Shown: positions 1 to 64,000 of the stretch, one piece after another
Layout: the number at the start of each line of letters is the position of its first letter
Numbering within the stretch: the first letter of the stretch is position 1
NCBI GenBank assembly: GCA_028871345.1
Contig: JAGWNK010000018.1
Coordinates: forward strand, 1 to 64,000
From: Alphaproteobacteria bacterium
GTDB lineage: Bacteria > Pseudomonadota > Alphaproteobacteria > Micropepsales > Micropepsaceae
Direction of reading: 5' to 3'
Length of the DNA: 64,000 bases
Position numbers and translations under genes: made by a program
Notes under the pieces: generated by a model
Database searches by the model: none
What the model saw: only the letters and a program-made list of their open reading frames with translations
Told to the model about the DNA's origin: nothing

Positions 1-652
1 TGACTTGCCTTGCAGTGGAAAAAGTCCTCGCAGCCGCAGCCGCTCTTGGCGGTCACTCCTCTGGTCACGACCGAGAAATGGGGTCGCCAAAATCGGTTTC
101 AAGACCTAACACGTGTATTTAATCATAATTTTAGGATTGAAAGCGTGACAAAGGAGCGGTTGCACATTTCTCTGCCGCCTTGAGCGACGCGCGGCATGCA
201 CGGCCTGCACCGCAACTTCGCTTTCTTCATGACCCCTTCGATCGCCATCGCTGCGCGCCATTCGGCGCGCATCGGCTCCGGCATGCTGGTGGTCTTCTGC
301 ATCGTGGTCGATTGCGGCCTGACCCGAAAGGCGCAAGAGCTGAAATTGAAGACGAGCCCTTTCGGAACGTATGGGAATCCGTCGCCTGTGACCGGCCCAT
401 CGGATCGTCGAAAGCCGCTTCGGAACAAATCCAGCGCCGCATAGGAAGGTCGATGAGACCGAGTCAGGATTATTCCGAATTGGTGCGCCGATGCCCGACG
501 ATTACAAAGGCCTCATGGACCGCAGGCCGCACCTTCGACTAGCCTGTCGCCCGTGAAGACGCTACGGACCATGCGGTTTCAAACATTGGCTGCGCAGCGA
601 CGCGAACCTTCGCCGGCGCTGCGCCAGGAAAGCAGCCCCCCGGGCGCGCAAA
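1..652. other. Left-edge stretch without a confident gene
   Basis: One frame on the plus strand is open from base 3 to a TAA at 120-122 and could be the tail of a gene entering from the left, but 39 codons are too few to identify. Between 180 and 545 several short overlapping frames are open on both strands, as expected of GC-rich DNA; none has a good ribosome binding site plus recognisable family features. A short AT-rich patch lies at 110-140. Confidence 0.5.
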
Positions 653-2041
653 TTGGAGCCAATCTTGATTACGACCACACGCGTGCCATCTGATGGCGCT
701 GCCTATTTTTCTGACCTGGGGATGCCATCAAGACATGACCCGCTTCTTGAAAGGCTTGCGCCGGTCAAGAAACTCGCCCGCTACAAGCGCTGGGGCTACG
801 CCATCGCGCTGGTCAGCGTCGGCATCGCCGTCATGCTGCGCCTCCTGCTCAGCAATGTCATTGACGTCGGTATCTTCGTCACATTCTACCCCGCAGTCTT
901 CCTGACGGTCATGGTAGGCCGGTTCGGCCCCGGAATGTTGTCGGCCATCCTGGCGGTAGGCGCCGCGGACTATTTCTTCCTGCCGCCAATCCATTCGATC
1001 GCACTTTTCGCCGATGAAGGCCTCGATCTCGCGCTCTTTGCTGCCAACTTGACGCTGGCCGTGGCCGGCATCAGCCTGTTGCTGGAATTGCTCGATCGGC
1101 TGTGGCGCCAGCAGGACGATCTGCGCTTCGTGCTCGACACCGAGCCGGTTGGCATCGCTTCAGTGGACGCCGCCGGCGGCATCACGCTCGCCAATCATGC
1201 CCTCATGACGATGCTCGGGTATTCGGCGGACGAACTGATCGGGCGACCGATCAATGCCGTCCTGCCGGAGGAATTCAGCGCCCCCGCTCCAAAGGCGCCT
1301 AGTGCGGATTCCCACGAGTCGTATGCGCTGCGCTGCGACGGCACTCCATTGCCGGTCGAGATCAGGCGCAATCCCGTCTGCCGCCACGGAACACCCGGGA
1401 TGCTCGTGAGTGTTCTCGACATCACCGAACGCAAGTCCGCCGAGCGGATCCAGAACATCCTCACGCACGAAGTCCAGCATCGCGCCGGCAACCTGCTGAC
1501 CGTCATCCAGGTCATCGCCAGCAGGACACTGACGACGAACCGCAGCATGGAGGAGGCGAAGCAGATACTATTGGCGAGGCTAAAGGCCTTGGGTAGAACC
1601 CAGGCACTTTTCGCCGCGCAGGGCGGCGCCGAGCTGCGCAGCATCGTCGCAGGAGAGCTGACACCTCTAACGGACGACGTCACGATCTCAGGCAGCGCCA
1701 TTCTGCTGCCGTCCAGAATCGCCCAGAACTTCAGTCTGATCGTCCATGAGCTGTGCACCAATGCCTTGAAATACGGCGCGCTGTCCTGCAGCGGGGGCAC
1801 CGTGTCGGTCGCATGGGAACGGCAGGGCGACGAGTTCGTCTTTTCGTGGTCCGAAGGCGGCGGGCCGCCCGTGCGCGAACCATCCCGCAAAGGCTTCGGC
1901 CAGACCGTCCTCAACGAATTGCCCAAGAACTTCGGCGCGACCGTGTCGGCGGAATATGCCGAAACCGGGTTCCGCTACCGCCTGACGACCAGATGGGATC
2001 GGATCGCCGCGCCGGACGACGCACTCAAACTAATCGCGTAA
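653..2041 (+). CDS. Membrane-bound HWE-family sensor histidine kinase with DUF4118 and PAS domains
   Basis: Predicted inner-membrane sensor kinase of 462 residues. Residues about 45-150 hold several hydrophobic segments resembling the KdpD-type DUF4118 domain (ILAVGAADYFFLPP). A PAS domain follows (about 150-265). The kinase core has the phosphoacceptor His276 in EVQHRAGN, the N box HELCTNALKYGAL and a W399-x-E401 motif in FSWSEGGGPP; this H...W-x-E combination defines the HWE group common in alphaproteobacteria. No receiver domain or response regulator is adjacent, so the partner is unknown. The TTG at 653 has no convincing ribosome binding site; ATG 722 in the same frame (residue 24) is an alternative that keeps every domain. 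The signal sensed cannot be told from the sequence. Confidence 0.85.
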   Translation: MEPILITTTRVPSDGAAYFSDLGMPSRHDPLLERLAPVKKLARYKRWGYAIALVSVGIAVMLRLLLSNVIDVGIFVTFYPAVFLTVMVGRFGPGMLSAILAVGAADYFFLPPIHSIALFADEGLDLALFAANLTLAVAGISLLLELLDRLWRQQDDLRFVLDTEPVGIASVDAAGGITLANHALMTMLGYSADELIGRPINAVLPEEFSAPAPKAPSADSHESYALRCDGTPLPVEIRRNPVCRHGTPGMLVSVLDITERKSAERIQNILTHEVQHRAGNLLTVIQVIASRTLTTNRSMEEAKQILLARLKALGRTQALFAAQGGAELRSIVAGELTPLTDDVTISGSAILLPSRIAQNFSLIVHELCTNALKYGALSCSGGTVSVAWERQGDEFVFSWSEGGGPPVREPSRKGFGQTVLNELPKNFGATVSAEYAETGFRYRLTTRWDRIAAPDDALKLIA

Positions 2042-2127
2042 GCGCGATCGCCCTCAATACCACTTCCGCAAGCGCCGGCGCCATCGGCTTCCCGATCCCA
2101 GTCATTCGACGTTCTGGACCGCGCCGA

Positions 2128-4125
2128 TCACTGGGGAATGTGAAGTAGCCGGCGCTTCTGGAATTCCCAATGGTCCTTTCGCGCCAGCGACAGCGCCTTC
2201 TGGAATGCCTGTTTCGCTTCGGACGGCCGATTCATGGCGAGCAGGATGTTTCCCGATGTGGCCTGCGCTTCCGCCGATTTGGGCCACAAGGCGACGGCCG
2301 TGTCGATTTCGCGCAGTGCCTGCGACCACTGCTTCCTGTTTGCGAGCTGCTGAGCGGCGCTCATGTGGGCCATCGCCGACAGCTCTGGCACATCGAAGCT
2401 GCCCCGGAATACCAGGACGGAGTCCGCGATCTCCGCATCGGGATGACGGTAGAGGAACTGGGCATAGGGATTGAGATCGCCCGGACCCCAATAGTCTCCG
2501 TCTGCCTCCGATCCGCTGACCAGAACGACCCCCGTGATGCGCGGCGGGACCGGCGGCTGCGCCATCGCGAACCAATGCGAAATCCCTTCCGGCAGAGGCT
2601 TGCAGGGAATGCCGTAATAGGCCGGCGGAACGTCCCAGCCATAATGGGCAAACCAGCAATCGCGGATGCGGTTGCGCGCAAGATACGAAGCCACCGCCCG
2701 AAGGCCCTGGTTCCAGTCGGCATTGGAGTCGGTGAGCCGGCGATAGCTGGTGGAAGGCCCGCCCCAGGCTTCGTTGGCATACGGGATATAATCGGGAAAC
2801 GCCGCAGCCGACGATGCGACGTGAACGATGATGAACGTACCTGCCGCAACTTTCCCCCAGCGGCCCGTTGCGGCCAGCGCGACCGCAGCCGCGGCCGCGA
2901 ACACGACCAGGAAAGGAAACACCGGCAAGATGTGACGAACGCCGATGTCCATGCTGGAGAACAGGCTCACGGCAAAATAGAGCACCGCCGGCACGAGGAG
3001 AAACACGATTTCCCGCCGCGTCCGCCGAAGCGCGCGCAGGAACGGCGAGACCGCCAGCAGGGCGAGGAAGCCCAGCGTGGCTTTGATGAGAAAGGCGAGC
3101 GGGAAATAGAACCAGCGGCCCGTGTCGTAATCCACGCCAAGCAGAAAAGCCGGGTCGCGTCGCGCGACGGCCGCCAGATTGACGAAACCGAACAGATACG
3201 CCTCGGGCAGCAGATGCCAACTTGACAGGTCCATGACAATCCGCTGCAGCGCAGGCGATTGGCCGCCCGCATAGTCGGCAAGGCTCGGCATCATCGCGAG
3301 GCCTCCGGGGCGCGCGTGGTAACGAAATCCGTAGAAGGTCCACAGGACGGCATAGGCCGTCAGGCCGATCGCCGCCAGCGCGCCGGCCATGCGCAGCCAA
3401 GGCATGGCTCCGCCCTGCCGCCGTTCGGGCCCTGCCAGCATCTCGACCAACGCCAGGACGAACAGCACGGGCAGGACGAACAGGCCGGAATCCTTGCACG
3501 CCAACGTCAGCCCCGCCGCCACGCCGCAGATCACCAGCCGCAGCACCGAGGGATGCTTGCACCACCGGTAGAAGGCATAGACGGTGGCGAAGAAACAGCA
3601 GGTGACCGCCATGTCCACCGTGACCATCGCGCCGTGCGCCAAGAGGTTCGGCTCGAACACGAAGAGCATCAGCGCGATCAGCCCGGCGGTGGTCCCGAAC
3701 ATCTCAGACCCCGCCGCGAAGACCAACAGGGCGAGCGCCAAGGTGAAGACCGCGATCGCCGTCCGGGCCCGGAACAACATCGCATCCGCGTCGTGCGTGT
3801 AGAGACACGCGGCGCCGCTGGAGAAATTCTCCATCATGAAGAACTGCGTGTAGGGCGCCGCCGGCGGGCACGGAACGTTGCGCACGGGCAGCGCAGCGAT
3901 CAGCTTGGCGAACGGCGGATGCTCGGGGTTGGAGCCGAAATCGCCGTACGTCCAATACCGAATGCCGCTCAACAGATGGTTCGCTTCGTCGGGGGTCTGG
4001 GCCTGGTTGTAGGCGGGAACCAGCAGCTCAACGGCCAGCACCAGAAGCAGGGCCGCCACGGCCGCCCAGCGGCAGGCCGCCAGCCGGCGGAAAACGATGC
4101 CGGCAAACATGCCATGGTCAGGCAC
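2128..4125 (-). CDS. GT39-like membrane glycosyltransferase with C-terminal TPR repeats
   Basis: About 665 residues. The N-terminal helix is followed by QTPDEANHLLSG, the acidic first-loop motif of dolichyl-phosphate-mannose (GT39/GT-C) transferases, and then by roughly ten further hydrophobic helices. The last 75 residues form two tetratricopeptide-like units (AAQQLANRKQWSQALREID and a second copy) predicted to be periplasmic. Such proteins move a sugar from a polyprenyl-phosphate carrier to a lipid, glycan or protein; the acceptor is unknown. GTG at 4125 is chosen because AGGGGGG lies 6 bases upstream; GTG 4140 and ATG 4110 are in the same frame. It is convergent with the kinase to its left, and no other glycan genes adjoin it. 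Confidence 0.75.
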   Translation of the reverse strand: MPDHGMFAGIVFRRLAACRWAAVAALLLVLAVELLVPAYNQAQTPDEANHLLSGIRYWTYGDFGSNPEHPPFAKLIAALPVRNVPCPPAAPYTQFFMMENFSSGAACLYTHDADAMLFRARTAIAVFTLALALLVFAAGSEMFGTTAGLIALMLFVFEPNLLAHGAMVTVDMAVTCCFFATVYAFYRWCKHPSVLRLVICGVAAGLTLACKDSGLFVLPVLFVLALVEMLAGPERRQGGAMPWLRMAGALAAIGLTAYAVLWTFYGFRYHARPGGLAMMPSLADYAGGQSPALQRIVMDLSSWHLLPEAYLFGFVNLAAVARRDPAFLLGVDYDTGRWFYFPLAFLIKATLGFLALLAVSPFLRALRRTRREIVFLLVPAVLYFAVSLFSSMDIGVRHILPVFPFLVVFAAAAAVALAATGRWGKVAAGTFIIVHVASSAAAFPDYIPYANEAWGGPSTSYRRLTDSNADWNQGLRAVASYLARNRIRDCWFAHYGWDVPPAYYGIPCKPLPEGISHWFAMAQPPVPPRITGVVLVSGSEADGDYWGPGDLNPYAQFLYRHPDAEIADSVLVFRGSFDVPELSAMAHMSAAQQLANRKQWSQALREIDTAVALWPKSAEAQATSGNILLAMNRPSEAKQAFQKALSLARKDHWEFQKRRLLHIPQ

Positions 4126-4214
4126 GCTATCCCCCCTCACGGCTCACGAACCCGGCACGTCCGCGATCGGAGACTGCAACAAATCCGAGGCCACGGAGCG
4201 GCAGGCCAGCGGTA

Positions 4215-5006
4215 TCAATACCACTTCAGCAGGCGCACATCGCTGGCGCCGTCGACCTCGGACTTGAACTTCTGCACGTCGCTCAGCGTGCCGTCCTGGT
4301 TGTGGTAGTGGTACGGGTAGACGACCTTCGGGCGGAAATCCTTCACCCACTTGGCGGCGGCGTCGACGGTCTCGGTGTAGGGCAGGTTCATCGGCACGAA
4401 CGCCACGTCGATGCCCTTCAACTTGGCCAGCGCCGGCGTCTCCTCCGTATCGCCAGCAATGTAGATCATCTTGCCGGCGAGACCGATGACATAGCCGTTG
4501 CCCTTGCCCGGCGGGTGGAACTTCAGGCGGTCGGGCGTGGTGTTCTGCATCGGCACGGCCTCGACCGTCAGGTCCTTGATCTGGGCCAGCGCGGTCAGGC
4601 TGCCGTTCTTCATCGCCGTCACGATGGCCTGCTTCTTCAGGGCGGCCGGCATCTGATCGACCACATTCTGCGGGGCGATGATCACCGTCTGCGGTCCCGC
4701 CACGGCCTCGAGGATCGCGACGTTGAAATGGTCGAAATGCTCGTGCGTGATGAGGATCACTTCGGGCCTGGGCACCGCCTTGTACTCGGCCGCCGGGTCG
4801 GCGGGCGCCGCCCCTTCGACCGGCGGGGCCGGATCGACAAGGATGTACTTGCCGTTCCAGCTCAGCATCAGCGATGCATGGTGGAAAGCATGGATTCCGA
4901 TGGGACCCGTCGCTGTGGCGATCGTGTCATCGCTGGGCGCGGCATGAGCCGTGGCGCACATCATGGCGAGTCCCGCCGCCGCACTCTGGATGTACCTGAT
5001 GTTCAT
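4215..5006 (-). CDS. Exported metal-dependent hydrolase, metallo-beta-lactamase fold
   Basis: 263 residues beginning with a signal peptide that ends near ATAHAAP, so probably periplasmic. The mature part carries the zinc-binding motif THEHFDHFN (HxHxDH) and further candidate ligands in IYIAGDTEET and VYPYHYH. The overall pattern matches the UPF0173/YtkL-like L-ascorbate-6-phosphate-lactonase-related hydrolases, which are usually cytosolic; the signal peptide is a variation. ATG 5006 is preceded by GGAGGAGC at a good distance, so an in-frame extension to 5066 is rejected. It lies 80 bp downstream of lpd on the same strand and may share its transcript. The substrate is unknown. Confidence 0.8.
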   Translation of the reverse strand: MNIRYIQSAAAGLAMMCATAHAAPSDDTIATATGPIGIHAFHHASLMLSWNGKYILVDPAPPVEGAAPADPAAEYKAVPRPEVILITHEHFDHFNVAILEAVAGPQTVIIAPQNVVDQMPAALKKQAIVTAMKNGSLTALAQIKDLTVEAVPMQNTTPDRLKFHPPGKGNGYVIGLAGKMIYIAGDTEETPALAKLKGIDVAFVPMNLPYTETVDAAAKWVKDFRPKVVYPYHYHNQDGTLSDVQKFKSEVDGASDVRLLKWY

Positions 5007-5087
5007 CGAAGAGCTCCTCCGTTCGAGTCGCGGTGCCTTCCGCTCGCCTTCGCGGTTACGGGGCAAGGCGCCGGGCAGAAAAGCGCG

Positions 5088-6491
5088 CTAAATGTGCAGC
5101 GCCTTCTTGTCGGCGTCCAGCACCGCTTCGTGCATCATCTCAGACAATGTGGGATGCGGGAAGACGACGCCGGCGAGATCGGCTTCCGTCGCCTCCAGCG
5201 TGCGGGCAATGGCATAGCCCTGGATCAGCTCGGTCACCTCGGCGCCGATCATGTGGGCGCCCAGAAGCTCGCCGGTGTCGGCGTCAAACACCGTCTTGAT
5301 CAGGCCTTCGGAATCGCCCAGAGCGATGGCCTTGCCGTTGCCGATGAAGGGGAAACGGCCGATCTTGATCTTGCGCCCGGTCGCCTTGGCTTTCGCCTCG
5401 GTCAGGCCGATGGAGGCCACCTGCGGCCAGCAATAGGTGCAGCCGGGGACCTTCGACGCGTCGAGGGGGTGTGCGCCTTTCACGCCGGCGATGCGTTCGG
5501 CCACGATGACGCCTTCGTGCATGGCCTTGTGCGCCAACCAGGGCGGCCCGACCAGGTCGCCGATGGCCCACAGCCCGGCGACGCCGGTCTCACCCCATTC
5601 GTTGATCACGACATGCGTCTTTTCGACCTTCACGCCGGCGGCCTCGAGGCCGATGTTCTCGACATTGCCGACGATTCCGATCGCCAAAATGACGCGTTCG
5701 ACGGTGAGCGTCTCGCTCTTGCCGTCCGTCCCCTTCAGCGTCGCCGTGACGCTGTCGGCGCCCTTCTCCAGCTTCTCGACCGTGGTCGAGACCTTCACCT
5801 TCATGCCCTGCTTGACGAACGCCTTGGCGGCAAGCTGCGATATCTCCTCGTCCTCGACGGGAAGCACGCGATCGAGCACTTCCACCACGGTCACGTCGGA
5901 GCCGAGGGTGCGGAAGAAGCTGGCGAACTCGATGCCGATGGCGCCGGAGCCGACGACCAGCAGCGATTTGGGGAACGATGGCGGCACCATGGCTTCGCGG
6001 TAGGTCCACACCAGCTTGCCGTCGGGCTCGAGACCAGGCAGCGTACGGGCGCGCGCGCCCGTGGCCAGCACGATGTTCTTCGCCGCGTATTCCTCGGTCT
6101 TGCCGTCCCTGGTCACCGCCAGCCTGCCCTTGCCCGCGAGCTTCGCCTCGCCGGCGATGACGGCGATCTTGTGCTTCTTCATCAGGAAGCCGACACCGTT
6201 CGAGAGCTGCTGGGAGACCTTGCGCGAGCGCTCGACGATCTTGGCCAGGTCGAACTTGAAATTCTCAGCCGAGAATCCGAATTCGTTCAGCCGGTGCATC
6301 AGGTGCCATATCTCGGACGAGCGCAGCAGCGCCTTGGTCGGGATGCAGCCCCAGTTGAGGCAGATGCCGCCCAGGCGGTCGCGCTCGATGACCGCGGTCT
6401 TGAGACCCAACTGGGCGGCGCGGATGGCGCAGACATAGCCGCCGGGGCCGCCGCCCACCACGATGACGTCGAAGGTATTCGTATCAGCCAT
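5088..6491 (-). CDS. lpdA: Dihydrolipoyl dehydrogenase (E3 component)
   Basis: 467-residue flavoprotein that reoxidises the dihydrolipoyl groups of 2-oxoacid dehydrogenase complexes using NAD+. Visible motifs are the FAD-binding GGGPGGYVCAIRAAQLG near residue 12, the redox-active disulfide GGICLNWGCIPTK, the NAD-binding VGSGAIGIEFASFF, and the C-terminal HPTLSEMMHE with the active-site His-Glu pair. Length is normal for the family. It is the last PDH gene of the block that starts with pdhA; its start overlaps the end of the DUF3667 gene by 8 bp, so translation is probably coupled. It most likely serves this PDH complex; another E3 for 2-oxoglutarate dehydrogenase may exist elsewhere. Confidence 0.95.
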   Translation of the reverse strand: MADTNTFDVIVVGGGPGGYVCAIRAAQLGLKTAVIERDRLGGICLNWGCIPTKALLRSSEIWHLMHRLNEFGFSAENFKFDLAKIVERSRKVSQQLSNGVGFLMKKHKIAVIAGEAKLAGKGRLAVTRDGKTEEYAAKNIVLATGARARTLPGLEPDGKLVWTYREAMVPPSFPKSLLVVGSGAIGIEFASFFRTLGSDVTVVEVLDRVLPVEDEEISQLAAKAFVKQGMKVKVSTTVEKLEKGADSVTATLKGTDGKSETLTVERVILAIGIVGNVENIGLEAAGVKVEKTHVVINEWGETGVAGLWAIGDLVGPPWLAHKAMHEGVIVAERIAGVKGAHPLDASKVPGCTYCWPQVASIGLTEAKAKATGRKIKIGRFPFIGNGKAIALGDSEGLIKTVFDADTGELLGAHMIGAEVTELIQGYAIARTLEATEADLAGVVFPHPTLSEMMHEAVLDADKKALHI

Positions 6492-7572
6492 AGAAGATGC
6501 TCGCGAGGAAGATGCCGATCATTGCCGGGAAGACGCAGAATACCGTGTAGAGCGCGGCCACCGACAGGAATTTGACGCCGGTCCAGGCCCAGCTCTGTGC
6601 ATAGAAGCGGCGCATGGCCAGGACGAGATAGGCGCCCAGGGCCGCCAGCGTCGCCCAGGCCACCATCTCGCCAGGCAGAATCTGCGCCAGCCCCGCCGCC
6701 ACCAGCAGCAGCGCGAAAGCGAAGGCGTGGAAACCGAGCGAGAACACCAGGTGGTCGACGAAGTAGAACCGCCGCCGCGAACGCCAATAGAACGCCGCCA
6801 GCAGAAGCGCAAACAGCGGCAAGAGCAGGAACAGGGCGCGCGGGATCCAGGCCGTCAGCGCCCCGTTGAGCGCCGCGGGATTCGTCGCCAGGTCCTTTGC
6901 GGTGCGCCTGGCTTGGGCGCTGATCCACGCCGCCCGCGAATCGTCGGCATGGGCCTGCGCGTAAGCCAGACGGTTGTCGATGTCCGCGCGCGCCGCCGCG
7001 GTCATGCTGGGATGGACCGTGCCCTCCCGCGCGAAGAACAACGCCGTGTCGGCCGAAACCGCAAAGTGCTGGCGGCCGTCGTTGAGCACGGCTGGAACGC
7101 GGATCTTCTCCTCGCCCGGGGCGATCGCATAGACCTTGCCGTTCTCGACGAAGATCTTCTCCGGCGTCACCACGGGAACGAACTGGACGATGGCGATATG
7201 CGTGGCCGACAGCGTCAGAAAGAAGATCAGCGAGACGAACAGGTAGAGGCGTACGGCGGGGACGTAGCGTTGGGTACGCCCTTGGCGGAAGGCGAGCGCC
7301 AGCTCGCCGGGCCGAAACAGCAGGGCGCGGGTGGTGCGCAGGATGCGGCTGTCGAAGCTCGCAATGTCCTTGACGAAGTCTTGGACCAGGTGGACGACCG
7401 AGCGACGGTGGGTCTCGGTGGGCTGGCCGCACTGCGCACAGTACCGCCCGATCACCGGCGAGGCACAATTGGGACATGGGACAACCCTGCCGCCGTCCTG
7501 CAGCAAAGCCGAGACCGCAAGCTCCGCCGCCGCGGCTCCGCCGGTCTCCAATGCGGCCTCAAGCTCTTCCAT
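6484..7572 (-). CDS. DUF3667 family membrane protein with N-terminal zinc ribbon
   Basis: 362 residues. Cys33, Cys36, Cys45 and Cys48 (CPNC...CAQC) form a small zinc ribbon, followed by an amphipathic stretch (FDSRILRTTRALLFRPGEL) typical of DUF3667, a helix near residues 95-115, a soluble loop of about 130 residues and a cluster of four C-terminal membrane helices. The function of the family is unknown. It sits between pdhC (7 bp away) and lpdA (8 bp overlap), so it is co-transcribed with pyruvate dehydrogenase; whether it takes part in the complex or only shares the transcript cannot be told. Confidence 0.8.
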   Translation of the reverse strand: MEELEAALETGGAAAAELAVSALLQDGGRVVPCPNCASPVIGRYCAQCGQPTETHRRSVVHLVQDFVKDIASFDSRILRTTRALLFRPGELALAFRQGRTQRYVPAVRLYLFVSLIFFLTLSATHIAIVQFVPVVTPEKIFVENGKVYAIAPGEEKIRVPAVLNDGRQHFAVSADTALFFAREGTVHPSMTAAARADIDNRLAYAQAHADDSRAAWISAQARRTAKDLATNPAALNGALTAWIPRALFLLLPLFALLLAAFYWRSRRRFYFVDHLVFSLGFHAFAFALLLVAAGLAQILPGEMVAWATLAALGAYLVLAMRRFYAQSWAWTGVKFLSVAALYTVFCVFPAMIGIFLASIFYG

Positions 7573-7579
7573 GGCCGCC

Positions 7580-8944
7580 TTATAGCAGCATGGCCGCCGG
7601 TTCTTCGACGAATTGCTTGAACACCTGGAGGAACCGCGCCCCCGTGGCGCCGTCGATGACGCGGTGATCGCACGACATGGTGACGTTCATCACGGTGGCG
7701 ACCTCGACCTTGCCGTCCTTGACGACGGCGCGCTGTTCGCCGGCGCCGACCGCCAGGATGCCTGCATGCGGCGGATTAATGACCGCCGTGAAGTGTTTGA
7801 TTCCGAACATGCCGAGGTTGGAGATGGCAAAGCTGCCGCCTTCGTATTCCTGGGGCTTCAGCTTCTTGGCGCGGGCCCGCTCGGCCAGCGACTTGACCTC
7901 GTTGGAGATCGCCGCCAAGCCCTTCTCCTCGGCCCGGAAGACGATGGGCGTGATGAGGCCGAAGTCGAGCGCCACCGCCACGCCGACATCGGCGTGCTTG
8001 TGGCGCAGCACGGCGCTCTCGGTCCAGCTGGCATTGCATTCGGGGACCCGCATCAGAGCCAGCGCCGCGGCCTTCACCAGGAAGTCGTTGACCGACAGCT
8101 TGTAAGCCCCCTTCGGCGCAGCTTCGTTGAGGCGGGCGCGGGCCTCCATCAGCGCATCGATGCGGCAGTCGATCGTCAGGTAGAAATGCGGGATCAGCGC
8201 GGTGGCGGAACTGAGACGCTTGGCGATGGCCTTGCGCATCGCGTCATGCGGGATCTCGGCATAGTCCTCGGGCTTGTAGTAGACGCGCGCGTCGGGCAGC
8301 GGCGCGATGCCGCCCTTCGAAACGCTCGCTTCCACCCGCTCCTCAGGGTGAGGGGCTTTGACGGGAGCGGCGCCCGGCTTCGCGTTCTCGACATCGGCCT
8401 TGACGATGCGGCCGCGCGGGCCTGAACCGGCAACGGCTGCAAGATCGACGCCGTTCTGCTGCGCGATGCGCCTGGCGAGCGGCGAGGCGAAGATGCGGTT
8501 CGTTCCTGCAAGAGGGACGCTCGGCGGAGCCGAGCGGGTGGGGGGTGTTGGCGAATTCTGAGGCGATTTGGACACACCCCCCGCCGAAAAATCGCTGCGC
8601 GATTTTTCCGCCTCCCCCTCTAGGGGGGAGGCACCTGCCGATGCCGTCACGGCCGCCTTGATCGAACTCATGGCAGACGAGATGTCGGGCACGGCGGCGC
8701 CGCCCTCGCCCGACAAAACGGCGATCGGAGCGTTGACCTTCACGCCTTCGGTGCCTTCGGGGACGAGAATCTTCTCGATGCGGCCTTCATCGACCGCTTC
8801 AAACTCCATGGTGGCTTTATCGGTCTCGATCTCGGCGAGGATGTCGCCGGACTTCACTTCGTCGCCCTCCTTGACCAGCCACTTGGCGAGCTTGCCCTCC
8901 TCCATGGTGGGAGACAAAGCAGGCATGAGGATTTGCGTCGACAT
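7580..8944 (-). CDS. pdhC: Dihydrolipoamide acetyltransferase, E2 of pyruvate dehydrogenase
   Basis: 454 residues. It moves the acetyl group from lipoate to CoA and forms the core of the complex. Order: lipoyl domain (residues 1-80, lipoyl lysine in [11 protein letters not shown]), a long linker, the peripheral subunit-binding domain ([17 protein letters not shown]), a second linker, and the catalytic domain ending in [16 protein letters not shown] with the active-site His. The two linkers are unusual: residues about 104-145 and 198-211 are encoded by copies of intergenic palindromic repeats (separate entries) that stay in frame. ATG 8944 shares its first base with the GFA stop (TGATG). A longer reading to 9109 is rejected because the lipoyl domain starts exactly here and matches that of pdhB. 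Confidence 0.95.
8313..8353. repeat. Palindromic repeat of the CCTTCGA...CTCAGGGTGAGG type, inside pdhC
   Basis: This 41-bp stretch starts CCCTTCGAAACG and ends CTCCTCAGGGTGAGG. It matches from memory the interspersed repeat that alphaproteobacterial genomes carry in hundreds of intergenic copies and that, when translated, gives PHPEERSEAS-like peptides. Here it reads [14 protein letters not shown] within the second linker of E2. It keeps the frame and adds about 14 residues between two folded domains. Confidence 0.7.
8510..8634. repeat. Modular palindromic repeat inserted in frame in pdhC
   Basis: About 125 bp made of CTCCCCCTCTAGGGGGGAG, an AT-rich perfect palindrome (AAAAATCGC, TGC, GCGATTTTT at 8587-8607), a GGCGGGGGGTG block and a GGCTCGGC palindrome. 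The same architecture recurs between genes at 9354, 46499 and 57732. Here it is translated as the linker between the lipoyl and subunit-binding domains of E2 (starts [14 protein letters not shown], ends [11 protein letters not shown]), with no stop codon and no frame loss. Confidence 0.75.
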
Positions 8945-9348
8945 CAATGGACCTCGAGGGGCTTCAGTTCGACTGCGTGCTGTTCCCAATGTTCGCCGTC
9001 GAAGGCAGCGACGTGCACGGCTTTGAACTCCCGCGCGTCCAGACAGCGGAAGTTCACGGAGTAGCCGTCGGGATGGGAGCGCGGCACGTAGAACGACTTG
9101 ATCCCGCATACCGAGCAGAACAGGTGCTTGGCGATCTTGGTGTTGAATTCATAGGTGGTCAGCGCGCCGGCGCCCGACAACAGGCGGAAGCGCTCTTTCG
9201 GCACGATGAGGTGCAGATAACCGGTCCTGGCGCACATCGAGCAGTTGCAGTCGACCAGCTCGACCTCGTCGGGCGCCAGCACTTCAAACGCGATCGCGCC
9301 GCAATGGCAGCCGCCGCGGTGCCAGGACAGGTCGGAAGCAATTGCCAT
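8944..9348 (-). CDS. GFA/CENP-V domain zinc protein
   Basis: 134 residues of the glutathione-dependent formaldehyde-activating-enzyme (GFA/Mss4-like) fold. The expected metal-binding cysteines are present: [12 protein letters not shown] near residue 13, [10 protein letters not shown] near 35 and [15 protein letters not shown] near 75. Most members have no proven activity, so a role in formaldehyde handling should not be assumed. It lies between pdhB and pdhC; its TGA overlaps the pdhC ATG by one base, so it is translated from the same mRNA and probably coupled. This location inside the PDH operon is unusual. Confidence 0.85.
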
Positions 9349-9353
9349 CAGGC

Positions 9354-9488
9354 GCTCCCCTCACCTGCCCCTTTTGGGGAGGTCGAAATGCGGAGCGTTG
9401 CGAAGCATTTCGGGTGGGGGGCCGTCACCGCCGCATGCTCCCTACCCGACGCGCTGCGCGCGCCGGCCTCCCCGCAAGCGGGAGGTGA
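9354..9488. repeat. Modular palindromic repeat between pdhB and the GFA gene
   Basis: Same family as the element inside pdhC. It begins CTCACCTGCCCCTTTTGGGG, has a long stem (CGAAATGC paired with GCATTTCG at 9383-9411), a GGGTGGGGGG block, a GACGCGCTGCGCGCG palindrome and ends CTCCCCGCAAGCGGGAG. It fills nearly all of the 169-bp gap and, as RNA within the PDH transcript, would fold into several strong hairpins that could affect mRNA stability or relative expression. Confidence 0.75.
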
Positions 9489-9517
9489 AGCAAGAAGACG
9501 AGCGCGGCAGCACATCG

Positions 9518-10912
9518 TCACGGCCGGTAGCAAACCGCTTTCGCCGCTTCGATCACGTCCTCGACCGAGGGCAGCGCCAGCTTCTCGAGATTGGCAGCAT
9601 ACGGCATCGGCACGTCTTTGCCAGCGACCTTGGCAGGCGGCGCATCGAGATAATCGAACGCCTGGTCGACCACCTGGGCGGCGATCTCGGAACCGATGGA
9701 GCAGATCGGCCAGCCCTGCTCGACCGTCACCAGACGGTTCGTCTTCTTGACGGACTCCACGACGGTCTGAGTGTCGAGCGGGCGCAAGGTGCGCAGGTCG
9801 ATGAGCTCCGCCTCGATGCCCTCCTTCGCCAGCGCTTCCGCCGCCTCCAGGATCAGACCGATGCAGATCGAATGGGACACCAGGGTGACATGCTTGCCCT
9901 GACGGATGACGCGCGCCTTGCCGATGGGCAGCACGAAGTCGTCGAGCTTCGGCACCGGGAAGGAGCGGCCGTAGACGATCTCGTTCTCCAGGAAGATCAC
10001 CGGATTCTCGTCGCGGATGGCGGCCTTCAGCAGGCCCTTGGCGTCGGCGGCGAAGTACGGCGAGATCACCTTGAGGCCCGGAACGTGTGCGTACCAGGAG
10101 CTGTAGTCCTGACTGTGCTGCGCCGCGACGCGCGCCGCCGGCCCGTTGGGGCCGCGAAACACGATCGGACAATGCATCTGGCCGCCGGACATGTAGCGCG
10201 TCTTGGCGGCGGAATTGACGATCTGGTCGATGGCCTGCATTGCGAAGTTCCAGGTCATGAACTCCACGATGGGCTTGAGCCCGCCGAAGGCGGCGCCGAC
10301 GCCGAGGCCGGCAAAACCATGCTCCGTGATCGGCGTGTCGATCACGCGGCGCTCGCCGAACTCGTCCAGCAGGCCCTGACTGACCTTGTAGGCGCCCTGG
10401 TACTGCGCGACTTCCTCGCCCATCAGGAAGACCGTGTCGTCGCGGCGCATCTCTTCCGCCATGGCGTCGCGCAAGGCTTCGCGCACCGTCATGGTGACCA
10501 TCTCGGTACCTTCCGGAACACTTGGTTCCGCCAGCGCGGGCCCGGCAGCAGGCGTGCCGGGAGCCGCGTGGCCATTGGCCTTGCGCGTTTCCGTCTCGCC
10601 CTTGGCCTGAGCCTTGGTCTCGGCGCGCGGCGCCTTGGCGCTCGATGCAGCCGCCGGCGAAGCTTCGCCGCCTTCCTGGATGAGCTCGGCGATAGGCGCA
10701 TTCACCTTCACGCCCTCGGTGCCTTCTGGCACGAGCAGCTTGCCGATGCGCCCCTCGTCGACTGCCTCAAATTCCATCGTCGCCTTGTCGGTCTCGATCT
10801 CAGCCAGGATGTCGCCGGACTTGACGGCGTCACCTTCCTTCACCAGCCACTTGGCGAGCTTGCCCTCCTCCATGGTCGGAGACAGGGCGGGCATGAGGAT
10901 CTGCGTGGACAT
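9518..10912 (-). CDS. pdhB: Pyruvate dehydrogenase E1 beta subunit with N-terminal lipoyl domain
   Basis: 464 residues, longer than the usual 325 because a lipoyl domain (residues 1-80) and an Ala/Lys-rich linker precede the E1-beta fold that begins near [19 protein letters not shown]. Beta subunits with their own lipoyl domain are known from alphaproteobacteria such as Sinorhizobium and Zymomonas. With PdhA it decarboxylates pyruvate using thiamine diphosphate and acetylates lipoate. The lipoyl domain differs from that of PdhC at only three of the first 75 positions. Its ATG shares one base with the pdhA stop (TGATG), implying coupled 1:1 synthesis. Confidence 0.95.
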
Positions 10913-11922
10913 CAGGCGAACACGTCCGTGGTGAGCTCGGAAACGTCGGGCTCCGGGCTTTCGATGGCGAATTCGGCCGCCATGTTGACGGTCAGGCGGA
11001 TTTCCTTGTCGATGGCCTTCAGCTCGTCTTCCTTGATGATGCCCCGCGCCACCAGCCGCTGGCCGAAATGCTCGATCGGATCGCGCCGCTCGCGCACAGA
11101 CTGCACTTCCTCGCGCGTGCGGTACTTGGCCGGATCGGACATGGAATGGCCGCGGTAGCGGTAGGTTTTCATCTCAAGGATGATCGGTCCGTTTCCGCCG
11201 CGGCACCATTCGACCGCCTTGCTACCGGCGCCGTAGACCGCCTCGACATCCATTCCGTCCACTTCCTCGCCCGGGATGTTGAAGGATTCTCCGCGCTTGC
11301 AGAAGCGCGGCTCGGCGCTCGAGCGGCTGACGCTTGTGCCCATGGCGTACTGGTTGTTCTCGATAATGTAGATGACCGGCAGATTCCACAGCTTCGCCAT
11401 GTTGAAGCTTTCGTAGACCTGGCCCTGGTTGGCGGCGCCGTCACCCAAATAGGTCAACGTCACCGCGCCGTTGTTCTTGTAGCGGTTGGCGAAGGCGAGC
11501 CCGGTGCCCAGCGGAACCTGGGCGCCGACGATGCCATGTCCGCCATAGAACTGCTTCTCGGCGGAGAACATGTGCATCGAGCCGCCCTTTCCCTTGGAGT
11601 AGCCTGAGGAGCGGCCTGTGAGTTCGGACATTACGCCCTTCGGGTCCATGCCGCAGGCAAGCATGTGTCCGTGGTCGCGGTAGGCGGTGATCACCTGGTC
11701 GCGCGGCTCGATGGCGGCCTGCATGCCGACCACGACGGCCTCCTGACCGATATACAGGTGGCAGAAGCCGCCAATGAGCCCCATGCCGTAAAGTTGGCCG
11801 GCGCGCTCTTCGAAGCGACGGATCAGGAGCATGTCCGAATAGAACCGCTTGAGCTGTGCGGGACTCGGGGTCGGTCCGGCGTTGTTTACACCGGCTACAA
11901 CAGCCATTTTCGGTTCGCTCAT
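10912..11922 (-). CDS. pdhA: Pyruvate dehydrogenase E1 alpha subunit
   Basis: 336 residues. The thiamine diphosphate and Mg2+ site is visible as [20 protein letters not shown] ending in IIENN, and the mobile loop as [20 protein letters not shown]. It partners PdhB. ATG 11922 (MSEPKMAVV) is preferred over an in-frame start at 11979 because the conserved part begins soon after and the extra residues are low-complexity. First gene of the block pdhA-pdhB-GFA-pdhC-DUF3667-lpdA, all on the minus strand with overlaps or short gaps; ftsB lies 120 bp upstream. Confidence 0.95.
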
Positions 11923-12043
11923 CTGGGATCCGTCCACCGGTCGCCGCCCAGTGAGCGGCATGGGCGCGCGTTGTGGCAAGCGCTACCACTTTTTGCAAGC
12001 GCCGCACCCGTCCAGGGGCCGATTTGCGCCAGATTCAAACCGG

Positions 12044-12361
12044 TCAGGGCTTGTCCCGCGGGACAGCGATTTGACCTGGGGCACCGTCCATCAGCTTGGA
12101 ACGGGCCAGTTCTTCCACCAGATCGGGATCGGGCGTGCCGGACTTCATCAGGGCTATGCGATGCTCCAGACGTTCGCGTTGGTCGGTCAGGCCGGCGAGC
12201 TCGCCGCGTGCATCCGCCAACTGCGTCTGGGCGCCGTGCAGCGCTACGTAGCCGCGCTCACCCCACAGGGCGTAATAGCCGAAATAGGCGATCACCGCCG
12301 CACTGATCGCGGGCAGGATTGTCATGCCGAAGACGCGCGTGATGCTTCGTCTGATTCGCAT
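12044..12361 (-). CDS. ftsB: Cell division protein FtsB/DivIC-like septum formation initiator
   Basis: 105 residues: a short cytoplasmic N terminus, one membrane helix (MTILPAISAAVIAYFGYYAL), a periplasmic coiled coil (about residues 38-75) and a tail ending DKP. This is the FtsB topology; FtsB joins FtsL and FtsQ in the divisome and links septal ring assembly to peptidoglycan synthesis. Its location between eno and pdhA is conserved in alphaproteobacteria. The start ATG directly abuts a promoter region with three GANTC sites, with little or no room for a leader. Confidence 0.85.
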   Translation of the reverse strand: MRIRRSITRVFGMTILPAISAAVIAYFGYYALWGERGYVALHGAQTQLADARGELAGLTDQRERLEHRIALMKSGTPDPDLVEELARSKLMDGAPGQIAVPRDKP

Positions 12362-12397
12362 GACAAGAACGAATCACAGACTGATTCGGGTGGTCAA
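12353..12397 (-). promoter_or_regulatory. Putative ftsB promoter with three GANTC methylation sites
   Basis: On the minus strand TTGACC (12392-12397) can act as -35, with a -10-like ATTCGT 17 bases later. GANTC, the target of the CcrM adenine methylase, occurs at 12353-12357, 12371-12375 and 12383-12387; the last two form the inverted repeat CGAATCA...TGATTCG. GcrA of Caulobacter activates sigma-70 promoters with methylated GANTC near -10/-35, so this layout fits cell-cycle control of a division gene. Start of transcription would fall at or next to the ATG. This is inference from sequence only. Confidence 0.5.
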
Positions 12398-12469
12398 GCG
12401 GTTTTTCGTTAAACATCCATTACGCCAACACTAAGGACGTGTGACTGATCCTAGTTGACCTGACCAGTG

Positions 12470-12754
12470 CTATTGGACAACCGCAATTTGCTCTTCCTGG
12501 AATCCGGGATGGCGCCTGGCGCCGTGGAGGACGTGAACGACTTCAACATCGCCGCGCCGAATCCCATAGAAGATGATGTAAGGGTAGGCGCTCGGTGGCA
12601 GCGCGCGAAGACCACGCCGATGGGTGTTGCGCAATTTTCGCGGATAGTGACTGAGAAATTCGACGGCTCCCCGAATTGCGACCAACACATCGCTGGCCGC
12701 CAGCGGATTATCCTTCGCGATATAGCGATAGATCTCGTCGATTTCCAACAGCAC
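12470..12754 (-). pseudogene. ParE/RelE-family toxin, N-terminally truncated
   Basis: The frame reads LLEIDEIYRYIAKDN, a typical ParE helix, then RKLRNTHRRGLRALPPSAYPYIIFYGIRRGDVEVV in pieces matching the ParE/RelE core, and ends IAVVQ. The usual first beta strand (about 6-10 residues with a Met start) is absent: the only nearby start is GTG 12754, immediately before LLEID. Upstream DNA belongs to the antitoxin in another frame, without a stop between. A small deletion across the antitoxin-toxin junction explains both defects. A functional toxin is doubtful. Confidence 0.65.
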
Positions 12755-12975
12755 CGGCGCGCTCTTGCGAAAAGCTCTGCAACCTCTTCTTCTGACGCAA
12801 AATTCCCGTCCTCGGCAGCCGCGAGTCCGCGCTCGATGGCGGGCCACACCTCTTCGGAGACTTCAAAGAAGTCGTCCTCTGCAAGCCACTCAAGCGCTTC
12901 GAGTAACTCCTCTTGCTTTTCAGCGGGCAAGGCGCGGATGCGCTCCGCGATGGCTTCGAGCTGTTCTTTGGTCAT
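12755..12975 (-). pseudogene. ParD-like antitoxin with lost stop codon
   Basis: From ATG 12975 the frame gives MTKEQLEAIAERIRALPAEK and continues to SEEEVAELFARAR, the complete length of short antitoxins that pair with ParE toxins. Instead of stopping there, the frame runs on out of phase through the toxin sequence to a TAG at 12451, so the product would be 174 residues with a nonsense tail. Consistent with a deletion fusing the two genes. It lies between ftsB and eno and interrupts an otherwise conserved gene order. Confidence 0.6.
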
Positions 12976-13014
12976 ACTGCGACCATGGCGCAAATTGGGG
13001 GATGCCCCGAAATT

Positions 13015-13041
13015 GGAAAGGCCGCCTTGCGGCGGCCTTCC
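13015..13041 (-). terminator. Rho-independent terminator of eno
   Basis: An 11-bp inverted repeat (GGAAGGCCGCC, loop GCAA, GGCGGCCTTTCC on the minus strand) lies 24 bp downstream of the eno stop. The following bases are only moderately T-rich, so it may be leaky. It separates eno from the decayed toxin-antitoxin locus. Confidence 0.65.
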
Positions 13042-13064
13042 GATAGTAACCCAGGTAATCCGCA

Positions 13065-14684
<1,620 letters not shown>

Positions 14685-15098
14685 ATGACAGCAATACCTG
14701 CCGACCTCTTGAGCGCCATCATCACGCTGCTGGCGATCGGGTTGTATTTCTACATGGGCATCGTCGTCGGCCAGATGCGCCACAAGCACGGAATCAAGGC
14801 GCCCGCCACCTCGGGCGCGCCCGAGTTCGATTGTGCCATGCGAGTGCAGATGAACACCCTGGAGCATCTGCCGGTGTTCCTCGCCCTCCTCTGGCTGGGA
14901 ACCTTCTATTTCCACACCTGGCCCTGGCTGCCGGCGGCGCTGGGGCTCGTCTGGGTCGCCGGCCGCATCGCCTTCATGACCGGTTACATGTCCGCACCCG
15001 AGAAACGCTCGACCGGGTTTGCGATCTCCTCGGCGGCGGAGATCGTCCTCTTCATCGCCGTCGTGGCCGGCATCGTGCAGAGCTGGCCCACGGTCTAG
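14685..15098 (+). CDS. MAPEG family membrane protein
   Basis: 137 residues with four predicted membrane helices. The stretch EFDCAMRVQMNTLEHLPVFL matches the MAPEG signature, in which the Arg and Asn-x-x-Glu residues line the glutathione site. Family members include microsomal glutathione transferases and leukotriene synthases; bacterial ones are mostly uncharacterised. AGGGG lies ahead of ATG 14685. Its last 4 bases overlap the end of the convergent gene on the other strand. Confidence 0.85.
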   Translation: MTAIPADLLSAIITLLAIGLYFYMGIVVGQMRHKHGIKAPATSGAPEFDCAMRVQMNTLEHLPVFLALLWLGTFYFHTWPWLPAALGLVWVAGRIAFMTGYMSAPEKRSTGFAISSAAEIVLFIAVVAGIVQSWPTV

Positions 15099-15565
15099 TC
15101 GGTCAGCTGCGCCGCGGCCTGTCTCAGCTTGGCGTCGAAGTCGCCCTCCACCCCCGGCGGCAGATCGAACAGGATCGCCCCCTCGCTGGGATCGACGATG
15201 ATCAGACGCACGTTCGGTCCGCCCGCCGCGGTGATGACGCATTTCGCCTTGGTCCCCGTCTCGGGGACCGAGCCCGCCGCGACGAACTTGGAACTGCCGC
15301 CGGCGCTGCGCGCCGCGTTCCACAGCCGCTCGAAATCCGGCCAGTCGCTCTTGGCGAAGGCATAAGAGATGCGCAGGTCACCCTGGTGCATGCCGATCAG
15401 CGCAACGACGGTGTCGCCTTCCTTGTAGGTGAAGATATTGGTCTCGACCCCGTTGTTGGCATAGCTGCCGATGCTGTTCAGATCGCCGGCCCAGGCCGCG
15501 CTCCACAGGAAAGCCACGGCAAGCGCCGCCGTTCGCAAAGCCCGAAACAAAACGCAATTCCACAT
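15095..15565 (-). CDS. Exported protein of unknown function
   Basis: 156 residues with a clear signal peptide (LRTAALAVAFLWSAAWAGD), so probably periplasmic. I recognise no domain. The body has a mixed alpha/beta look and single Cys residues at the N terminus and at KCVITAAGGPN. ATG 15565 is preferred because AAGGGGGCG lies upstream; an in-frame Met at 15589 would put extra residues before the signal peptide. It lies 59 bp downstream of kdsA on the same strand and may be co-transcribed. Confidence 0.7.
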   Translation of the reverse strand: MWNCVLFRALRTAALAVAFLWSAAWAGDLNSIGSYANNGVETNIFTYKEGDTVVALIGMHQGDLRISYAFAKSDWPDFERLWNAARSAGGSSKFVAAGSVPETGTKAKCVITAAGGPNVRLIIVDPSEGAILFDLPPGVEGDFDAKLRQAAAQLTD

Positions 15566-15624
15566 GGTCGCCCCCTTCGTCGCCAGCAAAGCCTAGCCCC
15601 GCTCGTCGGGCATGGACAGCATCC

Positions 15625-16476
15625 TCATGGATGTGCCGGCCGCTTCTTGGTAATGGCATCAAGCGCCACCAAATCCGCCAGCAGCACCGGGAAGTCTTTC
15701 AGTTTGAGCATGTTGGGACCGTCGGAGGGCGCCTTGTCAGGATCCTGGTGCACTTCCATGAAAACGGCGGCCACGCCCACTGCAACCGCCGCGCGCGCCA
15801 AGACCGGAACCATGGCGCGGTCGCCGCCGGTCGAGGCTCCCAATCCGCCGGGCTGCTGCACCGAATGCGTGGCGTCGAACACCACCGGCACGCCGAACTT
15901 GGCCATGATCGGCAGGGCGCGCATGTCCGATATCAGCGTGTTGTAGCCGAAGCTGGCACCGCGTTCGGTGACCAGCACGTTGGGATTGCCCGCCCCCGTC
16001 ACCTTGGCGATGACGTTCTTCATGTCCCACGGGGCCAGGAACTGGCCCTTCTTGATGTTGATCACTCGGTGCGTGCGCGCGGCGGCCACCAGCAGATCCG
16101 TCTGGCGGCAGAGGAAGGCCGGAATCTGCAGAACGTCGACCGCCTCGGCCACGGCAGCGCACTGGTCGCGCTCGTGGACGTCGGTCAGCACCGGCAGGTC
16201 GAGCTCCTCGCGGATGTCGTTGAAGATCGGCAGCGCCGCCTCCAGCCCCAGGCCGCGCGCGGCGCCGGCGGAGGTGCGGTTCGCCTTGTCGAAGCTCGTC
16301 TTGTAGATCAGCCCGACGCCCGCCTTGTCGCAGACTTCCTTGAGCGCCGAGGCCATTTCGAAGGCGTGCACCCGGCTCTCCAACTGGCAGGGGCCGGCAA
16401 TGATCGTCAGCTTGTGGGCGTTGCCGACTTCGACGGAGCCGACTTTCACGGTGGCGTTGGCAGGGACGGCGGTCAT
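15625..16476 (-). CDS. kdsA: 3-deoxy-8-phosphooctulonate (KDO-8-P) synthase
   Basis: 283 residues. It condenses phosphoenolpyruvate with arabinose 5-phosphate to form KDO 8-phosphate for lipopolysaccharide core synthesis. Recognised by IIAGPCQLESRVHAFEMA, the KTSFDKANRTS motif, TDVHE and FLCRQTDLL. The residue in IIAGPCQLE distinguishes nothing, but FDKANRTS is typical of KdsA rather than of DAHP synthase. Presence indicates a Gram-negative outer membrane. Normal start and length; a metal-type assignment is not attempted. Confidence 0.95.
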   Translation of the reverse strand: MTAVPANATVKVGSVEVGNAHKLTIIAGPCQLESRVHAFEMASALKEVCDKAGVGLIYKTSFDKANRTSAGAARGLGLEAALPIFNDIREELDLPVLTDVHERDQCAAVAEAVDVLQIPAFLCRQTDLLVAAARTHRVINIKKGQFLAPWDMKNVIAKVTGAGNPNVLVTERGASFGYNTLISDMRALPIMAKFGVPVVFDATHSVQQPGGLGASTGGDRAMVPVLARAAVAVGVAAVFMEVHQDPDKAPSDGPNMLKLKDFPVLLADLVALDAITKKRPAHP

Positions 16477-16821
16477 GGCGAGCCAAATTCCTTGGTGACG
16501 TGGAAGCCTAGTTCAGGCGCCAACCGCCTTATAAGCGCTTTTGCGAGTCAAACCGAGGACCCCCCTAGCGCTGGGCGCCCATTTTCCATGGACCACACCC
16601 CCTTGACCATTGATGTTCAGATTTCGCCGCTATCACCGGGGCCCCTCCCCCCGTCCTCACACCGCCATCCCCACGCTTACGGCCAGAACATGGGTGACGT
16701 TTGCCTGCATTCAAGCAGCGTTGCTGACGTATTCGCAGCTTTTCATTAGGTGTGCGTCGCGGTCGCGGGCGGCAGAGATGGTTTGGGCGGCGAAGATGTG
16801 CGTTCCCCGCCGCCCGCCGTA
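16477..16821. other. Intergenic region upstream of kdsA
   Basis: 345 bp. On the minus strand TTGACT (16539-16544 region) and TTATAA lie about 60-80 bp before the kdsA start, but their spacing is wrong for a single promoter, so the assignment stays open. The remainder is GC-rich with no frame I would call a gene. Confidence 0.35.
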
Positions 16822-17466
16822 TCACGCTGCTTTGCGGAAGTCGCCCAGTTGCGCATCGAGAGCGCGCCTGAAGGCCGGACGCGCCGTGCAGCGCTCGACA
16901 TAGGCCGCCAGGCGCGGGTCGCCGGTGACGATGTCGGTCTCCGGCAGAGCCCGCAGCACGGTCGCCATCACGAGATCGCCAGCCGTGAAGCGGTCGCCGT
17001 CGAAATAGGGCTTGTCACCGAGCGCCTTGGAAAGGGATGCAAGCCGCTTCTTGACGAATTCCACCGCACCGGGGCGGCGCAGCTTGGCCCACTCCTGATC
17101 CTTGTACAGCACGTCGATCAGGGCGACGTTCATGACGAATGGCTCGATGGAATTGAGCGCCGCCACCACCCATTGCATGGCGCGCGCCCTGGCGTGCGGC
17201 TCTTTCGGCAGCAGCGCTTCGCTGCGCTCGCCGAGATAAAGGATGATGGCGCCGGTCTCGAAGAGGACGAAGTCATCTTCCTGGAAGATCGGGACCTGGC
17301 CGAACGGCTGCAGCGCGCGATACTCCGGCTTGTCCTGATCGCCCGGTTCAAGGAGCCGTGTGCGGTACGGCAGTCCAGCCTCTTCCAAGGCCCAGCGCAC
17401 GCGCAAGTCGCGCACCTGGCCGCGGGCGAAATCGGGAACCCATCGAAATGCTGAAATCGTGATCAT
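16822..17466 (-). CDS. Glutathione S-transferase family protein
   Basis: 214 residues. N-terminal thioredoxin-like domain (VRWALEEAGLPYRTRLLEPGD, then FGQVPIFQEDDFVLFETGAI with the cis-Pro and the glutathione-binding E-T/S element) and an all-helical C-terminal domain. Cytosolic; adds glutathione to electrophiles or acts as a related thiol enzyme. The MarR-family gene upstream on the same strand, 27 bp away, suggests that the pair forms an operon in which the regulator controls the transferase. Confidence 0.85.
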   Translation of the reverse strand: MITISAFRWVPDFARGQVRDLRVRWALEEAGLPYRTRLLEPGDQDKPEYRALQPFGQVPIFQEDDFVLFETGAIILYLGERSEALLPKEPHARARAMQWVVAALNSIEPFVMNVALIDVLYKDQEWAKLRRPGAVEFVKKRLASLSKALGDKPYFDGDRFTAGDLVMATVLRALPETDIVTGDPRLAAYVERCTARPAFRRALDAQLGDFRKAA

Positions 17467-17493
17467 GTCGCGTCTCTCCTTTGGATGCGTTGG

Positions 17494-17949
17494 TCAATCG
17501 TGTCGGGCTGCGAATAGGATGAGGGAAGGCCCCGCGGACACGCGGCGCAGGCTGTCGGCCGCCGGTTTGCCCATGGCCTCGGTCAATTCCTGTTGCACCA
17601 GGCGCCAAGCCGGAAGGGCCTTCTTCACGGCGCGCTGACCGGCCGGCGTGATGGCGGCGATATGGGCACGCGCGTCGTCCTCGTCCTGGCAAAGGGCGAC
17701 AAGCCCCTGCTCCGCCGCCACGGCGAGATTGCGCGTCAGAGTCGTGCGATCGGCGCCGATGAGCTCCGCCAGCTCGCCGATCGGTTGCGGTCCTGCCAGC
17801 TTGAGCGCCGACAGCAGCGTGAACTGCGTCGCCCGGATGCCGTGCGGGCGCAGAGCCTTGTCGAACCGCCGCGTGATGGCGCGCGCCGCCCGGCGCGACG
17901 CCAGGCACAGGCATTGGGTGGTCTGCAAGAGGTCCAAGTTAGCGTTCAT
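17494..17949 (-). CDS. MarR-family transcriptional regulator
   Basis: 151 residues with the winged-helix core LSALKLAGPQPIGELAELIG, ADRTTLTRNLAVAAEQGLV and a wing containing DDARAHIAAIT. MarR proteins bind as dimers to palindromic operators and release on ligand or cysteine oxidation; this one has Cys at 13 and 15 (QTTQCLCLAS), which could sense oxidants or electrophiles. Next gene is a glutathione transferase, which fits such a role. ATG 17949 lies directly at the predicted transcription start, so the mRNA may be leaderless; no ribosome binding site is visible. Confidence 0.85.
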   Translation of the reverse strand: MNANLDLLQTTQCLCLASRRAARAITRRFDKALRPHGIRATQFTLLSALKLAGPQPIGELAELIGADRTTLTRNLAVAAEQGLVALCQDEDDARAHIAAITPAGQRAVKKALPAWRLVQQELTEAMGKPAADSLRRVSAGPSLILFAARHD

Positions 17950-17950
17950 G

Positions 17951-17986
17951 CAAAGTCAGTGTATCTGCACCTATTATCACCGTCAA
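17951..17986 (-). promoter_or_regulatory. Predicted MarR/GST promoter and autoregulatory operator
   Basis: On the minus strand TTGACG (17981-17986) and TACACT (17958-17963) are separated by 17 bp. An imperfect inverted repeat, TGCAGATA...TTTGCA, spans the -10, where a MarR repressor would block polymerase. The predicted start lies about 2-3 bases before the ATG. Confidence 0.5.
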
Positions 17987-18080
17987 TGAAATTCGCGAAT
18001 GAATGGCAATAGCGCCGAGACTCCGCGCCGCGCGCGTCGCAACGCTGCTATGCTGGACCCGCCTTCTTGGGGAGGAATCC

Positions 18081-18503
18081 ATGAAAGCCATGACTCGTAC
18101 CGTTGCGATCGGCGCGGTGGCAGCTCTGTTGGGCGGCGTCGCGGCCTGGGGCGTCACGCAATCGACGGCGCCGACAACGACCTTGCGGCCGGTGGCACCC
18201 GTCTCGCCTGTTCTGCAGCCCACCGAGATCGACAAGCTGAAGGAACAGATCGCCGCGCTCGTGGCGGACGACCGCCAGAAGACGGCGGAACTCGGCCAGT
18301 TGAAATATGCGCTCAGCCAGACCACGAACGAGGTCGGGCAGCTGAAGACGAAGGTTGCCACGCTCGAAGCGCAGGCGCCGGACAACATGTCCAAGTCCGG
18401 CCATGGCCATTGCTCGAGTTACGGCGAGGAGACCGTCACCAATCTGCTGCACGACAACAATGCGCTGGTGCATGTCTGGCGCGGCTGCTCGGCCGGGCCG
18501 TAG
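18081..18503 (+). CDS. Small exported or membrane-anchored coiled-coil protein
   Basis: 140 residues. A signal peptide or anchor helix (VAIGAVAALLGGVAAWGV) is followed by a Pro/Thr-rich spacer, a coiled coil of about 55 residues (IDKLKEQIAALVADDRQKTA and on) and a C-terminal segment with two Cys (GHCSSY, WRGCSAGP) that could form a disulfide. No family recognised. GGGGAGGA stands 6 bases before ATG 18081, so this start is firm. A cytochrome c gene follows on the same strand after 114 bp. Confidence 0.65.
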   Translation: MKAMTRTVAIGAVAALLGGVAAWGVTQSTAPTTTLRPVAPVSPVLQPTEIDKLKEQIAALVADDRQKTAELGQLKYALSQTTNEVGQLKTKVATLEAQAPDNMSKSGHGHCSSYGEETVTNLLHDNNALVHVWRGCSAGP

Positions 18504-18617
18504 CCGATCGCGCGCATGATCCGCGGCGGTCCCGCCGGGAGCGACGCTGCGGCAGCTTCATAAGTTCCCGGAACCAAGGCGGGCCGCACGGGTTCTATGG
18601 GGAGCGCAGGAGCTCTC

Positions 18618-19172
18618 ATGCCCGTGATTGCCTGGCTTTCCGGAATAGTCATCGCGGTCGTGGTCGCGGTGATCGTGTATTTCTTCGCGGGCTTCTACAA
18701 CGTCTCGGCGCTGCGCCCAGGCAATTCCGTCATGTCGTCAGCGCTGGAGAGCATCCGCGAGGCCTCGGTCGAGCGCCATGCCGAGGCGACGCCGCCGGCC
18801 GGCCTCGACGATGCGTCCATGGTCCAGGCGGGTGCCCATGAGTTCGTCGAAGAAGGCTGCGTCATGTGCCACGGCAGCCCCGGCGTCAAACCCGCCAAGT
18901 TCGAACAAGGCCTCGATCCGCAGCCACCGGGCGTGGACGACATCGGACAGGACATGTCGGCGGCCGAAGTGTTCTGGATCATCCACAACGGCATCCGCAT
19001 GACGGCCATGCCGGCCTTCGGCGGCCACACCAGCAGCGACGAGCAGTGGAAACTAGTGTCCTACATCCGCCACATCCGCCAGGTGACGCCGCAACAGTTC
19101 GCAACCTGGAATGCGGACATGCATCCGCCCGCGCCGCGCGAAGGCGAGAAACCGGACTCCGACCGGGACTGA
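18618..19172 (+). CDS. Membrane-anchored mono-haem cytochrome c
   Basis: 184 residues. One N-terminal helix (MPVIAWLSGIVIAVVVAVIV) anchors the protein with the rest in the periplasm. The haem motif CVMCH has Cys81, Cys84 and His85; MTAMPAFGGH supplies the likely Met axial ligand. The tail is Pro- and charge-rich. It resembles electron-transfer cytochromes fused to an anchor such as CycM-like proteins. ATG 18618 has AGGAG upstream; the ATG at 18597 in the same frame has none. It ends 2 bp from the convergent export gene. Confidence 0.85.
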   Translation: MPVIAWLSGIVIAVVVAVIVYFFAGFYNVSALRPGNSVMSSALESIREASVERHAEATPPAGLDDASMVQAGAHEFVEEGCVMCHGSPGVKPAKFEQGLDPQPPGVDDIGQDMSAAEVFWIIHNGIRMTAMPAFGGHTSSDEQWKLVSYIRHIRQVTPQQFATWNADMHPPAPREGEKPDSDRD

Positions 19173-19173
19173 G

Positions 19174-20046
19174 CTATTTCAGCAGATAGGCGGCAGTGGC
19201 GAAGGGCGAGATCAGCGGCGCCAGGAGCGTCACGATCGTCCAGTAGGTCGTGCGGCGGACTCGGATGACGTCGCCCGGGCGGATGCGCGTGGTCTCGTCG
19301 GCGGGCATGTCCTCTTCGTTCGCTTCGCCCTGGTGGCGCACGTAGACCGTCGAGGTCGTGGCACGATCGGTGTATCCGCCGGCCAAGGCGATGGCGTTCG
19401 GCACCGACATGGCGTTGACATAGGGATACTCGCCCGGCTTGTTCACCTCGCCGATGATGTAGAACGGCCGGTAGGTCGTCACTTCCACGGCGACGCGCGG
19501 ATGGACGAGGTAGCCGCCGTCCTGGAACGTGGCGGCGATGCGCGTCTCCAGGCCGTAAGCGGTGAGGCCCGCGGCGGCGACGGCGCCGATCAGCGGCAGG
19601 CGCACATAGCCCTGGCTGTCGATTTCGAACTCGCCGGAAAGGTCGGTCTCGTTGAACACCGTGACCTTCACCTTGTCGCCGGTGCCGAGGCGGTAGCCGG
19701 TATCTTCGGACGGACGCAGACCGCGCACCATGACGGATTCATCGGGCGGCTGCATCGATGCGTAGCGCGGCGCCGGGGTTTCTGACGGGGCCACGGCGAC
19801 CGGCGTCGTCGGCGCCGCCTGCGGCTGGTCGGTTTGCGGCTGCGCCGCCTGCGCCTGGGCGGTCTGGGTTCGGTCGGTCTGGGACCGAGCGTCGTCGGGC
19901 ATGTTCTCGTCGCTCGGCGGGATCATGGTGGCGTAGCGCGGCTGGTCGGGTTCGGAAGTCCGCAGCCCCATTTCCGGACTCTGTGCAAGCGCGCACGTGC
20001 CAAACACGAGCACGGTCACTCCGAAAATCGCGGACTTCCGACCCAT
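19174..20046 (-). CDS. Polysaccharide export protein, Wza/ExoF type
   Basis: 290 residues: signal peptide (FGVTVLVFGTCALAQ), a low-complexity Gln/Ala/Pro-rich region (about 50-95), a Poly_export domain (YRLGTGDKVKVTVFNETDLSGEF... GYVRLPLIG) and an SLBB domain (FYIIGEVNKPGEYPYV...AIALAGGYT). Such proteins form the outer-membrane or periplasmic channel for capsule or exopolysaccharide. The Cys before AQ might make a lipoprotein, but the lipobox is poor. No polymerase or glycosyltransferase genes adjoin it, so it is an orphan here. It ends with a hydrophobic C terminus (LLAPLISPFATAAYLLK). Confidence 0.8.
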   Translation of the reverse strand: MGRKSAIFGVTVLVFGTCALAQSPEMGLRTSEPDQPRYATMIPPSDENMPDDARSQTDRTQTAQAQAAQPQTDQPQAAPTTPVAVAPSETPAPRYASMQPPDESVMVRGLRPSEDTGYRLGTGDKVKVTVFNETDLSGEFEIDSQGYVRLPLIGAVAAAGLTAYGLETRIAATFQDGGYLVHPRVAVEVTTYRPFYIIGEVNKPGEYPYVNAMSVPNAIALAGGYTDRATTSTVYVRHQGEANEEDMPADETTRIRPGDVIRVRRTTYWTIVTLLAPLISPFATAAYLLK

Positions 20047-20185
20047 GGCCCGATCCTAAGGTGCCAGCCGTTTACGAAGGACTAAGGGTTCCGGCCGCGG
20101 CCAATGCGTCGCATCTGCGGTTAATACCGTCGCCTCAGCGACGTTGCCCAAACGGCGCAATGGCGCAATCGGCGTACAAACAAGC

Positions 20186-20214
20186 TTGACGCGACTAGTC
20201 CAATGGACTACCTA
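20186..20214 (+). promoter_or_regulatory. Toxin-antitoxin promoter with palindromic operator
   Basis: TTGACG at 20186-20191 serves as -35. A perfect inverted repeat, TAGTCCA-A-TGGACTA (20196-20210), fills the spacer up to a poor -10 (TACCTA). This is the position expected for autorepression by the XRE-type antitoxin encoded downstream. The first ATG of the toxin frame follows within 7 bases. Confidence 0.6.
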
Positions 20215-20216
20215 TC

Positions 20217-20557
20217 ATGCGAACTCCGATCGCCGTCGTCGAAACCCCCGTTTTTTTGGCGGCTGTGCGCAAACTGATGGGCGAGGAGGAGCGAACAGCG
20301 CTCATATTGTACCTGTCGCGGCATCCCGAGAGGGTTGATCTGATTCCAGGCATGGGCGGCGTGAGAAAGCTGCGCTGGAAACCGGAGGGGCGCGGCAAGC
20401 GCGGATGATTCATTACCGCCACAATGTAGACTTCCCGCTGTTCGCATTGAGTGCCTACGCCAAGAATGTGAAAGGCGATTTGACTGCCGCACAGAGGAAT
20501 GAGCTCAGGCAAATGATCAAGTTGCTGATTCAAAATCATGGAAAGGCAAGGCCATGA
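20217..20557 (+). pseudogene. RelE/HigB-like toxin disrupted by a frameshift
   Basis: The first frame gives MRTPIAVVETPVFLAAVRKL and on to GGVRKLRWKPEGRGKRG, then stops at TGA 20406. The conserved second half (MIHYRHNVDFPLFALSAYAK...RNELRQMIKLLIQ) continues in another frame from 20405 to TGA 20555-20557. Intact relatives read GKRGGARVIYY here without a break, so a few bases have been lost at about 20404. The toxin would inhibit translation by mRNA cleavage; as it stands it is probably inactive. The final TGA overlaps the antitoxin ATG (ATGA). Confidence 0.75.
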
Positions 20558-20853
20558 GCAAGAAAGTCGCGGACAGCGTTAAGCGCGGACTGGAACAGGC
20601 GTTGACTTACGTCGAAGGCACCGCGGACCTCAGTCAATACCGCGTCAACGTTCCGCGCCAGATCGACGTGCGAGCGATCCGCGCCAAGCTCAAGATGACC
20701 CAGCAGGAGTTCGCCGCGCAGTTCGGATTCTCCGTCAACACGCTGCGCCATTGGGAACAAGGCAAACGCGTGCCTGAAGGCCCCACGCGGGCGTATCTGC
20801 TGGTCATCGACCGCGCGCCGAAGACGGTACAAAGGGCGCTCGGGACGGCTTAG
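20554..20853 (+). CDS. XRE-family antitoxin
   Basis: 99 residues with a C-terminal helix-turn-helix (RAIRAKLKMTQQEFAAQFGF, then SVNTLRHWEQGKRVPEGPTR). It neutralises the RelE-like toxin and represses the promoter through the upstream palindrome. The gene is complete although its toxin carries a frameshift; it may persist because it is harmless or because it counteracts related toxins. Start overlaps the toxin stop by 4 bases, indicating translational coupling. Confidence 0.8.
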   Translation: MSKKVADSVKRGLEQALTYVEGTADLSQYRVNVPRQIDVRAIRAKLKMTQQEFAAQFGFSVNTLRHWEQGKRVPEGPTRAYLLVIDRAPKTVQRALGTA

Positions 20854-20858
20854 GTATG

Positions 20859-21008
20859 TCAGATGTCGTTTTGCGGTTGATCCGGCGGATAGATGTCCAG
20901 CGACAGGTCAATCTTTAGATCGGCCATGCGGGCCAAGAGATCGCAGTCGAAGACGTCACCGCTATTTCCGAGGAAGAACCAGTCACAGGCTGTGGCGCCC
21001 CGAAACAT
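20859..21008 (-). pseudogene. C-terminal fragment of an unrecognised protein
   Basis: A 49-codon frame reads MFRGATACDWFFLGNSGDVF, then LLARMADLKIDLSLDIYPPD, ending QNDI. It looks like real coding sequence: a beta strand, a helix and a strand in sensible order, and the frame extends a few sensible residues further (GELTVP) before meeting a stop upstream. I read it as the remaining end of a longer gene. The last part weakly recalls DUF4279. Convergent with the antitoxin gene, 5 bp apart. Confidence 0.4.
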
Positions 21009-21170
21009 GGGGACGGTCAGCTCGCCGCATCAGGCAGGACTCGAAGTATTTCCTCCAAGCTACTGAAAATATTGGTGTCATGCGGTCCACAAACGGGTAC
21101 GACTTGTGAACAGCCTGTGGGTACAAACGGTCCACAGCGTCCGGCTTCATGGGGATAAGTGAGCCTGGAC

Positions 21171-21247
21171 TGGTACAGGCGGGTGGGGTCGAACCACCGA
21201 CCTCCGGATCCACAATCCGGCGCTCTAACCAGCTGAGCTACGCCTGC
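21171..21247 (-). tRNA. tRNA-His (GTG)
   Basis: 77 nt with CCA encoded. Acceptor stem GCAGGCG/CGCCTGT, D arm GCTC...GAGC, anticodon stem CCGGA/TCCGG with loop TTGTGGA (anticodon GTG), T arm GGTGG/CCACC. The base before G1 is C, so there is no encoded G-1; the discriminator is A73 and the first pair is G1-U72. Most bacteria have G-1:C73. Absence of both is reported for one alphaproteobacterial clade with a divergent HisRS. Confidence 0.95.
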
Positions 21248-21339
21248 GTTCAGGGGGCCGGACCCTAGGATTCGAGCCTGGCAAAAGCAAGATGCGGCCC
21301 CTCGTCCGGGCGCACGCCGGGGCACTATGATGGCGGTCC

Positions 21340-23259
21340 ATGACCAGGCGTGTTCGCAAAATCCTCATCATCGGCGCCGGCACCGCGGCAGGCCTCATCC
21401 TGCTCGTCCTGGCGCTGCCCTTCGTGGTCCCGGTGGATGCCTACCGCGGGCGGATCGAGAGCGCGGCCGTCCACGCCACCGGGCGGACCCTGAAGATCGA
21501 GGGCCCGCTGCGCCTGATGCTGTTCCCGCATTTCGGCCTGCGGGCCCACGAGGTGACCTTCGCGAACATGCCCGGCGGGCGTGCCGCTGCCATGGCCGAA
21601 GTGGGCGACATCGAGCTTTCGGTGAGGTTCCTGCCGCTGCTCGCCGGCCGGATCGAACTTGACCAGATTGTCCTGAACCATCCCGACATCGACCTGGAAG
21701 TCGACGCCCAGGGCCGCGCCAACTGGACCCTGGCGAAGCGGGAAAAGGCGAGCGCAGGCGGCAGCGTTACCCTGCCTGTCGATACCCAATTCTCCGGCCT
21801 CAAGATCACCGACGGGCGGATCGCCTACGACAATGCCAAGACGGGCACGCACCGGTCGCTTGATCACGTCAATGCCACTGTCGGACTGACGCGCCTCGAC
21901 GCCCCCATGCCCGTCGACGGCAATCTGATGCTCGCCGGTCACCGCGTCGATTTCGACGCCAGGATCGCCACCATGAAGACGTTGCTGGGCAACGCCACCA
22001 CGGCGCTCGATCTGTCGCTCACCTCCGACATGATGCAGGCGAGCTTCAAGGGTCTGCTCGAGCCCGCCGGCGGCGCCCGCGGCAATTTCAAGCTCGATAC
22101 ATCCTCATTGCGCAGCGTGGCCGGCTGGCTGGGTGAGCGGCTGCCCGCAGGCGGCGGCTTCGGCACGTTGTCCCTCGAAAGCCGCATCGATTCGCGGAAC
22201 AAGGTCACGGCGCTGTCGCCGCTGCGCCTGTCGCTCGACGGCCAGAATATGACGGGCGCGCTGTCGCTGGACAGCCGCGGTCCGGTCCCCATGATCCAAG
22301 GGACGCTCAGGATCGACCATCTCGATCTCAACACCTATCTGGCGGAGGGCGGGAAAGCTCCACCGGCCGGCCCTGGCGACACGGGATGGAGTCGCAGGCC
22401 GGTCAGCCTCGCCCTGCTGAAATCGTTCGACGCCGCGATCTCGCTCGAAGCCGGCGCGATCCGTTTGCGCGGCCTGCGCCTGAACCGGACGGGGTTGCGT
22501 CTGGAGATCTCCGACGGTCAGGGCACGGCCCGCCTCGATCCGATCGCGCTTTATGGCGGGACCGGCAGTGTCGCGGTGACGGTCGATGGCCGCAGCACCC
22601 CGCAATATCGCGCCACGTTGTCATTCTCGGGTGTGGCGCTCCGCCCGCTGCTCGACGACACCATCGGCGTCGACAGCATCGAAGGGATCGGGGCCCTCAC
22701 CCTCGACGTCAGCGCGCAAGGCCCCAGCGCCTACGCCGTGATGCACACCTTGTCGGGCAAAGGCACGATCAGCGGCGCCCACGGTCGGTTTCGCGGCATC
22801 GACATGGGACGGATCGCACGCACGATCCAGACGGTGCTGGGCCAGGGTGCCACCGGCGCCGCCGCCAGCACCGATTTCCACGCCATGAACGGGAGCTTCG
22901 TCATCGCCGGAGGCGTGCTGACCAACAAAGATTTCCGCATGGAAGGCCCGGTCGTGCAGATGGCGGGCGCCGGCGCCATCGACATCGGAAACCGCACGAT
23001 CGACTTCCGGCTGGTGCCGAAAGCCGTCGTCGGCGGATCGAGCATCGGGATACCATTCCGTATCAAGGGCTCCTGGGATCACGTCCGTTACGCACCCGAT
23101 CTCAGCGGTGTATTGAACGATGTGATGCAGAACCTCCAAGGCGGACGCGCTCCGTTCAAAGGCCTGTTCGGAGGTGGCAACAAGACACAGGACCAGGGTG
23201 CACCGAAAAAGAAGAAGAACCTCGGCGACGCACTGAAGAACATGTTCGGCATTCACTGA
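21340..23259 (+). CDS. AsmA-family protein
   Basis: 639 residues: one N-terminal membrane helix (ILIIGAGTAAGLILLVLALP) then a long periplasmic beta-rich body typical of AsmA/AsmA-like proteins, with the conserved start (GRIESAAVHATGRTLKIEGP) and the C-terminal AsmA_2 part (GSFVIAGGVLTNKDFRMEGP, IDIGNRTIDFRLVPKAV). The family forms bridge-like structures that move phospholipids between the membranes. The tail is Lys-rich. It stands beside tRNA-His and ends 7 bp before the next gene, so both are probably one transcript. Confidence 0.85.
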   Translation: MTRRVRKILIIGAGTAAGLILLVLALPFVVPVDAYRGRIESAAVHATGRTLKIEGPLRLMLFPHFGLRAHEVTFANMPGGRAAAMAEVGDIELSVRFLPLLAGRIELDQIVLNHPDIDLEVDAQGRANWTLAKREKASAGGSVTLPVDTQFSGLKITDGRIAYDNAKTGTHRSLDHVNATVGLTRLDAPMPVDGNLMLAGHRVDFDARIATMKTLLGNATTALDLSLTSDMMQASFKGLLEPAGGARGNFKLDTSSLRSVAGWLGERLPAGGGFGTLSLESRIDSRNKVTALSPLRLSLDGQNMTGALSLDSRGPVPMIQGTLRIDHLDLNTYLAEGGKAPPAGPGDTGWSRRPVSLALLKSFDAAISLEAGAIRLRGLRLNRTGLRLEISDGQGTARLDPIALYGGTGSVAVTVDGRSTPQYRATLSFSGVALRPLLDDTIGVDSIEGIGALTLDVSAQGPSAYAVMHTLSGKGTISGAHGRFRGIDMGRIARTIQTVLGQGATGAAASTDFHAMNGSFVIAGGVLTNKDFRMEGPVVQMAGAGAIDIGNRTIDFRLVPKAVVGGSSIGIPFRIKGSWDHVRYAPDLSGVLNDVMQNLQGGRAPFKGLFGGGNKTQDQGAPKKKKNLGDALKNMFGIH

Positions 23260-23266
23260 GGGGATC

Positions 23267-24370
23267 ATGAAACGCAACACGATGGTCGCGGCCGCAGCAG
23301 TGGTACTGGTGCTGGTCGTTGCGCTGTTCGGCTATCTGTGGCTGACCCGGCGAGGCCCCGTGCTCACCGTCGCGACCTGGCCAGGCACCTATCAGCGCGC
23401 CCAGACCTCGGCCCTCCTGATCCCTTTCGCCCGCCGCACTGGCGCCGACGTGCGCATCGCCGAATATGACGGCGGCACGGCCGAACTCGCCCGCCAGGTG
23501 CAGGCGCACAAATACGCCTGGGACGTCATGGACCTCGAACTTCCGGACGCTGTCGCAGCCTGTACCGAAGGGTTGCTGGAGAAGATCGATCCGACCCAGC
23601 TGCCGGCGGGCGTCAACGGGGTGCCGGCCGGCCAAGATTTCGTCGCCGGCGCCATCGGACCCTGCTGGGTCGGCAGCGTCGTCTACAGCCAGGTCGTGGG
23701 GTTCGATACCCATCGCTTTGCGGGTGCGTCTCCCTCTTCGCTTTCGGATTTCTTCGACGTGCGGCGTTTCCCGGGTCCACGCGCGATGCGATCGGACCCC
23801 AAGCTCAATCTGGAGATGGCCTTGCTCGCCGACGGCGTGGCGCCGCGCGACGTCTATCCGATGTTGGCAACGCCTGCCGGCATCGCGCGCGCCCTGGCGA
23901 AACTCGACACCATCCGAGGCGATATCGTCTGGTGGACGCCGAGCGACCCTCCGGCGCAGATGCTTCACGACGGTCGCGCCGCCTTTGCCACCATGCTGGA
24001 CGGGGATGTGTTCGACGCGGCCAACGACGGCCGCCCTGTCGGCGTGATCTGGGACCGCCAGCTGTACGAATTCGACGCTTTCGGCGTCCCGAAAGGCAAT
24101 CCCAAACGGGCCCTCGCCATGGATTTCATCCGTTTCGCGACGGAAAGCGGCAGTCTTGCCGGCGTCTCGAGCTGGGTTCCCTACGGGCCTGCCAGACGCA
24201 GTGCCGTCGCGCTGGTCGGTGACAATCCCGAACTCCACATCGCAATGACACCGTTCCTGACGACCACACAGGCCCATTTTGCGACAGCCTTCCGGGTGGA
24301 CGACAGGTGGTGGCGCGCCCACCAGTCGGCGGTCGAGGCCCGATGGCAGGAATGGCTTTCAAAAAAATGA
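23267..24370 (+). CDS. PotD-like extracellular solute-binding protein
   Basis: 367 residues with an uncleaved-looking or lipoprotein-less signal anchor (AAAAVVLVLVVALFGYLWL) followed by a periplasmic binding protein fold of the spermidine/putrescine (PotD) group: LTVATWPGTYQRAQTSALLI, AGAIGPCWVGSVVYS, FDVRRFPGPRAM, VGVIWDRQLYEFDAFGVPKG. No polyamine permease adjoins it; the ABC genes that follow are of the oligopeptide type and start 308 bp later. It may be an orphan binding protein. Start ATG 23267 has GAGGGG upstream. Confidence 0.8.
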   Translation: MKRNTMVAAAAVVLVLVVALFGYLWLTRRGPVLTVATWPGTYQRAQTSALLIPFARRTGADVRIAEYDGGTAELARQVQAHKYAWDVMDLELPDAVAACTEGLLEKIDPTQLPAGVNGVPAGQDFVAGAIGPCWVGSVVYSQVVGFDTHRFAGASPSSLSDFFDVRRFPGPRAMRSDPKLNLEMALLADGVAPRDVYPMLATPAGIARALAKLDTIRGDIVWWTPSDPPAQMLHDGRAAFATMLDGDVFDAANDGRPVGVIWDRQLYEFDAFGVPKGNPKRALAMDFIRFATESGSLAGVSSWVPYGPARRSAVALVGDNPELHIAMTPFLTTTQAHFATAFRVDDRWWRAHQSAVEARWQEWLSKK

Positions 24371-24678
24371 TCGCCAGGCCGGCCTCCATTCCGCGGCGTC
24401 AATAAAGCTGTCGGTAAGCGCTGGCGCGTACGGCGTTCACGCAGAATGTTGCGTCGGAGGCCACCCTGCGACAATGAATTCGCGACGCGGTCAACGAGGA
24501 CGGGAAGAGCCCCAAAAGCGCACGCCCGACTCGCTAAGCGCGCCATGGCCATTTTTTCGATTCCTTCATAATTGTCCTTTATTTCCAAGGGATCGACGCA
24601 TTGACAGGCGTTGCCTAGTCCCCGAGTTTGAACCCAGGATTCGAGTCTGCGTCGGATGCACGGAAAGAGAATGGGCTG
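24371..24678. other. Region upstream of the oligopeptide transporter genes
   Basis: 308 bp. TTGACA at 24601-24606 is a consensus -35 but has no good -10 17 bases later (GAGTTT), so a promoter here is only possible. A T-rich patch (ATTTTTTCGATTCCTTCATA region, 24551-24585) precedes it and could be the end of the upstream transcript, though no strong hairpin is seen. The last 60 bp form the leader of oppB. Confidence 0.35.
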
Positions 24679-25626
24679 ATGCTCTCCTACGCAATCCGCC
24701 GGTTTCTTGGTGCCCTGCCCACGCTCTTCATCATCGTGACGTTTGCGTTCTTCATGATGCGTCTGGCGCCCGGCGGACCGTTCGACTCCAACCGCCATCT
24801 GCCTCCCGAGATCGAGCACAACATCGAGGCGGCCTACAACCTCGACAAGCCGGTCTATGAGCAATACCTGATCTACCTCGGCAAGCTGGCGCGCTTCGAT
24901 CTGGGCCCGTCTTACAAGACCAAGGACTTCACGGTCGCCGAGCTGATCGGCGAAGGACTTCCGGTCAGCGCCCGGCTCGGGCTTTCCGCCATGGTGATCG
25001 CCATTGCGTTCGGCGTCGCCCTGGGGACGGCGGCGGCGCTCAACCAGAACCACAGCGGCGACTACGGCATCATGGTGTTCGCCATGGTGGGCATCACCAT
25101 CCCGACTTTCGTCACCGCGCCGATCCTGACATTGATCTTCGGCGTCTACGGCCTGCAGCTATTCGGCTTCGACCTGAGCCTGCCGGTCGGCGGCTGGAAC
25201 GGCGGCGCCTTGCGCAACATGATCCTGCCCGTGATCGTCCTGGCGCTGCCGCAGCTGGCCATTATCGCCCGGCTGGTGCGCGGCTCGACCATCGAGGTTC
25301 TGCGCTCGAACTATGTGCTGACCGCCAAGGCCAAAGGCCTTCCGGCCTACCTTGTCATCCTGCGCCACGTCATGCCGGCTTCGCTTCTGCCTCTCGTCAG
25401 CTATCTCGGTCCGGCCGTCGCCTCGCTGCTGACCGGTTCGCTCGTCGTCGAGCAGATTTTCGGCATCCCCGGCATCGGCCGCTACTTCATACAGGCGGCG
25501 CTCAACCGCGATTACACGTTGATGCTGGGAGTCGTCATCGTCTACGCGGCTTTTGTCATCGCCCTCAACCTCGTGGCTGATCTGCTCTACGCGGTCCTCG
25601 ACCCCCGGGTGAGCTACAAGCGATGA
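24679..25626 (+). CDS. oppB: Oligopeptide ABC transporter permease, OppB type
   Basis: 315 residues with six predicted helices, N-terminal signature MLSYAIRRFLGALPTLFIIV and the cytoplasmic EAA loop TAKAKGLPAYLVILRHVMPA that contacts the ATPase. With OppC it makes the inner-membrane channel for short peptides. ATG 24679 is chosen since the protein family begins here and GGAAAGAGA lies upstream; an in-frame start at 24628 adds nothing conserved. Its stop overlaps oppC by 4 bases (ATGA). Confidence 0.9.
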   Translation: MLSYAIRRFLGALPTLFIIVTFAFFMMRLAPGGPFDSNRHLPPEIEHNIEAAYNLDKPVYEQYLIYLGKLARFDLGPSYKTKDFTVAELIGEGLPVSARLGLSAMVIAIAFGVALGTAAALNQNHSGDYGIMVFAMVGITIPTFVTAPILTLIFGVYGLQLFGFDLSLPVGGWNGGALRNMILPVIVLALPQLAIIARLVRGSTIEVLRSNYVLTAKAKGLPAYLVILRHVMPASLLPLVSYLGPAVASLLTGSLVVEQIFGIPGIGRYFIQAALNRDYTLMLGVVIVYAAFVIALNLVADLLYAVLDPRVSYKR

Positions 25627-26561
25627 GCATCGTCAGCCACAGCGCCGACAACGCCGCCGCCATCATCGCGGCGCGGGACCTGAGCGGTCGCAGCTTGTGG
25701 GTCGATGCCCGCCGGCGCCTGTTCTCCAACCGGGCCGCCGTCGCCAGCATGATCGGTCTGACGGTCGTGGGGCTGATGGCCCTGCTGGCGCCCGCGCTCT
25801 CGCCCTACGGCTTCGCCACCCAGGATTGGAATGTCGTCTCCTGCGCACCACCCTGGTGGCCCGACTCGAGCGTGATGTGCCGCGCGGGCGGTGCGCACTG
25901 GTTCGGCACCGACGCGGTCGGACGCGACTTGTTCGTGCGCGTGCTCTACGGCGCGCGCGTCTCGCTGGCGGTGGGCTTCGTGGCCACGCTGGTCAGTCTG
26001 GCGATCGGCGTGGTTTATGGCGCCATGGCGGGCTATGCGGGAGGCACGATCGATGGCCTGATGATGCGGTTCGTCGACCTGCTCTACTCCCTGCCGTTCA
26101 TCTTCTTCGTCATCATCCTGATGGTGGTCTTCCACCGCAACTTCTTCCTGCTCTTCGTCGCCATCGGCGCGGTGGAGTGGCTGACAATGGCGCGCATCGT
26201 GCGCGGCCAGACGCTGTCGCTCAAGCAGAAGGAATTCATCGAAGCGGCGCGCGCCGCCGGCGTCGGTTCCGCCGCCATCGTTTTTCGCCACGTGATCCCA
26301 AACCTGCTCGGTCCCGTCGTGGTCTACGTGACGCTCACTATCCCCGATGTCATCCTGGCCGAGAGCTTCCTGTCATTCTTGGGCCTTGGCGTGCAGGAGC
26401 CCCTGACCTCGTGGGGCGTGCTGATCGCCGACGGCGCCAATCAGATGGAGATTGCGCCCTGGCTCCTGGTCTTCCCGGCGGGAATCATGGCGGCGGCGCT
26501 TTTCTGCTTCAACTTCATCGGCGACGGACTGCGCGACGCCCTCGACCCGAAGGATCGCTGA
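25623..26561 (+). CDS. oppC: Oligopeptide ABC transporter permease, OppC type
   Basis: 312 residues. An N-terminal cytoplasmic extension with the OppC_N helix (LFSNRAAVASMIGLTVVGLM), a periplasmic loop containing GAHWFGTDAVGRDLFVRVLY, five further helices and the EAA loop EAARAAGVGSAAIVFRHVIP. Partner of OppB. The loop contains two Cys (NVVSCAPPWWPDSSVMC) that might pair in the periplasm. Overlaps oppB and is 1 bp from the ATPase gene. Confidence 0.9.
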   Translation: MSIVSHSADNAAAIIAARDLSGRSLWVDARRRLFSNRAAVASMIGLTVVGLMALLAPALSPYGFATQDWNVVSCAPPWWPDSSVMCRAGGAHWFGTDAVGRDLFVRVLYGARVSLAVGFVATLVSLAIGVVYGAMAGYAGGTIDGLMMRFVDLLYSLPFIFFVIILMVVFHRNFFLLFVAIGAVEWLTMARIVRGQTLSLKQKEFIEAARAAGVGSAAIVFRHVIPNLLGPVVVYVTLTIPDVILAESFLSFLGLGVQEPLTSWGVLIADGANQMEIAPWLLVFPAGIMAAALFCFNFIGDGLRDALDPKDR

Positions 26562-26562
26562 G

Positions 26563-28371
26563 ATGAGCGAGCCGATCCTGCAAGTCCGCGATCTGGATGT
26601 CCGGTTCCGCATCCATGACGGCAACATTCATGCGGTCAAGCATGTGAGTTTCGACATCGACGAAGGAGAATGCCTGGGTGTCGTCGGCGAGTCTGGCTCA
26701 GGCAAGAGCCAGCTGTTCCTCGCCACCATCGGCCTCCTGGCGCAGAACGGCACGGCCAGCGGCAGCGTGCGATACCGGGGCGACGAAATATTGGGGCTTC
26801 CGGAGTGGCGGCTGAACCGTCTGTGCGGCTCGCGCATCGCCATGGTCTTCCAGGATCCTCTCACCTCGCTGACGCCCCACATGACGCTCGGGACGCAGAT
26901 CATGGAGGGGCTCAGGTCCCACCATCACCTGCCTCGCGACGTGGCCGAGCAGCGCGCCCTGGAAATCCTCGAGATCGTGCGCATCCCGGAAGCGAAGCGG
27001 CGCATGCGCCAGTATCCCCACGAACTATCCGGCGGCATGCGGCAGCGTGCCATGATCGCAATGGCGACGGTCTGCGGGCCGGACCTGCTGATTGCGGATG
27101 AACCGACGACGGCGCTCGACGTGACGGTTCAGGCGCAGATTCTCGAGATCATGCGCGAGCTCAAGACCGAGCTGAAGACATCGGTGGTGATGATCTCCCA
27201 TGACATGGGGGTGATCGCCGGAATCGCGGACCGCGTGCTGGTTATGCGGGAAGGCGACGTCGTCGAGAGCGGGCCGGTCGATGACATCTTCTACAGGCCG
27301 CGCCACCCCTACACGAAGGAGCTGCTGGACGCGATGCCGCGGCTCGAAAACAACGAAGGCGTGCAAACCTGCGCCGCGCCGGCCGCCGACGCGCCGAACA
27401 TCCTCGAAGTCAGCGACCTCGCCGTGCACTTCCCGGTGCATATCGGGCCGACGGCGACCAAAGCCTTGAGGGCCGTGGACTCCGTGAGCTTCACACTGAG
27501 GCAGGGTGAAACTCTCGGTGTCGTCGGTGAATCCGGGTCGGGCAAGTCCACCCTGGCGCGGGCCATCCTGCAGCTCCTGCCCAAGACCGGCGGCACCGTG
27601 GTCTGGATGGGCAATCATCTCGACGCCCACAAGCGCGACGACCTGCGACGGCTGCGCCGCGATCTGCAGATCGTGTTCCAGGACCCGCTGGCAAGTCTCG
27701 ATCCCAGGCGGACGATCGGCCAGTCCATCGCCGAACCGCTTCAGTCCCTCATGCCGATGCTGACACGCGACGAGGTGTCGGCGCGCGTGCGGGCGATCAT
27801 GACGAAGGTGGGCCTGGATCCGGCCTGGATAAACCGCTACCCGCACGAGTTTTCGGGCGGACAGAACCAGCGTGTGGGCGTGGCGCGGGCGATGATCATC
27901 GAACCCAAGCTCGTCATCTGCGACGAGGCCGTCAGCGCGCTCGACGTCTCGATTCAGGCGCAGATCGTCAAGCTCATCGCCGACCTGCAATCGCAGACCG
28001 GAATGTCACTGATCTTCATCAGCCACGACCTGGCGATCGTGCGCCAGTTGGCGCACCGCGTCATGGTGCTGTTTCTGGGACGGGTCGTCGAGTTTGCCGA
28101 CAGCGAAATGATCTATTCCAACCCGCGGCATCCCTACACGAAGACCCTCCTGGCGGCCGTTCCGGTGCCCGATCCCGCCATCGAGCGCGCCAAATTGCAT
28201 CTCAAGCTGACCGAGGACGTCCCCTCGCCGCTCGACTCGCGCGCCCAACTCATGTTCCTGAAGTCACGGCTGATCGACGATCCCGATGCCGAACAGTATC
28301 GGCCGCGCCTCGTCGAGGTGGCTCCCGGTCATCTCGTGGCGGAGCACGACGATGTCACTTCAGCCGCCTGA
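26563..28371 (+). CDS. Fused oligopeptide ABC transporter ATPase (OppD-OppF)
   Basis: 602 residues holding two ABC domains, equivalent to OppD and OppF in one chain. First half: Walker A GESGSGKSQLF, signature LSGGMRQRAM, Walker B LLIADEPTTALD. Second half: Walker A GESGSGKSTLAR, signature FSGGQNQRVGVAR, Walker B LVICDEAVSALD. The Asn in the second signature and DEA in place of DEP are small deviations, not obviously inactivating. Each half ends in the oligopeptide-transporter extension with RHPYTKELL/RHPYTKTLL. The fused form, as in YejF or GsiA, fits a four-gene importer. Start ATG 26563 follows oppC directly; the 3' end overlaps the convergent gene by 17 bp. Confidence 0.92.
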   Translation: MSEPILQVRDLDVRFRIHDGNIHAVKHVSFDIDEGECLGVVGESGSGKSQLFLATIGLLAQNGTASGSVRYRGDEILGLPEWRLNRLCGSRIAMVFQDPLTSLTPHMTLGTQIMEGLRSHHHLPRDVAEQRALEILEIVRIPEAKRRMRQYPHELSGGMRQRAMIAMATVCGPDLLIADEPTTALDVTVQAQILEIMRELKTELKTSVVMISHDMGVIAGIADRVLVMREGDVVESGPVDDIFYRPRHPYTKELLDAMPRLENNEGVQTCAAPAADAPNILEVSDLAVHFPVHIGPTATKALRAVDSVSFTLRQGETLGVVGESGSGKSTLARAILQLLPKTGGTVVWMGNHLDAHKRDDLRRLRRDLQIVFQDPLASLDPRRTIGQSIAEPLQSLMPMLTRDEVSARVRAIMTKVGLDPAWINRYPHEFSGGQNQRVGVARAMIIEPKLVICDEAVSALDVSIQAQIVKLIADLQSQTGMSLIFISHDLAIVRQLAHRVMVLFLGRVVEFADSEMIYSNPRHPYTKTLLAAVPVPDPAIERAKLHLKLTEDVPSPLDSRAQLMFLKSRLIDDPDAEQYRPRLVEVAPGHLVAEHDDVTSAA

Positions 28372-28927
28372 CCTTGTAGATCTCGCTCTTGTCGTTGATC
28401 GACAGGTTGTAGCTGCCGAGCAGGCCCCGCGAGATCGTGACGGTGTCCTTCTTCTTCTTGCTGAACCGCGCCACGCCCGTGTCGCCCTGGAGCTGCTGCC
28501 AGATCTGGCCGTTGGCGAGGAAGACGGTGAAGCGCCCGACCGGGTTGAAGGCCACATCGCTCACCTCGGCCGAGATGCTGTCGAGGGGCTGCTCCGCCGG
28601 CGGCGCGTTGGGCGGCGGGGCCGGCTGCTGCAGGCTCTCGCTGCCGAACTGCGCGGGCGTCGTCTGCTTCTCGGGAGGCGTGCTGTTGCCGAACCAGCTG
28701 CCGAAGCCGAACCAGGATTCATCGTTCTGCGCCGGCGCCGCCTGGGGAGCCGCGGCCGCTTCGGTCTTGGCCTGCGCCGCGAGCTGGTCGAAGCAGCCGA
28801 GGCGGGATGCGTTGTCGGTGATGGCCGCGCACTTGGAGAGGCCGGCGGAAAGGTCGCTGGTTGCGGCCTGCGCGCCGCATACCGACAGCAGGAGGGCGGC
28901 AGGCACCGCCGCGAATCGCCAATTCAT
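28355..28927 (-). CDS. Exported protein of unknown function with Pro/Ala-rich middle
   Basis: 190 residues. Signal peptide (AALLLSVCGAQAAT), then a short region with two Cys (LSKCAAITDNASRLGCFDQL), a motif often seen at the N terminus of exported alphaproteobacterial proteins, a Pro/Gln/Ala-rich spacer and a C-terminal beta-rich domain (VGRFTVFLANGQIWQQLQGD, then SKKKKDTVTISRGLLGSYNL). I do not recognise a family with a known role. It is embedded between the transporter ATPase and the binding-protein genes but read in the opposite direction. Confidence 0.75.
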   Translation of the reverse strand: MNWRFAAVPAALLLSVCGAQAATSDLSAGLSKCAAITDNASRLGCFDQLAAQAKTEAAAAPQAAPAQNDESWFGFGSWFGNSTPPEKQTTPAQFGSESLQQPAPPPNAPPAEQPLDSISAEVSDVAFNPVGRFTVFLANGQIWQQLQGDTGVARFSKKKKDTVTISRGLLGSYNLSINDKSEIYKVRRLK

Positions 28928-29021
28928 GGTTATTTCAGGAATCCCTCGTTAGATACCGTCGCGGAGCCCCGCCCGCGCCGGACCGATCATACGACAGCGG
29001 ACGCCGCGAAGCGAGCGACGG

Positions 29022-30674
29022 ATGGTTGACCACGAACGCAACAAGCTGACACGCCGCACCACGCTGGCCGCAACCGCGGCCGCCGGCGCGAGCATTATCG
29101 CCCTGTCGCGGAAGGCGCAATCGACCAGGAACGCGCCGATCATGGTCACTCCCGACCGGCTCAATCGCGGCAATGGCGCCGAGCCCGACACGCTCGATCC
29201 CAACAAGATCCAGGGGAATTGGGAAAACAACATCGTTTGCGACATGTTTCTCGGTTTGATGACCGAGGACGCGGCCGCGATGCCGATCCCCGGCGCCGCA
29301 GAGAGCTTCAGCACCAGTCCCGACGGGCTCGTCTACACCTTCAAGATCCGCGACCACCGCTGGTCCGACGGCGCGCCCGTGACGGCTCACGACTTCGTCT
29401 ACTCCTTCCGGCGCATCGCCGATCCGCGGACCGCGGCGCAATACGTCCCCATCCTCTATCCGATCGTGAACATGCAGGCGGCCGCCGAAGGCAAGATGCC
29501 GACCGACCGCATCGGCGTGCGCGCGCTCGACGACCGCACGCTGGAAATGCGCTTCGCCTATCAGGTGCCCTATCTGAGCCAGTTGCTGATGCACCAAACG
29601 GCAATGCCCATCCCCGCCCATGTGGTAGAGGCGTATGGCGATGCCTGGATCGATGCCGAACACATGGTCTCCAACGGACCCTATATGCTCAAGGAGTGGG
29701 TTTCGAACGACCATGTCCAACTCGTGAAGAACCCCTACTTCTACGCGCGTGACACGGTGGCGATCGAGAATGTCTTCTACTACCCGACGCAGGACGAGTC
29801 GGCCGCCATCAAGCGCTTCCGTGGCGGCGAATTCGACCTTCTGACCGACACGCTGCCGCCGCAGCAGGTCGACTGGCTGCGCCGCGAGCTGCCCGGCGAG
29901 GTCCGGCTGGCTCCGTTCCTGCTCAGCCAATACGTGCAGTTCAATCTCAGGGCAAAGCCGTTCGACGACGTCCGCGTGCGCGAAGCCCTGTCGCTCGCCA
30001 TCGATCGCGAGATCATCTGCCACAAGGTGATGCGCGGCGGCGAGACGCCGGCCTACTCCTTCGTTCCGCCGCTGCCAGATTATCCCGGAGGGCCCTCACT
30101 GCGTTTCCGCTCGATGCGGCCCGACGAGAGGACGGCGCGCGCCAGGGCGCTATTGGCCCAAGCCGGCTTTGGGCCGCGCAATCCCCTCGCCTTCGACTAC
30201 AACACCATGAACTCGACGGTAGCCAAGATCGTGGCGCTGGCACTGCAGGAGATGTGGCGCCAAGTCGGATGCGAGGTGCGGCTGGTCCCGTCGGACAGCG
30301 CCATCCAGTACGACCTGATGCGCAAGCGCGATTTCGCCGTCGGCTGGTCGGGTTGGGTCGCCGACTACCGCGATCCGAAGAATTATCTCTTCCAGTTCCA
30401 GTCTTCGACGACCGACATGAATTACGGCGATTACGAGAACCCGAGATACGATGGGCTGGTGTCGCGATCGGACTACGTCAGGGACCCCGCCGAGCGCACG
30501 GTGATGCTCGAAGCGGCGGAGCAGCAACTGCTCGACGACGTCGCCATCGCACCGGTCTTCTTCGGCGTCACCCGCAATCTGGTTTCGACCGAGGTCAAGG
30601 GCTGGGTGGACAACAGCATCAATTACCACCGCTCCCGCTGGCTGCGGCTGGACCGCCGCTCCCGGATCGTGTGA
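29022..30674 (+). CDS. oppA: Oligopeptide-binding protein, OppA type, with twin-arginine leader
   Basis: 550 residues of the SBP_bac_5 family. The leader reads NKLTRRTTLAATAAAGASIIAL, a twin-arginine pattern without a clear lipobox, so Tat export is likely. The body has LNRGNGAEPDTLDPNKIQGN, YTFKIRDHRWSDGAPVTAHD and AIDREIICHKVMRGGETPAY, matching OppA. It supplies peptides to the permease encoded 3.4 kb upstream. A second OppA-like gene follows after 12 bp; the two share many blocks (NRGNG, WSDG, IDPRTAA, GETPAY) but differ in their export signals. Confidence 0.88.
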   Translation: MVDHERNKLTRRTTLAATAAAGASIIALSRKAQSTRNAPIMVTPDRLNRGNGAEPDTLDPNKIQGNWENNIVCDMFLGLMTEDAAAMPIPGAAESFSTSPDGLVYTFKIRDHRWSDGAPVTAHDFVYSFRRIADPRTAAQYVPILYPIVNMQAAAEGKMPTDRIGVRALDDRTLEMRFAYQVPYLSQLLMHQTAMPIPAHVVEAYGDAWIDAEHMVSNGPYMLKEWVSNDHVQLVKNPYFYARDTVAIENVFYYPTQDESAAIKRFRGGEFDLLTDTLPPQQVDWLRRELPGEVRLAPFLLSQYVQFNLRAKPFDDVRVREALSLAIDREIICHKVMRGGETPAYSFVPPLPDYPGGPSLRFRSMRPDERTARARALLAQAGFGPRNPLAFDYNTMNSTVAKIVALALQEMWRQVGCEVRLVPSDSAIQYDLMRKRDFAVGWSGWVADYRDPKNYLFQFQSSTTDMNYGDYENPRYDGLVSRSDYVRDPAERTVMLEAAEQQLLDDVAIAPVFFGVTRNLVSTEVKGWVDNSINYHRSRWLRLDRRSRIV

Positions 30675-30686
30675 TAGCCTGCCCCC

Positions 30687-32261
30687 ATGGATTCGGGGCG
30701 CATCATCCTGGCGGCCGCGGCCGTGCTGCTGCTCGGCTGCTCTCCCGCGCCGCAGGACAAAGGCCCTGTCCTCAACCGCGGCAACGGTCCCGACATCAAG
30801 AGCCTCGATCCGGCGTTCGTCCAAGGCACCTGGGAGGCCTGGGTCGTCGGCGACATGATCATGGGCCTGACGACCGAAGGCCCGCGCGGCGAACCGGTGG
30901 CCGGCGCGGCGCAAAGCTGGGAGATCTCGCCCAACGGCCTGACCTGGACGTTCCATCTGCGCCCGCATCTGTGGTCGGACGGCGTGCCCGTCACGTCGGC
31001 GGATTTCGTCGCGGCCTGGCGCCGGCTGATCGATCCGCGGACCGCCGCGCCCTACGCCTATAATCTCTGGGTCGTGAAGAACGCTCAGGCGATCAGCGCC
31101 GGCCGAATGCCGCCCGGCAAGCTCGGCAGCTTGGCGCCGGACGACCGCACGGTCGTGGTCGAACTCGAGCACCCGGCCTCGTACCTGCCCGAATTGATGG
31201 ACCATCAGGTGGCCTGGCCCGTGCCGCTTCATGCTCTTCGCAAGTTCGGAGCGGCGTGGACGAAGCCGGCCAACTACGTGGCCAACGGGCCTTACGTCGT
31301 GCGCGAATGGATTCCGGGCGACCACATCACGCTGGTGAAGAACCCGCGCTTCTACGATGCGGCGCATGTCCGCATCGCCACGGTTGTCTATTATCAGACC
31401 AGCGACGCCAACGCGGGCCTGCGCCGCTTCCGCGCCGGCCAGCTCGACACGCTCTACCAGTTCCCGAGCGAGGAGATCGACTGGATCCGCCACCACCTGC
31501 CGCATGCCGTCCGCACGGCGCCCTACCTCGGCATTGCCTATTTCGCCGTGAACAACCGGCGCTTTCCCGACCGGCGCATCCGGGAGGCCATCGACTTGGG
31601 CCTCGACCGGGAGGTCCTGACCGGCAAGATCCGCCGCGTGGGCGAGACGCCGGCCTATCGCATCGTGCCGCCCGGCATCGCCAACTATCCCGGCCGCGCG
31701 ACGTTGCGCTTCGCCGACATGCCAATGCCCGCCCGACTCGCCAAGGCGCGCGCGCTGCTCGCCGAGCTCGGCTACGGCCCGCGCCATCCGCTGCACATGA
31801 CGCTGCTGACCACGGTGACGCCCGACGGCCGGCGCAACGCCGTCGCGTTCCAGGCCATGATGGCGAAGATCGCGATCTCCATCGACATCGCCGCCGTGGA
31901 GGGCCAGGTCTTCCAGCAGATGGTGCAAGGCCACGCCTTCGACATCGCCACGCCTTCCTGGATCGCCGATTTCAACGACGCCAGCAATTTCCTCGACCTT
32001 CTGCGCTCGGGAAGCGGCGAGAATTATGCGGCCTACTCCAATCCCCAATACGATGCGCTCCTCGCCAAAGCGGACGGGTCCGCCGACCCTTCGGCGCGGG
32101 CCGAGTTGATGCGGCGGGCGGAGCAGATGGCGCTCGACGACGAAGCATGGGTCCCCGCCTATTTCATGGTGACGCGAGACCTGGTCTCGCCGCGGGTCAA
32201 AGGCTGGATCGCCAATCCGCGCGACGTGAACCGCACGCGCTGGCTCACGATCGCTCGGTGA
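30687..32261 (+). CDS. Second oligopeptide-binding protein, lipoprotein
   Basis: 524 residues of the SBP_bac_5 family. The N terminus AAAAVLLLGCSPAP has a good lipobox with the lipid-attached Cys near residue 17. Conserved blocks are LNRGNGPDIKSLDPAFVQGT, TFHLRPHLWSDGVPVTSAD, GLDREVLTGKIRRVGETPAY and the C-terminal TRDLVSPRVKGWIANPRDVN. It is a paralogue of the gene 12 bp upstream. Two binding proteins, one soluble and one membrane-tethered, may widen the peptide range of the single importer. No TAT motif. Confidence 0.88.
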   Translation: MDSGRIILAAAAVLLLGCSPAPQDKGPVLNRGNGPDIKSLDPAFVQGTWEAWVVGDMIMGLTTEGPRGEPVAGAAQSWEISPNGLTWTFHLRPHLWSDGVPVTSADFVAAWRRLIDPRTAAPYAYNLWVVKNAQAISAGRMPPGKLGSLAPDDRTVVVELEHPASYLPELMDHQVAWPVPLHALRKFGAAWTKPANYVANGPYVVREWIPGDHITLVKNPRFYDAAHVRIATVVYYQTSDANAGLRRFRAGQLDTLYQFPSEEIDWIRHHLPHAVRTAPYLGIAYFAVNNRRFPDRRIREAIDLGLDREVLTGKIRRVGETPAYRIVPPGIANYPGRATLRFADMPMPARLAKARALLAELGYGPRHPLHMTLLTTVTPDGRRNAVAFQAMMAKIAISIDIAAVEGQVFQQMVQGHAFDIATPSWIADFNDASNFLDLLRSGSGENYAAYSNPQYDALLAKADGSADPSARAELMRRAEQMALDDEAWVPAYFMVTRDLVSPRVKGWIANPRDVNRTRWLTIAR

Positions 32262-32709
32262 CCCGATCGGACCCTGCGACAAACCGCTGCAACAAGACAA
32301 TCAAGCGCAGGACCTCGCGCGGCCGAAGGGCTTGTGCCGGCGCGCAGCGCCTTGGCCGGCCGCCACCTTGCCACATCTGCGGATCGGCATCGGGGCACGC
32401 CAGAGCGAACCAACCAAAACTGCGACTAATAAGCGTGCCGGTCGTCGCAACAACACATGCCAGCCGACGTATGCGAAAACTGAGCAATGCTGTCGGACAT
32501 GCGTCACTTCATCTCAATACTGCCTCTCAGTATTTGACCTTAGTCAAAGCATCTGCATGTCAGTCGTATAATCAACCTAGTGGTCAATGGCGGATTGCGC
32601 CGTGAGAAATCTGATGCAGCATGGATTGAGGCAGCATCACCTGGGCCGTCGATGCCCGCTTCCCGCACTCCATCACCTGCCGCAACGCGTTGAAGAGGAG
32701 AACAAACGG
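32262..32709. other. Intergenic region and leader before the cytochrome operon
   Basis: 448 bp. From 32262 to 32520 I find no gene and no strong terminator. At 32534-32572 lies the FNR/FixK box and -10 described separately. The predicted transcript start near 32579-32582 leaves a leader of about 130 nt before the first cytochrome gene. An in-frame extension of that gene to 32587 looks non-coding in composition and lacks a ribosome binding site. Confidence 0.5.
32534..32572 (+). promoter_or_regulatory. FNR/FixK-type activator site and promoter
   Basis: TTGACCTTAGTCAA (32534-32547) is a perfect palindrome and differs from the FNR/FixK consensus TTGAT-N4-ATCAA only at the T/C position. A perfect -10, TATAAT, stands at 32567-32572. 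The box centre (32540.5) is about 41 bases before a start near 32582, the class II activation distance. No -35 other than the box is seen. This predicts induction of the downstream cytochrome genes at low oxygen or by another CRP/FNR-family member. Confidence 0.75.
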
Positions 32710-33120
32710 ATGGAACGGAATTGTCCAAAGCCTCGGTTGGCACTCATGATTGGAGTCGTCGCCTCTCTCATGGTCGGGTCCGCGCTGGCGGCTGACAGCG
32801 AGCCGACCGTTAGCTTCCAGAGGCAGGTGCTTCCCATCCTCCAGGAGCATTGCGTGATGTGCCACGCGCCCGGCGCCGTCGGCTATCAGTCGGTGAGCTT
32901 CGACGCGCGCAGCTACAAAGGTGTCAGGGCCGGATCTGCCGCAGGTGTCGCGGTCATCCCCTACCATCCGGATCGCAGTCCCCTGATGCGCGTGCTAGAC
33001 CATGCTTGGAAGACGAACGACGAGAAGGCTCTGCGGATGCCTCCTCTCGGCCCGCAGCTGTCACCCGACGAACTCAAGGTGATCAGCGACTGGATCAAGC
33101 AAGGCGCGAAGGACAACTGA
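32710..33120 (+). CDS. Periplasmic mono-haem cytochrome c
   Basis: 136 residues with a signal peptide ending at GSALAAD. The haem motif is CVMCH (Cys48, Cys51, His52), close to the N terminus of the mature protein (SFQRQVLPILQEHCVMCHAPG), as in planctomycete-type or haem-only c domains that sit on metal reductases and dehydrogenases. The likely sixth ligand is Met in LRMPPLGPQLS. It ends with a helix ELKVISDWIKQGA. ATG 32710 has GAGGAG upstream. First gene of a three-gene operon behind an FNR-type promoter. Confidence 0.85.
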   Translation: MERNCPKPRLALMIGVVASLMVGSALAADSEPTVSFQRQVLPILQEHCVMCHAPGAVGYQSVSFDARSYKGVRAGSAAGVAVIPYHPDRSPLMRVLDHAWKTNDEKALRMPPLGPQLSPDELKVISDWIKQGAKDN

Positions 33121-33143
33121 ACGCCGCCTGTTGGAGAATGCCA

Positions 33144-33533
33144 ATGCCGCACGGAATCGGAGGGGCCGCTCGCGCCTCCCTGGCGGCCGTTGGAGTCGTT
33201 GTACTGGCCGGCCTGATCGTCGCCGGCACGCGCTTCGCGGGCCCCGCCCCGGCGGCGATGCCAGATCCCAACAAGGGCGCCGCCCTTTCGGTGGCATGCG
33301 CCGGTTGCCACGGCAGCAACGGCCTTTCGGTCGATACCAACATCCCGAATCTCGCCGGACAGCATTACGCCTACCTCATCCGGCAGATGCACGCCTTCAG
33401 GCAAGGCACGCGCAAGAATGCGACGATGAACCACAAGATGGCGACTCTCTCGGAAGAACAGATGCGCCACATCGCGGCCTATTACGCCAACGTCCCGTTC
33501 CAGGCCGGCCGCTCCGGAAGAGGCCGGCGGTAA
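33144..33533 (+). CDS. Membrane-anchored class I cytochrome c
   Basis: 129 residues. One N-terminal helix (SLAAVGVVVLAGLIVAGTRF) that may be a signal or an anchor; haem motif CAGCH (Cys52, Cys55, His56) in the context VACAGCHGSNGLSVDTNIPN, typical of cytochrome c553/c4 domains, with Met in NATMNHKMATLSEEQM as axial ligand. GGAGA sits 6 bases before ATG 33144; the ATG at 33138 is too close to it. It is 23 bp downstream of the other cytochrome and 25 bp upstream of a membrane protein gene. Confidence 0.85.
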   Translation: MPHGIGGAARASLAAVGVVVLAGLIVAGTRFAGPAPAAMPDPNKGAALSVACAGCHGSNGLSVDTNIPNLAGQHYAYLIRQMHAFRQGTRKNATMNHKMATLSEEQMRHIAAYYANVPFQAGRSGRGRR

Positions 33534-33558
33534 TCCCTCCACAAGGTACTGAAGCATC

Positions 33559-34035
33559 ATGAAGCAGTTGCCCGAACTCCCCGTGGAATTGAAGGCGCTC
33601 GCCACGGCGACATTGATCTTTGCCGGGCTGGCGATCCTCGTAGGGTTCCTCTACATCGTCGTCGCCCACCAGGGCGTGCACGGCTACGCCGTCGACGTCG
33701 CGGACATCGCCGCGCTTTATACGGGCCCCGGCGTCAGCGTGGTAACCCTCGTCTCGCTGGCGCACGTCCATCTGCTTGGCCTCACCGCCCTGTTTGCCAT
33801 CGTAGGCTTCATCTTCGTTCATTCGACGCTGCCAACCGGCTCGAAGATCTTCTGGTCGGTACTGCCCTACGTGGCCTTCCTTGCCGATGTCTCGGGCTGG
33901 TTCCTGACCAAGCTGGTCGCGCCCGGATTCGTTTATCTCGTGATTTCCGCGGGCGCGGCCTTCATCGTCGCGCTGGGATCGATGATCCTGATGAGCCTGT
34001 TTGAACTCTGGGTGGCGCCGCTCAATCCGCCTTAG
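33559..34035 (+). CDS. Four-helix membrane protein of the cytochrome operon
   Basis: 158 residues with four predicted helices (about 14-36, 62-86, 98-118, 122-150). Histidines at 37 and 41 follow the first helix and His69 and His71 (SLAHVHLLGLTALFA) lie in the second, an arrangement that could bind haem b, but this is a guess. I do not recognise a characterised family. Being third in an FNR-controlled operon with two cytochromes c suggests that it is the membrane part of a small electron-transfer unit. Confidence 0.7.
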   Translation: MKQLPELPVELKALATATLIFAGLAILVGFLYIVVAHQGVHGYAVDVADIAALYTGPGVSVVTLVSLAHVHLLGLTALFAIVGFIFVHSTLPTGSKIFWSVLPYVAFLADVSGWFLTKLVAPGFVYLVISAGAAFIVALGSMILMSLFELWVAPLNPP

Positions 34036-34074
34036 CGGCTCTGCGGAGTCGCCTGCCGCGCGGCGGAATTTCCG

Positions 34075-34151
34075 TGGCGACCCCGGGGTGACTCGAACAC
34101 CCGGCCTACGGTTTAGGAAACCGCCGCTCTATCCTGCTGAGCTACGGGGTC
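34075..34151 (-). tRNA. tRNA-Arg (CCT)
   Basis: 77 nt with CCA encoded. Acceptor GACCCCG/CGGGGTC, D arm GCTC...GAGC, anticodon stem GCGGT/ACCGT with loop TTCCTAA (anticodon CCT, reading AGG), T arm GGGTG/CACCC, discriminator G. Lies between the cytochrome operon and the peroxiredoxin gene. tRNA genes of this kind are frequent integration sites, but no integrase or duplicated tRNA end is visible nearby. Confidence 0.95.
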
Positions 34152-34265
34152 GCACAGCGCGGAACCTGCCTCCCGCGCCGAATTTTGGCAAGGGCGCAGG
34201 CGGCAGGGCTTCGGCGGCGCCGAGCGCTCGCCGGCATGGCGCAGAACCGCAGGGTTCGCGCGGGT

Positions 34266-34748
34266 CTACAGCTGTTTCAGCATGTGTTCGGCGCTGGAGA
34301 CCGCAAAGGCGCCGGGCTCCTCGACGTTGAGCTGCTTCACCACGCCGTTGTCGACGAGCACGGAATAACGCTGACTCCTCTTGCCCATGCCGTATTTCGA
34401 AGCGTCCATCTCGAGTCCCATGCCGGCCGTGAAGTCGCCGTTGCCGTCGGCGAGCATCTTGATCTTGTCGCCGGTATCCTGCGCTTTTCCCCATGCCCCC
34501 ATGACGAACGCGTCATTGACGGAGACGCACGCGATCGCATCGACGCCCTTGGCGAACAGCTCGTCGGCGTGCTGCAGGAACCCGGGAACGTGCTTGGCGG
34601 AACAGGTCGGCGTGAATGCGCCCGGAACGGCGAACAGCGCCACTTTTTTGCCTGCGAAGAGTTCGTCGGTCTTCACCGGCTTGGGGCCGCCATCGGTCAT
34701 CTGCATCAACGTGGCGGACGGAATCCTGTCACCGATCTTGATCGTCAT
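34266..34748 (-). CDS. Peroxiredoxin, Prx5 family
   Basis: 160 residues. The peroxidatic Cys49 lies in the diagnostic [17 protein letters not shown], and the Prx5 fold continues with [16 protein letters not shown] and [20 protein letters not shown]. It reduces hydrogen peroxide and organic peroxides, using glutathione/glutaredoxin or thioredoxin as electron source. Cytosolic: no signal peptide. The next gene on the other strand, yqgE, starts 85 bp away, so the two promoters share this gap. Confidence 0.93.
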
Positions 34749-34833
34749 GGAAATCTCCTTGCCGGGTTAAACTTTAGAATGGTTGTAACGTAAGGCCGTG
34801 CGGCGGTGAAGCCCGTGTGCTAACGTCCGCTCA

Positions 34834-35421
34834 ATGGCCCGTACGCTTCCGCCGAAAGACGAAGAATGCTTCCTGGAAGGCAAGCTTTTGATCGCCATGC
34901 CCGGAATGCCCGATCCGCGCTTCGAACGCAGCGTGATCTTCATGTGCGCCCACTCCGCCAAGGGCGCCATGGGTCTGATCATCAACAAGCCGATCGACGG
35001 TCTTTCATTCCGCGAGTTGATGGCCAAATTCGACATCGAAGTGACCGACGACATCCAGGAGACGCCGATCGTATTCGGCGGTCCCGTTCAGATCGGCCGC
35101 GGCTTCGTGCTGCACAGCGCCGACTACGGCAGCGCGGAAGCGACGCTGCCGATCACCAGCGAATTATCGCTGACGGCGACCATCGACATCCTGAAGGCCA
35201 TCGCCGAAGGCCGCGGCCCTTCCAAGGCGGTTCTGGCGCTCGGCTATGCCGGCTGGGGATCGGGCCAGATCGAGAACGAGATCCTGGCCAATGGCTGGAT
35301 CCACTGCGACGCGGATCAGAAGATCATATTCGACACGGCCTATGACGCCAAATGGCAGACTGCCATCCACAAGCTTGGCGTCGACGTCTCCGGCCTATCC
35401 GCCGACGCCGGCCGCGCCTGA
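34834..35421 (+). CDS. YqgE/AlgH family protein
   Basis: 195 residues of the UPF0301 family. Recognisable blocks are LEGKLLIAMPGMPDPRFERS, AKGAMGLIINKPIDGLSF, VFGGPVQIGRGFVLHS and LGYAGWGSGQIENEI. No enzymatic role is firmly established; in Pseudomonas AlgH was linked to alginate expression and structures suggest a redox or binding function. Its last 27 bases overlap the end of the convergent GGDEF/EAL gene. Confidence 0.9.
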   Translation: MARTLPPKDEECFLEGKLLIAMPGMPDPRFERSVIFMCAHSAKGAMGLIINKPIDGLSFRELMAKFDIEVTDDIQETPIVFGGPVQIGRGFVLHSADYGSAEATLPITSELSLTATIDILKAIAEGRGPSKAVLALGYAGWGSGQIENEILANGWIHCDADQKIIFDTAYDAKWQTAIHKLGVDVSGLSADAGRA

Positions 35422-38277
35422 ACCGCGGTCGGACGCCGCACGGAAGCGGCGCGCGATGTAGCCCAGCGTGTCCTGCATCGTCATCGGTTCCGAGAACAGG
35501 AAGCCCTGCGCATATTCGCAACCGAGCTCCGCCACGCGCTCGGCGTCGGGTTCGGTTTCCACTCCTTCCACGATGACGCTGCGTTTCAGGTCGTGCGCCA
35601 AAGCCACGATGGTGGACAGCACCACGTCGCCGTCGGATTCAAGGTCGGTGCCGCCGTGGCGTGCCAGGAAGCTGCGATCGATCTTCACGGCATCGAACGG
35701 CAGGGCCGCGAACTGGCTAAGGCTCGACTGGCCGGTGCCGAAATCGTCGATGGCCAGGCCGGCGCCCAGCGCGCGCAGCTGTCCCATCAGCGACTGCACA
35801 TCGGCATCCGAAGTCACGGTGCTTTCGGTGATCTCGAGGCGAAGCGATCCGGGCGCCAGCCCGGAATTCGACAGAAGGTCCGCCAACGCGCCGACAAACC
35901 CCTCGTCGCGCATTTGGCGCCGCGACAGGTTCACGCTGACGAACAGCGCTTCCGGCAGCGGGAAATAGCGCTGCCACTGCGCCAGGTCCTTGGCGGCATG
36001 ATTGAGCGCCAGCCTCCCCAGCGCCACGATCAGCCCCGTCTCTTCCGAATGCGCGATGAAATCGGCCGGCGACACCAGGCCCTTGGCCGGATGGCGCCAG
36101 CGCAGCAGCGCCTCGAAGCCGGCGACGGTGCGATCGGCGAGACGCACGATGGGCTGGTAGAAGACTTCGATCTCGCCCGCATCGAGGGCGCGGCGCAGCT
36201 CGGTCTCGAGCTCGACGGCGTCGGTCGGGGTGAGCGCCTCCATCTCGGGCGTATAGACGCGCGCGCAGTCGCCGCCCTGCTTCTTGGCCTGCTGCAGCGC
36301 CAGACCGGCATTCTTGAGCAGATCGATCGGATCGCGCGCATCGCCGCCGAGGGCCACGCCCACGCTGGCAGGGGCGAAGACTTCTCGGTTTTCGACCCGA
36401 TGGGCGCCGCCACAGGTCTCGACCAGGTCGGCACCGAGGTCCGAGGGATTGCGCGTCGCCCGGCGCACCAGCACCGCGAAGGCGTCGCCGCCGATGCGGA
36501 ACACCTGCCCTACGTCCTGGAAGCGGCGCGACAGCCTCTGTGCCAGTCCGGCCAGCACGTTGTCGCCACCCAGGTCGCCGAGGCTCGCATGGATTGTCTT
36601 GAAGCGGTCGATGTCGAGCACGGCGAACGTCGCATCACGGAAGCGCACGCCGAGCTTCTCGAGCTCCTCCATCAGCGCCACGCGGTTGCCCAGGCCGGTC
36701 AGGGGATCGCGCAGAGTGCGATCCACCATCTCGGCTTCGCTCTCCTTGCGCACCGTGACGTCGGCAAGCAGCCCGACGCAGCGTTCGGCAGCGGCGCTGG
36801 CAGGGCCCTTCATGGTGGCGCGCAGTTCGCACCAGGAATAGCGCCCGTCGGCGGCGCGAACGCGGAACTCGATGCGGAAGGCCTGACCTGAGACGGTACG
36901 GAATTCGGAGATGGCCTGCTGGTAGACCGCCCGGTCGTCGGGGTGGACGTGCTCCTGCCAGGCTTGATGGCTCATCTTGGTGGCGTCCAGACCGAGCAGC
37001 GACGCCGCCTCGGGAGACAGAACCACGCTGTCATCGGCGAAATCGAGCTGGAAAACGCCCTGCCGCGATGCACCGATTGCTTCCACGGCCGGATGAGCTT
37101 CGTTCACCTTCGGCGGATGCTGCACCGGCGCGTGATGGCGCACGAAGGGCACCGCGACGCCCTCGCCGGCCGCCACCGCAAGCGCCAGCAGCACCGATGC
37201 TGCCGCCGCGAAGCCGCCTGCGAAGTCGGGAGACAGCGGCGTGTTGCCGAAGCCGCCGAGGGCCGCAAAGGCCGTGGCAACGGCCAGCATCGCGAACAGC
37301 GCCGCGCTTGGCGTCAGCACCCGCGCCGGCTGGCAGCCGCGCCCGCCGCGATAGATGAAATAGGCCAGGATGGCGCCGATGCTGACGAAGATCAGGATGT
37401 TGGTGACCAGCGTGGCCGCCGGAATGCCGAGATAAGCGAGCACCGAGATGGCCAGAAGACCGTAGAGCGACCAGTGCAGATAGCGCCGCGAACCGGGCCA
37501 GGCACGTTCTACCGGCGCCACGGTGTCGACGAATTTGAGGCCGGCGGCGAGCGCCAGTCCGGCGAACAGGGCGGTGAGCCCGTAAGGCCCGCCGATGCGC
37601 GTGACCAGGCTGCCGTCGAACAGGCCGATGGCCGTCAGCCGAGCCAGGAGGATGAAGACCAGCACGATCGCCGCCCAGCGCGGCGCCGCGTGATGCGTCA
37701 TCAGCGCCAGGCCCGCCGCGATCGCCGCGGCCGCGCCGATGAGGCCCGCGATCGCCGCCACGTAGATCGCGATCTGGCGGTTGTGGGCAGCGAGCGCCGG
37801 TTCGGTCCAGGCCAGCAGCGATGGCGGTTCCGGGCCGGTGTTCATGCGGATGGCCAACGGCACGCTCGCCCCGGCCGGGATCGTCACGCGAAAGCCGTGT
37901 CGCCCGTAGGCGTTGGAGCGCTCGATGCCGACGCCCGGCGCCGCGCTTTCGACTTGCATCACCATCGGGCGCATGCCGCGCGGGAAGATCGCCAGCGAGG
38001 CGCCCGGAGGCTGGCCCGCCCGCAGCACACGCGTAGTCGGCTGCTTGGAGTTGTTGACGGCGGTAAACGTGTACCAGGACGTGGAGTCGGCCTTGGCGCC
38101 TTCCCGGAACGGCAGGAGGTCGCCTTGCAGCTCGAGAACGCCCAGGGAATTGCCGAGGTCCACGCTATGACTTGGGGCCGGTGCCGGCGTGATGGCTGGC
38201 GGTGGCGGCGGCGCCGCACCGATGCCGCTCATGAACGCAACGGCGAAGGCGACAGCGATGGCCAAACGTCTGATCAA
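35395..38277 (-). CDS. Membrane cyclic-di-GMP signalling protein (7TM-PAS-GGDEF-EAL)
   Basis: 960 residues. Signal peptide (1-22), a periplasmic region of about 170 residues, a block of seven or eight helices (about 175-390) as in 7TMR-DISM receptors, a PAS domain (about 400-520), GGDEF and EAL domains. The cyclase motif near residue 596 reads GGDAF (IGGDAFAVLV), lacking the catalytic-loop Glu, so it is probably inactive or only regulatory. The EAL domain keeps EALLRW near 720 and DDFGTGQSSLS near 845, so c-di-GMP hydrolysis is likely. Net role: lowering c-di-GMP in response to a periplasmic or membrane signal. Confidence 0.88.
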   Translation of the reverse strand: MIRRLAIAVAFAVAFMSGIGAAPPPPPAITPAPAPSHSVDLGNSLGVLELQGDLLPFREGAKADSTSWYTFTAVNNSKQPTTRVLRAGQPPGASLAIFPRGMRPMVMQVESAAPGVGIERSNAYGRHGFRVTIPAGASVPLAIRMNTGPEPPSLLAWTEPALAAHNRQIAIYVAAIAGLIGAAAAIAAGLALMTHHAAPRWAAIVLVFILLARLTAIGLFDGSLVTRIGGPYGLTALFAGLALAAGLKFVDTVAPVERAWPGSRRYLHWSLYGLLAISVLAYLGIPAATLVTNILIFVSIGAILAYFIYRGGRGCQPARVLTPSAALFAMLAVATAFAALGGFGNTPLSPDFAGGFAAAASVLLALAVAAGEGVAVPFVRHHAPVQHPPKVNEAHPAVEAIGASRQGVFQLDFADDSVVLSPEAASLLGLDATKMSHQAWQEHVHPDDRAVYQQAISEFRTVSGQAFRIEFRVRAADGRYSWCELRATMKGPASAAAERCVGLLADVTVRKESEAEMVDRTLRDPLTGLGNRVALMEELEKLGVRFRDATFAVLDIDRFKTIHASLGDLGGDNVLAGLAQRLSRRFQDVGQVFRIGGDAFAVLVRRATRNPSDLGADLVETCGGAHRVENREVFAPASVGVALGGDARDPIDLLKNAGLALQQAKKQGGDCARVYTPEMEALTPTDAVELETELRRALDAGEIEVFYQPIVRLADRTVAGFEALLRWRHPAKGLVSPADFIAHSEETGLIVALGRLALNHAAKDLAQWQRYFPLPEALFVSVNLSRRQMRDEGFVGALADLLSNSGLAPGSLRLEITESTVTSDADVQSLMGQLRALGAGLAIDDFGTGQSSLSQFAALPFDAVKIDRSFLARHGGTDLESDGDVVLSTIVALAHDLKRSVIVEGVETEPDAERVAELGCEYAQGFLFSEPMTMQDTLGYIARRFRAASDRGSGAAGVGG

Positions 38278-38302
38278 GGGTCCGTTTTCCGCTTCGGGGG
38301 CG

Positions 38303-38911
38303 CTAACCTACGCGCGCCTCGTCCTCCAGCAAAGCAAATAGGACATGGTCGCGCCACTCGCCATTAATTTGCAGGTAACGGCGTGCGAGCCCCTCCTGGC
38401 GGAAACCGGCCTTCTGCAGAAGGCTCTTGGACGGCTCGTTGCTGGGCAGACAGGCCGCCTCGACCCGATGCAGGCCCAGCGTGGAGAACACGAAGGGCAA
38501 AAGCGCCTTGACGGCGTCGTACATGTAGCCCTGGCGCGCGAAGCGTTCGCCGATCCAATAGCCCAGCGAGCAGCATTGCGTGACGCCGCGCCTCACATTC
38601 GACAGCGTGCAGCCGCCCATGATCCGATCGTCTTCGGCCCGAAAAACGAAGAAGGCGTAGGCGGAGTCCTGGCGGGCTTCCTTCTGATAGCGCTTGATGC
38701 GGCGGCGGAAGGCGCCCTTGGTCAGTTCGTCCGTGGCCCAGGAGGGTTCCCAAGGCGTCAGGAAATCCCGGCTCTCGTGGCGCAGCCGCGACCAACCGAG
38801 ATAATCCGCGATCCGGGGATAGCGCAGATAGACGCCGCTGCCGCGTATCACCGGCTGGCGGCCTCCCGGGAAGGTGAGGCCGCGCATGAAAGCCATCGGT
38901 CCGGTCTTCAT
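38303..38911 (-). CDS. GNAT-family N-acetyltransferase, RimJ/RimL type
   Basis: 202 residues. The acetyl-CoA-binding core is visible as IMGGCTLSNVRRGVTQCCSL, GYWIGERFARQGYMYDAVKA and VEAACLPSNEPSKSLLQKAG. The RimJ/RimL group acetylates N termini of ribosomal proteins or small amines; the substrate here is unknown. ATG 38911 overlaps the M16 peptidase stop (ATGA), which excludes the longer frame to 39055. Third gene of thrC-M16-GNAT, an order conserved in alphaproteobacteria. Confidence 0.87.
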   Translation of the reverse strand: MKTGPMAFMRGLTFPGGRQPVIRGSGVYLRYPRIADYLGWSRLRHESRDFLTPWEPSWATDELTKGAFRRRIKRYQKEARQDSAYAFFVFRAEDDRIMGGCTLSNVRRGVTQCCSLGYWIGERFARQGYMYDAVKALLPFVFSTLGLHRVEAACLPSNEPSKSLLQKAGFRQEGLARRYLQINGEWRDHVLFALLEDEARVG

Positions 38912-40194
38912 TCCGCTGCGCGCATCGTTGGGCGAGAGCCGAAACGCCCCGCAAAGTTTCCATAGCGCTCGAGCCGGCCGGCGGGACCGACCGTCGCGAG
39001 CGCAGGAACTGTGGAAGTCATAACCTGTTCGCCAAATCGCCGCACCGCGGCACAATCGACGGCCTCGAGCCTGGCCGTCATTTCCTCGACCGAGAGCACC
39101 CGATCGTAGTTGAAGATGTGTCCGGCGATCAGTTCGGCGCGCGACGACGGCCGTTCCAGCCCCATCAGGAAGCTGGATTTCAGCTGCGCCTTCGCCCGCT
39201 CGACCTCCTCGACGGTGGCCGTCTCGGCCAGCGATGCCATCTCGCCGGCGATCACGGCGCCGATCTGGGCCGCCTCGGCCTCTCCAGTGCCGGTGTAAAC
39301 GCCGACGATGCCGTCGTCCTTGGCGCTATGGGAGAAGGCGTAGATCGTGTAGCAGAGGCCGCGCTTTTCGCGCGCCTCCTGGAACAGGCGCGATGACATC
39401 CCCCCGCCCAGCGCCGTCACATAGACCTGCGCCGTGTAGAAATCGGCATCGAGGTTCGAGACGCCGGGAAAGGCATAGGCGACGTGCGCCTGCTCGAGAT
39501 CCCCGCCCACATGCATCTCGCCGCCGATGAAGCGCGCCGGCTGCGCCGCCGGCTGCTCGCCCGCCCGGTAGGCCGCGAACTTGTCTTCCGCCAGCCGCAG
39601 CATGGCATCGTGGACGACCGCACCGGAGGCGATCATCACCATGCTGCCCGCCCGGTAGTTGGTCGCCATGTAGTCGATGAGGTCCTTGCGGGCGAAACGC
39701 GAGACGGTCTCTTCCTCGCCGAGGATGGGCCAACCCATCGGTTGGTCCGGATAGGCCACCATCTGCAGGTAGTCGAAGATGATGTCGTCGGGCGTATCCT
39801 TCGCCTGCCCGATCTCCTGCAGCACGACCTGCCGCTCGCGCTCGAGCTCATCCGGCTCGAAGGTCGGCTCGGTCAGGATGTCGGCGAGAATGTCGAGGGC
39901 CAGCGGCACGTCTGACTTCAACGTACGGGCGTGGAAGGCGGTCTGCTCGCGACTCGTGTAGGCGTTGAGGAATCCGCCGACCGCTTCGATCTCTTCGGCG
40001 ATGTCGCGCGCGCTGCGCCGTCGCGTGCCTTTGAAGGCCATGTGCTCGAGCATGTGCGAGATGCCCATCTGCGTGCGTGATTCGTTGCGCGCGCCGCTGT
40101 TCACCCACACGCCGATGGCTGCGCTTTCGAGCTGTGCCATCGGGTCTGTTACGACGATCAACCCATTGGAAAGACGAGAGATTTCGACATTCAT
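38908..40194 (-). CDS. M16-family zinc peptidase (mitochondrial processing peptidase-like)
   Basis: 428 residues, no signal peptide. The inverted zinc motif HxxEH is at His47, Glu50, His51 in GISHMLEHMAFKGT, with the distal Glu further on. The C-terminal half has the R/Y pair of the M16B group (ERPSSRAELIAGHIF). Alphaproteobacterial members are the closest bacterial relatives of the mitochondrial processing peptidase. Substrates in bacteria are mostly unknown. Overlaps thrC upstream and the acetyltransferase downstream by 4 bases each, so the three are translated in concert. Confidence 0.93.
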   Translation of the reverse strand: MNVEISRLSNGLIVVTDPMAQLESAAIGVWVNSGARNESRTQMGISHMLEHMAFKGTRRRSARDIAEEIEAVGGFLNAYTSREQTAFHARTLKSDVPLALDILADILTEPTFEPDELERERQVVLQEIGQAKDTPDDIIFDYLQMVAYPDQPMGWPILGEEETVSRFARKDLIDYMATNYRAGSMVMIASGAVVHDAMLRLAEDKFAAYRAGEQPAAQPARFIGGEMHVGGDLEQAHVAYAFPGVSNLDADFYTAQVYVTALGGGMSSRLFQEAREKRGLCYTIYAFSHSAKDDGIVGVYTGTGEAEAAQIGAVIAGEMASLAETATVEEVERAKAQLKSSFLMGLERPSSRAELIAGHIFNYDRVLSVEEMTARLEAVDCAAVRRFGEQVMTSTVPALATVGPAGRLERYGNFAGRFGSRPTMRAAE

Positions 40195-41579
40195 AGCCCG
40201 GGCACTCTAGCCTCGATATAGGCCCGAACCAAGTCCTTCTCGGCCGCCAGAACATCTAATTTTTCGTCGCCTTCGAGGGCCTGCTTAAGCCTCGGGGGCA
40301 CCGGGGGAATCTGTCCCGTAGCCTTCTCCACCGCCGCCGGGAACTTGGCCGGATGGGCCGTCGACAGCACGACAACCGGCCCGTCTTTATGCAACTGTAG
40401 GTTGTTTGCGGCCACCACACCGACGGCGGTGTGCGGATCGATCAGCCGGCCAGTTTCAGCATGGACGCGCCCGATCGCGTCGAGTGTCTCGTGGTCGTCT
40501 GCGCGCGTCGCGGCGTAGCGCGAGCGCAAGGCGATCAGGATGTCCTCCGGCAGGGCGATGCGGCGATCATGCGCAAAGGCGGCCATGACGTCGCGCAGCC
40601 AGCGGGCGTCGCGGTCCGACGCTTCGTACAAGGCGCGCTCGAAGTTGCTGGCGACCTGGATGTCCATCGAGGGGCTGAGCGTGGGGTGCGCCGAACCCGC
40701 CGCGTACACGCCGTCGTTCAAGGCGCGCGCCATGATGTCGTTGGAATTCGTCGCCACCACGAGCTTGCGCACCGCCAGGCCCATGCGCATCGCCGCCTCG
40801 CCCGCGAACACGTCTCCGAAATTCCCGGTGGGCACGATGAAGGCCGCTGGCGCGCCGAGTTGTGCGGCGGCCGTGAAGTAATAGACGCACTGCGCCGCGA
40901 TGCGGGCGAAGTTGATGGAATTGACCGCCGTGAGGTTGACGCTGTGCGCGAACCGCGTCTCGGCGAACAGCGCCTTGACGATCGCCTGCGCGTCGTCGAA
41001 CGAGCCCTCGATGGCGACGTTGTGCACGTTGGCGAAAGGCGCGGCCGTCATCTGGCGGCGCTGCACGTCGCTGACGCGTCCTTGGGGGTGCAGGACGAAG
41101 ACCTCGATGTTCTCGAGCCCGCCCAGGGCCGCGATGGCGGCCGAGCCTGTGTCTCCCGAAGTCGCGGCCAGCACCGTGGCACGTCCGCCGCGTTTCTTAA
41201 GCAGGCGCGCGAACAGCCGTCCCAGGAGCTGCAGGGCGATGTCCTTGAAGGCCAGAGTGGGGCCGTGGAAGAGTTCCAGCAGGTAGAGGTTCGGGGCGAT
41301 CTCGACCAGCGGTGCGATCTGGGGATTGTCGAATGCCGCGTAGGCCGCGGCGATATCCGCCGTCAATTCGTCGTCCGTAAAGGAGGCACCGACGAAATGC
41401 CCCATGATGGCGCGCGCAGCGTCGGCATAGGGCACCAGGCCAAAGGCCGACAGCTCGGTTTGCATGAACCGCGGCCAGACCTCGGGAAGATAGAGACCGC
41501 CGTCCGGCGCCAGACCGGCAAGCAACATTTCCGCGAAGGGCTGGCGCAGGGCCTGCCCGCGGGTACTGAGATAGCGCAT
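40191..41579 (-). CDS. thrC: Threonine synthase
   Basis: 462 residues. A pyridoxal-phosphate enzyme that turns O-phosphohomoserine into threonine. Hallmarks: MRYLSTRGQALRQPFAEMLL, the PLP-lysine segment GPTLAFKDIALQLLGRL, ATSGDTGSAAIAAL and IVPTGNFGDVFAGEAA, all typical of the longer (proteobacterial/yeast) class. ATG 41579 is chosen; a TTG five codons earlier is possible. No ribosome binding site is obvious. First gene of the thrC-M16-GNAT operon. Confidence 0.95.
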   Translation of the reverse strand: MRYLSTRGQALRQPFAEMLLAGLAPDGGLYLPEVWPRFMQTELSAFGLVPYADAARAIMGHFVGASFTDDELTADIAAAYAAFDNPQIAPLVEIAPNLYLLELFHGPTLAFKDIALQLLGRLFARLLKKRGGRATVLAATSGDTGSAAIAALGGLENIEVFVLHPQGRVSDVQRRQMTAAPFANVHNVAIEGSFDDAQAIVKALFAETRFAHSVNLTAVNSINFARIAAQCVYYFTAAAQLGAPAAFIVPTGNFGDVFAGEAAMRMGLAVRKLVVATNSNDIMARALNDGVYAAGSAHPTLSPSMDIQVASNFERALYEASDRDARWLRDVMAAFAHDRRIALPEDILIALRSRYAATRADDHETLDAIGRVHAETGRLIDPHTAVGVVAANNLQLHKDGPVVVLSTAHPAKFPAAVEKATGQIPPVPPRLKQALEGDEKLDVLAAEKDLVRAYIEARVPGL

Positions 41580-41766
41580 GACACGAACAACCAAAGGGAA
41601 AGACAGAGAGCAGAATAACTTCGCGGCCTATTCTAGACGGACTTCAGGACCGCCATAATGACCTTTTTGAATATTGCGCCTCCGCAACGGCAGGTGCCGT
41701 GGGAATTGAGGGACTCTCGTCGATTTTGGGACAGGCTGGGCTGGGACAGGCTGGGCCATGTCGGTC
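41580..41766. other. thrC upstream region with a short tandem repeat
   Basis: 187 bp between the SURF1 terminator and thrC. It must contain the thrC promoter, which I cannot place. Two head-to-tail copies of GGGACAGGCTGGGC lie at 41729-41758. No attenuator-like peptide rich in Thr or Ile codons was found, so classic thr-operon attenuation is not supported. Confidence 0.4.
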
Positions 41767-41804
41767 AAAAAAAACAGCGGGAGCGCTTTGGATCACTCCC
41801 GCTG
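41767..41804 (-). terminator. Rho-independent terminator downstream of the cta-SURF1 genes
   Basis: On the minus strand a 9-bp stem (CAGCGGGAG / CTCCCGCTG, loop of 12) is followed by TTTTTTTT. This is the best terminator in the window. It lies 210 bp beyond the SURF1 stop, so either the SURF1 transcript has a long 3' tail or the interval holds its own small transcript. Confidence 0.9.
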
Positions 41805-42013
41805 CATGCTTCTTCTTCTGCGAGTGGACCTTTGCAGATCCAGGATAGAAGGTTTATGGCTGCCTTTTATCAATCCTTCACAAATGAATCAATTCACCTG
41901 CACACTTATCTTCCTTTTAAGGTGAAAATCCGCTACAACCATACGGGGAATGCAAATTCACGCCTGCAACCGCGGATACTCCAGGCCGTAAACCGGCCAT
42001 GGTCACCGTTGCG
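41805..42013 (-). other. AT-richer interval before the terminator; possible small RNA or peptide
   Basis: About 210 bp, clearly less GC-rich than its surroundings. On the minus strand a 26-codon frame (TTG start near 41879, reading MIKGSHKPSILDLQRS then RRRR) ends just before the terminator, with AAGGA directly ahead of its start. This frame has no recognised family and the start spacing is poor; a small RNA ending at the terminator or a plain 3' leader tail are equally good explanations. Confidence 0.3.
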
Positions 42014-42739
42014 CTATGGCGCTTTGCCTAAGCCAAGGCGGCGCCTGGAAATATGGTATGCAACATAAACAACAAATAGCGCTGCCGCCATCAGGAACCA
42101 GGTGAGTGCGTACTGCAGGTGCTCGTTGCGAAACGTCACCCGCGTCTGACCGCCGCGGGGCCAGCCGCCGGGATTGGGCGACGCATCGGCCTCCACAACG
42201 ACGGGCGCCGCGACCTTCACCCCATCGGTGCGCGATATCGCTACCACCTCGCGCGAATACCAGATTCGGTGCGCCAAATCGGGCTTTGGTGTGAAGAAGC
42301 CGGGAGCATCCGGCACGCGCCACACGCCGACAACATGACGCGTTCCCGACAATTGTCCCGCCGCCCGGCGCGCCGGATCGAGAAGCGCCGCCGGCACGAT
42401 GCCGCGATCCACGATGAGGGTCCGCCCGTCCGTCGTCAGGAACGGGACGAGCACATGATACACCGGCTCGCCTTCCGGTCCGGTGCCGAACACATAGGCC
42501 TCCTTGGCGTTCTCGAAATGCCCGTCGAGCGCCACATGCCGGTATTGCGCGCCCGCCCCCATTGCCAGCGCCTGGTCGAGCGATATCGGCGGCAGCGTCA
42601 GGCTGTGGTTCACCTGCGCGATGAGGCCGAGCTTCCAGTGCAGGCGGTGGATCTGCCAAACGCCCAGCCACACCAGCACGGCGAGCAGGATCGCCGTCGC
42701 GACGGTCAGGAAGGGCATGGGACGGAAATAGAATCGCAT
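42014..42739 (-). CDS. SURF1 family cytochrome oxidase assembly protein
   Basis: 241 residues with the family's topology: one N-terminal helix (FLTVATAILLAVLVWLGVWQ), a periplasmic domain, and one C-terminal helix (YALTWFLMAAALFVVYVAYH). The N-terminal motif LGVWQIHRLHWKLGLI matches SURF1 (GxWQxxRxxWK). SURF1 proteins help insert haem a into subunit I of aa3 oxidase, which agrees with ctaB-ctaE just upstream. It is 82 bp from the methyltransferase gene and likely the last gene of the operon. Confidence 0.92.
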   Translation of the reverse strand: MRFYFRPMPFLTVATAILLAVLVWLGVWQIHRLHWKLGLIAQVNHSLTLPPISLDQALAMGAGAQYRHVALDGHFENAKEAYVFGTGPEGEPVYHVLVPFLTTDGRTLIVDRGIVPAALLDPARRAAGQLSGTRHVVGVWRVPDAPGFFTPKPDLAHRIWYSREVVAISRTDGVKVAAPVVVEADASPNPGGWPRGGQTRVTFRNEHLQYALTWFLMAAALFVVYVAYHISRRRLGLGKAP

Positions 42740-42821
42740 CGACGGCAGGTGCTGGCGTTACGAGATCGCAGCATACAGCACGGCGCGGCTTTTGACGTCC
42801 TGCCCCTGCCGGACGCGGCCT

Positions 42822-43364
42822 CTACGTCCCTTTCGTCACGCTCGGCTTGTCACCAACCGCGCGGCCGCGGCCCAGGGCCGCCAACGGCAGCCAGCGCGGC
42901 ACGCGGCGGCAATAGTCGAGATAGGGCTGCCCGAAGGACTTGCGCAGGTGCGGTTCCTCGTAGGCGACCACCATGAGATGGCCGAGAACGAACACCAGGA
43001 TGGCGAACGCCACGGCGGCCGGCGACTGCAAGGTCATCGCCAAACCCGCCAGCATGATGCAGAAGCCGAGCAGCATCGGATTGCGGCAATGCCGATACGG
43101 CCCGCCGGCCACGAAGACGCGGGGAGGATCGTAGGGCGCAGGCGTGCCGCGCCCGCGCACCGTGAAGAGAATGACGCAGCTCAGGCAGAGGATGCCGCCG
43201 GCCAGGGCCGCGACCAGGCCGACCGGCGGGAGCCAGTCGGGCAGTTGCAGGCTTCCGTCGAACACGCGCACGTAAGACAGGCCGCCGACCCAGAAGGCCG
43301 TGAACAGCGTCGCCACGAACAGCGTACGCAAGGCGATGAACCACGTCGGCTGTCTCGGACGCAT
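42822..43364 (-). CDS. Isoprenylcysteine-methyltransferase-like membrane protein (ICMT/PEMT family)
   Basis: 180 residues, about four helices. The C-terminal catalytic pattern of the family is complete: GGPYRHCRNPMLLGF, then VVAYEEPHLRKSFGQPYLDY and RRVPRWLP (RNPxY...EExxL...FG..Y..Y...VPR). Members methylate isoprenylcysteine, phospholipids or small molecules with S-adenosylmethionine; the bacterial substrate is unknown. ATG 43364 is chosen because the longer frame to 43610 contains a copy of the DUF983 3' end rather than gene-specific sequence; the ATG pair at 43394/43397 is also possible. Confidence 0.8.
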   Translation of the reverse strand: MRPRQPTWFIALRTLFVATLFTAFWVGGLSYVRVFDGSLQLPDWLPPVGLVAALAGGILCLSCVILFTVRGRGTPAPYDPPRVFVAGGPYRHCRNPMLLGFCIMLAGLAMTLQSPAAVAFAILVFVLGHLMVVAYEEPHLRKSFGQPYLDYCRRVPRWLPLAALGRGRAVGDKPSVTKGT

Positions 43365-43453
43365 GAACGCGCAACCCCTGCTGATGGGGCGCATCATGCG
43401 CGGGACTCTGTCAATTTTGCGGCCTTGAAACGCGTCACGATGCCCGGATCGCC

Positions 43454-43505
43454 TTAATTCGCCGCCCGCCCCTCGCCCGCCTTGTGCCTGCAACGCAGGA
43501 CCAGC
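43454..43505 (-). pseudogene. Remnant of a second DUF983 gene (3' end only)
   Basis: On the minus strand the 19 codons before TAA 43454-43456 read SLVLRCRHKAGEGRAAN at the end, against LLLVLQYKHKAGEGRAAN in the intact DUF983 gene 700 bp away. 33 bp (43455-43487) are identical to 44152-44184; the next 20 bp are clearly related but diverged. Upstream of this the similarity ends. The block between the two copies holds one plus-strand membrane gene. So either this segment was inserted beside the gene or the gene was replaced by a related copy with a remnant left behind. Confidence 0.75.
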
Positions 43506-43670
43506 GACGCACTGCGATGACACTTCGGTGCACAAATGGTCTTGATTGGGTGTATGGGCTTTGCATCCGCTGCGTGGAGAAAGGGAATTCGCGCCACAAG
43601 TTGTCGCCATTCATGATTGGACCGACAGATGGCAATATGTCGGGTGGCGCTTCAGCCAAAGGGGCGGGCC

Positions 43671-44150
43671 ATGCCTGTCAGCGTCAAGGCGTTCTTCGGT
43701 TTGTGCGTCCTTCTTGTCGCATGGCCGGCATACTACGACATCATGTTCATCTTTTTTCCTCCCGCCCATTACTTGGCGGACCTCGCGAAATTGCCGTCCG
43801 GCTGGGCGCAGAAAACCCACTCGGTCGATGTGCTGGGCCGTCTCATTCAGATGGCAATCTGGGGCAGCATCTTGCTGGGGATTGGATCGCTCGCGGCATT
43901 CGGTCGGCGCAACTGGGCGCGCTGGGTATTGGTCAGCGCCCTTGTCTTCAGCCAAGTATTTTGGCTGGGACTTTCCCTCTACCTCCATGTCCATTACCAA
44001 CTAAGGACATCCTTCTGGCCCGATTACATTCACGAAAATTGGAGCACGCGCGGAGCCTTCATCGACGCAGCCGTCGAATTCTTCTTGATCGTGCTGGTTT
44101 TCTCGCCGGACGCACGGCCGTGGTTTCGGCGTGATACCGCAGTCACGTGA
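43671..44150 (+). CDS. Small membrane protein inserted between DUF983 gene copies
   Basis: 159 residues with four predicted helices (about 5-28, 60-83, 90-112, 135-152); the first contains FFGLCVLLVAWPAYYDIMFI. No family recognised. AAAGGGG lies ahead of ATG 43671. It is the only plus-strand gene inside the minus-strand cytochrome oxidase operon and its stop abuts the DUF983 stop directly. Codon and base use are somewhat less GC-rich than in its neighbours. With the duplicated DUF983 tail on its other side this suggests acquisition by transfer. Confidence 0.65.
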   Translation: MPVSVKAFFGLCVLLVAWPAYYDIMFIFFPPAHYLADLAKLPSGWAQKTHSVDVLGRLIQMAIWGSILLGIGSLAAFGRRNWARWVLVSALVFSQVFWLGLSLYLHVHYQLRTSFWPDYIHENWSTRGAFIDAAVEFFLIVLVFSPDARPWFRRDTAVT

Positions 44151-44501
44151 CTAATTCGCCGCCCGCCCCTCGCCCGCCTTGTGCTTGTACTGCAGCACCA
44201 GCAGCAGCGATTTGGCCAGGCGCAGCAGAGCGAATGTCAGCACCGTCGTGACGGGTATCCAAAGGGCCGCGTGCACCCAGTAGGGCGGCTGGTAGGTGAA
44301 CTCCACGAACAGTGCCCCGCCGCAGACGATCGCTCCCACGACCAGGATGACGAACACCGCCGGCCCGTCGCCCGCGTCGAACATGGCGTAGTCGAGGCCG
44401 CAATGGGCGCATTGCTTGCCGAGCTGCAGATATCCGTCGAACAGCTTTCCCTGGCCGCAGCGGGGGCAGCGGGCCAGAAGCGCAGTGCGGGCTGTGTCCA
44501 C
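44151..44501 (-). CDS. DUF983 membrane protein
   Basis: 116 residues starting at GTG 44501, two bases after the ctaE stop. N-terminal zinc ribbon (LLARCPRCGQGKLF...QCAHCGLDY, four Cys) and two helices (VFVILVVGAIVCGGALFVEF and HAALWIPVTTVLTFALLRLA). DUF983 proteins regularly accompany ctaE in alphaproteobacteria; a role in oxidase assembly is suspected from context only. The longer frame to 44666 reads through ctaE in another phase and is rejected. Confidence 0.88.
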   Translation of the reverse strand: MDTARTALLARCPRCGQGKLFDGYLQLGKQCAHCGLDYAMFDAGDGPAVFVILVVGAIVCGGALFVEFTYQPPYWVHAALWIPVTTVLTFALLRLAKSLLLVLQYKHKAGEGRAAN

Positions 44502-44503
44502 GA

Positions 44504-45427
44504 CTATGTCGCGACGGCCGCGGTCACGGCCGAAGCGCCGAACACGTAGATGCAGGTGAACAGGAACAGCCACACCACGTCGACGAAGTGCCAGTACCAG
44601 GCGGCCGCCTCGAAGCCGAAATGGCGCGTCGGCGTGAACTGTCCGGCGATGGCGCGCGCCAGGCACACGGCCAGGAAGATCGTTCCCACGATGACATGGA
44701 AGCCGTGGAAGCCCGTCGCCATGAAGAAGGTCGATCCGTAGATGGCGCCGAGATTGCCGGCGGCCTGCGCCAGGTTGGCGTGGGCCGGGTCGATGAAGGG
44801 TTTCAGCGCCGCGCCGTTGAAGCCGAAGGTGAAGGGCGCGTGCGAGTACTCATAGGCCTGGATGCAGGTGAACGAGACGCCGAGGATCACCGTGAGCAGC
44901 AGCCCCTGTATGGCCCCCTTGCGGTCGCCGGTCTGCAGGGCGTGATGGGCCCAGGTCACCGTGGTGCCCGAGGTCAGGAGGATCAGCGTGTTGAGCAGCG
45001 GGAAGTGCCAGGGATCGAGCGTGGTGATGCTGTTCGGCGGCCACGATCCGATCGAGGCGTCGCCCGGGAACAGGCGGAAATTGAAGTAGGCCCAGAACCA
45101 GGCCACGAAGAACATCACTTCCGAGGCGATGAACAGCAGCATGCCGTAGCGCAGGCCGAGCTTGACCACCGGCGTGTGCTCGCCGCGCACGACGGATTCC
45201 GAGATCACGTCGCGCCACCAGCCCGCCATGGTGTAGAGCACCAGCGCGAAGCCGACGATGAAGATCCAGGGCTGGCCGTTCACCGGCAGGCCGAAGAAGC
45301 CGGTGTAAGACTTGTTCATCCAGAAAACGGCGCCGATCAGCATGGTAAAGGCGCCGATCGAGCCCACGATGGGCCACGGGCTGGGGTCGACCAGATGATA
45401 GTCGTGCTTCACTTCGCCATGCGCCAT
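44504..45427 (-). CDS. ctaE: Cytochrome c oxidase subunit III
   Basis: 307 residues with seven predicted helices. Subunit III stabilises the aa3 oxidase and its proton uptake. Typical stretches are [59 protein letters not shown] and [15 protein letters not shown]. Normal length. Between it and ctaB there is only a 39-codon gene; ctaG/cox11, which encodes the CuB chaperone and normally precedes ctaE in this group, is not there. Confidence 0.96.
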
Positions 45428-45446
45428 GACAACCTCTTCCCAGCCT

Positions 45447-45566
45447 CTACGGGTGAACTCGAACCATCGTCATCAGGTAGAACAGTACGACAAGGCCGGC
45501 CAGCGCCAGCGCCAGCGCGACGTTGCGCCAGCGGCGCGCGCGGCCGTGCGGGTCCTCGTCGGTCAT
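45447..45566 (-). CDS. Tiny single-helix protein of the oxidase operon (CoxF-like)
   Basis: 39 residues from ATG 45566 to TAG 45447: charged N terminus [14 protein letters not shown], one helix ([20 protein letters not shown]) and a short tail VRVHP. Very short genes of this form, called coxF, stand between ctaB and ctaG in many alphaproteobacteria. It starts 2 bp after the ctaB stop and ends 20 bp before ctaE. It may be an oxidase-associated peptide. Too short for family recognition by sequence alone, but position, hydrophobicity and clean frame support it. Confidence 0.75.
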
Positions 45567-45567
45567 C

Positions 45568-46491
45568 TCAAATCCACGCATGGAGCGGTGCCACGCCTCC
45601 CACATGTTCCGCGATCAAGGCCGCGAACAGGGCGAACAGATATGCGATCGTCACCGCAAACAGTCGGCGCGCCTCGGGCTCGCGCACGGCGTCGGATTCG
45701 AGGAACGTCGCCGCCGCCTGCCAAAGGAGCCAGCCGCCCAGTCCCGCAGCAGCCGCCAGATACAGCGGCCCCGCCATGCCGAGCGCCGCCGGCAACAACC
45801 CCAGCGGCACCAGCACGAAGGAATAGGCCAGGATGTGCCGGCGCGTGGTGTCCTTGCCGCGCACCACGGGCAGCATCGGAATGCCGGCGCGGGCGTAGTC
45901 GCCCGATCGGAACAGCGCCAGCGCCCAGAAATGCGGCGGCGTCCACATGAAGATGATGGCGACCATCAACAGCGGCTGCCACGCCAGCGCTCCCGTGACC
46001 GCGGCCCAGCCGATGGCCGGCGGCAGCGCCCCGGCCAGTCCGCCGATGACGATGTTCTGCGGCGTGCGGCGCTTGAGGCCAAGGGTATAAACCCCGACAT
46101 AGAACAGGATCGTGAACGCCAGGAGCCCCGCCGCCAGCGCGTTGACGAACAACAGCATCAGCGTCACCGCGCCGACCGCCAGCGTCCAGCCGAAGGCCAG
46201 CGCGTCGCCGCGCGCGATGTGCCCCATGGGGATGGGCCGCCCCGCGGTGCGCGCCATCAAGCCGTCGATGTCGGCGTCATAGGCCATGTTGAGCGCGCCC
46301 GAAGCCCCTGCCCCCACCGCGATGCAAAGCATGGCGCTGAAGGCGATCAGCGGATTGACGTGCGCGGGCGCTGAGATCATGCCCGCCAGCGCCGTGAACA
46401 CCACGAGCGACATCACCCGCGGCTTGAGCAGCGCGAAGTAGTCGCCGACCGTGGCGGCGGGACGTTCGAGGGCGTAATCAACGATCGACAT
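45568..46491 (-). CDS. ctaB: Protohaem IX farnesyltransferase (haem O synthase)
   Basis: 307 residues, about nine helices, UbiA superfamily. It adds a farnesyl group to haem b to make haem O, the precursor of haem a in aa3 oxidase. The first Asp-rich motif [20 protein letters not shown] (N/DxxxD for the prenyl diphosphate with Mg2+) is intact, and the second region [20 protein letters not shown] fits. Follows ctaD after a 147-bp gap filled with a palindromic repeat, and precedes the tiny CoxF-like gene. Confidence 0.95.
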
Positions 46492-46498
46492 ATCGTGC

Positions 46499-46620
46499 CT
46501 CCACCTTTCCTCCCCCGCTTACGGGGGAGGTGCGCCGCGAAGCGGAGCAGAGGGGGCCAACGCGGTGTCTGCCCCCCTCGCCGCCTTCGGCGGCACTCCC
46601 GCCGCGAACGGGGGGAGAAA
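46499..46620. repeat. Modular palindromic repeat between ctaD and ctaB
   Basis: CTCCCCCGCTTACGGGGGAG (46510-46529), a GCGCCGC...GCGGAGC stem, an AGAGGGGGCC block, a GCCGCCTTCGGCGGC hairpin (46581-46595) and a terminal GGGGGGAG. Same architecture as the elements at 8510, 9354 and 57732. It occupies the gap inside the oxidase operon and, in the mRNA, separates subunit I from the accessory genes. Confidence 0.75.
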
Positions 46621-46638
46621 GATGATCTCTCGACGTCA

Positions 46639-48243
<1,605 letters not shown>

Positions 48244-49065
48244 TTATTGCGCGGCGACGCGCAGGGCGTCGGGCGTCTCGTTGGCTGCGTATTTCTTCTT
48301 CGCCTTGGCGAGCCAGGCGTCGTATTCGGCCTGGGTGACGACCTTCACTTCGATCGGCATGTAGGCATGGTTGGCGCCGCACAGCTGCGAGCACTGGCCG
48401 TAATAGGTGCCGAGCCTGGTGGCCTTGAACCAGGTATGGTTGATGCGGCCGGGGACGGCGTCCATCTTCACGCCGAAGGCCGGCACCGACCAGGAATGGA
48501 TGACGTCGGCGCCGGTGGTGTCGACCTCAACCACCTTGTTGACCGGTACGTAGAGCGGATTGTCGACGCCCAGCAGCCGCGGCTCGTGCGCCTTGGCGGC
48601 GGCGGCATCCTGCAGCATATAGGAATCGAACTGGAAGTTGCCGTCCTTCGGGAAGGCGTAGGTCCAGAACCACTGCTTGCCGATGGCCTCGACCGTGACG
48701 TCCGGCTTGGGGATGGCCGCTTCGAAATAGAGCAGCCGGAACGACGGGATGGCGATCAGCACCAAGATGATGACGGGGATCAGGGTCCACGCCACTTCCA
48801 AAAGGGTGTTGTGGTGGGTGCGCGAAGGAACCGGATTGGCCCGATGATTGTAGCGGACCATCACCCAGATCAGCAGGGCCAGGACGAACAGGCAGATGCC
48901 GATGATGATGTAGAGCAGCAGGCGGTGGAAGTCTTCGATCTGGACCATGACCGGTGTTGCCGCCGGCTGCATGCCGAGCTGCCAGTCGTGCGGCAACTCA
49001 GCCAGGGCCGGCGACGCGAGGGCCGGCAGGGCGAGCGCGGCGGTGAAAGACTTCCTGAGGAACAT
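48244..49065 (-). CDS. ctaC: Cytochrome c oxidase subunit II
   Basis: 273 residues: signal peptide (LALPALASPALAEL), two helices and a periplasmic cupredoxin domain with the dinuclear CuA ligands in YGQCSQLCGANHAYMPIEVK (CxxxCxxxH plus Met) and an upstream His in DVIHSWSVPAFGVKMD. It accepts electrons from cytochrome c. No fused cytochrome c domain. First gene of the operon; the upstream gap to tldD (257 bp) holds both promoters. Confidence 0.96.
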   Translation of the reverse strand: MFLRKSFTAALALPALASPALAELPHDWQLGMQPAATPVMVQIEDFHRLLLYIIIGICLFVLALLIWVMVRYNHRANPVPSRTHHNTLLEVAWTLIPVIILVLIAIPSFRLLYFEAAIPKPDVTVEAIGKQWFWTYAFPKDGNFQFDSYMLQDAAAAKAHEPRLLGVDNPLYVPVNKVVEVDTTGADVIHSWSVPAFGVKMDAVPGRINHTWFKATRLGTYYGQCSQLCGANHAYMPIEVKVVTQAEYDAWLAKAKKKYAANETPDALRVAAQ

Positions 49066-49322
49066 GGGCGGCCTCTGTATAAATACGTACCTGCGCGGGA
49101 TTCGTGCCGCGCCCCTTGGCTTTGTCTTGGGATTCTACAAGGAGCGTCCTAGATTCAAGATGCGATTTAGAGGCGTTACAGTCCGGATGTCAGTGCGACC
49201 TTATGGCACGGGTGCGACCAGTCGTCTGCCCCTGCCGGAGGGGATTCCTGATGTTTTTCAGGCACCTCTGCATTCCTGACGTGACGTCACCGAACAAGTT
49301 CACAGAAAGCCGAGGCACCGCG
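49066..49322. promoter_or_regulatory. Divergent ctaC / tldD promoter region with GANTC cluster
   Basis: On the minus strand TAGAAT (five of six matches to the -10) with CTTGAA 16 bases before it forms a plausible ctaC promoter, leaving a leader of about 60 nt. GANTC sites lie at 49099-49103, 49131-49135 and 49152-49156; the latter two overlap these elements. The tldD promoter (plus strand) is not evident. CCGGAGGGG at 49237 resembles a ribosome binding site but leads to no gene. Confidence 0.45.
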
Positions 49323-50747
49323 ATGGCATCCGACCTGTTTTTTACCCGCACCGGCATGGACCGCAGCCGCGTCCAGGCGACGGTCGACGAGGCGCTGCGA
49401 GGGGCCGACGACGGGGAGCTGTACCTGGAGTACAGCCAGAGCGAATCGTTCTCCTTCGACGACGGGCGCCTCAAGGCGGCCAAGTTCGACACCAGCCAGG
49501 GCTTCGGCCTGCGCTCGGTATGCGGCGAGGCCGTCGGCTACGCCCACGCCAACGAGTTGTCTGAAGACGCCATCGCCCGCGCCGCCAGGACGGTGCAGGC
49601 CGTGGCCAAAGGCCATTCGGGGACCGTCGCCGCGCCCCCGGCGCGCACCAACACCAGGCTCTATCCCGATCTCGACCCTCTGCAGAGCGCCGCCTTCGAA
49701 CAGAAGGTGAAGCTGCTGGAGGACATGAACACCTATGCCCGCGCCAAGGATCCGCGCGTCAAGCAGGTGTCGTGCTCGCTGGCCGGCGAATGGCAGACCA
49801 TCGAGATCATGCGCGCCGGCGGCGAGATCTATCGCGATGTGCGCCCGCTGGTGCGCCTCTTCGTCTCGATCGTGGTCGAGCAGGACGGCCGGCAGGAGTC
49901 GGGAAATTACGGCGGCGGCGGCCGCGCCGGCTACGAAACCTATGTCACGCGCGAATACTGGACGGCCGCCATCGATGAAGCGCTGCGCCAGGCGCTGGTC
50001 AATCTGGCCTCCGTCCCCGCCCCTGCCGGCGAGATGACGGTCGTGCTCGGCCCCGGCTGGCCCGGCATCCTGCTGCACGAAGCCATCGGCCACGGTCTCG
50101 AAGGCGACTTCAACCGCAAGAAGACGAGCGCGTTCGCAGGCCTCTTGGGCGAGCGTGTCGCCGCGCCCGGCGTCACGGTGGTCGACGACGGCACCATCGG
50201 CGGACGGCGCGGTTCTCTGACCATCGACGATGAAGGCACGCCGACCTCGCGGACGGTTCTGATCGAAGACGGAATCCTGAAAGGCTACATGCAGGATCGC
50301 CAGAACGCGCGGCTGATGGGCATGCAGCCGACCGGCAACGGCCGGCGCGAATCCTTCTCCAGCATGGTGATGCCCCGCATGACCAACACCTACATGCTGG
50401 GCGGCGACAAGACGCCGGAGGAGATCCTGGCCAGCGTCAAGAAGGGCGTTTACGCAGTGAACTTCGGCGGCGGCCAGGTCGACATCACCAGCGGCAAGTT
50501 CGTGTTCTCCTGCACCGAGGCCTATCTGATCGACGAGGGCAAGGTCGGCGCGCCGATCAAAGGCGCCACGCTGATCGGCAACGGACCCGACTGCCTGACG
50601 CGCGTCTCGATGGTCGGCAACGACATGAGGCTCGACGAAGGCATCGGAACCTGCGGCAAGAACGGACAATCGGTGCCGGTGGGCGTCGGTCAGCCGACGC
50701 TGCGCCTCGACGGGCTGACGGTCGGCGGCACGGCCCAGGCCGCCTAA
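49323..50747 (+). CDS. tldD: TldD metalloprotease
   Basis: 474 residues. The zinc motif HEAIGH has His252, Glu253 and His257 in LLHEAIGHGLEGDFNRKKTS. TldD works with TldE (PmbA) to degrade unfolded peptides and mature peptide antibiotics such as microcin B17 or to process CcdA. Its partner tldE is not in this window. Interestingly a CcdA remnant lies directly downstream; CcdA is a known TldD/E substrate in E. coli, but the link here may be chance. ATG 49323 has GAGG upstream; the longer frame to 49104 is rejected. Confidence 0.94.
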   Translation: MASDLFFTRTGMDRSRVQATVDEALRGADDGELYLEYSQSESFSFDDGRLKAAKFDTSQGFGLRSVCGEAVGYAHANELSEDAIARAARTVQAVAKGHSGTVAAPPARTNTRLYPDLDPLQSAAFEQKVKLLEDMNTYARAKDPRVKQVSCSLAGEWQTIEIMRAGGEIYRDVRPLVRLFVSIVVEQDGRQESGNYGGGGRAGYETYVTREYWTAAIDEALRQALVNLASVPAPAGEMTVVLGPGWPGILLHEAIGHGLEGDFNRKKTSAFAGLLGERVAAPGVTVVDDGTIGGRRGSLTIDDEGTPTSRTVLIEDGILKGYMQDRQNARLMGMQPTGNGRRESFSSMVMPRMTNTYMLGGDKTPEEILASVKKGVYAVNFGGGQVDITSGKFVFSCTEAYLIDEGKVGAPIKGATLIGNGPDCLTRVSMVGNDMRLDEGIGTCGKNGQSVPVGVGQPTLRLDGLTVGGTAQAA

Positions 50748-50756
50748 GTCGTCTTG

Positions 50757-50790
50757 ATGCGCAGATTTGATGCGCATTGACTATGCGCAT
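50757..50790 (+). promoter_or_regulatory. Repeated operator half-sites before the CcdA remnant
   Basis: ATGCGCA occurs at 50757-50763 and 50770-50776 and as its inverse TGCGCAT at 50784-50790; the last two form a perfect palindrome with a 7-base centre. Both direct copies are preceded by TTG (TTGATGCGCA). This fits an autoregulated toxin-antitoxin promoter. The palindrome overlaps the start codons of the remnant gene. Confidence 0.55.
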
Positions 50791-50956
50791 GAAAAAGGGC
50801 TTTTCCGAAGAGTCGTGCGCCTTTCGGCGCGCCGAGAAGCGCGGGCCGAAGCGCGCAGCGAACCTGTCGATCGATGCGGCCCTTCTCGCGGAGGCGAAGG
50901 CGGCTCGAACTGGCGCAACGGACCCGGATGAGCGCCGTCAACGCCCCAGGAAATAG
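50783..50956 (+). pseudogene. Truncated CcdA-type antitoxin
   Basis: 57 codons. MRMKKGFSEESCAFRRAEKR leads into RAANLSIDAALLAEAKA, the DNA-binding ribbon-helix-helix part of CcdA antitoxins; after that the frame loses similarity and ends with a basic tail. The C-terminal toxin-binding half and the CcdB toxin gene are absent, and the frame runs 19 bp into the convergent CPBP gene. A recombination at this point removed the rest of the pair. Confidence 0.65.
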
Positions 50957-51600
50957 GACAGCGCCACGAAATCCATGACTGCGTGTGCCACCACCAGCGG
51001 CCACAGCCGCTTGGTGCGCCCGTACCAGTGCCCGAAGATGAGGCCGACCGGAATGATGGTGATCACCGCCCTCACCCCTTGATAGAGATGATACACGAGC
51101 CTGATCGCCACGCTGGCATTGAGCGCCTTGGCCGGCCCATGCTTCTCCTCCAGCGCCGTCATGACGTAGCCGGTGACAAAGACTTCTTCATAGAGCGGAT
51201 TGACCAGCACCACGGCGGCGAGCACGCCCGGCGACAGGCCCGGCCGCATGAACGGTGTCGCGGCGGCGCTGCGCGCGAGGTCGGGCGCGGCGGCCGCGAA
51301 CAGATACCAGGCATAGACGGGGACCAGGAAGGCGACCACGGCCAGCCCCAGGCCGATCGCAGTGTCCTTCCAGCCGGGCACCAACCCGATTTTTTCCAGT
51401 GACCAGCCGCGTCGGTGCAGCACATAGCCCAGCAGAAGCATCATGCCGGCCTCGTACACCGCCAGCGCCAGCAAGGTTGCGTTGGTGTGCGTCTGCGGAC
51501 GATGCCGCACGAAAAACATCAGGCTGCCGGCGACGAACCAGCCGAAGGCCGCCGTCACCACGACAGCGAATTCGCCGGCTGAAAATTCGACTTTGCGCAT
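50938..51600 (-). CDS. CPBP-family intramembrane metalloprotease (first of a tandem pair)
   Basis: 220 residues with about six helices. Abi/CPBP motifs: the EE pair in NPLYEEVFVTGYVMTALEEK and the His in GLIFGHWYGRTKRLWPLVVAHAVMDFVA. This family includes CAAX-processing Rce1-like proteases and bacteriocin-immunity proteins. The usual Arg after EExxx is replaced (EEVFVTGY), as also in the next gene. Start ATG 51600. A paralogue begins 57 bp upstream on the same strand. Confidence 0.85.
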   Translation of the reverse strand: MRKVEFSAGEFAVVVTAAFGWFVAGSLMFFVRHRPQTHTNATLLALAVYEAGMMLLLGYVLHRRGWSLEKIGLVPGWKDTAIGLGLAVVAFLVPVYAWYLFAAAAPDLARSAAATPFMRPGLSPGVLAAVVLVNPLYEEVFVTGYVMTALEEKHGPAKALNASVAIRLVYHLYQGVRAVITIIPVGLIFGHWYGRTKRLWPLVVAHAVMDFVALSYFLGR

Positions 51601-51657
51601 GCCCGCCCCCGTCCCCGCGCCACAATACACGAGGACCGGCCCTTGTCGCGTCCTGCC

Positions 51658-52326
51658 TCAGAATTTCGCGAAGTGGAACAGCGAGAACAGCACCAGGCCG
51701 GTGTGGGAGATCACCAGCGGCCACAGCCGATGGGTGCGAACGTACCAGTAGCCGAAGATCAGCCCCATCGGAATGATCATGAGGATGCCCGCCACCCCCA
51801 GATTGAGGTGGTACAACAGGCGGATCGCCACGCTGACGTTGAGCGCCAGGGTTACGCCGATCCGCTCCTTCAGCGCTGTGATCACATAGGCCGTCACGAA
51901 CACCTCTTCATAGAGGCCGTTCACCACGGCATTGGCGACGATCACCGCCGGCATCAGGCGCGACCCGCCGATCCGCGTGTCGCCCGCGATGCGCAACAGG
52001 GCGGGCGTGATGTCGGCCACGGCATACCAGGCGGCGAAATAGGCGTAATGGGCGGCGACCGCCAGGGCGATGGCGACGAAGATGTCGTACCAGCGGGAGC
52101 TTGCGGTCAGCCGCGCCAGGGTCCAGCCCCGCCGGCGCAGGAACAGGCCGAGCACCACCAGCATCACCCCTTCGAAGATCGTGATGCGCAGCAGGCTCAC
52201 ATCCGCCAGCAGGAGCCCCTTGCGCGGGTGCAGGAACGCCAGGAGGCTGATCGCGATGAACAGCCCGAAGGCGCCGGTGACCACCACCGCGAACTCCAGG
52301 CCGGGCGTCATCCGAAGTTTACGCAA
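51658..52326 (-). CDS. CPBP-family intramembrane metalloprotease (second of a tandem pair)
   Basis: 222 residues, paralogue of the following gene: NGLYEEVFVTAYVITALKER against NPLYEEVFVTGYVMTALEEK, and PMGLIFGYWYVRTHRLWPLV against PVGLIFGHWYGRTKRLWPLV. In this copy the second motif has Tyr where its neighbour has His, so its metal site may be altered. Starts with the similar MRKLRMTPGLEFAVVVTGAF. Role unknown; peptide processing, protein prenyl-processing or self-immunity are the family's known activities. Confidence 0.85.
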   Translation of the reverse strand: MRKLRMTPGLEFAVVVTGAFGLFIAISLLAFLHPRKGLLLADVSLLRITIFEGVMLVVLGLFLRRRGWTLARLTASSRWYDIFVAIALAVAAHYAYFAAWYAVADITPALLRIAGDTRIGGSRLMPAVIVANAVVNGLYEEVFVTAYVITALKERIGVTLALNVSVAIRLLYHLNLGVAGILMIIPMGLIFGYWYVRTHRLWPLVISHTGLVLFSLFHFAKF

Positions 52327-52448
52327 TGAATGTTCTCGCGCTTGAACGGCCGGACATTACAGGGCAACGCGGGCGCCCGCACCACGCCCGGCGCGAAATG
52401 TCGCTCCGCGCGGCAGCAGCCACATTGCCGCCGACCGGGGCGCGTCGA

Positions 52449-52631
52449 TCAGGATTCGTATTCCGTCGGCTTCTTGCGGATGGAGCGAGGGCTGGGGTCG
52501 AACGGCAGCCATTTGCCATTGAGGCCATCGTGCCGGAAAGCGCTGAGGAGCAGGCCCAGGAACTCCAACAGGGGCGACGGCTTCTTGCCGACGGGCGCTG
52601 GCGGTTGGGGCTCTCTCCAGTGGTGGCCCAT
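52449..52631 (-). CDS. Small protein downstream of a histidine kinase gene
   Basis: 60 residues, starting MGHHWREPQPPAPVGKKPSP, with one amphipathic-hydrophobic stretch (LLEFLGLLLSAFRHDGL) and a basic C terminus. GAGGAAC, overlapping the kinase stop, gives a good ribosome binding site 6 bases before ATG 52631, so translation is probably coupled to the kinase. No family recognised; it could be a small accessory or regulator of the kinase. Confidence 0.5.
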   Translation of the reverse strand: MGHHWREPQPPAPVGKKPSPLLEFLGLLLSAFRHDGLNGKWLPFDPSPRSIRKKPTEYES

Positions 52632-52639
52632 GGCGTTCC

Positions 52640-54079
<1,440 letters not shown>

Positions 54080-54164
54080 GGCAATCCCCTTTGCGCTCGA
54101 TGACGTCTCGACGAGCGGGATCAACCTTAGCGGGCGGCGGTTAAAATTTACTGAGAAGCGGGAT

Positions 54165-55592
54165 TCACGAAGCGGCGCGCTCTTCGTTCCCTGCGGGGAA
54201 TATCGCTAACGGGAAGTAAACGTAACAGCGTGCGCCCTTTCCGGATTCACTTTCTATCCAGGCTCTGCCGCCGTGCAGCTCGGCCAGGCCGCGCACCAGC
54301 GCCAGCCCCAGGCCCGTGCCGCCCTCGCTGCGGTCGTAGCGGTTCTCCACCTGCGAGAAGGCGCTGAACACCGATTCCAGCTTGTCCTGCGGGATGCCGG
54401 GGCCGTTGTCCTCCACCGCCAGAATGAATCCGCCGCTCACATCGCGCCGGCAGGCGACGCGGATCAGGCCGCCGCGCGGCGTGAACTTGACGGCATTGGA
54501 AATCAGGTTGAGCGCGATCTGCCTGAAGGCCCGCTGGTCGGCCACCGGCCAGGGCGCATCGGGCTCGACCGTGAAGCTGAGCTGCTGCTGCTTTTCGCGC
54601 GCCCGGATGGCCATGATCCGTTCGATGCCGGCGAGCGCGGCGGCGGTATCGAGCGGGCGGGGATCGATCTCCATCTTGCCGGATTCGATCTTCGCCACGT
54701 CGAGGATGTCGTTGATGAGCGCCAGGAGATGCGTGCCCGAGGCGTGGATGTCGCCCGCATAGTCGCGGTAGCGCGGGCTGTCCGGCCCCATCGACTGCGA
54801 GGCGATGATGTCGGAGAAGCCCAGGATGGCGTTAAGCGGCGTGCGCAGCTCGTGGCTCATATTGGCGAGGAAGTTCGTCTTGGAGGCGTTGGCGGCTTCG
54901 GCCTCGCGCTGCTTTCGCCGGCTCTCCTCGTTGGCCAGCCGCAGCGCCTCGCCCAACTTCTCCTTGGCTTCCTGGGCGTCGAACAGCTCCTGCACGCGGC
55001 GGCGCGCGCCCAGTCCGAGCAGCAGGATGTAAAGCAGCCAGATCGGCACCATGACGCAGAGCATGAAGGCGACGGGGCCGCGGCTCGTGGCGAACAGCAG
55101 CGCGCTGGGCAGCATCAGCGCCGCCAGGCCCGTGAAGAATATCTGGCGGCACGGCGAGCGCAGGAACGCCATCGCCCAGGCAATGCACATGATGACCATG
55201 CCGACGAACATGTTGTTGGCGCTGTTGCCGTCGCACCACAACAGCCAGGCGGCGGCCGCCCAGCCGAGGCCGATGAAGGCCTGCAGGATCGTGAGCTGCC
55301 ACTGCACTTTCCTGAGATCGGCGCCCATGAGCGTCGGATAGCGCGCCCGCATGACGCCGGCGGCGCCCGCAGTGGCGCACTGGATAACGATGGCGGCGAC
55401 CACATGACCCAGGGACAGTCTGCCGAAGGACCCTTGGGCGATCCAGAACGCCGCAGCCACGAAGCCGACGCCGGTCGGGTTGAACCACACCGTGCCCCGC
55501 AACCCGTCGATGACGAGTTCCAGGCGATCCTTGAGGTGCCGCATGGCGTGCGGGCGGGGATCCTCGGCCTGCGAAATCGCGTGCGTCGACAT
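54165..55592 (-). CDS. Membrane histidine kinase, paralogue of the adjacent gene
   Basis: 475 residues. Same plan as its neighbour: about five helices, a coiled coil (EAKEKLGEALRLANEESRRK), HisKA with FLANMSHELRTPLNAILGF near residue 246, and ATPase motifs LNLISNAVKFTPRGG, DNGPGIPQDKLESVFSAF, GGTGLGLALVRGLAELHGG. The kinase halves are very similar between the two genes while the membrane domains differ, as after duplication with change of input. ATG 55592 is preferred over the in-frame start at 55634. No response regulator is adjacent. Confidence 0.9.
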   Translation of the reverse strand: MSTHAISQAEDPRPHAMRHLKDRLELVIDGLRGTVWFNPTGVGFVAAAFWIAQGSFGRLSLGHVVAAIVIQCATAGAAGVMRARYPTLMGADLRKVQWQLTILQAFIGLGWAAAAWLLWCDGNSANNMFVGMVIMCIAWAMAFLRSPCRQIFFTGLAALMLPSALLFATSRGPVAFMLCVMVPIWLLYILLLGLGARRRVQELFDAQEAKEKLGEALRLANEESRRKQREAEAANASKTNFLANMSHELRTPLNAILGFSDIIASQSMGPDSPRYRDYAGDIHASGTHLLALINDILDVAKIESGKMEIDPRPLDTAAALAGIERIMAIRAREKQQQLSFTVEPDAPWPVADQRAFRQIALNLISNAVKFTPRGGLIRVACRRDVSGGFILAVEDNGPGIPQDKLESVFSAFSQVENRYDRSEGGTGLGLALVRGLAELHGGRAWIESESGKGARCYVYFPLAIFPAGNEERAAS

Positions 55593-55752
55593 GGGTTCCG
55601 GTGCGGTTGGCCGGCGGCATTGTGCCGCCCGCAAATGCGCCGTAAGGCTAGGGGGCGCTTCGTTAAAAACTCGCTGCCGATAACGGCCGCCGTGCCCGAA
55701 AGGCCGGGTTTCGTTACCGTATCGCGTCCGCGAATCGCGTCAGTTGGGAACC

Positions 55753-57720
55753 ATGGCCAAGACTACCGACCTGTTCGAGAACGCCTCCCCCGCTTCCAAG
55801 AGCTACACCGCCCGCGACATCGAGGTCCTGGAAGGGCTCGAGCCCGTGCGCCGCCGCCCGGGCATGTATATCGGCGGCACAGATGTTGCGGCGCTGCATC
55901 ATCTGGCGGCCGAGATCCTCGATAACGCCATGGACGAGGCCGTGGCCGGCCACGCCAGCCGCATCGAGATCGAGCTTCAGCCGGACGATGTTCTCGTCGT
56001 GCGCGACAACGGCCGAGGCATGCCGGTCGACGCCCATCCCAAGTTCAAGAACAAGTCGGCGCTCGAGGTCATCATGACCATGCTGCACGCCGGCGGGAAG
56101 TTCGGCGGCAAGGTCTACGACACCTCGGGCGGCCTGCACGGCGTCGGCGCCTCCGTGGTCAACGCGCTGTCGGAGTGGATGGAAGTCGACGTGGCGCGCG
56201 ACCGTCACGGCCACAAGATGCGCTTCGAGCGCGGCAAGCCCGTCGGCAAGCTGAAGGATCTTGGCGCCGTCAACCGCCGCGGCACTATCGTCAGCTTCAA
56301 GCCCGACGCCCAGATCTTCGGCGAGGACACCCGCTTCTCCGCCTCGCGTCTCTACCGCATGGCCAAGTCGAAGGCCTATCTGTTCCGCGGCGTCGAGATC
56401 CGCTGGAAGTGCGATCCCTCGCTGATCAGGGACGCCACGCCCGCCGAGGACACCCTGCACTTCCCCGGCGGCCTCACCGACTTCCTGTCGAGCGAGATCA
56501 ACGGCAAGACCACCGTGACGCAGCGCGTCTTCACCGGGCGCACCGAGAACCGCGATGGCAAAGGCTCGGTCGAATGGGCCGTGACCTGGGCGCCGGAAGC
56601 CGAGCCGTTCCTCTATTCCTACTGCAACACCATACCGACGCTGCAGGGCGGCACTCACGAACAGGGCCTGCGCAACGCGCTGACGCGCGCCCTGCGCGCC
56701 CATGGCGAGCGCGCCAACAACCGCAAGACCGCGCAGGTGACGCCCGACGACATCATGGCGTCGGCCTGCGCCATGCTGTCGGTTTTCATCCGCGAGCCCG
56801 AGTTCCAGGGCCAGACCAAGGACAAGCTGTCCTCGCCCGACGCCCAGCGCCTGGTCGAGAACGTGGTGCGCGACCACTTCGACCACTGGCTGGCGGAAAG
56901 CCCGCAGGAGGCCGACCGCCTGCTCGACTTCTGCATCGACCTCGCCGAAGAGCGCCTCAAGCGCCGCCAGGAGAAGGAAGTCTCGCGCAAGGCCGCCACG
57001 CGCAAGCTGCGCCTGCCCGGCAAGCTGGCCGACTGCACCCGCGATGCCGCGCAGGGTACCGAGATCTTCCTGGTGGAGGGCGACTCCGCCGGCGGCTCCG
57101 CCAAGCAGGCGCGCGACCGCAACACCCAGGCGGTGCTGCCCTTGCGCGGCAAGATCCTCAACGTGGCGAGCGCGGCGGCGGGCAAGCTGGCGCAGAACCA
57201 GGAGCTGTCCGACCTCGTGCAGGCGCTGGGCGCCGGCACCGGCGCCAGGTACAGCGAGGCCGAGCTGCGCTACGAGCGCATCATCGTGATGACCGATGCC
57301 GACGTCGACGGCGCCCACATCGCCTCGCTGCTCCTCACCTTCTTCTATCGCGAGATGCCGCAGCTCATCGCCAACGGCCATTTGTTCCTCGCCATGCCGC
57401 CGCTCTACCGCCTCAGCCAGGGCGGCACGACGCTCTACGCGCGCGACGACAAGCACCGCACCCAGCTCTTGAAGACCGCCTTCAAGGCGAACGCCAAGGT
57501 CGAGACCTCGCGCTTCAAGGGCCTGGGCGAGATGATGCCGGCCCAGCTCAAGGACACCACCATGAAGCCGGGCAGCCGCACCCTGGTGCGCGTCGAGATC
57601 ACCGACGACGCCAAGAAGGAAACCGAAACCCTCGTGGAGCGGCTGATGGGCAAGAAGCCCGAGCTGCGCTTCGCCTTCATCCAGGAAAACGCGCAGTTCG
57701 TGAAGGACGTGGACGTGTGA
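55753..57720 (+). CDS. parE: DNA topoisomerase IV subunit B
   Basis: 655 residues. GHKL ATPase with RRRPGMYIGGTD and DNGRGMPVDAHPK, then the TOPRIM domain EIFLVEGDSAGGSAKQARDR, MTDADVDGAHIASLLLTFFY, and the C-terminal MKPGSRTLVRVEI block. Length and the order of motifs favour ParE over GyrB, which is longer in this group (about 800 residues). With ParC it decatenates daughter chromosomes. ATG 55753 is chosen over TTG 55744. Divergent from the histidine kinase upstream; 160 bp apart. Confidence 0.93.
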   Translation: MAKTTDLFENASPASKSYTARDIEVLEGLEPVRRRPGMYIGGTDVAALHHLAAEILDNAMDEAVAGHASRIEIELQPDDVLVVRDNGRGMPVDAHPKFKNKSALEVIMTMLHAGGKFGGKVYDTSGGLHGVGASVVNALSEWMEVDVARDRHGHKMRFERGKPVGKLKDLGAVNRRGTIVSFKPDAQIFGEDTRFSASRLYRMAKSKAYLFRGVEIRWKCDPSLIRDATPAEDTLHFPGGLTDFLSSEINGKTTVTQRVFTGRTENRDGKGSVEWAVTWAPEAEPFLYSYCNTIPTLQGGTHEQGLRNALTRALRAHGERANNRKTAQVTPDDIMASACAMLSVFIREPEFQGQTKDKLSSPDAQRLVENVVRDHFDHWLAESPQEADRLLDFCIDLAEERLKRRQEKEVSRKAATRKLRLPGKLADCTRDAAQGTEIFLVEGDSAGGSAKQARDRNTQAVLPLRGKILNVASAAAGKLAQNQELSDLVQALGAGTGARYSEAELRYERIIVMTDADVDGAHIASLLLTFFYREMPQLIANGHLFLAMPPLYRLSQGGTTLYARDDKHRTQLLKTAFKANAKVETSRFKGLGEMMPAQLKDTTMKPGSRTLVRVEITDDAKKETETLVERLMGKKPELRFAFIQENAQFVKDVDV

Positions 57721-57731
57721 CTATTCATTCC

Positions 57732-57863
57732 GTCCCCTGAAAAGGGAGGGGCGAAACGCGCGGCGTTTCGGGGAGTCAGGCTCAGCAAACGCAGAATGAC
57801 CCCCACCTGCGCCCTCTGGCTGGAAGCCGGGGATGCGTCTTCCCTCTTTCAGGGGGAGGAACA
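57732..57863. repeat. Modular palindromic repeat between parE and the ceramidase-like gene
   Basis: CCCCTGAAAAGGGAGGGG followed by the stem CGAAACGC-GCG-GCGTTTCG (57752-57770), GGGGAGTC, a middle part and a terminal CCCTCTTTCAGGGGGAGG. The layout equals that of the element at 9354 (box, CGAAATGC stem, G-rich box). It sits between two convergent genes and could also act as a bidirectional terminator. Confidence 0.7.
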
Positions 57864-57865
57864 CG

Positions 57866-58570
57866 TTACGCCATCTCCTTCCTCATCTTCTTCATCCGCA
57901 CCAGCATCAGGATGCCGAGGAACGCCGATGTCGACAGCAGCAGGTGCCAGAGGAAATGCGTGCCCGTCGGGATGACGGGGCAGACGATGAGGTCGATCGA
58001 GCGCGCCGCCGCCGCCGCCACGCCGCACGCCAGGATGACGATGCCGCGCAGGCCCAACGCCTGGCCGTACTTCTTCATGCTGCCGGCCACCAGCGCCAGC
58101 CCGAATACGGTGATGACGCCGAAGCCCGGCACGAAGCGCAGGCCGGACGGCACATTGGGCATGGCATCGAACGAGGACCAAGCCAGGGCCACCGCGCCGA
58201 CGGTCGCCGCGTACATCAGCGCCGCGCCCGCGATGCCGGCCCACCAGCCGAACAGCTGGCGGAACCACAGCGCCGTGAACACGACGAGGAATCCGACGCC
58301 CGGCATCCAGTCGAGCTCAAGCGCCCAGTGCGTGCGCAGCCCGTGCCACAAGGTCGAACCGATGCCGACGCCCGCCAGCAGGACGAGGAGGATCACGAGA
58401 TCTGCCGAGAAACCGACCTGCGACTTCCGCACATGGCGATACGCGTAATAGGCCGCGATCAGGATGGCCGCATTGGTGATGGTGTTGATCGGCTCGGCGA
58501 TGCCGAGCCAGGGGTGACCGGTTTCGCAATAGATCGGGCCGTGCATCATCGGCGGAACGGAAGCGGCCAT
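57866..58570 (-). CDS. Ceramidase-family membrane protein
   Basis: 234 residues with about seven helices. N-terminal IYCETGHPWLGIAEPINTIT and GIGSTLWHGLRTHWALELDW match the alkaline-ceramidase-like (CREST) superfamily, where Ser, Asp and three His bind zinc; here GSTLWH, ELDW and HFLWHLLLS supply candidate residues. The lipid or amide substrate is unknown; the family also includes PAQR-type receptors. Start ATG 58570 with GAGGA upstream. Confidence 0.8.
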   Translation of the reverse strand: MAASVPPMMHGPIYCETGHPWLGIAEPINTITNAAILIAAYYAYRHVRKSQVGFSADLVILLVLLAGVGIGSTLWHGLRTHWALELDWMPGVGFLVVFTALWFRQLFGWWAGIAGAALMYAATVGAVALAWSSFDAMPNVPSGLRFVPGFGVITVFGLALVAGSMKKYGQALGLRGIVILACGVAAAAARSIDLIVCPVIPTGTHFLWHLLLSTSAFLGILMLVRMKKMRKEMA

Positions 58571-58786
58571 GGAACATCCTCGGCATCAACGATATGGGGA
58601 TGCTTTCACGGCATGGCCGCCAACCACAAGAGGCCGCGCTGTTATGACTGCAAGCGGGCAGTGGGCGCTTCACTCTCACTCGCCCCTTGGATCGAAATCG
58701 TCCCGTATACTTCATTACCCCTTGTGGGACCGGCGGCGGCCGCGCCGGCGGCTCGGTTCGCGTCGCTGCGGGCGTGAACGAAGATC
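58571..58786. other. Intergenic stretch, nothing recognised
   Basis: About 216 bp upstream of the ceramidase-like gene, followed by a palindromic repeat. It should hold the promoter for that gene on the minus strand, which I cannot place. No supported gene. Confidence 0.4.
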
Positions 58787-58885
58787 GGCCCTCTCCCCTT
58801 GCGGGGCCGGTAGCGGCAGCGTCACCGGCGGCGGTTCGCCTTGCGGTTCACAGCGCGGACCGCTTAGGCGAACCGGGTGAGGGGT
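58787..58885. repeat. Palindromic repeat before the DUF559 gene
   Basis: CCCTCTCCCCTTGCGGGG at one end, CGAACCGGGTGAGGGGTAAAG at the other, with nested stems (GGCGGTTCGCC at 58829-58839 and a second GGCGAACC at 58868) between. It looks like a relative of the CTCCCC...GGGTGGGG family found elsewhere in the window. It reaches to within a few bases of the DUF559 start and may supply its ribosome binding site (GTGAGGGG). Confidence 0.6.
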
Positions 58886-58891
58886 AAAGCG

Positions 58892-59287
58892 ATGAAACAT
58901 GACTTTGCCCGCCAACTTCGCCACGCCCGGACCGATGTCGAACGTAAGCTCTGGTTCGCGCTGCGCGGCCGCCGCTTCCACCGCTTCAAATTCCGCCGCC
59001 GGCAGCCGACTGACTCCTATATTGTCGACTTCGTCTGCTTCGAGACGAGACCTGTCGTCGAACTCGACGGCGGCCAACACGGTGGGAAAGGTCATCAAGC
59101 CTATGATGCAGACCGCACGAGGCACCTGAAAGCCAACGGCTTCCGGGTTCTTCGCTTCGCCAACCATGAGGTCAACCCGAACTTCGAAAGTGTCCTTGAT
59201 GGCATTGCTCTGGCGATCGGGTTGCCGATTTGGGCGGGGGCTCGTCCTTCCTCCCCATGGTATCGCTCACGACAGCGGGCACGCTAA
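58892..59287 (+). CDS. DUF559 endonuclease-domain protein (Vsr-like)
   Basis: 131 residues of the very-short-patch-repair-like fold. HARTDVERKLWFALRGRRFH is the typical first helix pair, and the active-site pattern D...ExDGxQH is present (IVDFVCFETRPVVELDGGQH). Such proteins are common, often near mobile DNA, and their role is unproven; nuclease activity is inferred. ATG 58892 is used, GTG 58877 is an alternative. Surrounded by palindromic repeats on both sides. Confidence 0.85.
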   Translation: MKHDFARQLRHARTDVERKLWFALRGRRFHRFKFRRRQPTDSYIVDFVCFETRPVVELDGGQHGGKGHQAYDADRTRHLKANGFRVLRFANHEVNPNFESVLDGIALAIGLPIWAGARPSSPWYRSRQRAR

Positions 59288-59312
59288 CAGGAGTGGGCAA
59301 GGCATAATGAAC

Positions 59313-59386
59313 GCCCCCCTCACTCTCGGAAGTGCTCGCGACGCTCGCGCTTCCTCTGCCCTCTCCCGCAAGGGGAGAGGGCGACC
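59313..59386. repeat. Palindromic repeat after the DUF559 gene
   Basis: CCCCCCTCACTCTCGGAAGTG, a GCTCGCGACGCTCGCGC core and CCCTCTCCCGCAAGGGGAGAGGG with a strong 8-bp stem (59359-59380). Related to the repeats at 58787 and 61406. Confidence 0.6.
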
Positions 59387-59549
59387 TGTATCCTAAACGG
59401 CCCCTTCGCCAGCATGCGCCTTAGTCGCATTCCAAGCTCTCTCCTGCCCCGATGACGCCCGCCCCACCCCGCGTTACTCTGCGGCGTTGAGAGGGCTGGT
59501 AGACGATCCATTCTAGGGATCATTCTCAACCTCCCGCGCCGAGGTCGTT
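59387..59549. other. Leader of the radical SAM operon
   Basis: 163 bp. TTGAGA at 59487-59492 with TTCTAG 18 bases later is a weak promoter candidate. Two very short frames (13 and 12 codons, starting at about 59414 and 59452) are open, but neither resembles a RiPP precursor with leader and core. GAGG 8 bases before ATG 59550 is the ribosome binding site. Confidence 0.35.
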
Positions 59550-60572
59550 ATGGCCAACATACTGCTGACCAACAAATGCGTCCGTGCCTGCCCTTACTGC
59601 TTCGCGGGCCAGGAGATGGCGCAGGCCAGCGCCTTCCTGTCTTGGGAGAACGTCGTCTATCTCGCGGATTTCCTGCTCGCCTCGGCGCACAGCCGCGTCT
59701 CGCTGCTGGGCGGCGAGCCGACCCTGCATCCGCAGTTCACCGACATCCTCGTCTATCTCCTCGAGCGCGGCTTCACCGTCACCGTCTTCACCAGCGGCAT
59801 CATGTCGAAGACGGCGCTCACCGAGCTGGCGGCGCACGTTGCCGCCCTGCCGCCCGAGCGGCTCAATTTCGTCTGCAACCTGAACAATCCGGCGCAGACC
59901 GACACCCTGAAATCGGAAACGCACAAGCTGCACGATTTCCTGGCGGCGCTCGGCCCGCGCACCATGCCGGCCTTCAACATCTACCGCAGCGATTTCGACA
60001 TCGGCTTCATCTTCGAACTCGTTGCGCGCTTCGCCATGAAGAAGCGCCTGCGCCTGGGCATCGCCCACCCCATCCCGGGCGCCGCCAACGAGGCCATCAC
60101 CGTGGCCGACATCGGCGCGGTGATCGAGCGGCTCTGTTCGTTCCGCGCCGCCTTCGAGCAGTCGCGCGTCCGCCCCAGCTTCGATTGCGGCTTCCCGCTC
60201 TGCCGCATCACCGACGCCGAGCTCGGCTGGCTCGTGCGCCTCACCGGCCGCGCCGATTTCAAATGCACGCCGGCCATCGACATCACGCCCGACATGCAGG
60301 TGTATTGCTGTTTCCCGCTGTCGTCGCTCAACCGGCGCTCGATCTACGATTTCGACTCCTTCAACGCCGTGGTCGCCTATTACCGCTCGCTGCAGGAACG
60401 CATCCGCGGCGACATCGCCGGCATCTATGCCGAATGCGGCGCCTGCGTGCACCGTGCCGAGCGCACCTGCGCCGGCGGCGGCGTCTGCCAGCTGGTGAAC
60501 CGCCTGACCAACGAGAACCCCGCCCGGCTTCGGACCATCGAGAATGAACACCAGGCTTGTCTGCCCCAATGA
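59550..60572 (+). CDS. Radical SAM protein with SPASM-type C-terminal Cys clusters
   Basis: 340 residues. The [4Fe-4S]-SAM motif CxxxCxxC is Cys10, Cys14, Cys17 in TNKCVRACPYCFAG; LLGGEPTLHPQF follows. The second half has Cys239, Cys253, Cys254 (FKCTPAID...MQVYCCFPL) and Cys296, Cys299, Cys307, Cys313 (ECGACVHRAERTCAGGGVC), the arrangement of SPASM domains with auxiliary clusters seen in peptide-modifying enzymes such as AnSME and PqqE. The N terminus lacks the usual extension; the motif starts at residue 10. The next gene overlaps by 29 bp. The substrate is unknown and no precursor peptide is visible beside it. Confidence 0.88.
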   Translation: MANILLTNKCVRACPYCFAGQEMAQASAFLSWENVVYLADFLLASAHSRVSLLGGEPTLHPQFTDILVYLLERGFTVTVFTSGIMSKTALTELAAHVAALPPERLNFVCNLNNPAQTDTLKSETHKLHDFLAALGPRTMPAFNIYRSDFDIGFIFELVARFAMKKRLRLGIAHPIPGAANEAITVADIGAVIERLCSFRAAFEQSRVRPSFDCGFPLCRITDAELGWLVRLTGRADFKCTPAIDITPDMQVYCCFPLSSLNRRSIYDFDSFNAVVAYYRSLQERIRGDIAGIYAECGACVHRAERTCAGGGVCQLVNRLTNENPARLRTIENEHQACLPQ

Positions 60573-61395
60573 TGCGGCCCTGATCGGGCGGCTGGCGCGC
60601 CGCGCACTGTGCGTCCGCGTAACCGCGCCGCAGGACATCGCGGCCGCTGCGGCGCTGGCGCGCCGGCACAACAGCCTCGTCTGCGTGATCTGCGAGACCG
60701 CCTCTCTCGAGGACATCGAGGTTTCCGGCGACTGGCAGGGCATCCCGATCGCGCTGGCGGTGGCGCGGACGGGCCCGTTCCGCCGCCTGGCGGCGAAGCT
60801 GAAAGGGCTGCGCGCGCTGAATCTGCGTGTCTATCTGCCCTGCACGACCGACGCCCTGGTCGGCGCGCGCCTGCTCGCCTCGGTCGGCGTTCCCGTGTGC
60901 GTCACCCTCGATCCCGCCGCGGCGATGGATTGGGAGGCGCTGGCCGATCTGATGACCTACGCGCTGTTGAATATCGCGCGCCACGCGCCGATCGAGCCGT
61001 TCCAGACCATGGCCGACGGCTGGCGGCCGGCGGAGCGCGGCGAGGACTGGGGCCGCGCCCTGTTCGACGATCCCGAACGCTACCTCCATGTCGCGGCCTC
61101 GGGCGCCGTCGCTTTGTCGGCGCGCGAGCTGGCCGCGGGAGAATTCGTCGGCGACGTCTGCGAGCTGGATTCGCCGCGCCTGAAACAGCGCGTGGACGAG
61201 AGAAAAGAGCGCTGGCGCGAGCTGTTCCTCGAAAACCATTTCTGCGCCCGCTGCCCGTCCTGGCGCCTGTGCCGCGGGAGATTTTCCGCCGGCAAGACAG
61301 AGCCGGACGGCTGCGCGGAATTCTTCGGCGAAGCGGCCGAGATCATCGAACGCGCCCGCGCCAAATCCGCCCGCTCTCCGACTTGGCAGGCGTGA
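60544..61395 (+). CDS. Partner of the radical SAM protein; SPASM-like Cys cluster without SAM motif
   Basis: 283 residues. No CxxxCxxC is present. Residues 80-150 look like alternating beta/alpha units of a half-barrel (LRVYLPCTTDALVGARLLAS, GVPVCVTLDPAAAMDWEALA). The C terminus carries Cys234, Cys237, Cys243 and Cys257 (NHFCARCPSWRLCRG... DGCAEFF), resembling half of a SPASM domain and probably binding an Fe-S cluster. It reads as a degenerate relative of the upstream enzyme that lost SAM chemistry. A role as substrate-binding or electron-transfer subunit is inferred from the 29-bp overlap. No homologue recognised. Confidence 0.65.
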   Translation: MNTRLVCPNDAALIGRLARRALCVRVTAPQDIAAAAALARRHNSLVCVICETASLEDIEVSGDWQGIPIALAVARTGPFRRLAAKLKGLRALNLRVYLPCTTDALVGARLLASVGVPVCVTLDPAAAMDWEALADLMTYALLNIARHAPIEPFQTMADGWRPAERGEDWGRALFDDPERYLHVAASGAVALSARELAAGEFVGDVCELDSPRLKQRVDERKERWRELFLENHFCARCPSWRLCRGRFSAGKTEPDGCAEFFGEAAEIIERARAKSARSPTWQA

Positions 61396-61405
61396 ACTGC
61401 GATCA

Positions 61406-61468
61406 GCCTCTCCCCTTGCGGGCCTGCCGCGCATCGTGCGGTCTTTGCCCTCTCCCCTTGTGAGAGGT
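61406..61468. repeat. Palindromic repeat after the radical SAM locus
   Basis: CCTCTCCCCTTGCGGG at one end and CCCTCTCCCCTTGTGAGAGG at the other, enclosing GCCGCGCATCGTGCGG. Same CTCTCCCCTTG module as in the repeats at 58787 and 59313, so three relatives bracket the DUF559 and radical SAM genes within 2.7 kb. Confidence 0.6.
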
Positions 61469-61928
61469 CTCAGTTTAGTAAGATTTTGATATTATGCACT
61501 TCTTAGGCATCTTTTTTGCCTGTGTAGATGCTGTACAGGATTTTTCGACGTTTTTGCCAGATTCCAACGTGATCGGACGATTCATTCAAGGGAGTTCTGT
61601 CACGCGGCCTTTGTGCGGGAACGAGAATTTGCCGGAGCATTCCGTCTGCCTACCAGGTACGCATTGCCACATCGACACGCCCTCAGTCCGTCAGGACCGA
61701 AGAGGCCCCATATGCGTCCGAGCGTTTTCGCCCTTATGGCGGATGTCCGCCAGATTTGGCTCAGGAAACATCGGTCAATCTCCCCGACGATCCTCTCAGC
61801 GCAACTCTGGCCATCGCTATTCGAGGCGCAGATGCGTTCTCAGTTCGCCGATTCTTGGGGTATGCCATCCGAACCAGCTTTGCTTTCTCTTGCAGCCATC
61901 ATTTGCCGCGAGGGTCGCCTCGGAGCGG
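61469..61928. other. AT-richer gap without a supported gene
   Basis: About 460 bp. The first 100 bp are unusually AT-rich (runs such as GGCATCTTTTTTGCC at 61508-61522, a small hairpin with T-tract that could terminate the radical SAM transcript). From 61600 on several plus-strand frames are open but mutually overlapping and without family features; possibly decayed sequence. Confidence 0.4.
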
Positions 61929-62390
61929 TTACCGCGTGCAGGCGACGCGATAAAGGGTGCCTCCGCCCCACTGGTTTGCCTGGAAATAATAGGCGGACCG
62001 CCCCCACTTCGGATGACGGGGCGCATCAATTGCATCGGAGAGTTTCGCAATCGCGAGATAACCGTCCGACGCGTAATCGTCTCCGGATTCAAGTCCGTGG
62101 AGGATATGGATCGTGTTGTTCCCGGGCAGAACTTCCGACAGAAAGTCTTCAAAATTATCTGTTCCCTCTTCGGACATCGTTTGAAGGGGAAACGTGTCTT
62201 CTGTCAGTCTGCCGTCCTTTCCCACAAAGCGAATCTTGTATCCCCCGTCGGCGGAAAGGATCTGGAACATAAGCGTCGCCCGCGGCCCCGCAATCGACCA
62301 GCAGCCGAGAAAATCGTCGCCGCTAGATGCATACGCCGCACGCGTGAAGAGCGCGAAGGCCGTCGCTACCAACAAGATTGCGTATTTCAC
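61929..62390 (-). CDS. Exported protein of unknown function
   Basis: 153 residues with a clear signal peptide (AILLVATAFALFTRAAYASS). The mature part starts GDDFLGCWSIAGPRATLMFQ, a lipocalin- or beta-barrel-like opening also seen in small bacterial secreted proteins, and ends WGGGTLYRVACTR; Cys near both ends may pair. No family recognised. Base composition is lower in GC than the left part of the window, like its neighbour to the right. Confidence 0.7.
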   Translation of the reverse strand: MKYAILLVATAFALFTRAAYASSGDDFLGCWSIAGPRATLMFQILSADGGYKIRFVGKDGRLTEDTFPLQTMSEEGTDNFEDFLSEVLPGNNTIHILHGLESGDDYASDGYLAIAKLSDAIDAPRHPKWGRSAYYFQANQWGGGTLYRVACTR

Positions 62391-62796
62391 CGAATCCGGC
62401 TCCCAGTCAGGCCATGCTGCTTATAGCAGGGCTTGCGGCCGTCGCCAGCGAGGCTGTCCCAGCGCGGCCACGCAGCCCAAGTCGGTCCCAAAATACATCG
62501 CGGCATGAGGGGCAGCCCGTCCAATACGGGGCCAAGTGCGCCCGCTCAGCACACCCTTGGAAACTCAATGAATTGCGCCACTACATCGCTTCCCCCGCCC
62601 CCCGCCGCGTTCGGAAGAATAGCACATCCCTCGAACCCCTCGAGAGCGAGTTGTGACCTTCGACTGCGGAATGGCGGCTGTTGGCGCAATTTCCCCGTCG
62701 GGCGAATTTCCGTCTTTGCGCAGTGGTCTACTTTCGCTACCATCGCCGCGTCGGGCAAGCATTGGCAGAAACTCTCATTTCTTGTGGAAGGATTGC
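62391..62796. other. Divergent intergenic region between two exported-protein genes
   Basis: 406 bp. It must contain promoters for the minus-strand gene at 62390 and the plus-strand gene at 62797. I see no convincing consensus promoter. The plus-strand frame of the right-hand gene extends up to 62653, but only the part from 62797 has a signal peptide and ribosome binding site. Confidence 0.4.
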
Positions 62797-63333
62797 ATGT
62801 CGTGTCGCAGGATTCTGGGCGCCGTTGCCCTCGCGCTCACCTTACAACAGGCCCATGCCAGGGACGCATTCTGCAAGGACCTTCATAAAGCTATAGGTCA
62901 AGTGCGCACCGATTTTGCTGCGCTGCGCGGCGCACAACTTTCCTCGATGACGTATCCAGCCGATGAATTCCACTCCTCGCCCTCCACGGTGGTTCGCTTT
63001 ACCGCGAGGCACAATCTTTCTGGTGCAACCAGTTGCGTCGTTGTGCAGACTTCGAGAACGGGAGAAGCCGCGCAGTATTCCTATTACTGCGAATTTCCCG
63101 TGGCGGCCGGCGATGGCCCGCACGAAAAGGGGGAACTGGCCAAGTTGACTGTCGCTTGCATCGGCACCAACCCGCATAACGAGGCGAACGTCGACAGTGT
63201 GGACTTCGTGACACTCTGGGGACCCGCCCAAGCTTACGAGATCGTCTTGAATGCCATGGACCGCGATGACAAGCTTTCCCTCGACCTTAGCGACGGTGCG
63301 GAGGACAAAGCGCTCGAAGAATTGGAAAAATAA
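62797..63333 (+). CDS. Exported protein of unknown function
   Basis: 178 residues. Signal peptide (ILGAVALALTLQQAHARD), then a mature domain with four Cys (DAFCKDL, TSCVVVQT, YYCEFPV, TVACIGTN), suggesting two disulfides, and an acidic tail (DGAEDKALEELEK). GGAAGGA stands 5-6 bases before ATG 62797. I recognise no family; size and Cys pattern fit small periplasmic proteins or inhibitors. Confidence 0.7.
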   Translation: MSCRRILGAVALALTLQQAHARDAFCKDLHKAIGQVRTDFAALRGAQLSSMTYPADEFHSSPSTVVRFTARHNLSGATSCVVVQTSRTGEAAQYSYYCEFPVAAGDGPHEKGELAKLTVACIGTNPHNEANVDSVDFVTLWGPAQAYEIVLNAMDRDDKLSLDLSDGAEDKALEELEK

Positions 63334-63387
63334 TTCGTTCAGAAATGATTACTGACAGAAACGTGTCAGATTTCCAACGAAGGTGAA

Positions 63388-63690
63388 TTAGCAACTCTTC
63401 ACCCATGCGCCGCCGAGAGTCGTCCGCTCGGCATCGCGATGGCGCGTCATGCCGACATTGGTCAAATGCCGGTCCATCGAGCCGGAGGCCAGCACAAAAC
63501 TCCGGTCGACCGCTGCATCCTGCGCCTTGTGGATGGTCGTGGCATAGCCGTGATCCACGGCGGCGTAATCCGCCAAGCGCGGCAGCGCCGCGGGCATCCG
63601 CCGCAACGCAACCCGAAGGGCCGGAGCCATTTGAGCCGTGGGTTCGTCGAAGGGCCTGACCGTAGTGCCCGCTACGCTCTGCGCCCCGCA
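63388..63690 (-). pseudogene. Fragment of a TraA/MobF-type relaxase-helicase
   Basis: The minus strand reads LADYAAVDHGYATTIHKAQD, then RSFVLASGSMDRHLTNVGMTRHRD, which are helicase motifs V and VI of Ti-plasmid-type TraA relaxases (DHGYATTIHKAQG...VDRxFVLAS...MTRHRD). The upstream two thirds and the C terminus are missing, and the frame ends AWVKSC after a short unrelated tail. It is a leftover of a conjugative or mobilisable element. Confidence 0.75.
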
Positions 63691-63695
63691 CCGCG

Positions 63696-63897
63696 TCAGG
63701 CCGCCGATTTGTCCCGTCGCCCCAGGCCTTCGGAGGGCAGAGAAAGCGCGAGCGTGTTGAGACTCACGCCTTCGGCCCGCGCGCGCCGCCAGACGCTGAT
63801 GCAAGGAGCGCGGCGCCCGCATCCGCCACTGGCCGCTGGCATGCGTCGGCTCCGGAGGCTCATTCACGTCATCGCCGCGGTGGCAGGATCTCCTCAT
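63696..63897 (-). pseudogene. HicB-family antitoxin C-terminal part with frameshift
   Basis: One frame gives ASGQWRMRAPRSLHQRLAAR and, after a one-base shift near 63775-63785, AEGVSLNTLALSLPSEGLGR, together the ribbon-helix-helix tail of HicB antitoxins (R-x-P-x-SLH-x-x-L...AEGVSLN). Stop TGA lies at 63696-63698. The HicB N-terminal domain and the HicA toxin are absent. It directly abuts the TraA fragment, so both belong to the same decayed mobile segment. Confidence 0.6.
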
Positions 63898-64000
63898 GCT
63901 TCGGTCTTTGCTTTTGTGCTGGAGTTCCTCTTTCTCGTTGCAGGCTGGACAGCACTGGTGTGGCTCATGGAAAGAATTTTCAAAGTCCGCTTGCTGAGAC
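63841..64000 (+). CDS. Possible start of a membrane protein gene cut by the window edge
   Basis: From ATG 63841 the plus-strand frame reads MRRLRRLIHVIAAVAGSPHA, then a strong membrane helix (VFAFVLEFLFLVAGWTALVW) and a basic stop-transfer end, and is still open at the last base. It overlaps the HicB remnant on the other strand, so the true start could be later (for example GTG 63915). Too short to classify. Confidence 0.35.
   Translation, partial: MRRLRRLIHVIAAVAGSPHASVFAFVLEFLFLVAGWTALVWLMERIFKVRLLR

Follow-up and report, generated by a model that had tools for sequence, protein, structure and literature searches.

A tyrosine-repeat protein (S), two radical SAM/SPASM enzymes (A and C) and a partner that looks like a degenerate member of the same class (B) appear to constitute a four-gene bacterial system. 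Its function is probably to staple tyrosines of S, which would be secreted. Membership of the four genes is strongly supported, and we consider it very likely that they form one system; the chemistry is inferred, and no experimental evidence stands behind the system, which rests on sequences and models only. No description of the four-gene system was found in the literature, and it is apparently undescribed so far. A and B lie in the window (the whole stretch of 64,000 nucleotides that was analysed), and S and C are found elsewhere in the genome, on a different contig (Table 1).

Table 1. Positions of the features discussed (window coordinates unless contig C100 is named)
Feature	Position	Strand	Basis or remark
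Gene A, radical SAM/SPASM enzyme, 340 aa	59550..60572	+	Pfam Radical_SAM match and fold model
CxxxCxxC SAM-cluster motif of A, CVRACPYC, residues 10-17	59577..59600	+	invariant Cys
A/B overlap, 29 bp	60544..60572	+	ORF coordinates
Gene B, pseudo-radical SAM/SPASM partner, 283 aa	60544..61395	+	fold model and adjacency to A
HAPIEPF, best-conserved motif of B, residues 147-153	60982..61002	+	12-sequence alignment
Putative four-Cys cluster site of B (C234, C237, C243, C257)	61243..61314	+	Cys spacing pattern
Terminator-like hairpin 3' of B	61519..61539	+	weak: a single hit, where chance predicts 1.5
S	C100:40699-41049		61 bp upstream of C; six Tyr repeats
C	C100:41111-42211		beside S; homology to C of locus L049

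A and its degenerate partner B

The sequence-only reading had described A as a radical SAM enzyme with auxiliary cysteines, and the open reading frame, the CVRACPYC motif, the further cysteines and a match to Pfam Radical_SAM (49 bits, E 9.9e-13, cut-off 29.5) agree with this. The cysteines of A are at positions 10, 14, 17, 109, 196, 213, 218, 239, 253, 254, 296, 299, 307, 313 and 337. Cys 10, 14 and 17 are invariant in 12 aligned A sequences, as are seven late cysteines (C213, C218, C239, C254, C296, C299 and C307). The structure model of A (pLDDT 78.1, pTM 0.80) had anSMEcpe and SuiB as its top VIA matches (Z 20.6), the former over 284 residues with an rmsd of 3.2. On the auxiliary-cluster cysteines and the predicted SPASM-type fold, A is a radical SAM/SPASM enzyme, of which the cluster content is inferred.

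B was said to lack CxxxCxxC and yet to end with a four-Cys SPASM-like cluster. This was borne out: none of the 22 different B sequences compared, which include two short ones, has CxxxCxxC, and the end pattern C234-x2-C237-x5-C243-x13-C257 occurs in 21 of the 22, the exception being the B of locus L014. Homologues of the partner with a full catalytic site, which would have refuted the proposal, were thus not encountered. By its spacing, the four-Cys site is inferred to correspond to the AuxII site of SPASM proteins; B would then lack the SAM-cluster site and, again by spacing, AuxI, while keeping an AuxII-type site. The start of B is backed by homologues beginning at about the same position. 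Neither Pfam nor NCBIfam gave B a family match at E up to 1, and A found no match in B by BLASTP; a B homologue (L030) showed a SPASM match below threshold (TIGR04085, 21.8 versus 27 bits).

Structure prediction of the complex had been proposed as a check for a barrel-like fold in the partner and for cluster sites. The model of B (pLDDT 88.7, pTM 0.87) showed a predicted radical SAM/SPASM fold without the SAM-cluster site, composed of a partial TIM barrel and a SPASM-type end. It aligned with the radical SAM protein ChlB in VIA (Z 13.4, 264 residues, rmsd 4.2), and VIA matches 1-13 were radical SAM enzymes throughout, including AbmM and anSMEcpe, which we take to belong to this class. Foldseek alone gave nothing at E<=1e-3, the best match being AbmM at 3.7e-3. 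On sequence and model, B looks like a degenerate radical SAM/SPASM protein with one four-Cys cluster site.

In 12 B sequences, P152 and F153 of HAPIEPF are invariant and H147, A148 and E151 nearly so. Since this conservation equals that of the cysteines, B could be an enzyme itself, in which case HAPIEPF would lie at the active site of a barrel and B would be neither relay nor dock. We judge this very improbable, because no known enzyme family was matched, the strongest fold matches are radical SAM enzymes, and the short B proteins of two loci (153-154 aa) retain an HAPIEPF-like part together with the cluster. A PDB sequence search with B gave only beta-glycosidases at E about 0.1, which is chance level; the assignment of B as a beta-glycosidase was rejected, and with it that as another barrel enzyme.

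Conservation of A, B, C and S in close loci

The genome scan kept the best 80 of 329 matches, so that the loci counted in this section are no census. B adjoins A in 18 of the 19 close loci, window included, and in the 19th the contig stops just past A. C was found within the same stretch in 15 of the 19, and S, a Tyr-repeat protein with an export-type leader (usually RRxAxKR), in 17. The reading would have fallen if homologues of A never adjoined B, whereas the close ones do. The proposed heteromeric maturase is supported by this adjacency and by the predicted fold of B, although the complex itself is inferred. The overlap between A and B, also noted before, agrees with the ORF coordinates, and translational coupling is probable; of the 18 loci in which B adjoins A, 15 show an overlap, which measures 4-47 bp.

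B was absent from 69 loci with a weaker A (<400 bits), from which L015, L030 and duplicates of the own locus had been omitted. The leader motif was present in 14 of 19 close loci versus 0 of these 69, and 14 of 19 versus 5 of 69 had an ORF in which a 40-residue segment contains 11 Tyr or more. With a laxer threshold of 8 Tyr, for ORFs on the strand of A and no more than 3.5 kb away from it, 16 of the 69 qualified; Tyr-rich neighbours are therefore not exclusive to close loci.

Several points of procedure bear on these counts. ORFs were called mechanically, so that starts and overlaps are approximate. The profiles of B (A3), A (A7) and C (A4) were built partly from loci later counted, and the locus labels depend on them; in the A profile, the rows of L006 and L011 end, and that of L009 begins, inside the called ORF. 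Since S was partly chosen by the leader motif or Tyr density, the features that S proteins share are partly so by construction.

Not every locus has all four genes. The stretch fetched for L014 contains A and B but neither C nor S, and in L030 the three genes A, B and C are present while S was not detected in the genome. In L121 and L122, relatives of B and C lie beside an RR-leader protein with all core Trp in W-x-N; these make up 11 of the 12 and 7 of the 8 Trp, respectively, and the leftover Trp belongs to the leader. B may be linked to C no less than to A.

S and C in the same genome

The C of this genome shares 47% identity with that of L049 (E 8.2e-124), and its S has six copies of a Tyr repeat that reads approximately GYGVSGDYSDS. 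Among the loci fetched, the closest to A, B and C were the same for all three, those of genome G644 (59%, 49% and 59%), and the S of G644 carries the same GYGVSGDY repeat. The contigs of G644 that hold A-B and C represent one locus because they have an exact 141-bp end in common. Here, by contrast, A-B and S-C occupy separate contigs, with a distance of at least about 22 kb between them. Given the distances from the end of B to the end of its contig (C80, 5.8 kb) and from the end of C to the end of C100 (16.4 kb), the idea that the split is a contig-end artefact was rejected.

The sequence-only reading had found no visible substrate and had inferred one encoded elsewhere or a protein. The absence holds within the window only, since in the genome S lies beside C; the inference gained a candidate substrate, S, and a third enzyme, C, on another contig. 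When the S of L011 was used as a sequence query, S was not detected in this genome, and the profile that did detect it already contained it.

The separation leaves room for another interpretation, namely that A-B act on an unrelated target and S-C are an independent maturase-substrate pair, and the lack of A in the fetched stretches of L121 (10.8 kb) and L122 (11.0 kb) points the same way. We give this very little credence, because A, B, C and S occur together in most close loci (best 80 of 329), the closest fetched relative is shared down to the S repeat, and matches to A, B and C in relatives are absent or far weaker. B had no match in 99 relatives at E 1e-3, A had none besides itself in 60 at E 1e-12, and the matches of C in 99 were far weaker: in a search of 100 relatives at 1e-20, C itself scored 578 bits and four others 83-170 bits, which were taken as other radical SAM enzymes. 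Within the phylum, B was found in 1 of 299 genomes, its own, and A at 1e-15 likewise matched only itself among 299. A plasmid search with B returned nothing at E 0.1, and a viral contig scan with A gave no confirmed match. Two genome scans gave 4 and 8 positives, including known genomes (that of L009; those of L049 and L030); two of the 4 were partial and two of the 8 weak (E 5e-9 and 7e-9).

Tyrosine repeats and the proposed chemistry

S has the layout of a RiPP-type precursor, with a leader and a core beside a maturase, although its modification is inferred. The motif statistics cover 18 of 19 S cores, the S of L008, cut by a contig end, having been left out. The cores contain 8-54 Tyr each. 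Tyr-x-[NDRS] occurs 351 times versus 191 (sd 9) after shuffling, a count reached by 0 of 500 shuffles, and 17 of 18 cores exceed their own shuffled mean. N/D are not enriched at i+1 and N/D/R/S are depleted at i+3. N/D/R/S are also enriched directly before Tyr (271 versus 194) and at i-2 (228 versus 191); this bias beyond i+2 is partly due to Tyr recurring every three residues. Shuffling overstates the significance because the i+2 counts include repeats born by duplication. No single-residue rule emerged: of the 18 cores, 12 have Tyr-x-Asn above its own shuffled mean, 6 have Tyr-x-Ser and 4 have Tyr-x-Arg above theirs. The core of the S studied here has six Tyr-Ser-Asp and also six Tyr-Gly-Val, which do not fit, as Tyr-Val-Ala of L105 does not. 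The twin-arginine model TIGR01409 scored L105 at 16.5 and L010 at 15.5 bits (cut-off 16.7) and did not list this S, which entered the NCBIfam and some other analyses from its second codon.

With Asn, Asp, Ser or Arg placed two residues after Tyr, the spacing suggests three-residue (i, i+2) cyclophanes. In the mechanism inferred, S would be made in the cytoplasm, and its RRxAxKR leader would direct export and probably also provide docking. C or A, or both, would generate 5'-deoxyadenosyl radicals, while B would be docked and serve as scaffold and as electron relay. The ring of Tyr i would become joined to residue i+2 (Asn, Asp, Ser or Arg) at its beta-carbon. The resulting row of three-residue cyclophanes would stiffen the chain, and the stiffened S would be exported, its leader being twin-arginine-like, and then cleaved after AxA. 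For PapB, the accessible part of the source argues for intermolecular electron transfer, with the second auxiliary cluster as its likely route (PMC10470005). The role of B, the bond and the export route are all inferred. Cyclophane chemistry on S is in our estimate about evenly balanced between true and false; a dispersed S/A/B/C maturation system that makes cyclophanes with B as relay is, as a whole, the best explanation, which we favour with some reserve.

The same four genes might instead modify Tyr in another way, by Tyr-Tyr or Tyr ether cross-links, by epimerisation or by marking it for GT9-type glycosylation. Radical SAM/SPASM folds span many reactions, and the Tyr-Tyr spacing of 1-4 residues that is common in S would permit Tyr-Tyr links. 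A separate GT9-type gene lies in 7 of the 19 close-locus stretches, as counted with a model that four of these genes had served to build. In L120, Pfam shows a fusion of GT9 with C, and length and sequence indicate the same fusion in L006, L117 and L119. However, GT9 had zero matches in this genome at E 1e-3, and the i+2 bias together with the W-x-N sister substrates suits cyclophanes better, so that another Tyr modification appears unlikely, though far from negligible.

Comparison with known systems

No listed NCBIfam or Pfam model was reached at its cut-off by A, B or C, except general radical SAM and SPASM domains. The best NCBIfam models of C include DynA, sulfatase maturase, DarE, DarW, AmcB, YhhB and GrrM, all below cut-off. 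C scored 152.8, 120.5 and 116.5 bits with DynA, DarE and DarW (cut-offs 450-650), and the scores with XyeB (70.0, cut-off 450), GrrM/OscB (84.7, 310), FxsB (71.8, 370), YhhB (88.5, 445), AmcB (105.8, 425) and HxsB (50.9, 370) were likewise too low. Filing C under DynA or GrrM was thus rejected, and the best reading of C is a canonical radical SAM/SPASM maturase near the cyclophane-forming and sulfatase-maturase group.

The dynobactin and darobactin maturases DynA, DarE and DarW, which are among these relatives, act on short antibiotic peptides, and the characterised cyclophane-forming radical SAM enzymes mostly have short precursors. The His-Xaa-Ser system (HxsA-D) likewise consists of a repeat protein with paired radical SAM enzymes, but the repeats here are of Tyr instead of His, C misses HxsB, and B matches no Hxs model. 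The pseudo-SAM/SPASM model TIGR04347 shares, by its name, the idea of a SPASM protein without a radical SAM site, but it is not matched by B. In a further system, a radical SAM gene lies beside a repeated-motif precursor, and for its Cluster 41 a Tyr-Arg cyclophane is thought predictable; that system has a single radical SAM enzyme and an Fe/alpha-ketoglutarate oxidase, and the part of the source available describes no dead radical SAM partner. The triceptide (3-CyFE) enzymes XncB, OscB/GrrM, MscB, YxdB, HaaB and YhhB are, as far as the available portion of the report goes, also SPASM radical SAM maturases with an aromatic-x-residue spacing, with i/i+2 links reported as Trp-Asn, Tyr-Asp and Tyr-Arg for OscB/XncB, YxdB and YhhB (PMC11002830). 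S meets the triceptide precursor motif (aromatic-x-x, with an i+2 residue suited to C-beta bonding), although the bond itself is inferred. In contrast to that group, C falls far below its listed models, and the present system has a long exported repeat protein and two radical SAM enzymes with a dead radical SAM partner.

Exported S proteins with this many core Tyr seem to be the targets, and the system could be a new route to a stiff or redox-active surface protein. The role of auxiliary clusters has been termed 'largely enigmatic' in the accessible text of one study (PMC10470005), and B, with its AuxII-type site only, would be a natural test of auxiliary-cluster function. More tentatively, and on balance doubtfully, a three-subunit radical SAM machine with its relay cluster in a dead paralogue may zip exported Tyr repeats into a rigid cyclophane row, yielding a stapled fibre or surface material that has spread horizontally among distant bacteria and is encoded here by two unlinked gene pairs.

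DNA flanking A and B

A promoter scan found no promoter. The GC content of A-B (0.65-0.69) is similar to that of the upstream DNA and drops to 0.57-0.61 only downstream; since it is normal in A-B, the idea of a mobile island was rejected. Interspersed repeats had been said to bracket the locus and to suggest accessory DNA. A 16-17 bp repeat does lie on both sides (58789-58805, 59365-59381, 61406-61422 and 61448-61464), but it is a small repeat family and not evidence of mobility. With up to 2 mismatches, it has 12 matches in the genome versus 2 for a reversed control.

Genes A and B and the complete gene set

The sequence-only reading had described a coupled pair in which gene A, but not gene B, carries CxxxCxxC, and ORF coordinates and motif positions confirmed this arrangement with its 29-bp overlap. 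Pfam matched Radical_SAM in A (49 bits), and NCBIfam gave it only sub-threshold radical SAM (rSAM) models among the best 25 of 48. B had no Pfam match and no listed NCBIfam model, and BLASTP detected no similarity between A and B. A DUF559 gene lies upstream of A (window 58877-59287; Pfam, 126 bits). Allowing up to two mismatches, the 17-bp repeat occurs 12 times in the genome, with four copies in the window and four on contig C45.

Coordinates of genes A and B and of the interspersed repeat in the window
Feature	Position	Strand	Basis
Gene A, rSAM/SPASM enzyme, 340 aa	59550-60572	+	ORF; CxxxCxxC at residues 10-17
Gene B, 283 aa, without CxxxCxxC	60544-61395	+	ORF; start inside A
17-bp interspersed repeat, copies	58789-58805, 59365-59381, 61406-61422, 61448-61464		

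The query of a genome-wide scan was an alignment of A and a relative (32%) encoded on a Chlorohelix plasmid; of 329 confirmed loci, the 80 best were kept. Among these, the nearest had B shortly after A, as a phmmer search with B showed. We counted genes in the 19 close loci, in which A scored above 400 bits (window included). Such a tabulation of gene neighbourhoods had been proposed from the window alone, and it placed B next to A in 18 of the 19; in the remaining locus, L005, the contig ends 96 bp past A. The A–B pair is conserved. A second rSAM/SPASM enzyme, C, was present in the same stretch as A in 15 of 19 close loci; it was absent from the stretches of L005 (where the contig ends), L105 and L014, and from the window. 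The L105 contig stops at B, and the L106 contig of the same genome opens with its exact last 141 bp and continues to C, so that S-A-B-C forms one locus there too. S, a Tyr-repeat protein, accompanied A in 17 of the 19 stretches, the exceptions being L014 and the window. Its leader motif was present in 14 of the 19 close loci versus none of the 69 loci with A below 400 bits. The proper unit is a system of four genes, only two of which are in the window. Searches with a B profile were positive in 4 of 345 genomes of the phylum of the Bacteroidales genome of L009, that genome included, and in 8 of 345 of the phylum of the Syntrophaceae genome of L049, including those of L049 and L030.

S and C on a second contig

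The C protein of L049 matched contig C100 of the window genome at 41111-42202 over nearly its full length (47% identity, E 8.2e-124). An S ORF of 116 aa lies 61 bp upstream of C, with an in-frame start at C100:40699. It encodes a leader with GRRAALKRIAF, an AxA site (AWA) and six repeats of approximately GYGVSGDYSDS. In a profile search this S scored E 1.5e-24, which is not independent evidence because the profile contained it; independent support comes from its position next to C, from its leader motif and from genome G644, that of L105/L106. Of the loci fetched, those of G644, identified in a search with B, have the most similar A, B and C (59%, 49% and 59% identity), and the S of G644 shares the GYGVSGDY repeat. 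Thus, the inference of a maturase whose substrate is encoded elsewhere or is a protein is supported by S and C in the same genome, while the absence of a visible substrate holds within the window but not for the genome. We considered whether contig ends had produced the split. This was rejected, since B stops 5.8 kb short of the end of its contig C80 (67,174 bp), and for C the distance to the end of C100 (58,616 bp) is 16.4 kb.

None of the 99 relatives searched, 59 of them of the same genus, had a B match at E 1e-3, none of 60 had an A match at 1e-12, and C gave far weaker matches only (83-170 versus 578 bits) in 4 of 99. Together with the repeat common to G644, these sequence comparisons point to acquisition of the set by horizontal gain.

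A and C are rSAM/SPASM enzymes

The predicted model of A (pLDDT 78.1, pTM 0.80) aligned with rSAM/SPASM structures along most of the chain (anSMEcpe and SuiB, Z 20.6; ChlB, 19.0; SkfB, 17.5). C matched Radical_SAM in Pfam (57.2 bits) and exceeded the general SPASM model TIGR04085 (35.6 bits, cut-off 27). Its best specific models were DynA (152.8), then sulfatase maturase, DarE, DarW, AmcB, YhhB and GrrM, every specific model among the best 25 of 59 being far below its cut-off. A and C are both rSAM/SPASM enzymes, and neither reached the cut-off of any listed NCBIfam equivalog. C is fused to a GT9 heptosyltransferase-like domain in L120 (4696-6792; Pfam) and, by length and sequence only, in L006, L117 and L119. 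L118 (7628-10067) carries two tandem C paralogues, the second with CHEVP in place of the SPASM-end CHGGC.

B resembles an rSAM enzyme without its SAM cluster

The AlphaFold model of B (12 sequences; pLDDT 88.7, pTM 0.87) had no Foldseek match at E 1e-3; ranked first was AbmM (E 3.7e-3), an rSAM enzyme. With VIA-align, the top 13 matches were all rSAM enzymes. ChlB came first (Z 13.4 over 264 residues, rmsd 4.2), ahead of the sactipeptide enzyme 5why, anSMEcpe, TigE, SuiB, SkfB and AbmM. The first unrelated fold scored Z 6.9, and ranks 16-18 were again rSAM enzymes. B therefore has a predicted fold of the rSAM type, in line with the barrel-like fold sought in the partner, without the SAM-cluster site.

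Leaving out copies of the window's own B gave 23 sequences, one of them a 47-aa piece in L106 that repeats the L105 end; 22 are thus distinct. None contained CxxxCxxC, and 21 kept C-x2-C-x5-C followed by Cys 10-17 residues on. B of L014 has lost this four-Cys pattern, and neither C nor S was seen in that fetched stretch. The Cys residues of enzyme C are 12/16/19, 77, 84, 162, 250/256/272, 315/318/324/328 and 346. B Cys 234/237/243/257 resemble 315/318/324/346 of enzyme C, which we take to be the auxiliary cluster II (AuxII) set as in anaerobic sulfatase maturases. Judging from this spacing, AuxII seems to remain in B, with the SAM cluster and AuxI gone. In two loci B has only 153-154 aa and retains a HAPIEPF-like motif and the four-Cys cluster, which hints that these two elements are the important ones.

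Tyr spacing in S and a proposed mechanism

The 19 S proteins were picked by leader motif or Tyr density, so that leader and Tyr-richness are partly by construction. Leaders were of the RRxAxKR type (14 exact, two KRxAFKR, one RREALER, two RREAIKM), and cores were Tyr-rich, for example NYTNYANYTN, YSRYNRSYYNY, YSDYYDYSD and GYTSGYTS. In 18 cores, Tyr-x-[NDRS] occurred 351 times versus 191 (sd 9) after shuffling, exceeding the core's own mean in 17. N/D was not enriched at i+1 (64 versus 77), and N/D/R/S was depleted at i+3 (131 versus 189). Against a pure i+2 rule, N/D/R/S was also enriched at i-1 (271 versus 194) and i-2 (228 versus 191). The commonest residues at Tyr+2 were Ser, Asn, Tyr, Arg and Asp; the favoured one varied by core, with Tyr-x-Asn raised in 12 of 18, Tyr-x-Ser in six and Tyr-x-Arg in four. 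Since repeats are not independent events, the excess shows a spacing tendency to which no probability attaches. Two S proteins end in a Lcl C-terminal domain (Pfam Lcl_C above cut-off), which suggests surface proteins. In L107 (4269-5144) and L108 (5160-6131), a Tyr-rich segment runs into such a domain, an arrangement resembling that of a collagen-like adhesin.

Cross-links between residues i and i+2 made by rSAM enzymes are reported in the review PMC11002830: XncB joins Trp to Asn or Arg, OscB joins Trp to Asn or Asp, YxdB joins Tyr to Asp, YhhB joins Tyr and His to Arg, MscB joins Phe to Ser and HaaB joins His to Ala. With these precedents and the residues common at Tyr+2, the chemistry proposed for S is cyclophane formation. 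We infer that S would be translated and its leader would recruit the enzymes. C, and perhaps A at other positions, would then form a radical and a ring-to-C-beta bond, and the electrons of this oxidative step would return through auxiliary clusters. PapB is argued to need intermolecular electron transfer, likely via the second auxiliary cluster (PMC10470005). A detached AuxII-only protein such as B would suit a shared relay and dock. The stapled product would exit, perhaps by Tat; TIGR01409 fell just under cut-off in S of L105 and L010. A separate GT9-type glycosyltransferase gene was in the stretch in 7 of 19 close loci. None was found in the window genome, and glycosylation is thus optional at most.

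Full-text search turned up no account of either a Tyr-repeat rSAM system or an rSAM partner with AuxII alone; subscription papers lay mostly outside it, and prior description of the system is not excluded. A precursor with TVGG repeats is described in PMC9062424, which also discusses likely cyclophanes in several aromatic-Asn precursors and in one that repeats Tyr-Asn-Arg/His-Asn-Arg. To that extent, repeat-type and Tyr-type precursors as such are already known.

Related loci and other substrate classes

L121 (5346-7929) and L122 (2333-4933) contain relatives of B (40 and 38 bits) and C (163 bits each); the stretches fetched, 10.8 and 11.0 kb, yielded no A, and within them B travels with C without A. 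Beside the B and C relatives is a Gly-rich RR-leader protein in which all core Trp lie in W-x-N; with leader Trp included in the totals, this covers 11 of 12 Trp in L121 and 7 of 8 in L122. These proteins are the strongest hint to the chemistry. L043 (Eubacterium, 8001-10937) and L065 (Lachnospiraceae, 7965-10838) have A and C relatives, no B that we found, and a protein in which YSDYMYSDYMYSD / YSDYMYSD repeats occur together with hydrophobic stretches. Since B and C occur without A, and A and C without B, the three may to some extent be interchangeable components within a single broader theme. YSNYSNYSN- and WNNW-type repeat proteins lie near A and C relatives in L055 (4604-5536) and L059 (7101-7886).

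Cys-rich-tail proteins are likely another substrate class of the A family. In L002 (7001-10542), a distant A relative stands beside a protein whose Cys-rich end is of the type CGSPIPAGAVCTCNCV...HYWYPN. The same arrangement was seen in L016, L019, L020, L022, L023, L026, L032, L034, L037 and L064, and many of the distant A relatives adjoining such proteins are from Chloroflexi.
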